Source: Clostridiales bacterium
Lineage (GTDB): Bacteria > Bacillota > Clostridia > Christensenellales > UBA1750
Direction: 5' to 3'
DNA: 44,140 nucleotides
Assembly (NCBI GenBank): GCA_015056005.1
Contig: SVHB01000010.1
Span: forward strand, 1 to 44,140
This document shows, piece by piece, positions 1 to 44,140 of this stretch; the first letter of the stretch is position 1, and each line of letters starts with the position of its first letter. Below the pieces are notes generated by a model that searched no databases, was not told where the DNA came from, and was given only the letters and a program-made list of their open reading frames with translations. The position numbers were made by a program, and so were the translations under genes.

Positions 1-94
1 AACCATCAAGCGAATTATGAAATCGCTTCAGGATAAAAACTATATCCGCCGTGAAAGCGGCAAACGCTACGGCAAATGGGAAGTTTTGGTTTAA
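1..94 (+). CDS. C-terminal fragment of a winged-helix protein (partial)
   Basis: Only the last 30 residues are in the window, read from base 2 to a TAA. They contain a winged-helix-like ending: a recognition-helix-like stretch (TIKRIMKSLQDKNYI) followed by a basic wing (RRESGKRYGKWEV). This pattern ends many ATP-binding AlbA_2/Fic-type transcriptional regulators found on clostridial mobile elements. The full protein cannot be identified from the fragment. It lies 110 bases upstream of vsr in the same direction. Confidence 0.5.
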   Translation, partial: TIKRIMKSLQDKNYIRRESGKRYGKWEVLV

Positions 95-204
95 ATCTTA
101 TTATCCCGCATATATCTTTTCCTCAAGCCCATATTCATTGGTACCATCGGTGCGAAATTTGTAGATGCTTGGTAGAAAATACAACCAATATAGGAGAATT
201 CCAA

Positions 205-621
205 ATGGATAATCATAGCGAAGAACAGCGGCGTAAAAATATGCAAGCTGTAAAAAACAAAGATTCCAAGATCGAAGTTATGTTACGTAAGGAATTATGG
301 AAACGAGGACTACGATACCAAAAGAATAGCAAAAAAGTTTTTGGCAAACCCGATATTGTGTTTATTGGTAAAAAGGTTGCTGTTTTTTGCGATAGTGAGT
401 TTTGGCACGGATATGATTGGGACAACAAAAAGCAAGAAATAAAGTCTCGGCGAGAATTTTGGATCCCCAAAATCGAACGAAACATACAACGAGATATAGA
501 GGTAAACGAGAGACTCAAAACCGAGGGCTGGACTGTTTTAAGGTTTTGGGGGAACGATATAAAGAAAAATTTGACTGTTTGTGCTGATAAAATTGAAAAG
601 GCGGTAAAAGAAAATGTCTAA
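205..621 (+). CDS. vsr: Very short patch repair endonuclease (Vsr)
   Basis: A 138-residue protein of normal Vsr length. Vsr nicks DNA 5' of the T in T:G mismatches left by deamination of 5-methylcytosine, so repair restores C:G. Visible signatures are SKIEVMLRKELWKRGLRY near the N-terminus, the catalytic-aspartate strand KPDIVF, and the metal/zinc-site region VFCDSEFWHGYDW, followed by REFWIPKIERNIQRD and a C-terminal LRFWG strand. The ORF track extends to base 76, but the ATG at 205 has a good site (TAGGAG, 8 bases upstream) and starts where the family starts. The last 8 bases overlap the next methylase gene, which fits co-expression with the C5 methylases whose product it repairs. Confidence 0.93.
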   Translation: MDNHSEEQRRKNMQAVKNKDSKIEVMLRKELWKRGLRYQKNSKKVFGKPDIVFIGKKVAVFCDSEFWHGYDWDNKKQEIKSRREFWIPKIERNIQRDIEVNERLKTEGWTVLRFWGNDIKKNLTVCADKIEKAVKENV

Positions 622-1612
622 ACTGAAATCAATTGATTTGTTTGCCGGTATCGGCGGTATTCGGCTTGGTTTTGATAAAGCATTTAAAGAAGATATTGAA
701 ACGGTTTTCGTTAGCGAATGGGATGAATTTGCTCAAAAAACCTACAAAGCAAATTTTGTAGACAGTTTCGAAATCGCAGGAGACATTACCAAAATCGACG
801 AAAAAGAAATCCCTTCATTTGATATTTGTTTAGCTGGTTTCCCGTGTCAGGCATTTAGTCTCGCCGGACACAGAATGGGATTTGATGACAATTATAAAGG
901 GTTATGCAGAGGAACTCTGTTCATGGATGTTGCCCGTATTTGTGAATATCACAAACCGAAAGTTATTTTCTGCGAAAATGTTAAAGGTTTAGTCATCCAC
1001 GACAAAGGAAGAACTTTCAAGATTATATGTAAGACATTTGAAGATTTAGGATACAAAGTGTTTTATCAAGTCCTAAACAGCAAAAATTACGGTGTGCCGC
1101 AAAACAGAGAAAGAATTTATATCGTTGCATTCAGGAACGATATTGCACCCAATGAATTTATCTTTCCGGACATTATAGATGACAGCAAACGCTTGTGGGA
1201 TATCAGGGAAGAAAAACCTGTACCTGCAAAATATTATCTTAGCGATGTTTATCTGGATACACTTAGAAAGCATAAAGCTCGTCACGAATCTAAAGGTAAC
1301 GGATTTGGTTATGAAATTCGTGATTGGAGCGATATTGCAGGAGCAATCGTATGTGGTGGTATGGGTAGAGAAAGAAACCTCGTTATTGATAAACGTCAAA
1401 AGAACCTCATTCCCACAACGCATATTAAAGGAAACATCAATAAAGAAGGTGTTCGTAAAATGACACCTCGTGAATGGGCACGTTTACAAGGATTTCCTGA
1501 CAGCTTTGTTCTTCCCCTTGCCGATACACACCTATACAAGCAGTTTGGAAACAGTGTTACTGTCAATGTTATTGAAGCAATCGCAAATAAAATCAAGGAG
1601 GTATTGAAATAA
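614..1612 (+). CDS. M.HpaII-like DNA (cytosine-5) methyltransferase
   Basis: A 332-residue C5-cytosine methylase. Motifs in order: SAM-binding DLFAGIGGIRLGF (I), catalytic AGFPCQAFSLAG (IV, Cys nucleophile), FCENVKGL (VI), VPQNRERIYIVAF (VIII), then the target-recognition region and GNSVTVNVIEAI (X). The recognition region (DIREEKPVPAKYYLS, then KGNGFGYEI and GGMGRERNLVID) closely follows what I remember of M.HpaII, so methylation of the inner C of CCGG is likely. This agrees with the HpaII-family endonuclease that follows with a one-base TAATG overlap. It lacks the extra N-terminal segment I recall for M.HpaII. The target is inferred, the enzyme class is clear. Confidence 0.95.
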   Translation: MSKLKSIDLFAGIGGIRLGFDKAFKEDIETVFVSEWDEFAQKTYKANFVDSFEIAGDITKIDEKEIPSFDICLAGFPCQAFSLAGHRMGFDDNYKGLCRGTLFMDVARICEYHKPKVIFCENVKGLVIHDKGRTFKIICKTFEDLGYKVFYQVLNSKNYGVPQNRERIYIVAFRNDIAPNEFIFPDIIDDSKRLWDIREEKPVPAKYYLSDVYLDTLRKHKARHESKGNGFGYEIRDWSDIAGAIVCGGMGRERNLVIDKRQKNLIPTTHIKGNINKEGVRKMTPREWARLQGFPDSFVLPLADTHLYKQFGNSVTVNVIEAIANKIKEVLK

Positions 1613-2745
1613 TGGCTGCAAATAGAGGTGAGTGGGCTGAATTATATGTGCTTTTTAAGCTCTTGGCAGAAGGAAAAATCTATTCAGCTGATGAAAATTT
1701 AAATAGGAATGCCAATTCATATTTAGAGATAATTAAGATTATTCGTGAAGAAGTGCGTAATGTAATCAGTGAATATCACACGGGCACTTCAGTAGAAGTA
1801 TTTGTTTCGGGAAATCACGTAGTTTCCATCCCCTCGGTTGATTTTTTAACCAATGCCGATTTATTGCTGGACACTATCAATCATGCAACCGGGCGTTCAT
1901 TTGATGTGACTCCTGCAACAGAAGCATTTATGAATCGTGCTCACATTACTCAAGTTAAAGCGAAGAGCGTAAGCAGTTATGGAGATTTGGGTGGCAAAAA
2001 TGATATAGTGATGGAAATTCGTGATCACTCTACCGCCCTCATATCAGTTGCCGGTTTTTCTATAAAAGCTAAAGGTAAAAGCCCGGCAACTTTATTTAAT
2101 ACCGCTCCCGCATCTGCATTTGTTTATAGATTAACCAATCTTAACGATACGGATATGAATAACATAAATAATTTGTTTACCACAACGGGAGGCAAAGACA
2201 AAAACGCTCGCTTAAAATATATCGTAGACCACGATATAAATATGGAATTTATGGGGAACAAAATTCCTGAAGGTAAAGAACATTCTGTCTTTGCCGACAA
2301 TTTAGATATGGTAAGAGGAGATATGCAGGAAATAATGAATCAAGCCATATTGATTCACTATACATATGATGGAGATAGTACAAAACTCTCTGATATTTGC
2401 AGTGTTCTTGTCAACAAAAATCCTCTTAACAAAAGAAATGCAGAAGCATTTTACACCAAAGCACTTAAGGATTTTCTATACGCATCTTTTGCTGGAATGA
2501 CAGCCGGATCTCCTTGGGATGGAAGAGAAGTTGTAAACGGTGGGTATATTGTTGCTAAAGAAAATGGCGAGGTGTTGGTTTTCCATACTCGAGATGGCGA
2601 ATCTTTCAAAACATTCTTGTTTAATTCCACTAAAATTGATCGCCCAGATGCCTCTGAAAGAAAAGGTTATCCGTATGCGCATGTATACAAAGTAAATGAT
2701 GAGTATTACTTTGATTTAAATTTCCAGATCAGATTTACAAGCTGA
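1612..2745 (+). CDS. HpaII-family type II restriction endonuclease
   Basis: 377 residues, close to R.HpaII length (about 360). The N-terminus (NRGEWAELYVLFKLLAEGKIYSADENL) is the hallmark of the HpaII endonuclease family, and the protein sits between two C5 methylases. A lysine- and acid-bearing stretch, THITQ-like followed by VKAKS and later FSIKAKGKSPATLF, could hold catalytic residues, but I cannot assign the active site with certainty. The predicted activity is cleavage of unmethylated CCGG. Translation is coupled on both sides: TAATG overlap with the upstream methylase and TGATG overlap with the downstream one. Nothing suggests truncation. Confidence 0.88.
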   Translation: MAANRGEWAELYVLFKLLAEGKIYSADENLNRNANSYLEIIKIIREEVRNVISEYHTGTSVEVFVSGNHVVSIPSVDFLTNADLLLDTINHATGRSFDVTPATEAFMNRAHITQVKAKSVSSYGDLGGKNDIVMEIRDHSTALISVAGFSIKAKGKSPATLFNTAPASAFVYRLTNLNDTDMNNINNLFTTTGGKDKNARLKYIVDHDINMEFMGNKIPEGKEHSVFADNLDMVRGDMQEIMNQAILIHYTYDGDSTKLSDICSVLVNKNPLNKRNAEAFYTKALKDFLYASFAGMTAGSPWDGREVVNGGYIVAKENGEVLVFHTRDGESFKTFLFNSTKIDRPDASERKGYPYAHVYKVNDEYYFDLNFQIRFTS

Positions 2746-3698
2746 TGAAAGATAAATCATTACGTATAGGAAGCCTTTTTGCCGGTATTGGTGGAATTGA
2801 TTTGGCATTTGAACAGGCAGGTTTTGAAATCGTTTGGGCAAATGAAATAGATCCTGATGCTTGCAAAACCTACAGACACAACTTCCCGTCAACTCGTTTG
2901 ATTGAGGGAGACATAAAAGACATTGAACCCTGCTCATTAGAATCAGTTGATGTGATAACCGCAGGATTTCCATGCCAATCATTTTCCGTTTGTGGAAATC
3001 AAAAAGGATTTAATGATAACCGAGGAAATTTATTCTTTGAAATAATAAGGATAGTTGATGTACTCAACCCAGCAGTTATCTTCTTGGAAAATGTTGCCAA
3101 CCTTACAGAGCATGATAACGGAAGAACATTCAATATTATTCATAATGAGTTGGCATACAGAAATTATTACATCAGATACATTATAGCTGATGCTTACGAT
3201 TATGGTATTCCTCAACACAGAACAAGAACGTATATAGTTGCTTTTAAATCACAAGAAGCTTGCGTTAACTTTAAATTTCCCGATAAGGTTAATCTGAAAA
3301 AACGGATATTTGATGTTATCGATAAAGCTGCTAAAGTTGATGATTCATTTTATGCGAAGCCTGATTCTTATCAATATAAAAAACTATCTGAATTCATTAA
3401 GGATGATGGACAAATATATCGTTTTTCGGATTATGGAATTCAATCAAGCAAAGATGGAATATCATTCACGCTAAAAGCAAATATGGGGACTTGGAAAGAA
3501 CGTATTCCGTATATAAAAGACAGTTATGGAATCCGAAAAATCACCCCTTACGAATGTCTTGCCTTACAGGGATTTCCTCAAGAATATCGTTTCCCAAAAA
3601 TTCCAATCGCAAGTGCATATAAACAATGCGGTAATAGCGTAGTTGTACCGATAATCAGAAAAATAGCAGAGCAAATAGCGATAGTAATTATGCCATAG
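2745..3698 (+). CDS. Second DNA (cytosine-5) methyltransferase
   Basis: 317 residues with a complete C5-methylase motif set: SLFAGIGGIDLAFEQAG (I), ANEIDPDACKTYRHNF (II), AGFPCQSFSVCG (IV), FLENVANL (VI), GIPQHRTRTYIVAF (VIII) and QCGNSVVVPII (X). The target-recognition segment (SFTLKANMGTWKERIPYIKDS) differs completely from that of the first methylase, so it probably recognises another sequence or strand context; I cannot name the site. It begins inside the stop codon of the endonuclease gene (TGATG). Two C5 methylases around one HpaII-type enzyme is unusual, because a palindromic CCGG site needs only one. It may protect against a second nuclease or be a remnant of another system. Confidence 0.93.
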   Translation: MKDKSLRIGSLFAGIGGIDLAFEQAGFEIVWANEIDPDACKTYRHNFPSTRLIEGDIKDIEPCSLESVDVITAGFPCQSFSVCGNQKGFNDNRGNLFFEIIRIVDVLNPAVIFLENVANLTEHDNGRTFNIIHNELAYRNYYIRYIIADAYDYGIPQHRTRTYIVAFKSQEACVNFKFPDKVNLKKRIFDVIDKAAKVDDSFYAKPDSYQYKKLSEFIKDDGQIYRFSDYGIQSSKDGISFTLKANMGTWKERIPYIKDSYGIRKITPYECLALQGFPQEYRFPKIPIASAYKQCGNSVVVPIIRKIAEQIAIVIMP

Positions 3699-3721
3699 TA
3701 TCAAACCAAAGGAGTACAAAT

Positions 3722-5125
3722 ATGAGGCGAGAAAACATTTCAATTGATCTATTATTACTTTCAGACGGAAATCCCAGATTGGATCCGTCGTTGGGAGAAG
3801 ACGAAGCTATTTTTAATATGGTTAATGACCAAAATGATAAGTTGTTTGAGCTCGCTTCTGATATTGTTAAATACGGACTGAATCCATTAGATACAATCGG
3901 TGTTTATCCATCTGAAACATATCATGGGTTTTATGAAGTTGGCGAAGGTAACCGCCGTATATGTGCATTAAAACTATTGATTTCCCCTGAACGCATCCAA
4001 CATATTAATGGCAGTTTGCATTCAAAATTCCTATCTTTATCAAAGGCATTCTCGGCACCCAGCTCTATAGAAGTAGGAGTATTTAATGATGAAATATCTA
4101 TGCGGCATTGGATGGAAATTCGTCATATGGGTGAGCAAAGCGGTAAGGGATTATCGAAGTGGAATTCTGTACAAAAAGCTCGTTTTAACCGAATGCAAAC
4201 AGGTTCTGATGCATTGTTGGATTTTTGGGACTGGATGATTGCAAACAGTATCCTTTCTGAAGCGGAAATCTTAAGTGTTACAAAAACCAATTGGCAGCGA
4301 ATTCTTCGTGAAAAGTATTTTCAGTTTTTAAAAATTCAATATGACGGAAATTATTCGGTTTTGCCTAAAGATATAGATGTTTTCGCATATCGAATCAAAG
4401 AAGTCCAAAAAAAGTTAGATGGACAAACAGTTGCTATAGTGTATGACCAAATAAGGATTGAAGAATTTTTTAATTCTATTTCAAATGCGCTATACGGAAA
4501 GCCCTACCAAGAAGTAGTGAGCGAAGAATCAGAACAAGTCAGCATTCTTCCTTCTGTGCAAGGAACTAACGTTAATAACGAAACGGAACAAGTTGGCGTT
4601 ATTTCCAAATCTCAAAGCGGTTCTGTTAGTGGTTTCACTATTGAAGAAAACGATGATAGTAACCTCACTCAGACTATTTTAAATACTGCACAAACCATCG
4701 GAAGAGATGTTTTTAATGGTTGTGGCACAATTATTCCATATGGGTACCCTATTCGCACTGACAATATGCGATTAAATAAAATAATCAATGAGCTCAAAAG
4801 AATCAATGCTGATGATTATCCAAATGCTTGTGGAACTCTTTTGAGAACGCTTTTCGAACTTTCGGCAAAGGTATATTTAGAAAAACAGGATGGTCAAGAT
4901 CATACTGAAACTGAATTTTCGCCAGCTATTAAACAAGCAGCTAATCTATTGCGCCAGCAAGGATGTATCGACAACAGTCAACATTCGGCCATTTATAGTG
5001 ATATTGACAATTTAAGAAAGATTTTTAATGGTTATATGCATAACACTGAATCTTACCCAAGTAGCGAAGCCCTTAAAAATTTCTTTAAATGCCACCGTGT
5101 GTTTATACAAGAGTGTTTAAAGTAA
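3722..5125 (+). CDS. ParB/Srx-fold protein with helical, possibly HEPN-like tail
   Basis: 467 residues. The N-terminal about 100 residues look like the ParB/Srx nucleotide-binding fold: GNPRLD, a helix ending in IVKYGLNPLDTIGVYP, and the box-II-like VGEGNRRICALKLL, where GNRR matches the conserved G-x-RR turn. A helical middle follows (about 140-260), then a low-complexity polar linker (about 265-310). The C-terminal about 120 residues have a LLRTLFELSAKVYLE helix and a later NGYMHN, which resembles HEPN/DUF4145-type bundles; that assignment is weak. It starts at an ATG with AAAGGAG 7 bases upstream and lies 15 bases before the ATPase gene. I infer a DNA-sensing or effector partner of that ATPase; no function is demonstrated. 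Confidence 0.7.
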   Translation: MRRENISIDLLLLSDGNPRLDPSLGEDEAIFNMVNDQNDKLFELASDIVKYGLNPLDTIGVYPSETYHGFYEVGEGNRRICALKLLISPERIQHINGSLHSKFLSLSKAFSAPSSIEVGVFNDEISMRHWMEIRHMGEQSGKGLSKWNSVQKARFNRMQTGSDALLDFWDWMIANSILSEAEILSVTKTNWQRILREKYFQFLKIQYDGNYSVLPKDIDVFAYRIKEVQKKLDGQTVAIVYDQIRIEEFFNSISNALYGKPYQEVVSEESEQVSILPSVQGTNVNNETEQVGVISKSQSGSVSGFTIEENDDSNLTQTILNTAQTIGRDVFNGCGTIIPYGYPIRTDNMRLNKIINELKRINADDYPNACGTLLRTLFELSAKVYLEKQDGQDHTETEFSPAIKQAANLLRQQGCIDNSQHSAIYSDIDNLRKIFNGYMHNTESYPSSEALKNFFKCHRVFIQECLK

Positions 5126-5140
5126 CAGGAAGGTGATATT

Positions 5141-6790
5141 GTGATTAAAAATATAAATATTATTCAATATCGAAAACTCAAGGATTTGACGTTAAGTTTT
5201 ACAAAAAACATCAATGCAATTTCAGGTACTAATGGTACTTGTAAAACATCATTATTGCATCTGTTAGGTAATTCTTTGCAAGCTCCAACGAAAACATGCA
5301 GTTGGATAACCGATGAGAAATGTTTGCCTATAGTCAAAGCTGTAAATAATGTGACAAATCCAAAGGTTGAAAGTCTTACTCGTGGAGATCAAACATATAA
5401 TGATCCCGCTCACGGAGTAAAAGGTCCATTATTCTCAGTTGATTATTATGGTGCAGAATCCTTAAACTTTAGACGTCATAATTCCACACAAATGACTCGT
5501 TATGCCGTAAAACCAAAATATCAACCAGGGACAAAAGATACATTGCCGTATTGCCCTGTAATATATTTAGGACTGTCAAGATTAGTGCCTTTTGGTGAGT
5601 TTCAGAATGATGATGCATTATCTAACATAAAGAAAAAATTGCCTCAATCATATCAAGAGGAAATTGCCGAACTTTATAAAAAATTCACCAATTATGAAAT
5701 CTTATTTAACGCCACTAAACAGATGGGCGATATAAAGGTAAGAAGTGAATTTTCAAGCAATGTAGAAGGTATCGACTCTAATACAATATCTGCTGGCGAG
5801 GATAACTTGAGTATTATACTTACAGCACTTATCTCACTAAAATACTATTATGAATCCATATCTTCTACTAACGAAGTAGAAAGTGTTCTCTTGATTGATG
5901 AAATGGATGCAACACTACATCCCGCTTTCCAAATCAAACTTTTGAATTTGTTCCGTGAAATGTCTGAAGCATATAAGATGCAGGTGGTATTCACAACACA
6001 TAGTATGTCTCTTTTGGAAGAGATGCTCGCAAAAAAGGACAATGTACTATATTTAATTGATAATGTAACTTCAGTTTTCCAAATGGAAGAGCCTGATATC
6101 TACAAAATCAAAATGCATTTACAATCTTTAACGCAAGAAGACATCTATGAAGATAAAGTAATACCTTTGTTTACCGAAGATGATGAGGCACGCTGCTTGC
6201 TTGAATTACTTTTTGATTACTATCAGAAAACATATTCTGAGTTCCGAAACGTTAGTGGACTGTTCCACAAGGTTCTCACTAACATTAGTGCAGAAAACTT
6301 AACAGGAATATTCACAGATAGTAAACTTTTACATACTACTATGCGGTCTATTTGTGTTTTGGATGGCGACCACAAGTCTGACATAACAAACTTCATTGTG
6401 GCTCTTCCCGGAAAGGTTGCTCCAGAAGCGGTATTGTTAAATTATATCGAGAAGCTTTATAATGATGACGATCCTTTTTGGAGAGATAGAACCATAGTTG
6501 ACAAAGGTTATACAAAAAACTACTATATTACTAATATAAAAAATATAGTTGATAATTTTGAAGCAGATCTTGTTAGATTGCACGAAAACGGCGAGTCTGC
6601 CAAAGGCAAACGCCGAGCGTTCAATAAAAAACTTTTTAATGATAACCAAAACTTTTTCAAATTAGTATTCAAACATTGGATTCACAACCCCATAAATAAA
6701 TCCGAAGTTGAGCGCTTCTATAATGAACTTCATATCTTATTCCTAAAAGTAGCGCCTTATCACGAAATTAATCCAAAGGAATGGGCATAA
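5141..6790 (+). CDS. OLD-like AAA ATPase with possible TOPRIM-like C-terminus
   Basis: 549 residues. The N-terminus gives an ABC/SMC-like fold: a P-loop at residues about 28-36 (SGTNGTCKTS), a shortened signature SAGEDN near 216, Walker B VLLIDEMDATLHP near 248-260 and a switch histidine in VVFTTHSMSLLEE. The C-terminal half has an acidic EDDEARCLLELL near 345 and CVLDGDHKSD near 405, which could be the E and DxD of a TOPRIM nuclease as in OLD/GajA proteins; this is weaker. The P-loop has Cys where the glycine before Lys is expected. It starts at GTG behind GGAAGGTG. Packing with the ParB-like gene upstream and the adenine methylase downstream suggests an anti-phage module. Confidence 0.75.
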   Translation: MIKNINIIQYRKLKDLTLSFTKNINAISGTNGTCKTSLLHLLGNSLQAPTKTCSWITDEKCLPIVKAVNNVTNPKVESLTRGDQTYNDPAHGVKGPLFSVDYYGAESLNFRRHNSTQMTRYAVKPKYQPGTKDTLPYCPVIYLGLSRLVPFGEFQNDDALSNIKKKLPQSYQEEIAELYKKFTNYEILFNATKQMGDIKVRSEFSSNVEGIDSNTISAGEDNLSIILTALISLKYYYESISSTNEVESVLLIDEMDATLHPAFQIKLLNLFREMSEAYKMQVVFTTHSMSLLEEMLAKKDNVLYLIDNVTSVFQMEEPDIYKIKMHLQSLTQEDIYEDKVIPLFTEDDEARCLLELLFDYYQKTYSEFRNVSGLFHKVLTNISAENLTGIFTDSKLLHTTMRSICVLDGDHKSDITNFIVALPGKVAPEAVLLNYIEKLYNDDDPFWRDRTIVDKGYTKNYYITNIKNIVDNFEADLVRLHENGESAKGKRRAFNKKLFNDNQNFFKLVFKHWIHNPINKSEVERFYNELHILFLKVAPYHEINPKEWA

Positions 6791-6811
6791 CACATGAGAG
6801 GAGGGAATAAT

Positions 6812-7672
6812 TTGCCACTAACACCATCACCGCTAAGATATCCTGGCGGGAAAACTAAACTGTATAATTATGTTAAATCAATTATAGAAGCTAATAATTT
6901 GATTGGAGAGACATATATCGAGCCTTTTGCCGGTGGATCAGGGTTGGCTTTAAAACTATTATTGAATAACGATGTGAAAAGAATTGTAATCAATGATTTG
7001 GATCCAGCGATATATGCATTTTGGTATTGTGTGCTTAATCATCCTGATGAAATGTGTGATTTTGTTACTACAGTTTCGTTAACAGTTGAAGAATGGGATA
7101 ATCAACACAGTATATACGTCAATCAGCAGGCCCACACTCAGTTAGAATTAGCTAAAGCAACATTGTTTTTGAATAGAACCAATGTATCCGGTGTTATTAC
7201 TGGTGGTGTGATTGGAAAGCGAGATCAAACAGGTAAGTACAAAATAGATGCTCGATTTAACAGAGAAGAACTTGCAAGGAAGATACGAACAATATCCGCA
7301 TTATCAAATAAAATTGATTTGTATAATTTAGATGCTGTGACTTTTTTGCAAAACGAACTGCACCACTATTACAAAGCCTTTATCAACTTCGATCCTCCAT
7401 ATGTGGTCAAAGGTGGACAATTATATAAGAACTCCTTTTCTGAGGAGGATCATCGTTTGCTTAGAAACCAAATTGCCAAGTGCAAAAGAAAATGGATAGT
7501 CACGTATGATGTGTGTGATCTGGTTGCGAAACTTTATTCTGGCTTTAGAAGAAGTACTGTAGACATCTACTATAGTGCAAATGGAGCAAAAAAGGCTAAG
7601 GAATACATTTTCTTTAGTAACAATTTGATATTGCCCGAAGATACATCTTTTATAAACAACAATGAGAATTAA
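6812..7672 (+). CDS. D12-class DNA adenine (N6) methyltransferase, Dam-like
   Basis: About 286 residues with the D12 class layout: LRYPGGKTKL at the N-terminus, motif I YIEPFAGGSGLALKLL, the second acidic strand VINDLDPAIYAFW, and catalytic motif IV NFDPPYV. The enzyme transfers a methyl group to N6 of adenine; its target is unknown, and it is divergent from enteric Dam. I chose a TTG start because AGAGGAGGG lies 6 bases upstream of it and the family begins close to LTPSPLRYPGGK. The ATG at 6794 would put the ribosome site inside the gene. It follows the ATPase by 21 bases and ends the + strand defence block, so it may be the self-marking component of that module. Confidence 0.9.
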   Translation: MPLTPSPLRYPGGKTKLYNYVKSIIEANNLIGETYIEPFAGGSGLALKLLLNNDVKRIVINDLDPAIYAFWYCVLNHPDEMCDFVTTVSLTVEEWDNQHSIYVNQQAHTQLELAKATLFLNRTNVSGVITGGVIGKRDQTGKYKIDARFNREELARKIRTISALSNKIDLYNLDAVTFLQNELHHYYKAFINFDPPYVVKGGQLYKNSFSEEDHRLLRNQIAKCKRKWIVTYDVCDLVAKLYSGFRRSTVDIYYSANGAKKAKEYIFFSNNLILPEDTSFINNNEN

Positions 7673-7693
7673 CTATTCCATAAACAAACATAA

Positions 7694-7716
7694 GCACGAG
7701 AGGTTAACTCCCGTGC
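7694..7716. terminator. Stem-loop between convergent genes
   Basis: GCACG-A-GAG pairs with CTC-C-CGTGC around a short loop (one A/C mismatch). T-rich sequence follows on both strands. It lies between the 3' ends of the adenine methylase gene (+) and the small - strand gene, so it probably terminates both. Confidence 0.55.
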
Positions 7717-7722
7717 CTGTTG

Positions 7723-7869
7723 TTATTTTGTGTATTTGATTAAGAGCTCGTCGACACCGTCGGTATACTTACCTTGAGATAATATCTTGTTTCGGTATTC
7801 AAGCAAGCATTGAAGGATGAAGCGGTGTTCCTTGTCGGTCAGACGAAGGTAGTATTTCCGTTTTCTCAT
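7723..7869 (-). CDS. Small basic conserved protein of clostridial mobile elements
   Basis: 48 residues beginning MRKRKYYLRLTDKEH and ending in a short helix with QGKYTDGVDELLIK. I recognise this as a widespread small protein of clostridial conjugative and mobilizable elements; its function is unknown. The ORF track reads further upstream, but that part overlaps tnpV and the family starts at MRKRKYYLRL. Its start overlaps the tnpV stop by 4 bases, so it is probably translated by coupling from tnpV. No cysteines, signal peptide or membrane segment are present. Confidence 0.7.
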   Translation of the reverse strand: MRKRKYYLRLTDKEHRFILQCLLEYRNKILSQGKYTDGVDELLIKYTK

Positions 7870-8237
7870 ACGAACACCACGTTTGAATAGACAGTTTCGA
7901 TTATACGCTCTCGTATGTTGTTCATCCATTGCACCCACTTTATTTGGTCGGTAGCTTTGAGTTGTTCGGTGATGCCTTCTTTTTCGGCGTGTTCTTTTAC
8001 AAGCCGAGAAAAGAGGTCTTGTGCTTGCTCTTCGATGTCTGCGAGGTGGGAATGGAGCTTACCGGAAGTGAGCAGGTTATAGTACAATACTTTGCGGTGA
8101 TGCTTTAGGTAATTCAGTCTGCGCTGTCCCCATACACCGATAGGGCGTTCTTCTTCGGTAGGTGGAAGCAGATTTGGCAAGCGGTAATCGCCCTGCATTG
8201 TGTATGTGCCGCCTTGCTTTTCAAATATTGATTTCAT
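7866..8237 (-). CDS. tnpV: TnpV-like transposon-encoded protein
   Basis: 123 residues matching the TnpV family of clostridial transposons and integrative elements: KSIFEKQGGTYTMQGDYRLPNLL at the N-terminus, then RRLNYLKHHRKVLYYNLLTSGKL, and a helical C-terminus with GITEQLKATDQIKWVQWMNNIRERI. The biochemical role of TnpV is not established; it is useful as a marker of element DNA. The start ATG has AGGAGG about 8 bases upstream. It follows the DUF6809-like gene by 13 bases and overlaps the next small gene, so the three form one - strand transcription unit read away from the tRNA scar. Confidence 0.85.
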   Translation of the reverse strand: MKSIFEKQGGTYTMQGDYRLPNLLPPTEEERPIGVWGQRRLNYLKHHRKVLYYNLLTSGKLHSHLADIEEQAQDLFSRLVKEHAEKEGITEQLKATDQIKWVQWMNNIRERIIETVYSNVVFV

Positions 8238-8250
8238 ATGTAATCCTCCT

Positions 8251-8553
8251 TTATGATTCCTTCAGCAAATCTTCAAACGGTGTTTCGGTGGAGATAAACG
8301 CATCGTAGGCAAAGTTAGCGCCCAAGCGGAATCCCATAATGAAGCTATCAAGATTAGATTCTCCATTTACTACACTCCACGCATTTGAGAAGTCGAGAAA
8401 CCATTTCTTTTGCTCGTCCTGAAGAGCGTTGGTTAGCTGTTCTTCGGTTTTGGTCAGCACGGCCATTTCCTTTTGCACCGTCTTATTTTGCTTTGTGCTT
8501 CGAGCCTGTGGATCAATGTTGCCATAATAAAATTCTTCGATAAATCGTGCCAT
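8251..8553 (-). CDS. DUF6809-like small protein
   Basis: 100 residues starting MARFIEEFYYGNIDPQ, followed by a helix with EMAVLTKTEEQLTNAL, then FLDFSNAWSVVNGESNLDSFIMGFRLGANFAYDAF. This pattern is common in small proteins of clostridial mobile elements that I associate with DUF6809; no function is known. The ORF track extends 26 residues further, but the ATG chosen has AGGTG 8 bases upstream and matches the family start. It is the first gene of a three-gene run with tnpV. It has no membrane segment. Confidence 0.7.
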   Translation of the reverse strand: MARFIEEFYYGNIDPQARSTKQNKTVQKEMAVLTKTEEQLTNALQDEQKKWFLDFSNAWSVVNGESNLDSFIMGFRLGANFAYDAFISTETPFEDLLKES

Positions 8554-8632
8554 AAATAATGCACCTGCCTTTCGATTATAGTTTAGCAAAATCAAAAGAC
8601 AGGTGCGAGTGTGCGAAAATTCAAATCGCACA

Positions 8633-9205
8633 TTACCGTTTCTGTTTCATTTTTCTTTGAAAATCATTCAGCGTTTGCACGTGCCACATACTCTTTCGAG
8701 TAATAGAGCGAAATGTCAAAGAGCAGAAGAAATCAACAAGAAAAATTTTAGGTATGTAGAATATTTGTCTTTTACGGAATGATTTCAGATAACCTCTATT
8801 ACACCAGTTATTTATCGTTGTTTTAGCGTATCCGGTCAAATCCATAACTTCCTTGACAGTCAAAACGTCATTATAGTCCTTTAAAAGTTTTGAATAATAG
8901 ACGTGCATACAGCCGAGCACTTCTTCAGGTAGCTCTTTTGAGAGTTTTGCCACATAGTGATTTCCGTACCACCCGCTTGGGGCAGAATACAGTTCAGGAT
9001 AGACGGCACGGGTTTGTAAATATTCTTTGACATCCTCTTTTTTAATCTTGTAGCATCGTGTTTTCTTGCCCGTCCACTCACAAGGAACCTTACCGCTTTT
9101 TAGCAAATGTAATGCAGTCGATTTACTGATATGGCAAATCCGATAGAATTGATCTTTGTTTATTACATCGGGAATACTATCCCAGTCAATAAATTGATAT
9201 TTCAT
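8633..9205 (-). CDS. Tandem excisionase-like helix-turn-helix protein
   Basis: About 190 residues with two excisionase/MerR-type helix-turn-helix units: one near residues 16-62 (DQFYRICHISKSTALHLLKSGKV ending in KKEDVKEYL) and one near 115-160 (LTVKEVMDLTGYAKTTINNW, then RQIFYIPKIFLVDFF). The pairing of a helix-turn-helix with a winged strand suggests specific DNA binding, either as a recombination directionality factor or a regulator of the element. I chose the ATG with GAGGTG 6 bases upstream; the two upstream Met codons lack a site. It is the gene closest to the attR scar and is preceded by 21-bp tandem repeats that may be its binding sites. Confidence 0.7.
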   Translation of the reverse strand: MKYQFIDWDSIPDVINKDQFYRICHISKSTALHLLKSGKVPCEWTGKKTRCYKIKKEDVKEYLQTRAVYPELYSAPSGWYGNHYVAKLSKELPEEVLGCMHVYYSKLLKDYNDVLTVKEVMDLTGYAKTTINNWCNRGYLKSFRKRQIFYIPKIFLVDFFCSLTFRSITRKSMWHVQTLNDFQRKMKQKR

Positions 9206-9263
9206 TTGATACACCTCGAACATAATTTTGTCGGTATGGAGTCCGTTCTTTGGTGTGTTGCCT

Positions 9264-9305
9264 TCTATCATTTTTTCTTCCCAATCTATCCATTTTTCTT
9301 CCCAA
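9264..9305. repeat. Two 21-bp tandem direct repeats near the element end
   Basis: TCTATCATTTTTTCTTCCCA repeats immediately as TCTATCCATTTTTCTTCCCA (21-bp period, one substitution). The period equals two helical turns, as in protein-binding iterons. They lie about 60 bases upstream of the tandem-HTH gene. A further pair, TCCGAAAAAT, recurs at 9308 and 9336. Confidence 0.6.
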
Positions 9306-9355
9306 AATCCGAAAAATCGTCAATTCGAACCCATTTCCGAAAAATGTGGATTTTT

Positions 9356-9381
9356 CAAGGCTTTGAAGGCAAAAAGCCTTG
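9356..9381. other. Stem-loop inside the attachment-site region
   Basis: CAAGGCTTT pairs with AAAGCCTTG across a short spacer (9 bp), followed by GTATTATGCGG and a T run. It lies between the HTH gene and the tRNA fragment. It could be a terminator read toward the tRNA scar or part of a recombination site. The rest of the interval from 9206 to 9458 shows only the repeats listed. Confidence 0.4.
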
Positions 9382-9458
9382 TATTATGCGGTTTTTACCG
9401 AGGATAAAACTGCCTTAAGTCCCTACAAAACTGCCCGATTTTTGTAAGATGGCTAAAA

Positions 9459-9516
9459 GACTCGAAATCAGTTTGGCGGCAACGTCACATGGGTTCGAAT
9501 CCCATCCTCTCCGCCA
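9459..9516 (+). other. attR-type scar: 3' part of a tRNA-Ser(CGA) gene
   Basis: The sequence runs from an anticodon loop CTCGAAA through the 3' anticodon arm, a variable-arm region, the T arm (GGGTTCGAATCCC) and the acceptor end CCTCTCCG with encoded CCA. The matching 5' acceptor GGAGAGG and the D arm are absent upstream, so this is not a functional tRNA. Such 3' halves are what tyrosine-recombinase elements leave at the distal end after inserting into a tRNA gene. The native tRNA terminator follows directly. Base composition changes here. Confidence 0.85.
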
Positions 9517-9520
9517 GAAA

Positions 9521-9549
9521 AAAGCAAGTCGAAAGACTTGCTTTTTTTT
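9521..9549 (+). terminator. Intrinsic terminator after the tRNA-Ser 3' end
   Basis: AAAGCAAGTC and GACTTGCTTT pair around a GAAA loop, followed by a run of T. It is directly downstream of the CCA end, as expected for the original tRNA-Ser terminator. Confidence 0.85.
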
Positions 9550-9557
9550 AACGAAAT

Positions 9558-9731
9558 AAATCCCTTACGGGCTTTGTGAAATGCGCTTCGCGCGTGAAAT
9601 ATGGCTCCGCCATGTGAAATGCGCTGACGCGCGTTAGGGATTTGTTTCATTTCACTTGATGCGTCGGCATCAAATTTCACAATTTACGAAGTGAATTATT
9701 TCACCGTGAACGTAAGCGAACGATTTCACTA
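9558..9731. repeat. Symmetric short-hairpin array with GTGAAAT linkers
   Basis: Three GTGAAAT linkers separate hairpins GCGC-TTC-GCGC, ATGGC-TCC-GCCAT and GCGC-TGA-CGCGC. The array then inverts: four ATTTCAC linkers (the reverse complement) separate TTGATGC-GTCG-GCATCAA, AATTTAC-GAA-GTGAATT and a degenerate hairpin. AAATCCCT and AGGGATTT frame the first half. The remaining interval up to the ZIP gene (9732-9911) holds no gene I can support. Confidence 0.7.
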
Positions 9732-9911
9732 AGATTTCATCAATCCCGAGTATAGGCTAACACTTTATCATATGCCCAATAATTTATCGGATCGCTCTGT
9801 GATGCGCCATTTTTGCCCATCATACAGTATAATACATTGAAATAAGCAATATTTTGTGATATCATTACCAATGGAAAAATATGTCGAAACATAAGGGTTA
9901 CAGGTATTGCT

Positions 9912-10751
9912 ATGGGAGTTATCGAGACTTTATTGATCACTACCTTCCTTGCCGGTGTGGTGGGAACGGGCTTGGGCGGCCTGATAGGCGCGCTTCTGGA
10001 AAAGGATTCAAACAGGACCGTCAGCCTGCTTTTGAGCTTTGCGGGCGGCGTTATGCTCAGCGTTGTCTGCTTTGACCTTGTTGTCGAGGCGATCGAGACC
10101 AACGTGGGCGTGCTTACCGTTATAGGCGCTATCGCGGCGGGCGTTGCGATAATTTATTTGCTCAACTATCTTATAGACAAAAAGACCAACCCCGAGGTGC
10201 CGCACATCGACGAGAACCACCCCAAGACTGCGGACGATCTGGATGAGCTCATCCACAGCGACCATCTTGAGCAGCATTACGCAAAAAACGATAAGAAATT
10301 CAGCCTGTTTATTGCAGGTATCGTTATGGCAAGCGCGATCGCGCTGCATAACGTGCCCGAGGGCATGACGATAGGCGCTTCCTATGCAAGCAATAACGGC
10401 GTGATGGGCAGCGCTGCGCTGGTTCTTGCCGTTCTTATCGGTCTTCACAATATCCCTGAGGGCATGGCGGTCTCTGTTCCTCTGATAGCGGGCGGCATGC
10501 CCAAATGGAAATCCGTGCTGATCACTGCAAGCTCGGGTGTTCCCACCATGATAGGCGCGCTCCTTGGCTTCCTTCTGGGCGAGATCGGCCCGCTCGGCCT
10601 TGCGATAAGCCTTGGCTTTGCAAGCGGCGCGATGCTGTATGTCGTCTTTGGCGAGATCCTGCCTCAGGCTATACTCATGTATCACAGCAAGCTGCCCTCT
10701 TTCTCTGCGATAGTGGGCATACTGGTAGGCCTTTTCATCATCTTTATTTAG
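9912..10751 (+). CDS. ZIP-family divalent metal transporter
   Basis: 279 residues, typical for bacterial ZIP (ZupT/GufA-like) permeases that import zinc or other divalent metals. Eight hydrophobic segments are visible. The metal-site helices are recognisable: HNVPEGMTIG in TM4 and HNIPEGMAVSVPL in TM5, with GEILPQAILM near the C-terminus. A histidine- and acid-rich loop (HIDENHPK, HSDHLEQH) lies between TM3 and TM4, as usual for metal capture. The ATG is preceded only by a weak site (ACAGG), and a TATAAT at 9828 has no clear -35 partner. It stands alone, 28 bases ahead of a methyltransferase gene, and may be co-transcribed with it. Confidence 0.92.
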   Translation: MGVIETLLITTFLAGVVGTGLGGLIGALLEKDSNRTVSLLLSFAGGVMLSVVCFDLVVEAIETNVGVLTVIGAIAAGVAIIYLLNYLIDKKTNPEVPHIDENHPKTADDLDELIHSDHLEQHYAKNDKKFSLFIAGIVMASAIALHNVPEGMTIGASYASNNGVMGSAALVLAVLIGLHNIPEGMAVSVPLIAGGMPKWKSVLITASSGVPTMIGALLGFLLGEIGPLGLAISLGFASGAMLYVVFGEILPQAILMYHSKLPSFSAIVGILVGLFIIFI

Positions 10752-10778
10752 GCGCGCTTTGGTTTAGGAGAGTTTGAT

Positions 10779-11429
10779 ATGCTTGAAAAAATGGCGAATT
10801 TTTTTGAAAACAGGATATCCGATTACGATGAGCATATGCGAAGGGATATTTTTGGCGCAAAGGAGTTTTATCCCTTTACGGCTGCGTGCCTGCCCGCATG
10901 CCCCGGGGCAAAGGTTTTGGATCTTGGCTGCGGCACCGGGCTGGAGCTGGAGGATTATTACAAAATAAATAAGAGCGCCGATATCACGGGTATCGATCTT
11001 TCACAGGGGATGCTCAAGAAGCTTGCGCAGAAATTCCCGGATAAAAAACTAACCCTTATCTGCGGCTCGTATTTTGAAGAGGATATGGGTTTGGAAGTTT
11101 TTGACGCAGCTGTTTCGGTCGAATCTCTCCATCATTTTACCAAAGAAGAAAAAATACCGCTGTATAAAAAGCTGTTTGGTGCTCTTAAAAGCGGCGGATA
11201 TTTCATCCTCACCGATTATTTTGCCGATACGACTAAGCGCGAAGAGTTTTTTGCCAAAGAGCTTTTGCGGCTCAAAAAGGAAAACGGTATAAACGATAAC
11301 GAGTTTTATCATTACGATACTCCGCTGACCGTGGAGCATGAAACTCAGGCGCTTTTAAGCGCCGGGTTCACATCGGTAAAGGTATTGAAAAGCTGGGAAA
11401 ACACATACACTCTCAAAGCCCAAAAATAA
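10779..11429 (+). CDS. Class I SAM-dependent methyltransferase
   Basis: 216 residues with a Rossmann-type methylase core: motif I VLDLGCGTGLELEDYY near residue 47, the acidic strand ADITGIDLSQGMLKKL, and a motif IV region FDAAVSVESLHHF, then FGALKSGGYFILTDYF. Such proteins methylate small molecules or cofactors; the substrate cannot be read from sequence. The short C-terminal segment (LTVEHETQALLSAGFTSVKVL) is typical of the Methyltransf_25 type. An AGGAG lies 8 bases upstream of the ATG. It follows the ZIP gene closely and ends at a strong terminator, so the two may be one transcription unit. Confidence 0.88.
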   Translation: MLEKMANFFENRISDYDEHMRRDIFGAKEFYPFTAACLPACPGAKVLDLGCGTGLELEDYYKINKSADITGIDLSQGMLKKLAQKFPDKKLTLICGSYFEEDMGLEVFDAAVSVESLHHFTKEEKIPLYKKLFGALKSGGYFILTDYFADTTKREEFFAKELLRLKKENGINDNEFYHYDTPLTVEHETQALLSAGFTSVKVLKSWENTYTLKAQK

Positions 11430-11431
11430 GC

Positions 11432-11472
11432 ATACGCCCGAAGAAATATCCTTCGGGCGTATATTTTTGTTT
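11432..11472. terminator. Intrinsic terminator, convergent
   Basis: ATACGCCCGAAG pairs with CTTCGGGCGTAT (12 bp) followed by ATTTTTGTTTTT on the + strand. It separates the methyltransferase gene from the convergent zinc-ribbon genes and likely serves the + strand. Confidence 0.85.
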
Positions 11473-11739
11473 TTACAGCTTTTTTCCGCATTGCGGGCAG
11501 AAGCGCGCGAAGCGGTTTAGAACGATCCTGCAATCATCGCAGTGGTGATTGCTTTCGTAATATTCGTCAAAAAGGCTTTTTTCGGGCAGCGGCGAAGAGC
11601 AGATATCGCATTTTACTGCCTTTGCATCGCATTTGCAGCCGCAGGTTTTGCAGACTTTGATCTTTTTCATCGCCTCGGTACCAAAACCGAGCTCTTCCAT
11701 ATCAGTTTTTCGAAGTTTTATAAGCTTTTGCGCAGTCAA
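11473..11739 (-). CDS. Zinc-ribbon protein, small
   Basis: 88 residues if started at a TTG that has GAGAGGTGG upstream and sits just past the stop of the preceding gene. Cysteine pairs are CKTCGCKC, CDICSSPL, HHCDDC and FCPQCGKKL, giving two zinc ribbons in tandem. There is no membrane segment or signal peptide. Its role is unknown; it may be a scaffold or a partner of the upstream zinc-ribbon protein. The ORF track version starting at 11865 overlaps the upstream gene by over 120 bases and reads through unlike sequence, so I reject that start. Confidence 0.65.
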   Translation of the reverse strand: MTAQKLIKLRKTDMEELGFGTEAMKKIKVCKTCGCKCDAKAVKCDICSSPLPEKSLFDEYYESNHHCDDCRIVLNRFARFCPQCGKKL

Positions 11740-11740
11740 G

Positions 11741-12100
11741 CTATTCCACCTCTCTGTACCTGAGCTTTGAACCGCATTTGCGGCAGAAAACATCGTCGGG
11801 GTCAACTCTTTGCCCGCACTGAGAGCAAAAATGGGGAGTATCCTCCCATGGAGTGCATATCGCACAGTTGAGGGTATCGGCGTTGTACATTTCGTCGCTC
11901 ACCCATTTGCCGCATTTCTGGCATCTGTTGAAATGGTTTTTGCCGTCGCGCTCCCATGCGATATACAAAGCATCTTCCTCGGTCTGAGCAAAGGTAGGGT
12001 TACTGGTAGCCACCAGCATTCCGGAGGCTTCGCAGAAAAAATGGTAACGCCTGCCCTTGTCGCTTGTGATCATCCTGTAGGGCGCAGTCTGACCTCTCAT
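11741..12100 (-). CDS. Zinc-ribbon protein
   Basis: 119 residues. The N-terminal half (YRMITSDKGRRYHFFCEASG, then ALYIAWERDGKNHFN) has no cysteine motif apart from one Cys and may be a small beta domain. The second half has zinc-binding pairs: CQKCGKWV with CAIC, then FCSQCGQ with FCRKCGSKL. It starts at an ATG behind AGGAGG-type sequence and is directly followed by the smaller zinc-ribbon gene, so the two form a pair. No enzyme motif is visible. The upstream region is shared with a + strand promoter. Confidence 0.75.
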   Translation of the reverse strand: MRGQTAPYRMITSDKGRRYHFFCEASGMLVATSNPTFAQTEEDALYIAWERDGKNHFNRCQKCGKWVSDEMYNADTLNCAICTPWEDTPHFCSQCGQRVDPDDVFCRKCGSKLRYREVE

Positions 12101-12125
12101 AACAGCTCTGCCTCCTTTGCGCTTG

Positions 12126-12154
12126 TTGTTTCATACCTGTATTTATGTTATAAT
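12126..12154 (+). promoter_or_regulatory. Sigma-A-type promoter
   Basis: TTGTTT and TATAAT are separated by 17 bases. Transcription would start near 12161 and run about 250 bases before the solute-binding protein gene, giving a long structured leader. Confidence 0.6.
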
Positions 12155-12253
12155 AAAAAAATAAGGAAGGGCGAATTTGTTCGTTGGCGTGTCAAAGAGA
12201 TTTTCAAAAAGGATGACCTTGTTTGAAATAGGGAGCCCTTCTGTTGGGGTGTC

Positions 12254-12284
12254 AAGCATTGCTCGTTCTCCTTGGGCGATGCTT
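12254..12284 (+). promoter_or_regulatory. Leader hairpin upstream of the binding-protein gene
   Basis: AAGCATTGCTC pairs with GGGCGATGCTT (11 bp, two G-U pairs) around a 9-base loop, followed by an A/T-rich stretch. It lies inside the predicted leader. A 13-base direct repeat (GTTGGNGTGTCAA) occurs at 12183 and 12243. Possible regulatory RNA or protein site; function unknown. Confidence 0.4.
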
Positions 12285-12312
12285 ACATTTATTATTTTAT
12301 ATTATTCCGTGT

Positions 12313-12347
12313 TTTTGTCCCCACACCAAAACGGAAAATGGGTGGGA
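12313..12347 (+). other. Bulged-hairpin motif, copy 1
   Basis: TTTTGTCCCCAC followed after a short loop by AAAATGGGTGGGA. The arms can pair as an 8-bp stem with bulges. A second copy with a cleaner stem is at 24605. It sits in the leader about 65 bases before the ATG of the lipoprotein gene. Confidence 0.4.
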
Positions 12348-12412
12348 AAAGAATGGATTTCTTCAAAACGCGGTATTTTGTGCATGATTTTTCTGCCAAG
12401 GAGGAAAATGCC

Positions 12413-13741
12413 ATGAAACGATTTGTGTCTCTGCTTGTGTCGGCGGTGCTTCTTATGCTGCTTTTGACAGGCTGTGCAGAAAATACGTCCCTTTCGCCCT
12501 CGGATCCCGTCACCGTTACCCTGTGGCATGTATACGGTGAGCAGGCAGATTCGCCCATGAACCGCCTTGTCGAGGAGTTCAATTCAAGCGTTGGCCTTGA
12601 AAAGGGCATCGTGGTGTCGGTCACCAACGTGACCGGCTCGTCAAAGATCAGCGGCCAGCTCGAAGCTGCCATCGCGGGGACCCCCGGCGCGCTTGAGATC
12701 CCCGACCTGTTTTCCTGCCATACCAATACTGCGGTGGTCATCGGAGCGGACAAGCTTGTTGACTGGAACGATTTCTTTACCAAAGAAGAACTTTCCGATT
12801 TCGTGCCCGAATTCATCGAGGACGGCACAAAGGACGAAAAATTTGTGGTTTTCCCTGTGTCCAAGTCCACATATGCGCTTTTCATAAACGGCTCCCAGTT
12901 TGAAAGGTTCTCCGCAGATACGGGCGTAAATTATGATATGCTTTCCACATGGGAGGGCTTCTTTGACGCTGCTCAAAAATACTATGAATGGTCGGGCGGC
13001 AAGACCTTCTGCGCGCTCGATTACCTCATCCGCCATGTGGAGCTGGACGTTCTTGCAAAGGGCGATGAGCTTGAATACACTCAAAACGGCTGGTATGACC
13101 TTGAAAGCGAGTCCGTAAAGGAAAGCTTCATGATGTTTGCAAACGCTATTGCCAAGGGGCATATCGCGGTCTCCGACCTTTATGCAAACACTCAGGTAAT
13201 GACGGGCGAGGCGCTCTCGGGCATCGGCTCCACCGCGGCTATCGGCTATTATAACGACGAGGTCACCTATCCCGACAACACCAAAGAGTCCACCAATCTT
13301 CAGGTGCTGCCCCTGCCAAGGAGCGGCGAGGGCACTCAGTATATGCCCCAGACCGGCGTAGGGCTTGCTGCCTATTACAAAAACGAGCGCAAGGCCGAGG
13401 CGGCGGCAGAGTTCATCAAATGGTTCACTCAGGGCGAGCGCAACCTCGATTTTGTAGTAAGCACAGGCTATATGCCCGTGAACAACGCCGCCTTTGACGC
13501 GATCGAAAATTATGATTTTGATTCTCAGGGCTACTTAAATCTCTACAGCGCCATAAGGCAGATGCGGGAGGAATATATCCCCGTCGTCCGTCCCGATTTT
13601 GACGGCTACTACGATAAGGTCAACGAGCTATATGACGGGATCAGAGGAATGCAGGCTGAGCTTTCACAAAGAAGCGATTCGGGCGAGGACGTTTCGGTGC
13701 TTGCAAACGAGATCTGGGAGCTTTTCAGCTCTATCAGGTGA
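12413..13741 (+). CDS. Lipoprotein extracellular solute-binding protein (family 1)
   Basis: About 442 residues. A signal peptide with a lipobox (LLLTGC) marks a lipid-anchored extracellular protein. TVTLWHVYGEQADSPMNRLVEEFN is the typical opening of ABC sugar-type (MalE-like) binding proteins, and the C-terminal half (TGVGLAAYYKNERKAEAAAEFIKWF and ERNLDFVVSTGYMPV) also fits. The ligand is unknown, perhaps an oligosaccharide. I chose the ATG at 12413 because of AAGGAGG upstream and the signal peptide that follows; the longer ORF adds unlike sequence. No permease or ATPase gene is adjacent. The next gene is a membrane-bound regulator 18 bases away, so this protein may present its ligand to that sensor. 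Confidence 0.88.
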   Translation: MKRFVSLLVSAVLLMLLLTGCAENTSLSPSDPVTVTLWHVYGEQADSPMNRLVEEFNSSVGLEKGIVVSVTNVTGSSKISGQLEAAIAGTPGALEIPDLFSCHTNTAVVIGADKLVDWNDFFTKEELSDFVPEFIEDGTKDEKFVVFPVSKSTYALFINGSQFERFSADTGVNYDMLSTWEGFFDAAQKYYEWSGGKTFCALDYLIRHVELDVLAKGDELEYTQNGWYDLESESVKESFMMFANAIAKGHIAVSDLYANTQVMTGEALSGIGSTAAIGYYNDEVTYPDNTKESTNLQVLPLPRSGEGTQYMPQTGVGLAAYYKNERKAEAAAEFIKWFTQGERNLDFVVSTGYMPVNNAAFDAIENYDFDSQGYLNLYSAIRQMREEYIPVVRPDFDGYYDKVNELYDGIRGMQAELSQRSDSGEDVSVLANEIWELFSSIR

Positions 13742-13759
13742 CCCAAGGGGTGGTGAGAT

Positions 13760-15670
13760 GTGCGTCTTTTGCGTATGACGAAATATCCCGAATGGACGCT
13801 GAAGAGAAAGCTCTTTGGCTATATGCTGCTTCTGGCAGCGGTGCTCATACTTACCGTTATGGTGGGCTTTTTTCTGCTGGGCAGGTTTGTGATAACTCAA
13901 AAGGACGTCTATGATACCCTTGATGTGCAGATGGAGGTCTTTGAAAGGGATATAGAGACCCATTTTGATCATCTCTTTGCCGCAAGCATACGACTTTCAT
14001 ATAACATGAGCGAAATGCTTGAGGAATATTTTGCCGATAATGACGTCTCGATACGATCAATAACCGATTCAGCCGACGATATAGCCGCCCTTCAGGAAAA
14101 GATGATCGAGCATCTGAGCTTCAAGCTCTTGCAGGAGGAATGCTCAGGCGTTTTCGTTATGCTGGATACCACCATAAACAGCGCGCTTGAAAATTCCGAC
14201 CTTTCAAGAACCGGAATATATCTTCAGATAAACGGCTATGAGGACTCGAGCGAAAATATGCTGCTCTACCGAGGCTCCTCGAATATCGCAAAGCGCCATG
14301 GGATAATGCCGCACAGGAAGTGGCGTCTGGAGTTCAGAACGGATCTTTTCCCAAATTACGATAAGATCATGGAGTTGTCCTCCGATTTGCCGGAAACTGC
14401 CTATTATTTGACCGACCTTTTTAAGCTGCCGGGGACCTCCGACGAGGTCATGCTGCTTGTAAGCCCCATAAAGGGCAGCGACGGAAGCTTTTTGGGCGTC
14501 TGCGGTTATGAGGTCAGTAAAAGCTTTTTTATGACCCATCACGCTCAGCCCAGCAAGCTTGATCACATGGTATGCCTTTTAAGCCCCGGAGACGGAAATG
14601 AGCTTTATTCCTCCATGGGTCTTAGCTGCGGCATAAGCAAGGGCTATTACAGAGCTCCAAGCGGCGTTCTGACTTTGGAGGGCGAGCGGGGAGGTTTGCT
14701 TGAATTTTCGGGCGATTCCGTGCCCTATATCGGCATCACCCGACCGATATCCTTTACCCCCAATAACGAGGACAGCTATCTTTCGGTCATGCTGCTCAAG
14801 GACGATTATGACAGAAGCATAAGAAAATCGACTCTCCAAAACCTGCTGCTTTTGGTGTTTGTGCTCTTCTTTGCGGTCAACTGCTGTTTGTTTTTCTCAA
14901 GACGGTTTTTGTCGCCGCTGCTTAAAGGGCTGGAGCAGCTCAAATCCGACAGGCATGCGGGTACCAATATACCCGAGATCGACGACCTTTTTGAGTTTTT
15001 GGCGGAAAAAGATAGAAAATACGAGGAAAAGGTGAACGACCTTATCCGCGAAAACAGGACCGCGCTCATTGAAAAGGAAAGCCTTCTGCGCGATCATGAA
15101 AAAGCGCAGCAGCGTCTGGATGAGCTTTTGCTTGCATTGAAGGTAAAGGACAGGCAGCACGAGGAAGCCCTTTTGATCCTTGACAGGGAAAAAAGAGAGA
15201 TACAGCGCGAAAAGGATAAGCTGATCAGCGAAAACATCAGCGCGCAGGGAGACAGGGACGAGCTTCTTTCCTCACTTTATAAAAAAGAACTGGAATATGA
15301 GGAAAGCCTACAGCTTCTTATAAGGGAGAAAAACGAGCTTATCGAGCAGGTCGAACAGGCAAAGGCAAACTACACCGCCGCTCAGGAGAACCTTTCAAGA
15401 ATAGCCTATAAGATGCGTCAGGAGATCGACCCCGACGATTATCAGTGCTTCTTAAACGGCATCAGGGACCTCACCGCCGCCGAGCGCAAGATATTCGATT
15501 TGTATTTTGACGGCAAAAGCGCAAAGGAGATCCTTGATATCCTGCAGATAAAGGAAAATACCCTCAAATATCATAACAAGGGAATCTACAGCAAGCTTGG
15601 AGTATCATCCAGAAAACAGCTTTTGCAGTATGCTTCCCTCATGAAACAGCAGAACGAAAACGGCGAATAA
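13760..15670 (+). CDS. Membrane-anchored LuxR-type sensor/regulator
   Basis: 636 residues. TM1 is near 18-44, then an extracytoplasmic segment of about 310 residues that looks Cache-like but is not confirmed. TM2 (NLLLLVFVLFFAVNCCLFFS) is near 358-378, followed by a HAMP-like stretch (RRFLSPLLKGLEQLKS), a long charged coiled coil (about 400-555) and a C-terminal LuxR helix-turn-helix (LTAAERKIFDLYFDGKSAKE and ENTLKYHNKGIYSKLGV). The order sensor-TM-coiled coil-HTH suggests a one-component receptor that binds DNA while in the membrane. It starts at GTG behind AAGGGG; an ATG two bases earlier is out of frame. Paired with the binding-protein gene, it probably responds to that protein's ligand. 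No kinase or receiver domain is present. Confidence 0.85.
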   Translation: MRLLRMTKYPEWTLKRKLFGYMLLLAAVLILTVMVGFFLLGRFVITQKDVYDTLDVQMEVFERDIETHFDHLFAASIRLSYNMSEMLEEYFADNDVSIRSITDSADDIAALQEKMIEHLSFKLLQEECSGVFVMLDTTINSALENSDLSRTGIYLQINGYEDSSENMLLYRGSSNIAKRHGIMPHRKWRLEFRTDLFPNYDKIMELSSDLPETAYYLTDLFKLPGTSDEVMLLVSPIKGSDGSFLGVCGYEVSKSFFMTHHAQPSKLDHMVCLLSPGDGNELYSSMGLSCGISKGYYRAPSGVLTLEGERGGLLEFSGDSVPYIGITRPISFTPNNEDSYLSVMLLKDDYDRSIRKSTLQNLLLLVFVLFFAVNCCLFFSRRFLSPLLKGLEQLKSDRHAGTNIPEIDDLFEFLAEKDRKYEEKVNDLIRENRTALIEKESLLRDHEKAQQRLDELLLALKVKDRQHEEALLILDREKREIQREKDKLISENISAQGDRDELLSSLYKKELEYEESLQLLIREKNELIEQVEQAKANYTAAQENLSRIAYKMRQEIDPDDYQCFLNGIRDLTAAERKIFDLYFDGKSAKEILDILQIKENTLKYHNKGIYSKLGVSSRKQLLQYASLMKQQNENGE

Positions 15671-15675
15671 AAAAT

Positions 15676-15747
15676 ACCACCCGAAAAGGAAATGAAAAAT
15701 CTTTTCGGGTGGTTTTTTGTGATACTGCAGCCGAAGGCTGCTTTTTT
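15676..15747. terminator. Double terminator between convergent operons
   Basis: First hairpin: ACCACCCGAAAAG with CTTTTCGGGTGGT, flanked by a T run on the + strand and by ATTTTTT on the - strand. Second hairpin: GCAGCC-GAA-GGCTGC followed by six T on the + strand. Together they separate the LuxR-type gene from the eight-gene - strand operon. Confidence 0.85.
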
Positions 15748-15749
15748 GT

Positions 15750-17309
15750 TTAGAAGCCGGTAAGCCTGAATGCGATAAGCTCGTCTGCGGATTTATCGGG
15801 TCTTGTTTCTGTCATAACGCAGAGGATGCTGCCGTCGTCCATAAGGTCTGCGCCTGCAAACCAGGGGTAGCTGGTGCCGAACAGCTCGGAATCCTCAATC
15901 ACGCCGATGAACTCGCCGCTGTTATCCCAGAAAGCGATCTCGCGCATATTTCCGTCAAAGGCGATAAAACCGTTTTGGGTGCCGGCTGCAAAAGTGACGC
16001 TGCCGAGCCCGAAACCGTCGGTTTCGTGGTCAAGCTTGTATTTGAGATTACCCTTGTGGTCGTAAACAAATACCCTGTGCTCATCGTCGGATTTGTCCGT
16101 GCCGGAAATGTAGATATAGTTTTCGTCAATGTTCAAGGAGGAGATGTTGCCGACCTCGTCAAAGGTGAAGTCTCCGCCGTCCTCCATGCCGTCATAATTT
16201 ATAACGGCGCGCCTTGAACTGTCGCCGGAGGAGAAATAGCTGATGCCCCAAAGTCCGTCGGGCGCAACTGCAAGGTAATCCGGACCCTCGCTCTGGTACA
16301 AAATGTCTCCGCCGTCATAGGCGAGAACGTCCTTCATAAAGCCGGAGAAGTAAACCACGCCGCCGCCTGCGTCGACCTTATCGTATTCCTCGTCGGACTC
16401 AACATCGCGGAAGTAAGCAAGAGTGCCGTTTTCGAGCTGATATACTTTGATCTTATGATCGGTGAGTATGTATACGGTGTCTTCAACGGTCTCAACATCG
16501 TGATCGAAAACACTTTCGGCCAGCAGAGGATCGTCAAGCTTTAAGAATTCGGAGGTTATGGTATAGCTGCCGACCTTTGCGGTGTGCAGATCGGTATCAT
16601 AGGGCTCGCCTTCCCAGTACCAGGGGAAATCCACATTGCCAACATCGGTCAAAGTGAAATTCAGGCTGTCGATAATGGGCTTTACGCGCTCATCGTCAAA
16701 CTCGTCTATCATGATGGTGTAGGAAACGCCTGCGCCCTCGCTGCGGCCGAAATAGGTCACTGCGTTGCCGTAGGGGCTTTGGTAGCAGAGCATCTCCTGA
16801 CCGCCGATCGTAAGCATCTGAGAGTCGTATTTGCCGTCGACGAAATCCCTGTGATCAAAGCCGTAGTATTTAAGGTCGTCCCTGAAATCCTCGGCGTCTT
16901 CGATCTCGGCAAGCACGGTCACCGAATTTTCGGTCGTATCGTCTTCACCGGGGATGCTGAGCTTAAAGAAGCACATATCGTCGTCGTAGTACGCATCGTC
17001 ATCATCCTGAACCCATTTATCGTCCTCGTTATAGCCGACTGAGAACATATTGCCCTCAAAATAAGTGAGGTCTTCATTGAGCACGGGAGGAACAGGGTCG
17101 GGTGCGCCGTTCATAGGCTCCCCCGCTTGTGTGGGATCGGGCGCGGTCTGCTGGGGCTGGTTTTGAGCGACGGTGCTGCTTTGTTCGGGCGCCTTGCCTG
17201 TTTTGACAGCGATAGCATCGGCTGCGCTTATATCGCTGAGCGATTTACCGCTGCAGGATACGAGCAGGAGCATAAGAGATGCGAGCAGCAATGCAATTAG
17301 CTTTTTCAT
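15750..17309 (-). CDS. Lipoprotein with beta-propeller-like C-terminal region
   Basis: 519 residues. Lipobox LLLVSC after a short signal peptide; then a Pro/Gln-rich linker (about 40-80). Next come an acidic domain with an Asp run and a beta-rich second half. The half from about 240 on has recurring blocks such as VYILTDHKIKVYQLENGTL, YIYISGTDKSDDEHRVFVYD and IAFWDNSGEFIGVIED, resembling YVTN/PQQ-type propeller blades. It is the last gene of the zinc-ribbon/SPFH operon, 32 bases after the repeat protein and just before a strong terminator. I infer an envelope protein; no enzymatic motif is visible and no specific family is recognised. Confidence 0.75.
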   Translation of the reverse strand: MKKLIALLLASLMLLLVSCSGKSLSDISAADAIAVKTGKAPEQSSTVAQNQPQQTAPDPTQAGEPMNGAPDPVPPVLNEDLTYFEGNMFSVGYNEDDKWVQDDDDAYYDDDMCFFKLSIPGEDDTTENSVTVLAEIEDAEDFRDDLKYYGFDHRDFVDGKYDSQMLTIGGQEMLCYQSPYGNAVTYFGRSEGAGVSYTIMIDEFDDERVKPIIDSLNFTLTDVGNVDFPWYWEGEPYDTDLHTAKVGSYTITSEFLKLDDPLLAESVFDHDVETVEDTVYILTDHKIKVYQLENGTLAYFRDVESDEEYDKVDAGGGVVYFSGFMKDVLAYDGGDILYQSEGPDYLAVAPDGLWGISYFSSGDSSRRAVINYDGMEDGGDFTFDEVGNISSLNIDENYIYISGTDKSDDEHRVFVYDHKGNLKYKLDHETDGFGLGSVTFAAGTQNGFIAFDGNMREIAFWDNSGEFIGVIEDSELFGTSYPWFAGADLMDDGSILCVMTETRPDKSADELIAFRLTGF

Positions 17310-17341
17310 GACGGTCTCCTTTCCTTTTCGTTTTGAAAAAC

Positions 17342-19165
17342 TTAGTTGATGGTGTCGGGAGCTTCTGTCACGCCGTCCTCGATGAGGGGGAGATACCAGT
17401 TGTCAAAATAGAAGGGGAGAAGATCGGGATCGTCCTGGATCATCTGGGCCCAATCGCTGCCCCATTTGACCAGGAAGATCTTATAGTCGAATTCAAAGCC
17501 TTCCTCTTCGTAGGTGCCGGTAAATTGCAGCAGATCGTCGTATTCGGTCTCGTCGGAATAATACAGCCAGTCGGCGTGCTCAACAACATCGTTTCTGAAA
17601 TAACCGTCCTCGGAGCAGAACCTGAAGGTGCCGTCGCCAAGCACTGATGCGGAGAGACCTGCCTCGATCATGGGAGCGCTCTTTTCGGTGTTTTCATCCC
17701 AGATGGTAATGCTGCCTATGCCGTCGCTGCCGATGTTCACGCTTGCGCAGCTGTCCCACCAGTTGCCTTCGTAGCTGTCATCGCCTTCCCAGACGTCGTA
17801 GATGATCCACCAGCCGTAGTAATCGCCGTTCCAGACTTCATATTCATTGTCTTCGCCGATCACCTCGCCCGGGATATCCTCTGCGTGCTCGGGAACGGAC
17901 TCGTTGGTCTTTACTGCGGTGTAGGAAGTGCCGTCACTGTCTTGCATAACAAGCTCTACGCCGTCAAAGGTATAATCGAGGGAATAGTCGCCGATGGTGA
18001 TCTTTTTGTCGTCATAGCTTATGGGAGCGGTCTCGCCAAAGAGGTAGATCGAGCCGCTGCCGCCCTCTTCAAATACGACGTACATATCGCCAAGCATCGC
18101 AAGCAGATCTGCGTCGATATCCGTTCCATCGGCCTTTCCGGATACTGCCTTGTAGGTGCCCAAGGGTGCCTTATCAGCGGCGGTATTGCCGCCGGGAGCC
18201 GTGGTGGGTTCGGTGTTTTCGGTCTTAGTATTTGATGCGGTATCCGCCGGGGTCGCAGCGTTTGCTGCCTTGTCCTTTGTAAAGGTATAGTCCATTCCGG
18301 CAATGTTGATCTTGAGCGTGCCGCTTGAAAGCGTGCCGTCAAATTTATCATCGTTTTGCTTTACGGTAAGCTTGTTCCCGTCAAGTTCCCAGCTGCCGTT
18401 GTATTCGTCGCCGAGTATGAACAGAGTGACCTTGCCCTTTTCCTTGAGCTCCACCCATTCGTCCTTTGCGCCAAGCTCCATAGAGCCCACAACGCAGGAA
18501 GTACCGTTGTATACGCCCAGATCTGCGGGTGAGCCCTGAGCTTTGCCGCCGCCGAGAAGCGCTATCAGCAAAACTACGGCAAGTACCACCGCAAGACCAA
18601 TGCCGCCGAAAATAAACACCTTGGGGTTGATCGGCTTTTTGGGCGCGGCTTGCTTTTTGGACGCGGAGGGACCCTGATCGGGAACGTTATTGTAGGGCAC
18701 AGAACCCGGAGCCTGATACACAGGTGTCGCAGGCTGAGCGGGAGCCTCGTACACAGGAGCCGCAGGCTGAGCGGGGGCTTCATACACGGGAGCCGCAGGC
18801 TGAGCAGGAGCCTCGTACACGGTAGCTGCAGGCTGAGCAGGAGCCTGATACATGGGAGCCGCAGGCTGAGCGGGAGCTTCATACACTGGAGCTGCAGGCT
18901 GAGCGGGAGCTTCATACACTGGAGCTGCAGGCTGAGCGGGAGCCTCGTACACGGGAGCCGCAGGCTGAGCAGGCGCCTCGTACACGGGAGCCGCAGGCTG
19001 AGCAGGCGCCTCGTACACGGGAGCCGCAGGCTGAGCGGGGGCCTCGTACACGGGAGCCGCAGGCTGAGCAGGGGATACCTGCACTGTTTCTACTTTTGTG
19101 CCGCATTCCGTACAGAATTTGGCATTATCGTCTATCTGCGCACCGCAGTTTTGACAGAACTTCAT
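17342..19165 (-). CDS. Zinc-ribbon membrane protein with eleven PAQPAAPVYEA repeats
   Basis: 607 residues. An N-terminal zinc ribbon (FCQNCGAQI with FCTECGTKV) is followed by eleven near-identical 11-residue repeats (about 32-152), a basic linker, one membrane segment (VFIFGGIGLAVVLAVVLLIALL, about 183-205; quoted in part: FIFGGIGLAVVLAVV), and a long extracytoplasmic region. That region has two similar lipocalin-like beta units (LFILGDEYNGSWELDGNKLTV; and SGSIYLFGETAPISYDDKKI in shorter form) and an acidic, tryptophan-rich end. With the zinc ribbon inside and beta domains outside, it could connect cytoplasmic zinc-ribbon partners with the cell surface. Repeat number likely varies between strains. 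It sits 18 bases after the TPM gene. Confidence 0.75.
   Translation of the reverse strand: MKFCQNCGAQIDDNAKFCTECGTKVETVQVSPAQPAAPVYEAPAQPAAPVYEAPAQPAAPVYEAPAQPAAPVYEAPAQPAAPVYEAPAQPAAPVYEAPAQPAAPMYQAPAQPAATVYEAPAQPAAPVYEAPAQPAAPVYEAPAQPATPVYQAPGSVPYNNVPDQGPSASKKQAAPKKPINPKVFIFGGIGLAVVLAVVLLIALLGGGKAQGSPADLGVYNGTSCVVGSMELGAKDEWVELKEKGKVTLFILGDEYNGSWELDGNKLTVKQNDDKFDGTLSSGTLKINIAGMDYTFTKDKAANAATPADTASNTKTENTEPTTAPGGNTAADKAPLGTYKAVSGKADGTDIDADLLAMLGDMYVVFEEGGSGSIYLFGETAPISYDDKKITIGDYSLDYTFDGVELVMQDSDGTSYTAVKTNESVPEHAEDIPGEVIGEDNEYEVWNGDYYGWWIIYDVWEGDDSYEGNWWDSCASVNIGSDGIGSITIWDENTEKSAPMIEAGLSASVLGDGTFRFCSEDGYFRNDVVEHADWLYYSDETEYDDLLQFTGTYEEEGFEFDYKIFLVKWGSDWAQMIQDDPDLLPFYFDNWYLPLIEDGVTEAPDTIN
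18710..19072 (-). repeat. Eleven 33-bp tandem repeats within a coding region
   Basis: The repeats encode PAQPAAPVYEA with rare variants (PMYQA, ATVYEA, ATPVYQA). Units are highly similar in DNA as well as protein, and silent variants occur in blocks (CGTACACGGGAGCC against CATACACTGGAGCT), which suggests recent slippage or unequal exchange. Confidence 0.9.
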
Positions 19166-19183
19166 ATCCGTTCCTCCTGTTTC

Positions 19184-19954
19184 TTAGAATTTGCCGGCTC
19201 TGCCCGAACCGCCGCCGCCCGAGCGGGACGAGGACGAACCGGAGGACTGGGATTCGATTTTCTGACGCGTCTGAGTCATGTAAGCAAATACGTCCTGAGT
19301 GTTGGTCAGGTTAAGATTTCCGGAAACATAATTGTTTGCCTCGGTCTTTTGATAAACGTTTTTCATTCCCGCTTTCATGATCGAAACGGCTATGAAGGCG
19401 ATGAGGAAGGAAACGAGCACCGCGATAACAATGATGGGACCGTTGCTTGCCCTGACGGGCTCGCCTTTCTGGGCAAGGTCAAGATAGCTCAGGCATGTAT
19501 ATGCGTAAGCGTTCAGACCGCCGTACCAGTCGTTCTGAGAAAGCAGGGGTAAAAACTCGTCCTCAAGGCACATCTGACCGTAATCGTCAAATGCGTAGGA
19601 GGCTTTATCGCCGTATACGAAAAACGCGAAATCTCTGTCTTCCATGGACAGAAGGAGAAGTATGCCGTCCCTTCCGCTGCCGCTGCCAAGGTTATAGTTA
19701 TGATATATCGAGTATGCGGTTTCGTAGATATCGTAGCTGTAGCCAAGGTCAGTATAGTCGGGAACTGTTATCATATACACGGCGCAGCCGTATTCTTCTT
19801 CGATGGAATAGCAGATATCGTTGAGCTTGCCGACTTCGTCTGCGTACAAAAGCCCGGCTTCATCTGTTACATAGTTTAGCTGAGCGCCGGCAGAGAAAAC
19901 AGGCAGCAGCATAATTGAAAACGCCAGAAGGAAAGCAAAAAGTTTGTTTTTCAT
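19184..19954 (-). CDS. TPM-domain membrane protein, YdjH-like
   Basis: 256 residues. Signal peptide, then a TPM (TPM_phosphatase, Pfam) domain: NYVTDEAGLLYADEVGKLND, GCAVYMITVPDYTDLG, SGRDGILLLLSMEDRDFAFF. A membrane segment (IIVIAVLVSFLIAFIAVSI) follows near 180, then a cytoplasmic tail ending in a Ser/Gly/Arg-rich stretch. This layout matches B. subtilis YdjH, a membrane partner in the PspA stress operon. I start at the ATG with AAGGAGGG upstream, which begins MKNKLFAFLLAF; the longer ORF overlaps the upstream gene. It follows the TFIIB-type zinc-ribbon gene by 13 bases, the same order as ydjG-ydjH. Confidence 0.82.
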   Translation of the reverse strand: MKNKLFAFLLAFSIMLLPVFSAGAQLNYVTDEAGLLYADEVGKLNDICYSIEEEYGCAVYMITVPDYTDLGYSYDIYETAYSIYHNYNLGSGSGRDGILLLLSMEDRDFAFFVYGDKASYAFDDYGQMCLEDEFLPLLSQNDWYGGLNAYAYTCLSYLDLAQKGEPVRASNGPIIVIAVLVSFLIAFIAVSIMKAGMKNVYQKTEANNYVSGNLNLTNTQDVFAYMTQTRQKIESQSSGSSSSRSGGGGSGRAGKF

Positions 19955-19967
19955 ACCCTTACCCTCC

Positions 19968-21074
19968 TTATGACAAAAGAAGTATCGCAAGCGAGCTGAG
20001 CACGCTCAGCGCACCGCCGATGATGAAGAACATGCGCCAGTACTTGCCCTTGTCTACGGGCAGATCGCCCACGAGCTTTCCCGTCTGACCGTTCATGGCA
20101 AAAAGGAAATCCTGTCCGTTCCATTTGGTGTTCAAAAGCCAAACGGGCATCAGCGCATAATGCACCTTGCCGCGCTTGAGCCTGAGATCCTTGGCTTTGC
20201 TCATGGCGGTCTCGTATTCGCTCACCGTACCTGAAAGAGCGCTTTCGATGGTCTCAAGGCAGCGCTCGTCGGCTCTTTTTATGCTGTCTTCAACGCTTAC
20301 ATCGAATTTATCGGCAAGGAAACCGGGGAGATACGCAGTGGAGAAGGGCTTGAGCTCTTTGTAATCATAGGGCTCGATCGAATCCATATGCGCATCGGGC
20401 ATTTTGGAGGAAGCGTCCACGGGGATCTTTTCAAAGGCGATATTGCCTGAGCGAAGTACGTCAAAATGAAGCGTTTCGGTGATCCTGTAATTGCCCTGCC
20501 TGTAGCTCCTCGTCTTTGTTGCGTCGTAGGTGATGTCGCCCTCGGCCTCGCCGTCAAAAAGCCAGAAGGGAACGTATACGCCCTGTATCTTTTCGATATG
20601 GTTTTGATCGGTAAAGCTGTTTGGCAGAAAGCGTCGGCCCGAATAATGCTTTTTGAGCGCCGCTATCGCCGCATCCTTGTCATATTTGAAGGGGATGACA
20701 AAATCGGGCTTAAGCGTACCCGTGAACTGACCGGGAACGATGGTGGGATTGCCGCAGTAGGGGCAGCTGGTCGCGGCGGTGCTTTCGTCGCATATCAGCT
20801 CTGCAGTGCAGGAGGGGCAGTTATATACCTTCATGCCCTCTGCGTCGCTGCCCCAGTCATAGTTGAACTGAGAGGTATCCCATTCGTTCTCCCTTGAATC
20901 CGCCTGCTGCTTTGCATTGGCTGCCGCTTCGTCCTTTTCTTTGTAAAGCTCCTCGATCTCGCGGAGCTCATAGATACTGCCGCAGTATTCGCAGGTGAGC
21001 TTACCGGTTTCGGGGGAGAAATTGAGCGGGCCTGTGCAGGCGGGGCATTGGTAATTTGTTATCTGTGCAGCCAT
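19968..21074 (-). CDS. TFIIB-type zinc-ribbon membrane protein, YdjG-like
   Basis: 368 residues. Two zinc ribbons near the N-terminus (CPACTGPL with CEYCGSIYEL, and CPSCTAEL with CPYCGNPT), a charged helix between them, and a central region with FKYDKDAAIAALKKHYSGR and GVYVPFWLFDGEAEG. The C-terminus has one membrane segment (WRMFFIIGGALSVLSSLAIL). This is the layout of YdjG-type proteins, which with the TPM protein form the membrane anchor of the Bacillus PspA-associated complex. Here it is followed by the TPM gene and preceded by a DUF4428 gene. Its role as an anchor is inferred from that relationship. Confidence 0.82.
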   Translation of the reverse strand: MAAQITNYQCPACTGPLNFSPETGKLTCEYCGSIYELREIEELYKEKDEAAANAKQQADSRENEWDTSQFNYDWGSDAEGMKVYNCPSCTAELICDESTAATSCPYCGNPTIVPGQFTGTLKPDFVIPFKYDKDAAIAALKKHYSGRRFLPNSFTDQNHIEKIQGVYVPFWLFDGEAEGDITYDATKTRSYRQGNYRITETLHFDVLRSGNIAFEKIPVDASSKMPDAHMDSIEPYDYKELKPFSTAYLPGFLADKFDVSVEDSIKRADERCLETIESALSGTVSEYETAMSKAKDLRLKRGKVHYALMPVWLLNTKWNGQDFLFAMNGQTGKLVGDLPVDKGKYWRMFFIIGGALSVLSSLAILLLS

Positions 21075-21106
21075 CTGAGCCTCCTTTTTCTATGTCGGAA
21101 GAAGGA

Positions 21107-21889
21107 TCAGCCGTTTATGGCACCGCCGCAGTATTCGCAGCAGCCGCTCTTATCGGGCTTGGTGGTTGCGCCGCACCAGGGGCAGACCACAGCCTGCTTG
21201 GGCGCAGCGGCAGATTTGATCTCTTCCCTTGCCTGAGTCCTTGCGGTAGTAAGGGTGGTCTTGATATCGTTTGCCATATCCATATATTCGAGATACTCGG
21301 CGCTGCGGTTGGGATCGGGCTTGCGCAGCATGGTTACGGGGTAGTCGCGATTAATCTGAATATCGGAGTTGTTCAGGCGCACGTTGATCTCGTCAAAATA
21401 GGGATGGTTCACCAAGATCGTGACGCTGATATCATAGCTGAAGATGTAGCGGGGAGGATTGTAGCTGACCATGTTGCCGTCCTTGTCCCTCGTTTTTTCT
21501 TCTCTTTTATCCTCATCAATGTCGATACTGACGTTGGTGACGCTTGCAAAATCGATAACATCGGGATTTTCTTCGGCAATGTTTTTCTGGGATGCATTCG
21601 TTACCATGAACTTGCCCGCATCCTCGTCAAGGTAGATTTTGGTGCTGTCGCCAAGCACTCTGGTCACATTGAACGATGCAACCGCGTTTTTGTTTTCCTC
21701 GCGGTATTCAAGCTGCTGCTTGATATCCTCTATGGTGCTCTGCCTTCTTTCGGAGAAGAAAGGGGAAAGCTTTTTGGCGCAGTCTTTGCACATATTGCCG
21801 TCTTCAAGCTTTCTGTTTCCCAGAAGACCTATCTCTTCTCCGCATATGTCGCATATCTTTTTTTCAAAAAGTTTCTTAAAGAAGCTCAT
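21107..21889 (-). CDS. DUF4428 domain protein with terminal zinc ribbon
   Basis: 260 residues. The N-terminus (MSFFKKLFEKKICDICGEEIGLLGNRKLEDG, in part CDICGEEIGLLG, with CKDC) is the DUF4428 zinc-binding domain. A beta-rich middle (FMVTNASQKNIAEENPDVID, YIFSYDISVTILVNHPYF) resembles domains that DUF4428 proteins often carry. A second ribbon (CPWCGATT with CEYCGGAING) ends the chain. No membrane segment, so cytoplasmic. I start at the ATG before SFFKKLF rather than at a TTG seven codons upstream. It is the fourth gene of the SPFH/zinc-ribbon operon; its function is unknown. Confidence 0.8.
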   Translation of the reverse strand: MSFFKKLFEKKICDICGEEIGLLGNRKLEDGNMCKDCAKKLSPFFSERRQSTIEDIKQQLEYREENKNAVASFNVTRVLGDSTKIYLDEDAGKFMVTNASQKNIAEENPDVIDFASVTNVSIDIDEDKREEKTRDKDGNMVSYNPPRYIFSYDISVTILVNHPYFDEINVRLNNSDIQINRDYPVTMLRKPDPNRSAEYLEYMDMANDIKTTLTTARTQAREEIKSAAAPKQAVVCPWCGATTKPDKSGCCEYCGGAING

Positions 21890-21919
21890 GATTTCATCTC
21901 TCTTTCCCAAACGGATGGT

Positions 21920-22423
21920 TTAGTCTTTCGCGCCTGCTATTTTTTCCAGAAGCGCTTCAAGCGCTTCTGCGTCTTCGCCCTGAGGCCAGAGATAAGGAAT
22001 TGTTTCTTCCTTATCTCCGATAGTCAGGGTGAGAGTAAGCTTGCGGAATTCTCCGCCGTCAAGCATTTGAGGTTTGATTCTGTTTATGATTTTACCGAAA
22101 AACGTATCGGAACTGTCCTTTTCAAGCTCCGGGCTAATTTTGCCAACAAGGTCGGCTATGCTTTCCCATTGCGCCTGATCAATGGGCGCACCAAAAACTT
22201 CGGTGGGATCGTTAGCTCCCTCTTCCGGGAAAAAGCTTGCATAAACGATCTCGTCTTTGGTCACTGTTATGCTGAACTGGCTGCCGTACATGGAACCGTG
22301 ACCTCTTATAAATGTGACCTGTGTAAGCTCTGCGTTTTCCATATCAAAAGTACATGCGGTCAAAAGCATTGCAGCGATCAGCGCTGTCAATGCAAGCAAA
22401 AGTGCGATCGGGCGTTTCATCAT
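21920..22423 (-). CDS. Small lipoprotein
   Basis: 167 residues with a signal peptide and lipobox (MLLTAC), so anchored to the outer face of the membrane. The mature part contains beta-like segments (MYGSQFSITVTKDEIVYASF, KLTLTLTIGDKEETIPYLW). I recognise no family. The start overlaps the stop of the SPFH gene (ATGATGA), so it is translationally coupled to it; two adjacent Met codons are possible starts. Operon position suggests an extracytoplasmic partner of the membrane-stress proteins around it. Confidence 0.75.
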   Translation of the reverse strand: MMKRPIALLLALTALIAAMLLTACTFDMENAELTQVTFIRGHGSMYGSQFSITVTKDEIVYASFFPEEGANDPTEVFGAPIDQAQWESIADLVGKISPELEKDSSDTFFGKIINRIKPQMLDGGEFRKLTLTLTIGDKEETIPYLWPQGEDAEALEALLEKIAGAKD

Positions 22424-23877
22424 ACCATATCGCCGTCATCAAAGGGGTCGCCGCACTCGGGGCAGAACTTCGGGGGCTTTACGCCCTTTTCGGGCTCCCA
22501 GCCGCATTTGTCGCATTTGTACTGGGGTACGCCTGCGGGCTTCTTTGCGCCGCACTCGGGGCAGAACTTACCCTTGTTCACTGCGCCGCAGGAGCAGGTC
22601 CAGCCTTCGGGCTGCTCGGGCTTCTTGGTGCCGCATTCGGGGCAGAACTTGCCGGTCGCCTTTGCGCCGCAGGAGGGGCAGGTCCATTCGTTTGCCTGAG
22701 GCTTGGGCTCGGGCTTTTTGGTACCGCACTCGGGGCAGAACTTACCGGTGGCAGTTGCGCCGCAGGAGGGGCAGACCCAGCCCATTGCAGCTGCGGGGTT
22801 CGGTGCCTGCTGGGGGTTGGGAACAGTCGTCTGCTGCTGATACTGCTGCTGCATCATCTGCTGCTGCTGACCCATCTGGAAAAGGTTTGCAGCGCTTGCG
22901 CCGCCCGCGTTCTGAGCCATGCCCATGCCCATGAAGGCCATTGCGGGACCGGTCGCGGTGTTGCTTGCCGCTGATTCCATAGCGTTTGCGGTAGCGCCCG
23001 CCATTCTTGCGCCTGCAAGCGTGGGATCGGAATAGAACAGGGATTCCTGCATCTGGCGGATCTTGGCTTCAGATTCTTCATCGGGACGGATGGAGGAAAT
23101 ACCGAAGGATACGATCTCGATACCGCGCAGATCGCGCCATTTCTTGGAAAGCACCTCGTTGAGCTCATCGCCCATCTCCATGGTGTGCATGGTAAAGTCG
23201 GAATAGATGATGCCCTGCTGGGAGATCTTGCCGAACGCGGGAGAAAGCGCGGTCAGAAGCTCGGTGCGCATCTGGCTTTCCATGGACTCGCGGGTATAGG
23301 CCTGTTCAACGTTTCCGCATACGTTGGTATAGAACAGCAGGGGGTTGGAGAGCCTGAAGCTGTATTCACCGAAGCAGCGGATGCCGATGGTGAGGGTACG
23401 GGAAACGCTGCGGTCCACCAGAGCGGTGATGGAAATGGGAGCGGGAGTGCCGTACTTGTTGCCGACGATCTCCTTGGTGTTGAAGTAGTAAACTCTCTGA
23501 TCCTTGGGGGGCTCACCGCCGAAGGTGAAGCGCTTGCCTACGGTTTCAAAAACAGCCTTGATGCTGTCGCCCAGATCGCCGGTGAACAGGGAGGGCTCGG
23601 TGGAAGCGTCGTAGGTGAATTCGCCGGGCTCTGCCGAGAACTCAACGACCTTGCCCTGCTCTACGATCATCATAGCCTGACCGTCAGCAACTGCGATCAC
23701 AGAGCCGTTGGAGATGATGTTGTCGCTGCCCTTGGTGTTGGAGGAACGGCCGGAAACACGTTTCTGACCCTTTACCGCAAGAACGTTTGCGGGAAGTGCA
23801 TCGCAATAAAAATACTCTTTCCACTGATCTGCCAGAACTCCGCCTACGGAACCGAATGCTGCTTTAATAAGACCCAT
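22420..23877 (-). CDS. SPFH-domain protein with four C-terminal zinc ribbons, YdjI-like
   Basis: 485 residues. The N-terminal two thirds is an SPFH-type domain of the YdjI / 'virion core protein-like' group: MGLIKAAFGSVGGVLADQWK, VIAVADGQAMMIVEQGKVVEF, GTPAPISITALVDRSVSRTL and IEIVSFGISSIRPDEES. A Gln/Met/Ala-rich linker follows, then four zinc ribbons (CPSCGATA/CPECG, CPSCGAKA/CPECG, CSCGAV/CPECG, CDKCGW/CPECG). B. subtilis YdjI recruits PspA to stressed membrane together with YdjG and YdjH; both partners are encoded downstream here, but no PspA gene is in the window. Bacillus YdjI is clearly shorter, and the four ribbons are a notable extension. Confidence 0.87.
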   Translation of the reverse strand: MGLIKAAFGSVGGVLADQWKEYFYCDALPANVLAVKGQKRVSGRSSNTKGSDNIISNGSVIAVADGQAMMIVEQGKVVEFSAEPGEFTYDASTEPSLFTGDLGDSIKAVFETVGKRFTFGGEPPKDQRVYYFNTKEIVGNKYGTPAPISITALVDRSVSRTLTIGIRCFGEYSFRLSNPLLFYTNVCGNVEQAYTRESMESQMRTELLTALSPAFGKISQQGIIYSDFTMHTMEMGDELNEVLSKKWRDLRGIEIVSFGISSIRPDEESEAKIRQMQESLFYSDPTLAGARMAGATANAMESAASNTATGPAMAFMGMGMAQNAGGASAANLFQMGQQQQMMQQQYQQQTTVPNPQQAPNPAAAMGWVCPSCGATATGKFCPECGTKKPEPKPQANEWTCPSCGAKATGKFCPECGTKKPEQPEGWTCSCGAVNKGKFCPECGAKKPAGVPQYKCDKCGWEPEKGVKPPKFCPECGDPFDDGDMV

Positions 23878-23934
23878 GTTGTTTCTCCTTTCAAACCTTA
23901 AAAAGTATATATGTTGTTTATATCGCTTAAATTC

Positions 23935-24510
23935 TTATGCCCAGGGATCGGCGCTCACGGGCTTTCGGATATCGGAAAGCAGGAACTGCTCCCAGAGGAA
24001 CCACTGCCCGGTGGAGGGTTTCAGCCGCAGTTTGATCTGTCTGGGCGAATCGGCGCCGCCGGAATTTACGTGAAGGGTAAGGTAGCCTTCCTGAGAGCGG
24101 CTGTAGGGATTTTCAAATAGGGTGATGGTGTAGGGCACGGAAGGCTCGTAATTGTTATTGGGTGTCGCGCCCTCAAAGTAAGAGCGGGGCACATAATCCT
24201 TATCGCGGAACCTGTCCTGAATAAATTGCTTGTCATAGGGGGTAAGCTCCCTCGGTCCCTGCAAAAAGCTCAGCATTTCAAGAGAAGCGTTTTTGTCTAT
24301 CGGGTAAATGCAAAGGGCGGCTATGGTCAGCGCCGCGGTGTTCTGGGGCTCTTTCAGGGAAGCCTCGGGCATAGACTGCAGCTGGGCAAGGTTTACGGGC
24401 AGATCGTGAAGTACAACCGAGTACGTCGCATTGCCGCCGCCCGAGGAAGAATTGGATGAATTGCCTTTGGCGTTTGCGGCCTGCTGTTTAAGTCTATCAA
24501 AAAATGACAT
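23935..24510 (-). CDS. Conserved clostridial protein, possibly DUF6935-like
   Basis: 191 residues, no signal peptide or membrane segment. The N-terminus is helical and low in complexity (MSFFDRLKQQAANAKG, then a Ser/Asn/Gly run). The body has SVVLHDLPVNLAQLQSMPEA, DKQFIQDRFRDKDYVPRSYF and IKLRLKPSTGQWFLWEQFLL. I associate this pattern with DUF6935 of Clostridia, with low certainty; function is unknown. It is the first gene of the eight-gene operon, 57 bases before the SPFH gene, which suggests it acts with the SPFH assembly. Confidence 0.65.
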   Translation of the reverse strand: MSFFDRLKQQAANAKGNSSNSSSGGGNATYSVVLHDLPVNLAQLQSMPEASLKEPQNTAALTIAALCIYPIDKNASLEMLSFLQGPRELTPYDKQFIQDRFRDKDYVPRSYFEGATPNNNYEPSVPYTITLFENPYSRSQEGYLTLHVNSGGADSPRQIKLRLKPSTGQWFLWEQFLLSDIRKPVSADPWA

Positions 24511-24604
24511 GTGATCGCCTCCGATTCATTTTGCATGTGCATATTTATTGTTGTTTGGGTCAATACGACCTTCCGGTATAATAAATTATACATTATTTTT
24601 TAGC

Positions 24605-24639
24605 TTTTGTCCCCACCCGCAAGTAAAAAATGGGTGGGA
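24605..24639 (+). other. Bulged-hairpin motif, copy 2
   Basis: TTTTGTCCCCACCC, a loop, then AAAATGGGTGGGA. TCCC-C-ACCC pairs with GGGTGGGA with one bulged C. It lies about 100 bases upstream of the operon's first gene, in antisense orientation to it. Copy 1 is at 12313. The interval 24511-24701 otherwise contains only A/T-rich promoter-like sequence (TATAAT on both strands) that I cannot resolve. Confidence 0.4.
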
Positions 24640-24701
24640 TGAAGGCGGTTTTTCATAAAAAACAGCTCATATGCCAAGCTGCGGCGTATTTGCTATGAAG
24701 A

Positions 24702-24747
24702 AAACTGTCCGGGGAAGGAGCAGAAAAAGCTGCTTCCCGGACAGTTT
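24702..24747. terminator. Terminator of the ABC exporter gene
   Basis: AAACTGTCCGGG-type and CCCGGACAGTTT arms form a long stem (with small interruptions), followed by TTTTCTTC on the - strand. It is 14 bases past the stop of the exporter gene. Confidence 0.75.
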
Positions 24748-24761
24748 ATGATAGGGGCTGT

Positions 24762-26480
24762 TTATGCGATCTCTCTGAACTGCTGAGAATAAAGCATTGC
24801 ATACATGCCGTTTTCTTCTATCAGCTTGTCGTGAGAGCCCTGCTCGATGATCCTTCCGTCGGATATAACAGCGATCTCGTCTGCGTTTTTGATGGTGGAG
24901 AGGCGATGGGCAACAACAATGGTCGTTCTGCCCTTGCAAAGCTCGTCCAGAGCCTGCTGGATAAGGATTTCGGTGGTGTTGTCAAGGGCGCTGGTGGCCT
25001 CGTCAAGGATGAGGATGGGCGGGTTTTTGAGGAAGACCCTTGCTATGCACAGCCTCTGCTTCTGACCTCCGGACAAGCGCACGCCGCGCTCGCCGATAAC
25101 GGTGTCATAGCCTTCGGGCATGGTCATAATGTAATCGTGTATGTTGGCGCGCTTTGCGGCCTCAATTACCTCTTCCTCGGTTGCGTCGAGCCTGCCGTAG
25201 AGGATGTTATCGCGGATGGAGGCGTTGAACAGGTAAATATCCTGCTGTACGATGCCGATATTGCGCCTGAGCGAAGTCAGAGTGATGTCGTTTATATCCT
25301 TGCCGTCTATCAGGATGCGGCCCTGGCGGATGTTGTAAAAATGGGGGATAAGATGGCAGATTGTGGTCTTGCCGCCGCCGGAGGGACCGACCAGCGCAAA
25401 GGTCTTGCCGCTGTCGATGTTAAGGTCGATATCCTTGAGCACGTTCTTTTCTTCGCCGTAACCGTAGGAAACGTCCCTGAACTCGATCTTGCCGGATAAG
25501 CGCTCAACGGGCTTTGCGTTTTTGCCGTCGAGCTCGGGCTCGGTGTCCATGATCTCAACAAAGCGCCTGAAGCCGGCAACGCCGCTCTGATACTGCTCGG
25601 TGAAGCGGATGAGGGTATTGATGGGGTTCAGAAACAGGTTTATGGAAACGATGAACGCGGAATAGTCGGCAAAGTTTATGTGACCGTTGTACATAAATAT
25701 ACCGCCTGCGATAAGCAGAACGACGTTGAACACATCGGTGATGAAGGAGGTGGAGGAGTGGAACTGTCCCATCGCCTTGTACGCGCCTCGGCTTGCCTCT
25801 CTGAACTGTGCGTTGCTCTCGTCGAATTTTTCCTGTTCTTTTTCCGCGTTGGTGAAGGCCTTGGTGACCCTTATACCGGAAATGCTGCTTTCAAGCGAAG
25901 CGTTTATGAGCGCCATAGCCTGACGGTTTTTGGTGAACGCCTCGCCCATTCTGTCCCTGAGCACCAGCGATACCACCACAAGGAAGGGAACGCAGGCAAA
26001 AACGATAAGGGAAAGGGTAAGGTTGATGGTTGCAAGATAGGTGAAGGAGATTATTACGGAGATAACGGAAATAATGATGTTTTCCGGGCCGTGGTGTGCA
26101 AGCTCGGTAACCTCGGCAAGGTCGTTGGTCATCCTTGACATGATCTTGCCGGTCTCGTTGTTATCGTAAAAGCTGAAGGGGAGCTGCTCCAAACGCTTGA
26201 ACATATCGGCGCGCATATGTGCCTGCATCCTTACGCCCATCATATGCCCCTGATACTGTATAAAGAAGTTGAGCAGCATTCTTACAAAATACAAAAGAAG
26301 GAGCGTCACGCCGAAAATGACGATCATTCTGTAATTGCGGTTGGGTATAAGGTCGTTGAGCATGGTCCTTGTGACCATGGGATAAATGACTCCGATAAGC
26401 GCAACTATGAGCGATGCGCCCATATCGAGCATAAAGATCTTTTTATGCGGCTTATAGTAGGCCACAAAGCGTTTGAACAT
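24762..26480 (-). CDS. ABC exporter, fused membrane and ATPase domains
   Basis: 572 residues, a half-size type I ABC exporter that works as a dimer. Six membrane segments occupy the first about 320 residues (e.g. MLDMGASLIVALIGVIYPMV and YRMIVIFGVTLLLLYFVRML), with the coupling-helix region FYDNNETGKIMSRMTNDL. The nucleotide-binding domain has Walker A GPSGGGKTT, Q-loop VQQDIYLF, signature LSGGQKQR, Walker B ILILDEATSALD and switch AHRLST. Substrate is unknown; lipids, drugs or peptides are all possible. I start at the ATG with GGAGG five bases upstream (MFKRFVAYYKPHKK). It is a single gene with its own promoter, divergent from the CPBP operon. Confidence 0.93.
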   Translation of the reverse strand: MFKRFVAYYKPHKKIFMLDMGASLIVALIGVIYPMVTRTMLNDLIPNRNYRMIVIFGVTLLLLYFVRMLLNFFIQYQGHMMGVRMQAHMRADMFKRLEQLPFSFYDNNETGKIMSRMTNDLAEVTELAHHGPENIIISVISVIISFTYLATINLTLSLIVFACVPFLVVVSLVLRDRMGEAFTKNRQAMALINASLESSISGIRVTKAFTNAEKEQEKFDESNAQFREASRGAYKAMGQFHSSTSFITDVFNVVLLIAGGIFMYNGHINFADYSAFIVSINLFLNPINTLIRFTEQYQSGVAGFRRFVEIMDTEPELDGKNAKPVERLSGKIEFRDVSYGYGEEKNVLKDIDLNIDSGKTFALVGPSGGGKTTICHLIPHFYNIRQGRILIDGKDINDITLTSLRRNIGIVQQDIYLFNASIRDNILYGRLDATEEEVIEAAKRANIHDYIMTMPEGYDTVIGERGVRLSGGQKQRLCIARVFLKNPPILILDEATSALDNTTEILIQQALDELCKGRTTIVVAHRLSTIKNADEIAVISDGRIIEQGSHDKLIEENGMYAMLYSQQFREIA

Positions 26481-26517
26481 TTTTTCCTCCGGGACAAAAT
26501 ACATTATTATACAAAAT

Positions 26518-26545
26518 ATTATACGCCCGTCCGGCGGTTTGTCAA
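26518..26545 (-). promoter_or_regulatory. Promoter of the ABC exporter gene
   Basis: TTGACA and TATAAT with a 16-base spacer on the - strand, 38 bases upstream of the start codon. Confidence 0.75.
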
Positions 26546-26587
26546 GCATCCGCTTGGTTGTATGTTCCAATCATTGTTTGTTTATGA

Positions 26588-26593
26588 TATAAT
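26588..26593 (+). promoter_or_regulatory. -10 element upstream of the CPBP-rlmH-uppP operon
   Basis: TATAAT, with a poor -35 (TTCCAA, 17 bases upstream). It lies 33 bases before the GTG start, divergent from the exporter promoter. Confidence 0.45.
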
Positions 26594-26625
26594 ATGTAAG
26601 AAATAGGTCAAAAGGAGGCTTGTGC

Positions 26626-27609
26626 GTGCAGGATCTAAAGAGACGCCAGGCGAACTGGATATATTTTATCGTTTCATGGGGCTTGCTGGCGGGCTCGGGC
26701 ATTGTTTCCGTGCTCAGCGTTTTTGCACCCGAATTTGTTGAAAAATATGTTTTGCAGCTGTCTTCCGTGATGACTCTTCTTGTCATCATGCTGCCCACTA
26801 TGATATACATTTCCACGAACTCAGGGCAGGAATTTGCAAAGCGGTTTCATTTAAGATCAATAAAAAGCAGCACTCTTTTGGTAATCCCAATGGCTGTTGC
26901 GGGCTTTTTCGCCTTCACGGGGCTCAACGGGCTCATCACTGCGGGCGCCGCAATGCTGGGGTTCAAAAGCGCAAACTCGGCCGCTCAGACCATGGGCAGC
27001 GCTTCTTCTGCAGCTGCGCTTCTGCTCATGGGCTCGCTTTTGCCCGGCATCATCGAGGAAAGCTTTTTCAGGGGCGTGCTTCTGCCCGCATACGAGGATA
27101 AAGGCGCGGTCAGGGCGGTGCTCATCAGCGCCGTGCTTTTTGCCACACTTCACGGCGACCCGATAGCGCTCTTTGCTCAGTTCGGTCTTGGCGTGCTTTT
27201 GGGCTATATCGCCCTTCGCACAAGGAGCGTATACCCGGGCATGATCTATCACGCCATACACAACGGTATAACCTTTGCAGTGCTTTTGATCGAAAGCTCG
27301 GCTGTCAGCGGAAACTATGAGGATGCTCTGGCGCAGTCGCTGGCTCAAGAAAATCTGCCCATACTCATGATTTCAAGTGCGGCGATGATGATCGCGGGCG
27401 CGATAGCTCTTGCCGTCTGCATCATAATTTTCCATATTCAGACCAAAAACGAGCTTAAAAAGGCAAAAGAAGCGGAAATGTTTGCGCCGATGGAGTTTGT
27501 CGATGCTCCCAAAAAGGTCAGACTGGTTTATCTGCCCCTGATCCTTGGTATTATCGGGGCGGTCATAATAAATGTTCTTGGCGCGATAAGCCTTGGTATA
27601 GCGGCATGA
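26626..27609 (+). CDS. CPBP-family intramembrane metalloprotease
   Basis: About 327 residues with eight or so membrane segments. The CPBP (CAAX/Abi) signatures are present in order: EESFFRGVLLP (paired Glu and Arg), FATLHGDPIALFAQFGLG (His) and YHAIHNGITF (His and Asn). These proteins cleave membrane substrates or act in bacteriocin immunity; the substrate is unknown. I chose the GTG that lies 7 bases after AAAGGAGG, rather than the TTG one base after it. The stop overlaps rlmH by four bases (ATGA), so this gene leads a three-gene operon. A charged segment (IQTKNELKKAKEAEM) precedes the last membrane helix. Confidence 0.9.
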   Translation: MQDLKRRQANWIYFIVSWGLLAGSGIVSVLSVFAPEFVEKYVLQLSSVMTLLVIMLPTMIYISTNSGQEFAKRFHLRSIKSSTLLVIPMAVAGFFAFTGLNGLITAGAAMLGFKSANSAAQTMGSASSAAALLLMGSLLPGIIEESFFRGVLLPAYEDKGAVRAVLISAVLFATLHGDPIALFAQFGLGVLLGYIALRTRSVYPGMIYHAIHNGITFAVLLIESSAVSGNYEDALAQSLAQENLPILMISSAAMMIAGAIALAVCIIIFHIQTKNELKKAKEAEMFAPMEFVDAPKKVRLVYLPLILGIIGAVIINVLGAISLGIAA

Positions 27610-28079
27610 TAGCGCGCATAATATGTGTGGGCAAGCTCAAGGAAAGCTACTGGCGCGACGCCATGGGCGAGTACATGAAGCGTTTGTCCCGTTTCGGCAA
27701 ATACGATATAGTTGAACTCCCCGACGAGCCCGAGCCTCAGAGCGATTCACCCGCGCTTGAGGAACAGGTAAAGAATACAGAAGGGCAGAAGATCCTTGCG
27801 CAGATAAAGCCGACCGATATTGTAATAGCGCTTGCGATCGACGGCAAGCAGTACGATTCGAGCGATCTTGCTGCAAAGCTTTCCGAAATATCGGCGCGCG
27901 GCAGGGTCTGTTTTGTCATCGGCGGTTCGCTCGGGCTTTCAAAGGAAGTCCTTTCCCGCGCGGATCATAAGCTTTCCTTTTCAAAGATGACTTTCCCCCA
28001 TCAGCTTGCAAGGGTGATCCTTGCCGAACAGCTTTTCCGCTGCGCCAAGATAAGCGCTGGGCAGCGGTATCACAAATGA
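27606..28079 (+). CDS. rlmH: 23S rRNA (pseudouridine1915-N3)-methyltransferase RlmH
   Basis: 157 residues, the normal RlmH length (about 155-159). RlmH is a SPOUT-class dimer that methylates pseudouridine 1915 in helix 69 of 23S rRNA. Signatures: KLKESYWRDAMGEYMKRL near the N-terminus, IALAIDGKQYDSSDLAAKL, the knot loop VCFVIGGSLGLSKEVL, and the C-terminal FPHQLARVILAEQLFRC with the terminal YHK. Overlaps both the preceding and following reading frames by four bases, so translation is coupled. As a conserved core gene with little transfer it supports a chromosomal origin for this region. Confidence 0.97.
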   Translation: MIARIICVGKLKESYWRDAMGEYMKRLSRFGKYDIVELPDEPEPQSDSPALEEQVKNTEGQKILAQIKPTDIVIALAIDGKQYDSSDLAAKLSEISARGRVCFVIGGSLGLSKEVLSRADHKLSFSKMTFPHQLARVILAEQLFRCAKISAGQRYHK

Positions 28080-28099
28080 ATTTAGGAGCAGTTACTGAC

Positions 28100-28891
28100 A
28101 TGGAATACTTAAAGACATTGGTTCTGGGCATAGTGCAGGGGCTTTGCGAGTTCCTGCCCGTATCGTCATCGGGGCATCTTTCCGTTTTTCAGCAGCTTTT
28201 CGGTATGGAAGAAGCAGGGCTCCTGCTCGATACCATGCTGCATATAGGCACCCTCATGGCGGTTTTCGTGGTGCTTTGGCCCGATATTTGGTCAATGCTG
28301 AAAAAGCCTTTTTCAAAGGAAGTGCTCTGCCTGATAATTGCGACGGTGCCTGCGGTAATATTCACTCTGCTTTTCGGAGACTTCTTTGATGATATCTTTG
28401 CGGGGCGTTTCCTCGGCATAAGCTTTTTGCTCACAAGCGCCATTCTTTTTGCGTCTGGCAAGGTTAAGCGCGAGGGCAGAAACGAGATCACTTTAAGGGA
28501 CAGCCTGATAATGGGCGTTTGGCAGGCCGTTGCCATCCTGCCGGGCGTATCCCGCTCGGGCTCCACCATCGCAGGAGGCTTGTTTGCAGGGCTGAATAAG
28601 AGCAAAGCGGCAAGGTTTTCCTTCCTCATGAGCATTCCCGCCATATTGGGCTCGCTCGTGTTTCAGGTAAAGGATATCGTATCGGGCGAGGCTTTGGGGG
28701 CGGTCGGCGTTTTTCCAATGCTTCTGGGCGTTGCCGCAGCCGCAGTTTCCGGCTATTTCGCCATCCGATTTATGCTTCGTATACTCGAAAAACATTCCCT
28801 TAAACCCTTCGCAGTCTATACCCTCATCCTCGGATTGATCGTGCTTTTGGACCAGCTCTTCTTCAACCTCGTTTTCGTCCCGATGTTTTAG
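28100..28891 (+). CDS. uppP: Undecaprenyl-diphosphatase UppP (BacA family)
   Basis: About 263 residues, an integral membrane enzyme that dephosphorylates undecaprenyl diphosphate to recycle the lipid carrier of cell-wall synthesis; it can confer bacitracin tolerance. Both catalytic motifs are visible: VQGLCEFLPVSSSGHLSVF (Glu and Ser) and AILPGVSRSGSTIAGGL (Arg and Ser), and seven or eight membrane helices follow the family layout. The ATG at 28076 overlaps rlmH but has no ribosome site; the ATG at 28100 has AGGAG 12 bases upstream and begins like the family (MEYLKTLVLGIVQG), so I prefer it. The TAG stop falls inside the terminal sequence of repeat element A. Confidence 0.95.
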   Translation: MEYLKTLVLGIVQGLCEFLPVSSSGHLSVFQQLFGMEEAGLLLDTMLHIGTLMAVFVVLWPDIWSMLKKPFSKEVLCLIIATVPAVIFTLLFGDFFDDIFAGRFLGISFLLTSAILFASGKVKREGRNEITLRDSLIMGVWQAVAILPGVSRSGSTIAGGLFAGLNKSKAARFSFLMSIPAILGSLVFQVKDIVSGEALGAVGVFPMLLGVAAAAVSGYFAIRFMLRILEKHSLKPFAVYTLILGLIVLLDQLFFNLVFVPMF

Positions 28892-29548
28892 GGGCAGGGG
28901 GAGGGGGGTACGTTCGAGAGGTTTCACCTCTCGAGCTCTCTGACCAAGGGTTTGCAACCCTTGGATCCCGCGGCTTTTTGGTTGAGTAATTGAATACTTT
29001 TGCTTACGCGTTGCCCGTAAAGTGTGGGCAACGCGTGATTGCTTTTCAGGATAGTTATTCTTTAGGGTGGTTACTAATCATCATGTGCGCGCAGCGCATA
29101 TATCATATCCCGAAGGGATATATCATTCATCATGCGCCGCAAGGCGTATATCATTGGCGGTCGTGCCCCGCACGACTGCCCTGTGGGTTCCTCGTGATTT
29201 GTTTTGCGGGCGGTTATGCGATAAAGATTTAGGATGAAAACGTGTAATGATTATATCAACGATTGCGGTGTTTAAAGGCGCCCTCCCCGAGGGAGCTGTC
29301 AGCGAAGCTGACTGAGGGAGTCATAAGCATAATTCTTTTCTTGCCTAACAGAAACGGACGCTTGACCATTCAACCCCTCTATCGCCTAACCCTCCTGAAA
29401 AGAAATCACGAGGAACCCATACTTGACGGGTTCCTCGTAAGCTACAGTATGAAATTACTAAATACCAATGCCGCGGGATCCAAGGGTTGCAAACCCTTGG
29501 CCCAGAGCTCGAGAGGGCGCAGCCATCTCGAACGTAACCCTCCCCCTA
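28889..29548. repeat. Composite repeat element A, with inverted ends
   Basis: The left end carries a G-rich tract after TTTAGG, then TACGTTCGAG and three hairpins in order: H1 CGAGAGG-TTTCA-CCTCTCG (28915), H2 CCAAGGGTT-TGC-AACCCTTGG (28944) followed by GGATCCCGCGGC, and H3 ACGCGTTGCCC-loop-GGGCAACGCGT (29006). The right end repeats the same order inverted (H3 at 29408, H2 at 29480, TCTCGAACGTAACCC at 29526). Between them lie a short-hairpin array with ATATCAT linkers (about 29087-29160) and a CTCCC-CGA-GGGAG / GTCAGC-GAA-GCTGAC module (29280-29325). No ORF here has support. It fills the whole gap between convergent uppP and the phosphoesterase gene. Confidence 0.8.
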
Positions 29549-30217
29549 AATCTCCTTGGGCGCGAACCTTAGGTGGTCACAGGAGACGAGGTGGTAGGTT
29601 ATGCCGTCGAAAGTACCTTCTTTGGCATTTTTACAGGACGGGCCGTGGAGGTGACCGTAGACGACTGTATCTACTCCGTAGGCTTTGAACAGGTCGACAA
29701 ACTCGGTATCCTTCAGTTTTTCATCAAAGGGCGGGTAATGCATCATAACTATGATACGATCGGGGGAGCGGCGTTTTGCGTCCTTCAGGGAGAGCTCCAT
29801 CCTTATGACCTCGCGCCTTAGCACGCCTGCCTGAGCGCCGGTGAAATCCCAGCCGCGGGAGCCGGCGACGGCGATCCCGTCGCCTATGAGCACGGAATCG
29901 TTCTGGAGCGCATAGGAACCCTTGGGCAGGGCCTCGCGCAGTCGGGAAACGGAAGGCCACCAGTAATCGTGATTGCCTTTCAGAAAAATCTTATGACCGG
30001 GAAGAGCGCAGATGGACAGGATATCGGGCATGGCGGCCTCGAACTGCATCGCCCACGAATGATCTCCGGGCAGAAGCACGATATCGTCGCTGCCTATTTG
30101 CTCTTTCCACGAATTGCTGATCTTTTCAAAGTGACCGCTCCAGCCCGCGCCGAACAGGTCCATGGGCTTATCCTCGCCCCCGGGCAGGTGCAGGTCACTT
30201 ATTGCGAAAATACGCAT
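29546..30217 (-). CDS. Calcineurin-like metallophosphoesterase
   Basis: 223 residues. The metallophosphoesterase motifs are complete: ISDLHLPGG (D-x-H), LLPGDHSW (GD), FLKGNHDYWW (GNHD), MMHYPPF (H) and VYGHLHGPS (GHLH). The group acts on nucleotides, phosphoesters or as an RNA-processing phosphodiesterase; the substrate is unknown. Residue spacing and the GNHDYWWPS pattern match a common clostridial subgroup. The ATG overlaps the stop of the upstream zinc-ribbon gene (TGATG), so the two are translated together. The TAG stop falls inside the end of repeat element A. Confidence 0.92.
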   Translation of the reverse strand: MRIFAISDLHLPGGEDKPMDLFGAGWSGHFEKISNSWKEQIGSDDIVLLPGDHSWAMQFEAAMPDILSICALPGHKIFLKGNHDYWWPSVSRLREALPKGSYALQNDSVLIGDGIAVAGSRGWDFTGAQAGVLRREVIRMELSLKDAKRRSPDRIIVMMHYPPFDEKLKDTEFVDLFKAYGVDTVVYGHLHGPSCKNAKEGTFDGITYHLVSCDHLRFAPKEI

Positions 30218-30663
30218 CAATAATTGTCTTCTTCCTCTTCTTCGTCGCTGTCCTCTGCCTCGGCCAGTTCGTGCAGGGAAACGCTGCCGAAATCCTCGTC
30301 AGCTTCAAGCTCGTTCTTGATCTCGTTGTACTCGCCCTCGGGGATGGTGTCATCCTCCATGCCGATGTCGATCTCATCCATTTCGGAAGCGCTGTGCATA
30401 TCAAGGGTGCTCTCCTCGGAGGTTTCGGGCTCGATCTCGGAGGTGTTCTCGTTGGCGGTGTAGCCTTCGGTGCGGCTCATCTCTTTCAGGCAAACGGCGC
30501 AGTAATCCTCGCCGGGCAGAGCGGGACGCTCGCCGCAGTTGGTGCATATTTCAACGGTGTCGGAATTATCCTCGCCGCGCAGCTCGCGCTTGCATACGGT
30601 GCAGTACTTTTCACCGGGCTTAACATAGTTCAGTTCACATCTTGGGCATTTTGCAAGTGCCAT
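30217..30663 (-). CDS. Zinc-ribbon protein with acidic tail
   Basis: 148 residues. Two zinc-ribbon units (CPRCELNYV with CTVCKREL, and CTNCGERPA with CAVCLKEM) are followed by about 80 very acidic residues ending EEEEEDNY. Such acidic, disordered tails occur on protein-binding adaptors; there is no enzymatic motif. It starts at an ATG behind AAGGAG on the - strand and overlaps the phosphoesterase gene by a TGATG. The pairing suggests an accessory role for the phosphoesterase, but this is inferred. It is divergent from the CAP-domain gene. Confidence 0.8.
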   Translation of the reverse strand: MALAKCPRCELNYVKPGEKYCTVCKRELRGEDNSDTVEICTNCGERPALPGEDYCAVCLKEMSRTEGYTANENTSEIEPETSEESTLDMHSASEMDEIDIGMEDDTIPEGEYNEIKNELEADEDFGSVSLHELAEAEDSDEEEEEDNY

Positions 30664-30733
30664 GTTTCTGTCATACTCCTTAAAATTGTTGATTTATTAA
30701 CTTTATTTGACTCCCATAACCTTGTTCCATGAA

Positions 30734-30810
30734 TTTCCATGGAAACCGGCTTCCAATTTGTTTGATTTTGGCGTTTTTCAGGGCTTACAATTGAACCGTA
30801 CCAAATCAAA
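30734..30810. promoter_or_regulatory. Two dyads in the divergent promoter region
   Basis: TTTCCATGGAAA is a perfect 12-bp palindrome at 30734. TTTGATTTTGG at 30761 is mirrored by CCAAATCAAA at 30801 (10 bp, one bulge), and this dyad brackets the -10 of the CAP-gene promoter. Confidence 0.45.
30762..30791 (+). promoter_or_regulatory. Promoter of the CAP-domain gene
   Basis: TTGATT and TACAAT with an 18-base spacer, about 40 bases before the start codon; the leader contains GGGAGG at the right distance from the ATG. Confidence 0.5.
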
Positions 30811-30832
30811 CCATTCATGGGAGGGATAAACA

Positions 30833-31543
30833 ATGAAATACGATTTTACCAAAAAAGCGGCGGGGGTCTTTCTGTCCGCTGCGCTCATAACAGCGCCGAT
30901 AAAAGGCTTTGCAAAGGAGATCACCTTTGAAGTGATCCCCGGGGTCGAGTGGAAGCTCACCGTGCCGGACGAGTTCTTTTCCGCCTATGAAGCAGCTCCC
31001 GGGGAGAGCATGAACCCTGAGATCACTCTATCTCCGATACCGACCGCGATACCGCTGCCTACCCAAGCGCCTGAGATCACGCCTGAGCCGACCAAAACAG
31101 CCTCGCCTGCTCTGACTCCCAAACCCACTGCTTCTCCTGCGCCTACTGCAAATACGAGCGCGCCAAGCGCCGTTGAAACGCAGATGCTCTCCTGGGTGAA
31201 CGCGGAAAGGAAAAGCGAAGGACTCAGCGCATACGGTTTGGATCCGACCCTGACCAAGCTTGCAAGGCTCAAAGCGCAGGATATGATAGACAATTCCTAT
31301 TTTGCACATTCCTCGCCGACCTATGGATCAGCGGCGCAGATGCTTAAAAGCTTCGGCTATTCGTACAGAGCCTGCGGCGAAAACATTGCAAGATACGGTG
31401 ACGTATATAAAGCGCATGTAGGTCTTATGTCCTCCACCGGCCACAGGCAGAACATTATGAGCAAAAGCTTCAATAAGATCGGCATAGGCATAGTAAGGGC
31501 ACAAAACGGTGCGTATTACATAGTACAGATTTTCGCACGCTGA
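30833..31543 (+). CDS. Secreted CAP-domain (SCP/YkwD-like) protein
   Basis: 236 residues. A signal peptide (FTKKAAGVFLSAALITAPIKG) is followed by a short segment, a Pro/Thr-rich linker (PTQAPEITPEPTKTASP) and a C-terminal CAP domain: MLSWVNAERKSEGLSAYGLD, FAHSSPTYGSAAQML (His), GENIARYG (Glu), STGHRQNIMSKSFNKIGIG (His). These are the residues of the CAP cavity. The lack of a lipobox suggests a secreted or wall-associated protein; in Firmicutes such proteins occur with spore coat or envelope functions, but none is proven. A GGGAGG precedes the ATG. It stands alone, divergent from the zinc-ribbon gene. Confidence 0.92.
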   Translation: MKYDFTKKAAGVFLSAALITAPIKGFAKEITFEVIPGVEWKLTVPDEFFSAYEAAPGESMNPEITLSPIPTAIPLPTQAPEITPEPTKTASPALTPKPTASPAPTANTSAPSAVETQMLSWVNAERKSEGLSAYGLDPTLTKLARLKAQDMIDNSYFAHSSPTYGSAAQMLKSFGYSYRACGENIARYGDVYKAHVGLMSSTGHRQNIMSKSFNKIGIGIVRAQNGAYYIVQIFAR

Positions 31544-31613
31544 GCAGTTGTATCTCACTAATGGTCAATATACGCATACATGCACTGCCTTGTCAAGAGT
31601 TTTTTATAAATTT

Positions 31614-31656
31614 TTCCGATTTCCGCAAAAAAACATGTTAAAAACAGAAATCGGAA
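31614..31656. other. Inverted repeat between the CAP and SNF2 genes
   Basis: TTCCGATTTC and GAAATCGGAA pair perfectly (10 bp) across 23 bases. There is no T run after it, so it is not a clear terminator. It may be an operator or an RNA stem. The rest of 31544-31755 shows nothing I can name. Confidence 0.45.
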
Positions 31657-31755
31657 GCATGAGAAAACTGCAGAGCATGAAATATTCAGCCTCAGAAGCA
31701 ATTTTTGCGATATTTATGCAGGAATTCTCAAGCTTTACGCCGAATAAATACATTT

Positions 31756-31783
31756 ACCCTGTATTTGCGATGCAGGGTTTTTT
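31756..31783 (+). terminator. Terminator-like hairpin before the SNF2 gene
   Basis: ACCCTG and CAGGGT pair around an 11-base loop followed by six T. It lies 40 bases before the SNF2 start, so it may end read-through from upstream or attenuate the SNF2 transcript. Confidence 0.55.
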
Positions 31784-31823
31784 GATGGAGATGCAATGAG
31801 GCATTTCCAAACTCGGAGGTAAC

Positions 31824-34800
31824 ATGGCTATAGAATACAGCATGAGGCTGTCCCTGAGACGCGACACCAACGCTCGCGCTCAGAGGCTGATCAGCGACGG
31901 CGCGCTTTCCGCCGTAACCGGTGAAGGCGATGATTACACCGCCACCGTGACCGATGAATACAACAAAAGCTACCCGAGGATCACCGTCAAGGGCGGAAAG
32001 ATCACAGGAGCTTTCTGTACCTGCCGCTTTTCTTACGAGGACAGCGAACACCTTTGCTGCCATGCGGCTGCGCTTGCGCTTTATTTGCGATCGCCCGAGA
32101 GGATGGCGCAAAAGCGCGAGGAGCTCAGGCGAGAGCGTGCGCAGGCGCTTTTGAGCGCCTTTGAAGGCGAAAACGTGCGCAAGCAGAGCATAAATCTTCA
32201 GGTCACGATAAATGTATCCGACGGACATGCGAGCGTTTCCGCAAAAGCGGGCGGCGAGAGGATGTACGTCATAAAAAACATAAACGAGTTTTATTCTCAG
32301 TATGTCCGTGGCGACGAGATCCGCCTCGGCAAAAGCTATATCATAGATTCGCATTTTCAGGCCTTTGACCAAAGCGATGAGAACATCCTTCGCATAATGG
32401 ACGAGGCTGCCCTCACTTCTTCTGCGACCATAGACAAAAAGGCGGTACCCTTAAACGATTATCAGCTAAAGCGCCTTTTGCGCACATTGCACGACAGGCC
32501 TTATTTGATCGCTGTGGGGCAGATGCGCCCAAGCGAGCAGACGGGCATACTCAACGCACTTCCGGAAATGCGCTTTGAGCTCAAGCGCAGCGACGGCGAC
32601 AGGGGAGGGTTTGTGCTCTCTGCCTTCACCGATGCGCCCTCGGTGCCCCTTTGCGCCGACGGCGAGTTTGTTTACTGCAACGATATCGTCTACCATATGC
32701 CAAGGCATCTGCGCCATGTTTCCAAGATGCTCATGACGGGAAACGCAAGGACCAACTGGTATTTTGACGAGGAAGACGCAGCCGGGCTCATTTCAGATGT
32801 TCTTCCCGCGCTGGAAACCGCATCGCAGCTCACCGTGAGCCGCGATATCCTCGACGCAATAGTGACCCTGCCGCTTTCCATCAGGGTCGATCTTGATATC
32901 TTAGGTCACGATGTTGCAGCCCAGATAACCTTTGAATACGGCGATATCCGCATAAACCCGGTAACCGGCGTTGAAACGCCGCATGAGGGCATACTCAGGC
33001 GCGACAGGCGCAAGGAAAGGCATCTTATGGATTTCCTTGCCGAGTTCGGCTTTGAGGCCTCAGACGGCGCTATGCTCATCCGCAAGCCGGATGACATATA
33101 CCGATTCCTTGACAGAGGCGTAAGCCAGCTCAACCGCTTTGCCCATGTTTACGCGACTCAGGCGCTTTTGCAGATAAGGCCAAGGACCGTGCCCATGCGC
33201 GGCAACATAAAGGTGGGCGGCACGGGCGTACAGTTCTCGCTCATGCTCGGCGGCATCGAAGCGGACAACATGCCCGAGATCCTGCTTGCCCTCAGAGAAA
33301 AGCGCAAGTTCGTGCGCCTGACCGACGGCAGCTTCATCACCCTGCAGGCCCGCCCGCATTGGGACGATCTTGCGCGTGAGGTGCTCGACAACGGCAAGGC
33401 TGTGGGCGATCATATCGAGCTTGAAGCCTACCGCACTGTGTACTTAAACAGCCTGCTTGATTCCACCAGCCTTGAAGTCACCCGCGATACAGCTTCCCGC
33501 GCCATCGCGGAGCTCAAAGCGGGCGAGGAGGAGGTCGAGCCCACCATCCCCGGGCTCAGGTCCTATCAGAAGCGCGGTTTCAACTGGCTCAGGCAGCTTT
33601 ATCAGATGAACCTTGGCGGCATACTTGCCGATGATATGGGTCTTGGTAAGACCGTTCAGATGCTCTCGGTCATAAAATATGCAAGGGAGAAGGACGGGTT
33701 CATGACCAGCCTTGTTGTTGCCCCCACTTCGCTTGTGTATAACTGGGAAAGAGAAATACAGAAGTTCGCGCCCGATCTTTCGGTGTGCGTGCTTGAAGGC
33801 AGCGGCGAAGCAAGGCAAAAGCAGATCGAAGCCTGCGAGGAATTTGACGTGCTCATTTCCTCCTATGCCCAGCTAAGGCGCGATATAGACGAGCTTGAAA
33901 AGCACAAATTCCGTTTCTGCGTGCTGGACGAGGCGCAGAATATCAAAAATTTCCGCTCCGTTGCCGCAACGGCAGTAAAGCGGGTGAACGCTCAAGCGCG
34001 CTTTGCGCTTACCGGTACGCCCATGGAGAACCATGTTGGCGAGCTTTGGTCGGTGTTTGATTTCATTCTTCCCGGCTACCTTGGCAGCCATGCGTATTTT
34101 GCCACCCGATTCGGCGACGGCAGCCACAACGAGGAGCTTGCGGTCAAGATCCGTCCCTTCCTCATGCGCAGGCTCAAGAAGGACGTTCTGGAAGAACTGC
34201 CCGACAAGATGGAATACCGCGTACTGGTAGAGCTTGACGAGTATCAGTTGAAGGTCTACCGCGCCATGCTTCAGAAGTACAAGGCGGAGATCATCGAGCC
34301 CTCCCTCGGCGTGGGCGGCTTTTCCAGAAACCGCATGCGCATTCTTGCAGCGATCACAAGGCTCAGGCAGCTTTGCTGTCATCCCTCGCTCTTCCTTGAA
34401 GGCTATCAGGGCGGCAGCGGCAAGGTCGAAGCCCTTCTGGATATCGTTCAGCAGTGCGTCAGGGAAAACCGCAAGGTGCTGGTGTTCTCTCAGTTCACCG
34501 CAATGCTCTCCATCCTTCGCGATATCCTTTTAGAAAACGGCGTGAAGGCGATGTACCTCGACGGCGATATCCCCGCGCGCGAGCGCGCCGAGCTTTGCGA
34601 AAAGTTCAATACCGATGATACTCCCGTATTCCTCATTTCGCTCAAGGCCGGCGGCACGGGTCTTAATCTCACCGGCGCGGATACCGTTGTCCACTTTGAC
34701 CCGTGGTGGAACCCCGCGGTCGAAGATCAGGCCACAGACCGCGCTCACCGCATCGGTCAGACCAAAAAAGTGCAGGTCATCCGCCTGATTGCAAGAGGCA

Positions 34801-34925
34801 CCATAGAAGAAAAAGTCGCCGACCTCCAGGCGCATAAAAAGGACCTCATCGACGCCGTTATCAAGCCCGGTGAAGTCCTCCCCTCGACCCTCACAGAGGC
34901 CGAGATCGTGGAACTGTTTGATTAG
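31824..34925 (+). CDS. SWIM-domain SNF2-family DNA translocase/helicase
   Basis: 1033 residues. An N-terminal SWIM zinc finger (FCTCRFS ... HLCCHAAALALYL, about 63-85) precedes an SNF2-associated region. The ATPase core has Walker A ADDMGLGKTVQML (about 600), DEAQNIKNF (about 701), LTGTPMENHVGELWSVFDF, and in the second RecA domain LVFSQFTAMLS, LISLKAGGTGLNLTGADTV and DRAHRIGQTKKVQV. These proteins translocate on duplex DNA; bacterial members are linked to transcription (RapA-like) or DNA repair, but a role here is unproven. AAACTCGGAGG lies before the ATG. It is a single-gene unit and its TAG stop is inside the end of repeat element B. Confidence 0.95.
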   Translation: MAIEYSMRLSLRRDTNARAQRLISDGALSAVTGEGDDYTATVTDEYNKSYPRITVKGGKITGAFCTCRFSYEDSEHLCCHAAALALYLRSPERMAQKREELRRERAQALLSAFEGENVRKQSINLQVTINVSDGHASVSAKAGGERMYVIKNINEFYSQYVRGDEIRLGKSYIIDSHFQAFDQSDENILRIMDEAALTSSATIDKKAVPLNDYQLKRLLRTLHDRPYLIAVGQMRPSEQTGILNALPEMRFELKRSDGDRGGFVLSAFTDAPSVPLCADGEFVYCNDIVYHMPRHLRHVSKMLMTGNARTNWYFDEEDAAGLISDVLPALETASQLTVSRDILDAIVTLPLSIRVDLDILGHDVAAQITFEYGDIRINPVTGVETPHEGILRRDRRKERHLMDFLAEFGFEASDGAMLIRKPDDIYRFLDRGVSQLNRFAHVYATQALLQIRPRTVPMRGNIKVGGTGVQFSLMLGGIEADNMPEILLALREKRKFVRLTDGSFITLQARPHWDDLAREVLDNGKAVGDHIELEAYRTVYLNSLLDSTSLEVTRDTASRAIAELKAGEEEVEPTIPGLRSYQKRGFNWLRQLYQMNLGGILADDMGLGKTVQMLSVIKYAREKDGFMTSLVVAPTSLVYNWEREIQKFAPDLSVCVLEGSGEARQKQIEACEEFDVLISSYAQLRRDIDELEKHKFRFCVLDEAQNIKNFRSVAATAVKRVNAQARFALTGTPMENHVGELWSVFDFILPGYLGSHAYFATRFGDGSHNEELAVKIRPFLMRRLKKDVLEELPDKMEYRVLVELDEYQLKVYRAMLQKYKAEIIEPSLGVGGFSRNRMRILAAITRLRQLCCHPSLFLEGYQGGSGKVEALLDIVQQCVRENRKVLVFSQFTAMLSILRDILLENGVKAMYLDGDIPARERAELCEKFNTDDTPVFLISLKAGGTGLNLTGADTVVHFDPWWNPAVEDQATDRAHRIGQTKKVQVIRLIARGTIEEKVADLQAHKKDLIDAVIKPGEVLPSTLTEAEIVELFD

Positions 34926-35405
34926 GAGCGGGAAGGGGGACGGGGGTACGTTCGAGAGGTTTCACCTCTCGAGCTCTCTGACCAAGGGTTTGCAACCCTT
35001 GGATCCCGCGGCATTGGGACTGTATAATTTCATACGATAGCTTACGAGGAACCCGTAAAGTATGGGTTCCTCGTGATTTGTTTTCAGGGGAGTTAAACCG
35101 TTGAGAATAGGATGTTCTTACGTCAGTTTATTTTATTTGTTTGACGATGCTCGTATAAAGGCGCCCTCTTGAGGGGGCGAAGCGTTTAAAAAACAGTCCG
35201 GTGGACTGTTTTTAGCGAAGCCCGCCGAGGCTTGTCCGAGGTGCGTCGCTGGCGCCCGAAGGGCGACTGAGGGAGTCATAACAAGTAACTAAAATATGCG
35301 CAAAGCGCGTATATCATATCCCGAAGGGATATATCATTCCTCATACGCCGCAAGGCGTATATCATTGGCGGGCGTGCTATGCACGCACGCCCCGCACGCC
35401 CTTTG
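34923..35405. repeat. Composite repeat element B
   Basis: Same module order as the left half of element A: TTAGG and a G-rich tract, TACGTTCGAG, H1 CGAGAGG-TTTCA-CCTCTCG (34953), H2 CCAAGGGTT-TGC-AACCCTTGG (34982) with GGATCCCGCGGC, H3 ACGAGGAACCC-loop-GGGTTCCTCGT (35044). A GGCGCCCTC ... ACTGAGGGAGTCATAA module (35160-35280) is interrupted by a AACAGTCC-GGT-GGACTGTT hairpin and a GCCCGCCGAGG region. It ends in an ATATCAT-linked short-hairpin array (about 35293-35400) that runs into the last codons of the GH2 gene. No supported ORF is inside. Confidence 0.8.
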
Positions 35406-37779
35406 CCCCGATAGTAATTCTATCGCCTGCAAGTCCTTCTCCGCTGACCGAAACGGTTATTTCTCCGGGTTCGGTTTTGGCTTTGATGCATGCGACAAGG
35501 TATCCCGCAAGCGCTTTCTTATCCGCTCTTGCAAACGATTCGGTTTCCCTTTGGTCGCCTGCGTCGGTGGTCAGAAGCTTTCCTGCGCCCGTAACTTCAA
35601 ACGTGAGCCTGTTGTTTGCATTGGGGCAAACGACTCCGTCCTTATCGACAATGGCTGCCGTTACATACACAAGATCGTCGCCGTCTGCACAAATAGCGCT
35701 GCGCTCGGCGTAAAGCTTTATCATATTTGGCTTATCTGCGGTTTTTACTTGCGCTCTTGCTGCTTCAAGCCCGTTTTCATCGTAGGCGATGGCTGTGAGG
35801 GTTCCCGGCGCATAAACCGCGTTGTTCCAGACCCTGCGATAGCGCTCTATGGCGTCATCGGCCTTCGGTCTGCGTCTGCCGAAAGACACGCCGTTTATGA
35901 ACAGCTCGACCTCGGGATAGTTTGTATATACATGAACGGGGATCTCCTTGCCTTCCATGCCCTCCCAATTCCAATGCGGGAATACATGCAGGACGGGCTC
36001 CTTGCTCCACCTTGCTTTATAGCCGTAATAGCGGTTCTTTTTTAGCCCTGCAAGGTCGACTATTCCGAAATATGAGCTGCGCGAGGGCCATTCGTCGTAG
36101 TATGGGGTGGGCTCTCCAAGATAATCAAAGCCTGTCCACACAAATTCGCCTGCGACGTAATCCAGATCGTCCTGAGCCTCCCATTCGATCTCGGGTATGC
36201 TTGCCCAAGGCGGAGCACCAAGCTCGTAGGCCGATACTGTCAGGTCGTCATGCTTTTTGACAGGGCGCTCATGCTGCGCGGGCAGCTTGTACACGCCTCT
36301 TGTGGATACACAGGAAGCGGTCTCGGAGCCGTAGAGCGGCTTATCCGGGTGAGCTTCATGCAGCTGCCTGTACAGGTGGGGCTTGTAATTCAATCCCACA
36401 ATGTCAATAAAATCCGTCAGATGGTTTTCAAATGCGGGGAGCGGTCTGTCAAGGCCTGCTGTGATCGGGCGGGTGGGATCGAATTTCCTTGTCGTATCCG
36501 CCAAAAGCTTAGCGGCGCGCCAGCCATCCTTTTGCTCCTGCTCGCCTATCTCGTTGCCTATGGACCAGAGCACGATGGAGGGATGATTTCTATCCCTCTT
36601 TACGATAGCCTCGACATCCTTTTTGGCATGCTCTGAAAAATATTTGGCATAGCCGTTTTTGACCTTGGGAGTATGCCATTCATCGAAGAATTCGTCCATC
36701 ACAACAAAACCCATCTTATCGCAAAGCTCCAAAAGCTCGGGCGCGGGAGGGTTGTGGCTGGTTCTTATTGCGTTCACGCCCATTGAGCGCAGTATATCAA
36801 GCTGGCGTTTGAGCGCGGAAACATTGAGCGCAGCGCCCAGAGAACCAAGATCGTGGTGCATGCAAACGCCGCTCAGTTTTACTTCTCTGCCGTTGAGGAT
36901 AAAGCCTTCGTTTGCGGTAAATTCAAACGAGCGCAGGCCGAAAATGACGGTATCGGAATCAAGCTGCGTCCCGTTTTCGTCCAGAAGCGTTATTTCGGCT
37001 CTGTAAAGCATGGGCGAATCGATGTCCCATCTTACAGGTTCGGGTATTGTAAAAATCCCCGAAAGCTCGCCGAAGGCTTTGCCCTGCTCAGATTCCGAAA
37101 CGAGCTCGCCTGTGGGAGATGTTATCTTCACGTTCATCCTGACAGACTGATCGCCGCTGTGCTCTGCCGATATCAAGATGGACGCAAATTTATCGGTGAG
37201 CTCTGTTTGGCGCACCAAAATGCCGTTATACGCGATATGCGTTTTGTTTTTAATCACAAGGCGGGCGTTTCTGTAAATGCCTGCGCCCGGGTACCAGCGG
37301 GAGCAGTCCTCATAAACCGATGCCGCAACTGCTATCAGGTTCTTTTCGCCGAAGACCACATAATCTGAGATATCGACGCTGAAGGATTTATAGCCGAAAT
37401 GATTGAAATAAACATGCTTTCCGTTCACATAGATATTGGAATCCCACATGATCCCGTCGAATTCAAGAAAAACGGCTCTGCCTGTATCAGCTGCGTCGAT
37501 ATTTATCCATTTGCGGTAAACGCCTAAGCCGACTATGGGCAGCGCCCCTGTGCGGCCTGTATGGGCGATGGACTTGGTTATGCCGTCCTGCACGACGGAT
37601 CGGTAGGATGCGTCGTTTTCTGACTCAAAAATGCCGTTTGCGGCCCAATCGTGGGGTATGCGCACGCTTTCCCAGCCGTTATCGTCAAAAGAGGGTGAAA
37701 AGACTTCTTCGGGGGCTGCGCCGTCTTTATACAGCCTGAACTTGAAATCATCGCGGAGCTTTTGAGTATATCTTCCCAT
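35377..37779 (-). CDS. Glycoside hydrolase family 2 (beta-galactosidase-like)
   Basis: 800 residues. N-terminal sugar-binding jelly roll (RIPHDWAANGIFESEND, MWDSNIYVNGKHVYFNHFGY), immunoglobulin-like domain, then the TIM barrel with the usual GH2 signatures: IRTSHNPPAPELLELCDKMG, the acid/base Glu in LWSIGNEIGEQ (about 410) and a probable nucleophile Glu in PLYGSETAS (about 485). A C-terminal beta domain (GEITVSVSGEGLAGD) closes the chain. Beta-galactosidase or beta-glucuronidase activities both occur in GH2; the absence of a signal peptide indicates a cytoplasmic enzyme. The last codons (GVRGVRA) overlap a GC-rich hairpin of the adjacent array. A 28-bp dyad upstream suggests repression. Confidence 0.9.
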   Translation of the reverse strand: MGRYTQKLRDDFKFRLYKDGAAPEEVFSPSFDDNGWESVRIPHDWAANGIFESENDASYRSVVQDGITKSIAHTGRTGALPIVGLGVYRKWINIDAADTGRAVFLEFDGIMWDSNIYVNGKHVYFNHFGYKSFSVDISDYVVFGEKNLIAVAASVYEDCSRWYPGAGIYRNARLVIKNKTHIAYNGILVRQTELTDKFASILISAEHSGDQSVRMNVKITSPTGELVSESEQGKAFGELSGIFTIPEPVRWDIDSPMLYRAEITLLDENGTQLDSDTVIFGLRSFEFTANEGFILNGREVKLSGVCMHHDLGSLGAALNVSALKRQLDILRSMGVNAIRTSHNPPAPELLELCDKMGFVVMDEFFDEWHTPKVKNGYAKYFSEHAKKDVEAIVKRDRNHPSIVLWSIGNEIGEQEQKDGWRAAKLLADTTRKFDPTRPITAGLDRPLPAFENHLTDFIDIVGLNYKPHLYRQLHEAHPDKPLYGSETASCVSTRGVYKLPAQHERPVKKHDDLTVSAYELGAPPWASIPEIEWEAQDDLDYVAGEFVWTGFDYLGEPTPYYDEWPSRSSYFGIVDLAGLKKNRYYGYKARWSKEPVLHVFPHWNWEGMEGKEIPVHVYTNYPEVELFINGVSFGRRRPKADDAIERYRRVWNNAVYAPGTLTAIAYDENGLEAARAQVKTADKPNMIKLYAERSAICADGDDLVYVTAAIVDKDGVVCPNANNRLTFEVTGAGKLLTTDAGDQRETESFARADKKALAGYLVACIKAKTEPGEITVSVSGEGLAGDRITIGAKGVRGVRA

Positions 37780-37816
37780 TGTGTACCTCCGTTTTATAAA
37801 GATTCGATTTTGTTTT

Positions 37817-37844
37817 TTTACAGTATAACAGAATATACTGTAAA
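37817..37844. promoter_or_regulatory. 28-bp operator-like inverted repeat upstream of the GH2 gene
   Basis: TTTACAGTATA and TATACTGTAAA are exact inverted arms around 6 bases. On the - strand TATACT within it could be the -10 of the GH2 promoter, so a bound repressor would block transcription. It lies 38 bases upstream of the start codon. Confidence 0.65.
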
Positions 37845-37862
37845 AATAAACGGCATAAAAAC

Positions 37863-37890
37863 ACCCTCGGTCAAATATTTGACCGAGGGT
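37863..37890 (-). terminator. Perfect-palindrome terminator of the amidohydrolase gene
   Basis: ACCCTCGGTCAAAT and ATTTGACCGAGGGT form a 14-bp stem with a minimal loop, followed on the - strand by a T-rich stretch. It is 22 bases past the stop codon. Confidence 0.8.
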
Positions 37891-37911
37891 ATAAGTTTTA
37901 ATGCGCTTGAT

Positions 37912-39351
37912 TTAGAAGGTACCGCCCACGGGGGTGGGAACTGCGTCTGCGGGGATGGGGCAATTATAGCCCGCTGCGGACTTTTTCTTGAACTCTTCGG
38001 AAGCCTTTTCGATGATGGTGGGATCGTCGATCATATCGATAACGGCTGCAGCCATGACCTTACCTGCGTTCAAAAGACCCTTATGACCGATGGAAGACTT
38101 GGCGGTGCAGACATTCTGCCAGGAATGTCCGGGGCTGCCGGCTGCAAAGCAAACGGTGCGGATCTGCGCGGTGGGGGTCTGCCAGCTTACATCGCCGACA
38201 TCGGTGGAACCGGGGCGGGTGATCCCGCTGGGATAGTAGGGGATAAGGAAATCGTTGAGGGGACGGGTACCGTTCTGAGTCTTTTCGATAACCAGATCCA
38301 TGATCTTGTCGTCGTTGCCCTCGCCGGTGCCGGGGAGCCTGGTCTTGGTGTAGGTCTTTGCAAGCTCGGTGGCGTAAGCGAAGTCTTCTTCGTCAAACTG
38401 AGCTACGCCGATCTCCTCAAAATTCTTATAAAGCAGCTGCTCTAAGGTGACATTGTTGAGAACGTCTGCGGTGCCGTCGATGAAACGGATCTTCATCTCG
38501 GTCTCTGTCATCATGGCTGCGGCTTCGGCGATCTTATCGACCCTTGCCTGAAGTTTGAGCGCTTCGTTTACGTTGACCGCGCGGACCATGTACAGCACCT
38601 GAGCGGTGGGCTGAACGACGTTGGGGGAGTTTCCGCCGCCGTCGGTGATGGCGTAGTGTATCCTTGCGCTGGAGGGCATGTGTTCTCTTAAGAACTGCAC
38701 GCCGATGTTCATGAGCTCGACAGCGTCAAGTGCGCTGCGGCCGAATTCGGGAGCGCCGGCTGCGTGGGAAGCAAGACCGGTGAACTTGTATTCCTTCTGG
38801 ATGCAGGAAAGGTTGGAGGTTGCGGAAACGCCGTTGGAATCGCCGGGATGCCAGGAGATTGCAGCATCAAGGTTTCGCCATGCGTTATCCCTTGCCATGA
38901 ACGCCTTGCCCGCGCCGCCTTCTTCACCGGGGCAGCCGTAGAAAATGACGGTACCGCTCTTTTTGGTTTCTTCAAGATAGCGCTTTACAGCAAATGCGGC
39001 GGCAAGAGAGCCCGCGCCCAGCATGTTGTGACCGCAGCCGTGACCGCAGCCGCCTTCCACGAGCTGCTTGCGCTCGGTGATGCCCGCGACCTGAGAAAGG
39101 CCGGAAAGCGCGTCAAATTCGCCCAAGATGCCGATTATGGGGCGACCGGAACCGAAAGAACCGGAAAACGCGGTGGGAACGCCGCAAATGCCCTTTTCAA
39201 CGGTGAAGCCTTCTTCTTCAAGGACTTTCAGATAAAGATCCATGGACTTATATTCCATAAGGGAAAGCTCTGCATATTCCCAAATTTTATCGCTGACTTC
39301 GGTAAAGATATCCGCTTTCTGATCGATAACTGAAAGAGCAGCTTTCTTCAT
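37912..39351 (-). CDS. M20-family amidohydrolase, AbgB-like
   Basis: 479 residues of the M20D metallopeptidase group, closest in layout to AbgB (p-aminobenzoyl-glutamate hydrolase subunit B). Metal-site motifs: GILGEFDALSGLSQ, GCGHGCGHNMLGAG (His/Cys-rich), YGCPGEEGGAGKAFM (Glu pair) and ISWHPGD; the later SPGHSWQNV carries another likely metal His. A dimerisation insert lies between (KFTGLASHAAGAPEFGRSAL). The enzyme hydrolyses N-acyl amino-acid amides; the substrate is probably an aminobenzoyl- or acyl-amino acid. It follows an amino-acid ABC transporter on the same strand, separated by a hairpin, suggesting uptake followed by hydrolysis. AAAGGAG precedes the ATG. Confidence 0.88.
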   Translation of the reverse strand: MKKAALSVIDQKADIFTEVSDKIWEYAELSLMEYKSMDLYLKVLEEEGFTVEKGICGVPTAFSGSFGSGRPIIGILGEFDALSGLSQVAGITERKQLVEGGCGHGCGHNMLGAGSLAAAFAVKRYLEETKKSGTVIFYGCPGEEGGAGKAFMARDNAWRNLDAAISWHPGDSNGVSATSNLSCIQKEYKFTGLASHAAGAPEFGRSALDAVELMNIGVQFLREHMPSSARIHYAITDGGGNSPNVVQPTAQVLYMVRAVNVNEALKLQARVDKIAEAAAMMTETEMKIRFIDGTADVLNNVTLEQLLYKNFEEIGVAQFDEEDFAYATELAKTYTKTRLPGTGEGNDDKIMDLVIEKTQNGTRPLNDFLIPYYPSGITRPGSTDVGDVSWQTPTAQIRTVCFAAGSPGHSWQNVCTAKSSIGHKGLLNAGKVMAAAVIDMIDDPTIIEKASEEFKKKSAAGYNCPIPADAVPTPVGGTF

Positions 39352-39378
39352 TATATATTACTCCTTTCATTATAAGAA

Positions 39379-39408
39379 TGTCGGCGTAAGGGACGCCTCA
39401 CGCCGACA
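39379..39408 (-). terminator. Intercistronic hairpin between transporter and amidohydrolase genes
   Basis: TGTCGGCGT and ACGCCGACA pair (9 bp) around 12 bases, with only a short T-rich stretch on the - strand. It may partially terminate the transporter transcript or protect the mRNA; read-through would couple the two units. Confidence 0.55.
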
Positions 39409-39416
39409 AACGCAGC

Positions 39417-40169
39417 TTAGTAAAGAACCTTGCCAAGGAATTCCTTGGTTCTGGGATTCTGAGGATCGCCGAAGATCTGCTCGGGCGGGCCTGCCTCTGC
39501 GATAATACCGGAATCCATGAACAGTATGCGGTCGGAAACCTCTTTGCAGAAACCCATTTCGTGGGTAACGATAACGGTGGTCATGCCTTCTGCAACAAGG
39601 TCTTTGATGACCTGCAGAACCTCGCCGACCATTTCGGGGTCAAGCGCGGAGGTGGGCTCGTCAAAGAGCATAACATCGGGCTCCATTGCAAGAGCACGAA
39701 CGATCGCAAGCCTCTGCTTCTGACCGCCGGAAAGACGGTTGGGATGCTGGGAAATTTTGTCGTAAAGGCCAACGCGCTTTAACAGGGATTCCGCCATCGC
39801 GTTTGCCTCGTCCTTGCTCTTTTTGCCAAGAAGCACGGGGGCAAGGGTGATGTTTTCAAGAACGGTCTTGTGGGGAAAGATGTTGAACAGCTGGAAAACC
39901 ATGCCCATCTTCTGCCTGTGGATGTTTACGTTTACACCCTTTGCGGTGATGTCGGTACCTTCAAATATGATCTGTCCTTTTTCGGGAGTCTCAAGAAGGT
40001 TCAGGCAGCGCAGGAAGGTGGATTTACCGCCGCCGGAAGGACCGATGATGGAAACAGCTTCGCCTCTTCTGATCTGTTCGTCAATGCCTCTTAAGACATG
40101 GAGCTGACCGAAGCTTTTATGAATGCCGCGGGTCTCTATCATGATTTCGTTTTTGATCTTATCAGTCAC
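39417..40169 (-). CDS. Polar amino-acid ABC transporter, ATP-binding protein
   Basis: About 250 residues. Complete ABC motifs: Walker [16 protein letters not shown]-loop [18 protein letters not shown], signature [18 protein letters not shown], Walker [17 protein letters not shown] and switch VIVTHEMGF. The LFPH-type Q-loop and the SALDPE motif are typical of GlnQ/ArtP-type importers. I chose a GTG start that overlaps the permease stop (GGTGACTGA) and has AAGGAGG 10 bases upstream; the longer ORF reads into the permease gene. Together with the adjacent permease and binding protein it makes a complete importer. Cytoplasmic, attached to the membrane permease. Confidence 0.93.
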
Positions 40170-40827
40170 CTTTGTGCAGCCTCCTTTCATAAAGTGCAAC
40201 AAGCTTGGACAGCGAGAAAGTCATTACGAAGTAAATAACACCGACGATGATCAAGGGCTCTATGACCAGATACAGAGCGCCGGAAATGGTCTTGTACTGA
40301 GTCATAAGGTCGCCGATGAAGAAGGTGGATGCAAGGGAGGTCTCCTTGGTGATCATGATGAACTCGTTGCAAAGAGAGGGAAGTATGTTCTTGATCGCCT
40401 GAGGAAGCACGATCCTGGTCATGGTCTGGAAACCGTTGAGACCAAGGGAGCGCGCGGCTTCGGTCTGACCGCGGTCGACCGCCTGAATACCGGAGCGGAA
40501 GATCTCGGAAACGTATGCCGAGCTGTTGACTATAAGCGCTATGGCTATACAGGCCTTCTTGGAAAGCTCCAGAGCCGGCAGCCAGTTGGGCAGCATGAAG
40601 TAGAAAAGATATAACTGCAGAAGAATAGGAGTACCACGGATGAATTCGATGTAAATGGCTGCGATCCACTGGAGCGGTTTGATTTTTGCCATCCTAAGAA
40701 GCGCGAGCAGCGCGCCTACGATTGCGCCGAAGAATACGGCTATCGCGGCAAGCTCAAGCGTTACGCCGATACCCTCTATAAAGAGGTTGCCGTATCGGGT
40801 TATGACTTTGATAATGTTATCGATCAA
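40162..40827 (-). CDS. Polar amino-acid ABC transporter, permease
   Basis: 221 residues with about five membrane helices, of the HisM/GlnP type. Signatures: [20 protein letters not shown] at the start, [39 protein letters not shown], and the EAA coupling loop [20 protein letters not shown] with [17 protein letters not shown]. One permease gene is present, so it likely works as a homodimer. It lies 8 bases across the start of the ATPase gene and 82 bases after the binding-protein gene, with a GC-rich hairpin between. Substrate is a polar amino acid or a related compound. Confidence 0.93.
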
Positions 40828-40854
40828 TTTTTTATCCCCTTTATACAGCGACCT

Positions 40855-40882
40855 GCTCCGGCACCGAGTCCGGCGCCGGAGC
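40855..40882 (-). promoter_or_regulatory. GC-rich intercistronic hairpin after the binding-protein gene
   Basis: GCTCCGGC and GCCGGAGC pair with an inner partly paired segment. Such stems after binding-protein genes protect the upstream mRNA and lower expression of the permease, giving excess binding protein. No T run follows on the - strand. Confidence 0.6.
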
Positions 40883-40909
40883 GATCGATATTATGCGTTT
40901 GCTTATATT

Positions 40910-41752
40910 TTAGTTGATGCCCAGAGATTCTGCAAGAGCAACAGCTTCGTCGTACCAGCCCTGATACAGGCCTTCGGTGTTCTTGCCCTTTTCAAGGATC
41001 TCGTTGACCTTCGCGGTGAGCTCATCCTCGCCCTTCTTCATGGCGATAACGGTGCCGTCGGAGGTGTAGTCAAAGTGGAAGTTGGTCATTGCAAGTTCGG
41101 GATAGTTGGCAATGTAGCTTTCGCCGTTGACCCAGGAGACCGCAAGACCGTCGACCTTGCCGTTGATGACTTCGAGGATAGCGGTGTCAAGGGAGGTGAT
41201 GGGCTGAGGAGTTGCCTCGGGGACCTGAGCGGTCAGAAGGTTCATCTGCAGGGAAGCGTTCTGAGCGCCGATGGTAAGACCTGCAAAATCTTCGGGATTG
41301 GCGTAATTTGCTGCGTTTTCTGCCAGCATGATGATGCCGTGACCCTTGGTCTCTCTGGTGTTGAGGTTATAGAAATCGGAAAGGTTCATGCTTTCCTTGC
41401 GCTCCTCGGTGGCTGCGAAACCGGAGATACCCATGTCAACGCTGCCCTGAGTGACGGCTGCCTGAACGGCGGTGAAGTCCATGGCTTCGATGACCAGCTC
41501 AACGCCGAGCTCTTCTGCGATGTAGTAAGCAAGGGAGATGTCCGCGCCCACGATGGAATCCTGACCGGTCTTGGAAATGTCAAGGAACTCGGAGGGAGCA
41601 AAGTCGGGGGAAGTAGCTATGGTAAGAACGCCTTCGTCAAGGATCTTTTCAAGCTTGTTTGCGTAAGTCTTGGGCTCTTCGGTCTTGGAAGAACAAGCGC
41701 AGAGGGTAAACATCATTATCGCGCAAAGTGCGATTGCGAGCAGTTTTTTCAT
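40910..41752 (-). CDS. Polar amino-acid ABC transporter, lipoprotein binding protein
   Basis: 280 residues. Signal peptide with lipobox TLCAC, so lipid-anchored outside the membrane. SBP_bac_3 features: ILDEGVLTIATSPDFAPSEF, ADISLAYYIAEELGVELVIE, DFTAVQAAVTQGSVDMGISG, and the hinge region LAVSWVNGESYIANYPEL. The Glu/Asp pattern fits binding of a charged or polar amino acid, but I cannot name it. It is the first gene of the importer operon, with a good promoter and a palindrome around the expected transcription start. AAGGAG lies before the ATG. Confidence 0.93.
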   Translation of the reverse strand: MKKLLAIALCAIMMFTLCACSSKTEEPKTYANKLEKILDEGVLTIATSPDFAPSEFLDISKTGQDSIVGADISLAYYIAEELGVELVIEAMDFTAVQAAVTQGSVDMGISGFAATEERKESMNLSDFYNLNTRETKGHGIIMLAENAANYANPEDFAGLTIGAQNASLQMNLLTAQVPEATPQPITSLDTAILEVINGKVDGLAVSWVNGESYIANYPELAMTNFHFDYTSDGTVIAMKKGEDELTAKVNEILEKGKNTEGLYQGWYDEAVALAESLGIN

Positions 41753-41791
41753 CGGTGGTTTCTCCTTATTATATAAAAATTTGTGTTTTCC

Positions 41792-41807
41792 CGTAACTCA
41801 TGTTACG
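41792..41807. promoter_or_regulatory. Palindrome at the importer-operon transcription start
   Basis: CGTAAC and GTTACG are exact inverted arms around TCAT. It overlaps the predicted +1 of the importer promoter, a common operator position. Confidence 0.5.
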
Positions 41808-41813
41808 TGTTGT

Positions 41814-41842
41814 ATTATACTTGCATAAGCATAAAATAGCAA
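41814..41842 (-). promoter_or_regulatory. Promoter of the amino-acid importer operon
   Basis: TTGCTA and TATAAT with a 17-base spacer on the - strand, about 60 bases upstream of the binding-protein start codon. The interval 41843-42049 is very A/T-rich and holds no gene I can support. Confidence 0.65.
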
Positions 41843-42049
41843 TCGTAAAATACAGAAAAATATAATAAAATAACAGTAAAATGTGATAAAAATATGCGCA
41901 ACGCTCGTTATAAGTAAAATGTTCGGTAAAATACTTTCGTATAATCAAGAAATCAAAAATATGCAGATAAATATTCCGTATTATTTCTGTATATTTGGCT
42001 GTATATCTGCGTATATATGCCTTTGGGCAAAAAGTATGGAAATAAGCTC

Positions 42050-42079
42050 TTGATTTCCTTGTGATAATAATGGTATAAT
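42050..42079 (+). promoter_or_regulatory. Promoter of the DUF1846 gene
   Basis: TTGATT and TATAAT with an 18-base spacer. Transcription would start near 42086, only about 10 bases before a terminator-type hairpin. Confidence 0.65.
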
Positions 42080-42096
42080 TCATAGGGCACCCAAGA

Positions 42097-42127
42097 AAGT
42101 CCCCGTTTTCAGGGGACTTATTTTTTT
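42097..42127 (+). terminator. Terminator-type hairpin in the DUF1846 leader
   Basis: AAGTCCCC and GGGGACTT pair (8 bp) around 7 bases, followed by A and seven T. It lies between the promoter and the start codon, so it would attenuate the gene unless overcome. The downstream ribosome site AAGGGG can also pair with the same CCCC arm. Confidence 0.65.
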
Positions 42128-42149
42128 GTTTTTTGTAAGGGGTATCAAA

Positions 42150-43634
42150 ATGCATCAGCTGGGTTTTGACAACGAAAAGTATCTTAAACTTCAATCCGAA
42201 AAAATAACCGAAAGGATCAGCAATTTTGACGGCAAGCTCTACCTTGAGTTCGGCGGCAAGCTCTTTGACGATTATCATGCTTCAAGAGTGCTGCCCGGCT
42301 TTAAGCCCGACAGCAAGGTAAGGCTTCTTTGTGAGCTTTCCGACAGAACGGAGATAATTGTTACCATTTCCGCAGATGATATAGAGAAGAACAAGCGCCG
42401 CGGCGACCTTGGCATTACCTATGACCAGGACGCAATGAGGCTCATCGACGCTTTCCGCGGGATAGGTCTCTATGTCGGCAGTGTTGTCATCACCAGATTC
42501 AATAACCAGAATGCGGCTGTGCGCTTTGAAAAGCAGCTTATCGCACAGGGGCTGAAGGTGTATCATCACTATGCCATCCCCAACTATCCCGCAGATGTTT
42601 CTCTCATAGTCAGCGACGAGGGCTACGGCAGGAACGATTATATCGAAACCACAAGACCTCTGGTCGTAATTACCGCCCCCGGTCCCGGCACCGGCAAAAT
42701 GGCAACCTGCCTGAGCCAGCTTTATCACGACCATAAAAGAGGCATCAAGAGCGGATACGCCAAGTTTGAGACCTTCCCGGTCTGGAATCTGCCCTTAAAG
42801 CACCCCGTGAACCTTGCTTATGAAGCGGCGACTGCGAACCTTAACGACGTCAACATGATAGACCCCTTCCATCTTGACGCCTATAACGAGACCGCGGTAA
42901 ATTATAACCGCGATATCGAGATATTCCCCGTGCTCAGCGAAATGATGAGGCGCATATACGGCTCATCCCCCTATAAGAGCCCCACTGATATGGGCGTAAA
43001 CATGGTCGGCAACTGCATAATTGACGATGAGATCACAAGAAGAGCCAGCGAGCAGGAGATCATCAGAAGATATTATGCGGCTTCCTGCAATTTCAGAAAA
43101 GGTCTGACTTCAAGGGACGAAGTATATAAGATAGAACTGCTCATGCGTCAGCTGGGCATATCCAGCGATGACCGCCCCGTGGTCAAGGCGGCGCTTAACA
43201 GAGCCGAGATCACAGGCGAACCCGCAGCAGCCCTTCAGCTGCCCGACGGAAGGGTGATCGACGGCAAGACCTCGGAGCTTTTGGGCGCATCATCGGCGCT
43301 GCTTTTGAATGCGCTTAAAGAGCTTGCGGGAATAAGCGACGAGATCCACCTCATCTCCCCCATTATCATCGAGCCCATACAGGCGCTCAAGGTGGGCTAT
43401 ATGGGCAATAATAACCCAAGGCTCCATACCGACGAAGTGCTCATAGCGCTTTCCATCTGCGCCGCGACCAACCCGATGGCGGAGCTTGCCATGAACCAGC
43501 TGAGCAAGCTGCGCGGCTGCGAAGCTCACTCCACGGTCATCCTCTCCCATGTCGACGAAAATGTTTTCCAGAAGCTTGGCGTGAACCTGACCAGCGAGCC
43601 CGTTTATCAGACCAAGCAGCTCTTCCATAAGTGA
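42150..43634 (+). CDS. DUF1846 family protein
   Basis: About 494 residues, the usual length of DUF1846 proteins. Recognised by GFDNEKYLKLQSEKITERI and FDGKLYLEFGGKLFDDYHAS at the N-terminus, TAPGPGTGKMATCLSQLYHD (a glycine-rich, P-loop-like turn) near 175, and FETFPVWNLPLKHPVNLAYE. The last part (about 380-490) is a mixed domain containing SPIIIEPIQALKVGY. The family is common in Firmicutes and of unknown function. I chose the ATG with TAAGGGG 7 bases upstream; it begins MHQLGFDNEKYL as the family does, while the ORF track starts eight codons earlier. Its leader holds an attenuator-like hairpin. Confidence 0.88.
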   Translation: MHQLGFDNEKYLKLQSEKITERISNFDGKLYLEFGGKLFDDYHASRVLPGFKPDSKVRLLCELSDRTEIIVTISADDIEKNKRRGDLGITYDQDAMRLIDAFRGIGLYVGSVVITRFNNQNAAVRFEKQLIAQGLKVYHHYAIPNYPADVSLIVSDEGYGRNDYIETTRPLVVITAPGPGTGKMATCLSQLYHDHKRGIKSGYAKFETFPVWNLPLKHPVNLAYEAATANLNDVNMIDPFHLDAYNETAVNYNRDIEIFPVLSEMMRRIYGSSPYKSPTDMGVNMVGNCIIDDEITRRASEQEIIRRYYAASCNFRKGLTSRDEVYKIELLMRQLGISSDDRPVVKAALNRAEITGEPAAALQLPDGRVIDGKTSELLGASSALLLNALKELAGISDEIHLISPIIIEPIQALKVGYMGNNNPRLHTDEVLIALSICAATNPMAELAMNQLSKLRGCEAHSTVILSHVDENVFQKLGVNLTSEPVYQTKQLFHK

Positions 43635-43636
43635 GA

Positions 43637-43725
43637 TTGCACCCTTGGTGCAGCGATATTCACTTCGTGAGCGATATTTCCCTTCGGGAAGCGATATGCG
43701 CCTGCGGCGCGCGATATGTGCGCGG
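43637..43725. repeat. Short-hairpin array with GCGATAT linkers
   Basis: Hairpins TGCACC-CTT-GGTGCA, TCAC-TTCG-TGA, TTCCC-TTCG-GGAA and GCGCC-TGC-GGCGC are separated by identical GCGATAT linkers, followed by a final partial unit. It begins two bases after the DUF1846 stop codon. Confidence 0.8.
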
Positions 43726-44122
43726 GCATGGGTTTGAGGCTTATCACAAGTAACTAAAAACTCAAACCATGTATTTTCGCTGTCGTATGTATCCGCGCAC
43801 GCGGATACTTTGACACGGCTTGAATCAGCTCTCGCAGAACAGAAACGGCCGATGAGCCGTCCCAAATCTCCACAGAATAACCGCCCTTAAAAGCAATCAC
43901 GAGGAACCCATACTTTACGGGTTCCTCGTAAGCTAACGTATAAAATTACTCGTCCGCGTCTCGGGATAAACCCGAGCCGGGCTTTGGCTAAAAACAGTCC
44001 ACCGGACTGTTTTCTTAACGCGTCGCCCCCAAAAGCCGCGGGATCCAAGGGATGCAATCCCTTGGTCGGATGGGGCTTGGGGAAGGGTGAAACCCTTCAC
44101 CAAAAACCCGTCCTCCTAAATC
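43726..44122. repeat. Composite repeat element C
   Basis: Modules appear inverted relative to element B. ACAAGTAACTAAAA (43746) also occurs in B at 35281. H3 ACGAGGAACCC-loop-GGGTTCCTCGT is at 43899; a AACAGTCC-ACC-GGACTGTT hairpin is near 43993. H2 CCAAGGGAT-GCA-ATCCCTTGG (44045) and H1 GAAGGG-TGAAA-CCCTTC (44082) have altered stems with compensating changes. It ends CCTCCTAAAT, the complement of the TTTAGG ends of A and B. Confidence 0.75.
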
Positions 44123-44140
44123 GTCACTTCGTGAGCGATA
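44123..44140. repeat. Start of another GCGATAT hairpin array
   Basis: TCACTTCGTGAGCGATA repeats the second unit of the array at 43637, so element C is flanked by array units on both sides. The window ends inside it. Confidence 0.6.

Follow-up and report, generated by a model that had tools for sequence, protein, structure and literature searches.

The three adjoining genes at positions 3722-7672 of the window, a 44,140-nucleotide stretch of a Clostridiales bacterium contig (SVHB01000010.1), encode a homologue of PD-Lambda-5_A, an OLD-family ATPase-TOPRIM protein and a D12-class N6-adenine DNA methyltransferase of the PD-Lambda-5_B type. On balance we favor the reading that they form an anti-phage cassette with a single adenine methylase at its center, the mark of which would protect self DNA from two effectors. 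This reading draws on the identities of the genes, their active-site residues, the linkage of the effectors to the methylase, and the repeated occurrence of three-gene combinations. The OLD gene is apparently a widespread, and so far unnamed, partner of the PD-lambda-5 methylase.

The trio comprises three open reading frames on the forward strand (3722-5125, 5141-6790 and 6794-7672), all within a 4-kb cluster that looks like one operon; a promoter scan returned fewer matches than in shuffled sequences. The first and second genes are separated by 15 bases, and the second and third by 21 bases if the methylase begins at TTG 6812. This start is favored over ATG 6794 because an AGGAGG-type ribosome site lies 3' of the ATG and ahead of the TTG, and because the family N-terminus (M..SPLRYPGGK in the family alignment) fits the TTG. 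Vsr endonuclease, C5 methylase, HpaII-family endonuclease and second C5 methylase genes lie 5' of the trio on the same strand with almost no gaps, and mobile-element genes encoding TnpV, a DUF6809 protein and a helix-turn-helix protein lie on its 3' side. The GC content of bases 1-8000 (0.33-0.38) is below that of bases 10000-14000 (0.46-0.52), and the region is thus consistent with an acquired island. The tight same-strand spacing given in the initial annotation, and its placement of the genes on an island between an HpaII-type restriction-modification set and mobile-element genes, are both upheld by the gene calls, the neighboring genes and the GC step.

The product of the third gene (6812..7672, forward strand) matches the PADLOC model PDLC04018 (E 3.3e-110) and the D12 methylase family PF02086 (E 6.5e-22), and its DPPY catalytic motif (D200-P-P-Y203, 7391..7402) is invariant in 12 aligned homologues. 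The first gene (3722..5125, forward strand) encodes a protein of 467 residues that is matched by 25 PADLOC PD-Lambda-5_A models, the best of them, PDLC03998, covering residues 1-463 (E 9.3e-77); models of this type match all 69 members of the family alignment. The predicted structure (pLDDT 85, pTM 0.55) consists of an N-terminal ParB/Srx-like domain, a disordered linker (residues 265-324) and an all-helical, HEPN-like C-terminal domain. A sequence search of the family against the PDB gave nothing useful; in Foldseek the N-terminal domain matches ParB, KorB and Noc (E 1e-3 to 1e-2, probability about 1.0), with sulfiredoxin also among the PDB matches, and two family members match GmrSD_N and one ParB_N. 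The E-G-N-R-R motif at residues 75-79 (3944..3958, forward strand) is the predicted nucleotide-binding box of this fold: G76, N77, R78 and R79 are identical in 69/69 homologues, and position 75 is glutamate in 59 and aspartate in 10. Within the helical domain His440 (5039..5041) is invariant (69/69) and R375 is present in 68/69; the two residues are HEPN-like and lack the canonical R-x4-6-H spacing.

The second gene (5141..6790, forward strand) starts with GTG and encodes a 549-residue, full-length member of PHROG 3940 (phrog_3940, E 7.5e-97), a family labelled 'unknown function'. Its Pfam matches are to the generic AAA_15 (E 1.9e-15) and AAA_21 domains, and its closest PADLOC matches are all partial: HEC-04 (E 1.3e-18), ATPase-Toprim_I-B and PtuA. 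An AlphaFold model (pLDDT 87) retrieves the retron Eco8 effector, PtuA, GajA and the Thermus TsOLD from the PDB in Foldseek (E 5e-11 to 1e-9), with low TM-scores of about 0.2-0.4, so that kinship is claimed at the level of domains only. Both hallmarks of the OLD family are present, an N-terminal ABC ATPase with Walker A, Walker B and signature residues and C-terminal TOPRIM acidic residues. Every key position is conserved in 59/59 homologues: G29, N31 and K35 of Walker A (G29-T-N31-G-T-C-K35-T, 5225..5248), D253 and E254 of Walker B (L-L-I-D253-E254, 5885..5902), S217 and G219 of the ABC signature, and, in the putative TOPRIM domain, E346-D347 (6176..6181) and D408 and D410 of the D408-G-D410 motif (6362..6370), all on the forward strand. 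Since the Pfam TOPRIM models do not match this protein, the placement of the domain relies on the alignment of ATPase-Toprim_I-B to residues 220-443 (E 1.9e-17) and on the fold. These invariant residues are what would be expected of a working ABC ATPase whose TOPRIM site binds metal, and we infer that the protein is a nuclease. The sequence-based identification of the trio as a ParB/Srx-fold protein, an OLD-like ATPase with TOPRIM residues and an m6A methylase therefore stands; as for the HEPN-like tail suggested for the first protein, the helical domain with its invariant histidine is there, but its likeness to HEPN structures is weak (best PDB HEPN match E 1.2).

The outer genes of the trio are full-length homologues of both components of PD-lambda-5, A and B. 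The PADLOC PD-Lambda-5 models comprise just these two proteins, whereas here an OLD-family gene separates them, and because A and B do not adjoin as a two-gene unit we regard the locus as a variant of PD-lambda-5 and not as a plain member. PD-lambda-5 came out of a functional selection in E. coli; its E. coli homologue, the one for which protection is published, acted broadly, against nine of the ten phages in the test, and the authors termed it a compacted RM+Abi system (Vassallo et al., 2022; PMC9519451). The host used in those tests had its mrr region deleted (PMC9519451), which suggests that the PD-lambda-5 methylase is active. The A and B part of the locus is thus already known, and the OLD gene lies outside the named system. 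That the trio is a defence module, as first proposed, gains from the match of genes 1 and 3 to a catalogued system; the accompanying claim that it corresponds to no named system is right for the middle gene but not for its two neighbors, which PADLOC assigns to PD-lambda-5 A and B.

We compared the middle gene with other systems that contain related proteins. It has an ABC ATPase and a C-terminal TOPRIM domain with invariant acidic residues in common with the OLD-family nucleases (P2 Old/TsOLD, GajA, the retron I-B/Eco8 effector and PARIS AriA/AriB). The published contexts of OLD classes 1-4 are a single gene, a UvrD-like helicase, a reverse transcriptase and split AriA/AriB (PMC10568477), and the D12 adenine methylase found beside the present gene is absent from the classes in that 2023 review. 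Septu, Gabija, PARIS, retrons and Menshen were each rejected for this gene, as the PADLOC matches are partial, the NCBIfam scores fall far below their cut-offs (for PtuA, 43.8 against 500) and the partner genes are missing. Specifically, the scanned neighbors contain no GajB UvrD-like helicase, as in Gabija, and no PtuB HNH nuclease or reverse transcriptase, as in Septu and retrons with PtuA. Menshen (NsnABC) likewise places an OLD-like nuclease beside a ParB/DUF262-fold protein (PMC10952713); the present locus differs in having a methylase and in lacking NsnA and NsnC matches among its neighbors, with just a weak match of the OLD protein to NsnB (E 3.6e-14, PADLOC). None of the PADLOC 2023, NCBIfam 2026 and PHROGs libraries names the pairing of the OLD gene with the methylase, and searches of open-access papers turned up no OLD-methylase defence system.

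Surveys of gene neighborhoods show that either effector pairs near-exclusively with this subfamily of D12 methylases. With the methylase as hub, the best 80 genome loci, which are best matches and not a census, comprise 44 with A only, 14 with the OLD gene only, nine with both and 13 with neither, several of the last being at contig ends or having other defence-like partners. Across the surveys A is nearly always accompanied by the same methylase subfamily, and the OLD gene usually stands beside the methylase with no ParB-like gene. Neither effector accompanies any of 40 Dam-type D12 methylases taken from the same scan as a control. Among viral loci retrieved with the OLD sequence the methylase is adjacent in 77/79, on the same strand in 75, with gaps mostly of -4 to about 80 bases; in the two remaining loci the contig ends at or just after the OLD gene. 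A class-wide genome survey with the OLD profile found the methylase in 9/9 matches, with A also present in three of the nine, the window counted. No close relative of the OLD gene of the window occurs in 60 related genomes. Homologues of the trio do occur together elsewhere, as the initial annotation had anticipated, in 18 lineages after 80% dereplication; the order A-OLD-methylase is rare, with one other case in the neighborhood survey (L291), in which the A gene is broken. The ATPase and the ParB-like protein are not an obligate pair: each is usually alone with the methylase, and their distances are uncorrelated across 15 three-gene loci (Mantel r -0.07).

This lack of correlation would also be expected if the locus were a tandem of defence units independent of each other, one an OLD-methylase pair and the other an orphan or self-sufficient PD-Lambda-5_A, with a common transcript and separate mechanisms. 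The nearest relatives of the OLD and methylase genes of the window are two-gene OLD-methylase systems (L047 and L048, 55-61% identity), and the setting, a defence island with an HpaII restriction-modification set, would suit such a juxtaposition. The near-constant company of A and this methylase argues against it, as does the position of A only 15 bases from the OLD gene in an apparent operon. Moreover, the A and methylase distances correlate even in the 15 three-gene loci (r 0.66, p 5e-4), and we consider the tandem arrangement possible but not probable. OLD and methylase distances are uncorrelated in the same loci (r 0.05, p 0.37), so that many trios hold the OLD gene as a looser add-on; among two-gene loci the distances do correlate, both for A with the methylase (0.60) and for OLD with the methylase (0.37). 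This looseness, the rarity of the gene order and the lack of a close relative of the OLD gene in the 60 related genomes weigh against the cassette that we favor.

The phylogenies show how often the combination has arisen or been lost. A methylase tree of 195 sequences, built by a quick search with SH-aLRT support, shows clustering of the A and OLD labels but also many switches. The three-gene label requires 18 changes for its 18 rows, at least 16 of them forced by well-supported branches, in counts that do not separate gain from loss. The three-gene combination is thus recurrent and scattered over the methylase tree, which led us to discard a single conserved three-gene system as a general description. 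The OLD tree places the gene of the window beside those of Oscillospiraceae and Desulfosporosinus, inside a supported clade of 13 in which all the rest come from two-gene loci of OLD and methylase, one of them with no methylase above the score cut-off; a separate supported clade of seven, from Bacteroidota, Gammaproteobacteria and phages, is wholly three-gene.

A methylase-OLD pair of one subtype also occurs in P2-like prophages, in 15/5,426 E. coli genomes, with an OLD protein 44% identical to that of the window. The old/tin hotspot of P2 is generally known as an anti-phage site. In the one E. coli genome inspected, the pair lies between the P2-type replication endonuclease and portal genes; this slot is a described hotspot carrying anti-phage genes (PMC10568477, PMC9122126). 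Depending on the prophage, the gpA-gpQ slot holds A and the methylase, the methylase and the OLD gene, or all three, which in two loci (L299 and L335) adjoin the portal gene; the OLD gene of P2-like prophages thus fills a slot that elsewhere holds PD-lambda-5. PARIS senses Ocr, and P2 Old reacts to the loss of RecBC. By analogy the OLD protein may be a guard and not a restriction effector, one that responds when a host nuclease, or the methylase or restriction-modification layer, is inhibited and then triggers abortive infection. Its location in the old/tin slot, its structural kinship with the retron Eco8 effector, GajA and TsOLD, and the description of PD-lambda-5 as RM+Abi would agree with such a role. 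A guard function does not account for the association of nearly all OLD copies with a single methylase subfamily, however, and we think it unlikely.

Restriction-like use of the methyl mark, as proposed in the initial annotation, is plausible for the OLD gene, and in the cassette that we favor the D12 methylase would methylate host DNA at sites set by its presumed specificity. Two effectors of different chemistry, PD-Lambda-5_A and the OLD protein, would be gated by the mark, and the OLD protein would cut DNA once its ATPase engages invader DNA that lacks the mark. The two may act as alternative or joint effectors, licensed by the absence of the mark. As in type II restriction-modification, an adenine methylase is fixed to a predicted nuclease; here, however, the latter is an ATPase-TOPRIM protein and not a classical restriction endonuclease, and a ParB/HEPN-like protein can take its place. 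The opposite logic, in which the effectors attack or are activated by methylated DNA in the manner of type IV or SspE-like systems, could be argued from the ParB/Srx fold, which is common to GmrSD_N/DUF262 proteins that read modified DNA (PMC10952713). Under that logic the methylase would lay the host DNA itself open to attack, and in restriction-modification systems a fixed link to a methylase usually points to self-protection; we hold this alternative to be highly improbable.

Under our preferred reading of a shared protective mark, the locus would be a two-gene module of OLD and methylase, of Bacillota/prophage type, to which the PD-lambda-5 effector has been added, giving one mark and two weapons. 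There is perhaps an even chance that the OLD gene and D12 methylase more generally constitute a widespread, unnamed two-gene restriction-like system with a putative role in defence, and hence a new OLD context class, and that the trio loci share its mark between two unrelated effectors. Our surveys suggest that a two-gene OLD-methylase module is common and goes unrecognized by PADLOC 2023, which would also label three-gene loci simply as PD-lambda-5. If our interpretation is correct, PD-lambda-5, the mechanism of which is unsettled, is linked to the OLD nucleases through a common methylase, and a phage able to block or evade one effector would still meet the other. The trio thereby raises the question of whether a methyl mark may serve as a common self-signal for interchangeable effectors.

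The old/tin slot of E. coli P2-like prophages, the defence hotspot between the replication endonuclease and portal genes, carries a pair consisting of an OLD-family gene and a DNA adenine methylase gene (survey loci L365:6001-8561 and L210-L220), for which the existing annotation reads merely AAA family ATPase and DNA adenine methylase. Damaged copies of the OLD-methylase pair were also observed elsewhere. On a human faecal phage contig (L032:4027-5137) the OLD gene appears to have been joined into the methylase by deletion, leaving a decayed copy. In Fusobacterium vincentii (L027:6001-7663) the OLD gene is broken into two frames, with the break falling between both TOPRIM motifs, and the methylase that follows the split gene is intact.

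In the window, an HpaII-type restriction-modification set with two C5 methylases lies immediately 5' of the trio (205-3698); its near-overlapping genes encode, in order, a Vsr endonuclease, a C5 methylase, an HpaII-family endonuclease and the second C5 methylase, and are possibly expressed as a single transcript. Directly after the trio, on the opposite strand, genes for TnpV, a DUF6809 protein and an HTH protein (7866-9271) mark the boundary of a mobile element.

The D12 methylase subfamily of the trio was also observed beside other partners. At L122:1112-3030 the methylase is followed by a DndB/DpdB-like protein of the ParB superfamily and a protein of unknown kind, and at L079:1412-6121 and L076 it adjoins an unnamed multi-gene set whose products include a small protein that is membrane-like and a large one of ~850 aa. 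In L079 a HIT-like protein is also present, together with a weak match to MazG/PRA-PH. At three further loci (L063, L106 and L112; domains checked at L063) the methylase is flanked by a Schlafen AlbA_2-type protein and by a HerA helicase with a NurA-like protein, an arrangement that is apparently a further defence module employing this methylase subfamily.
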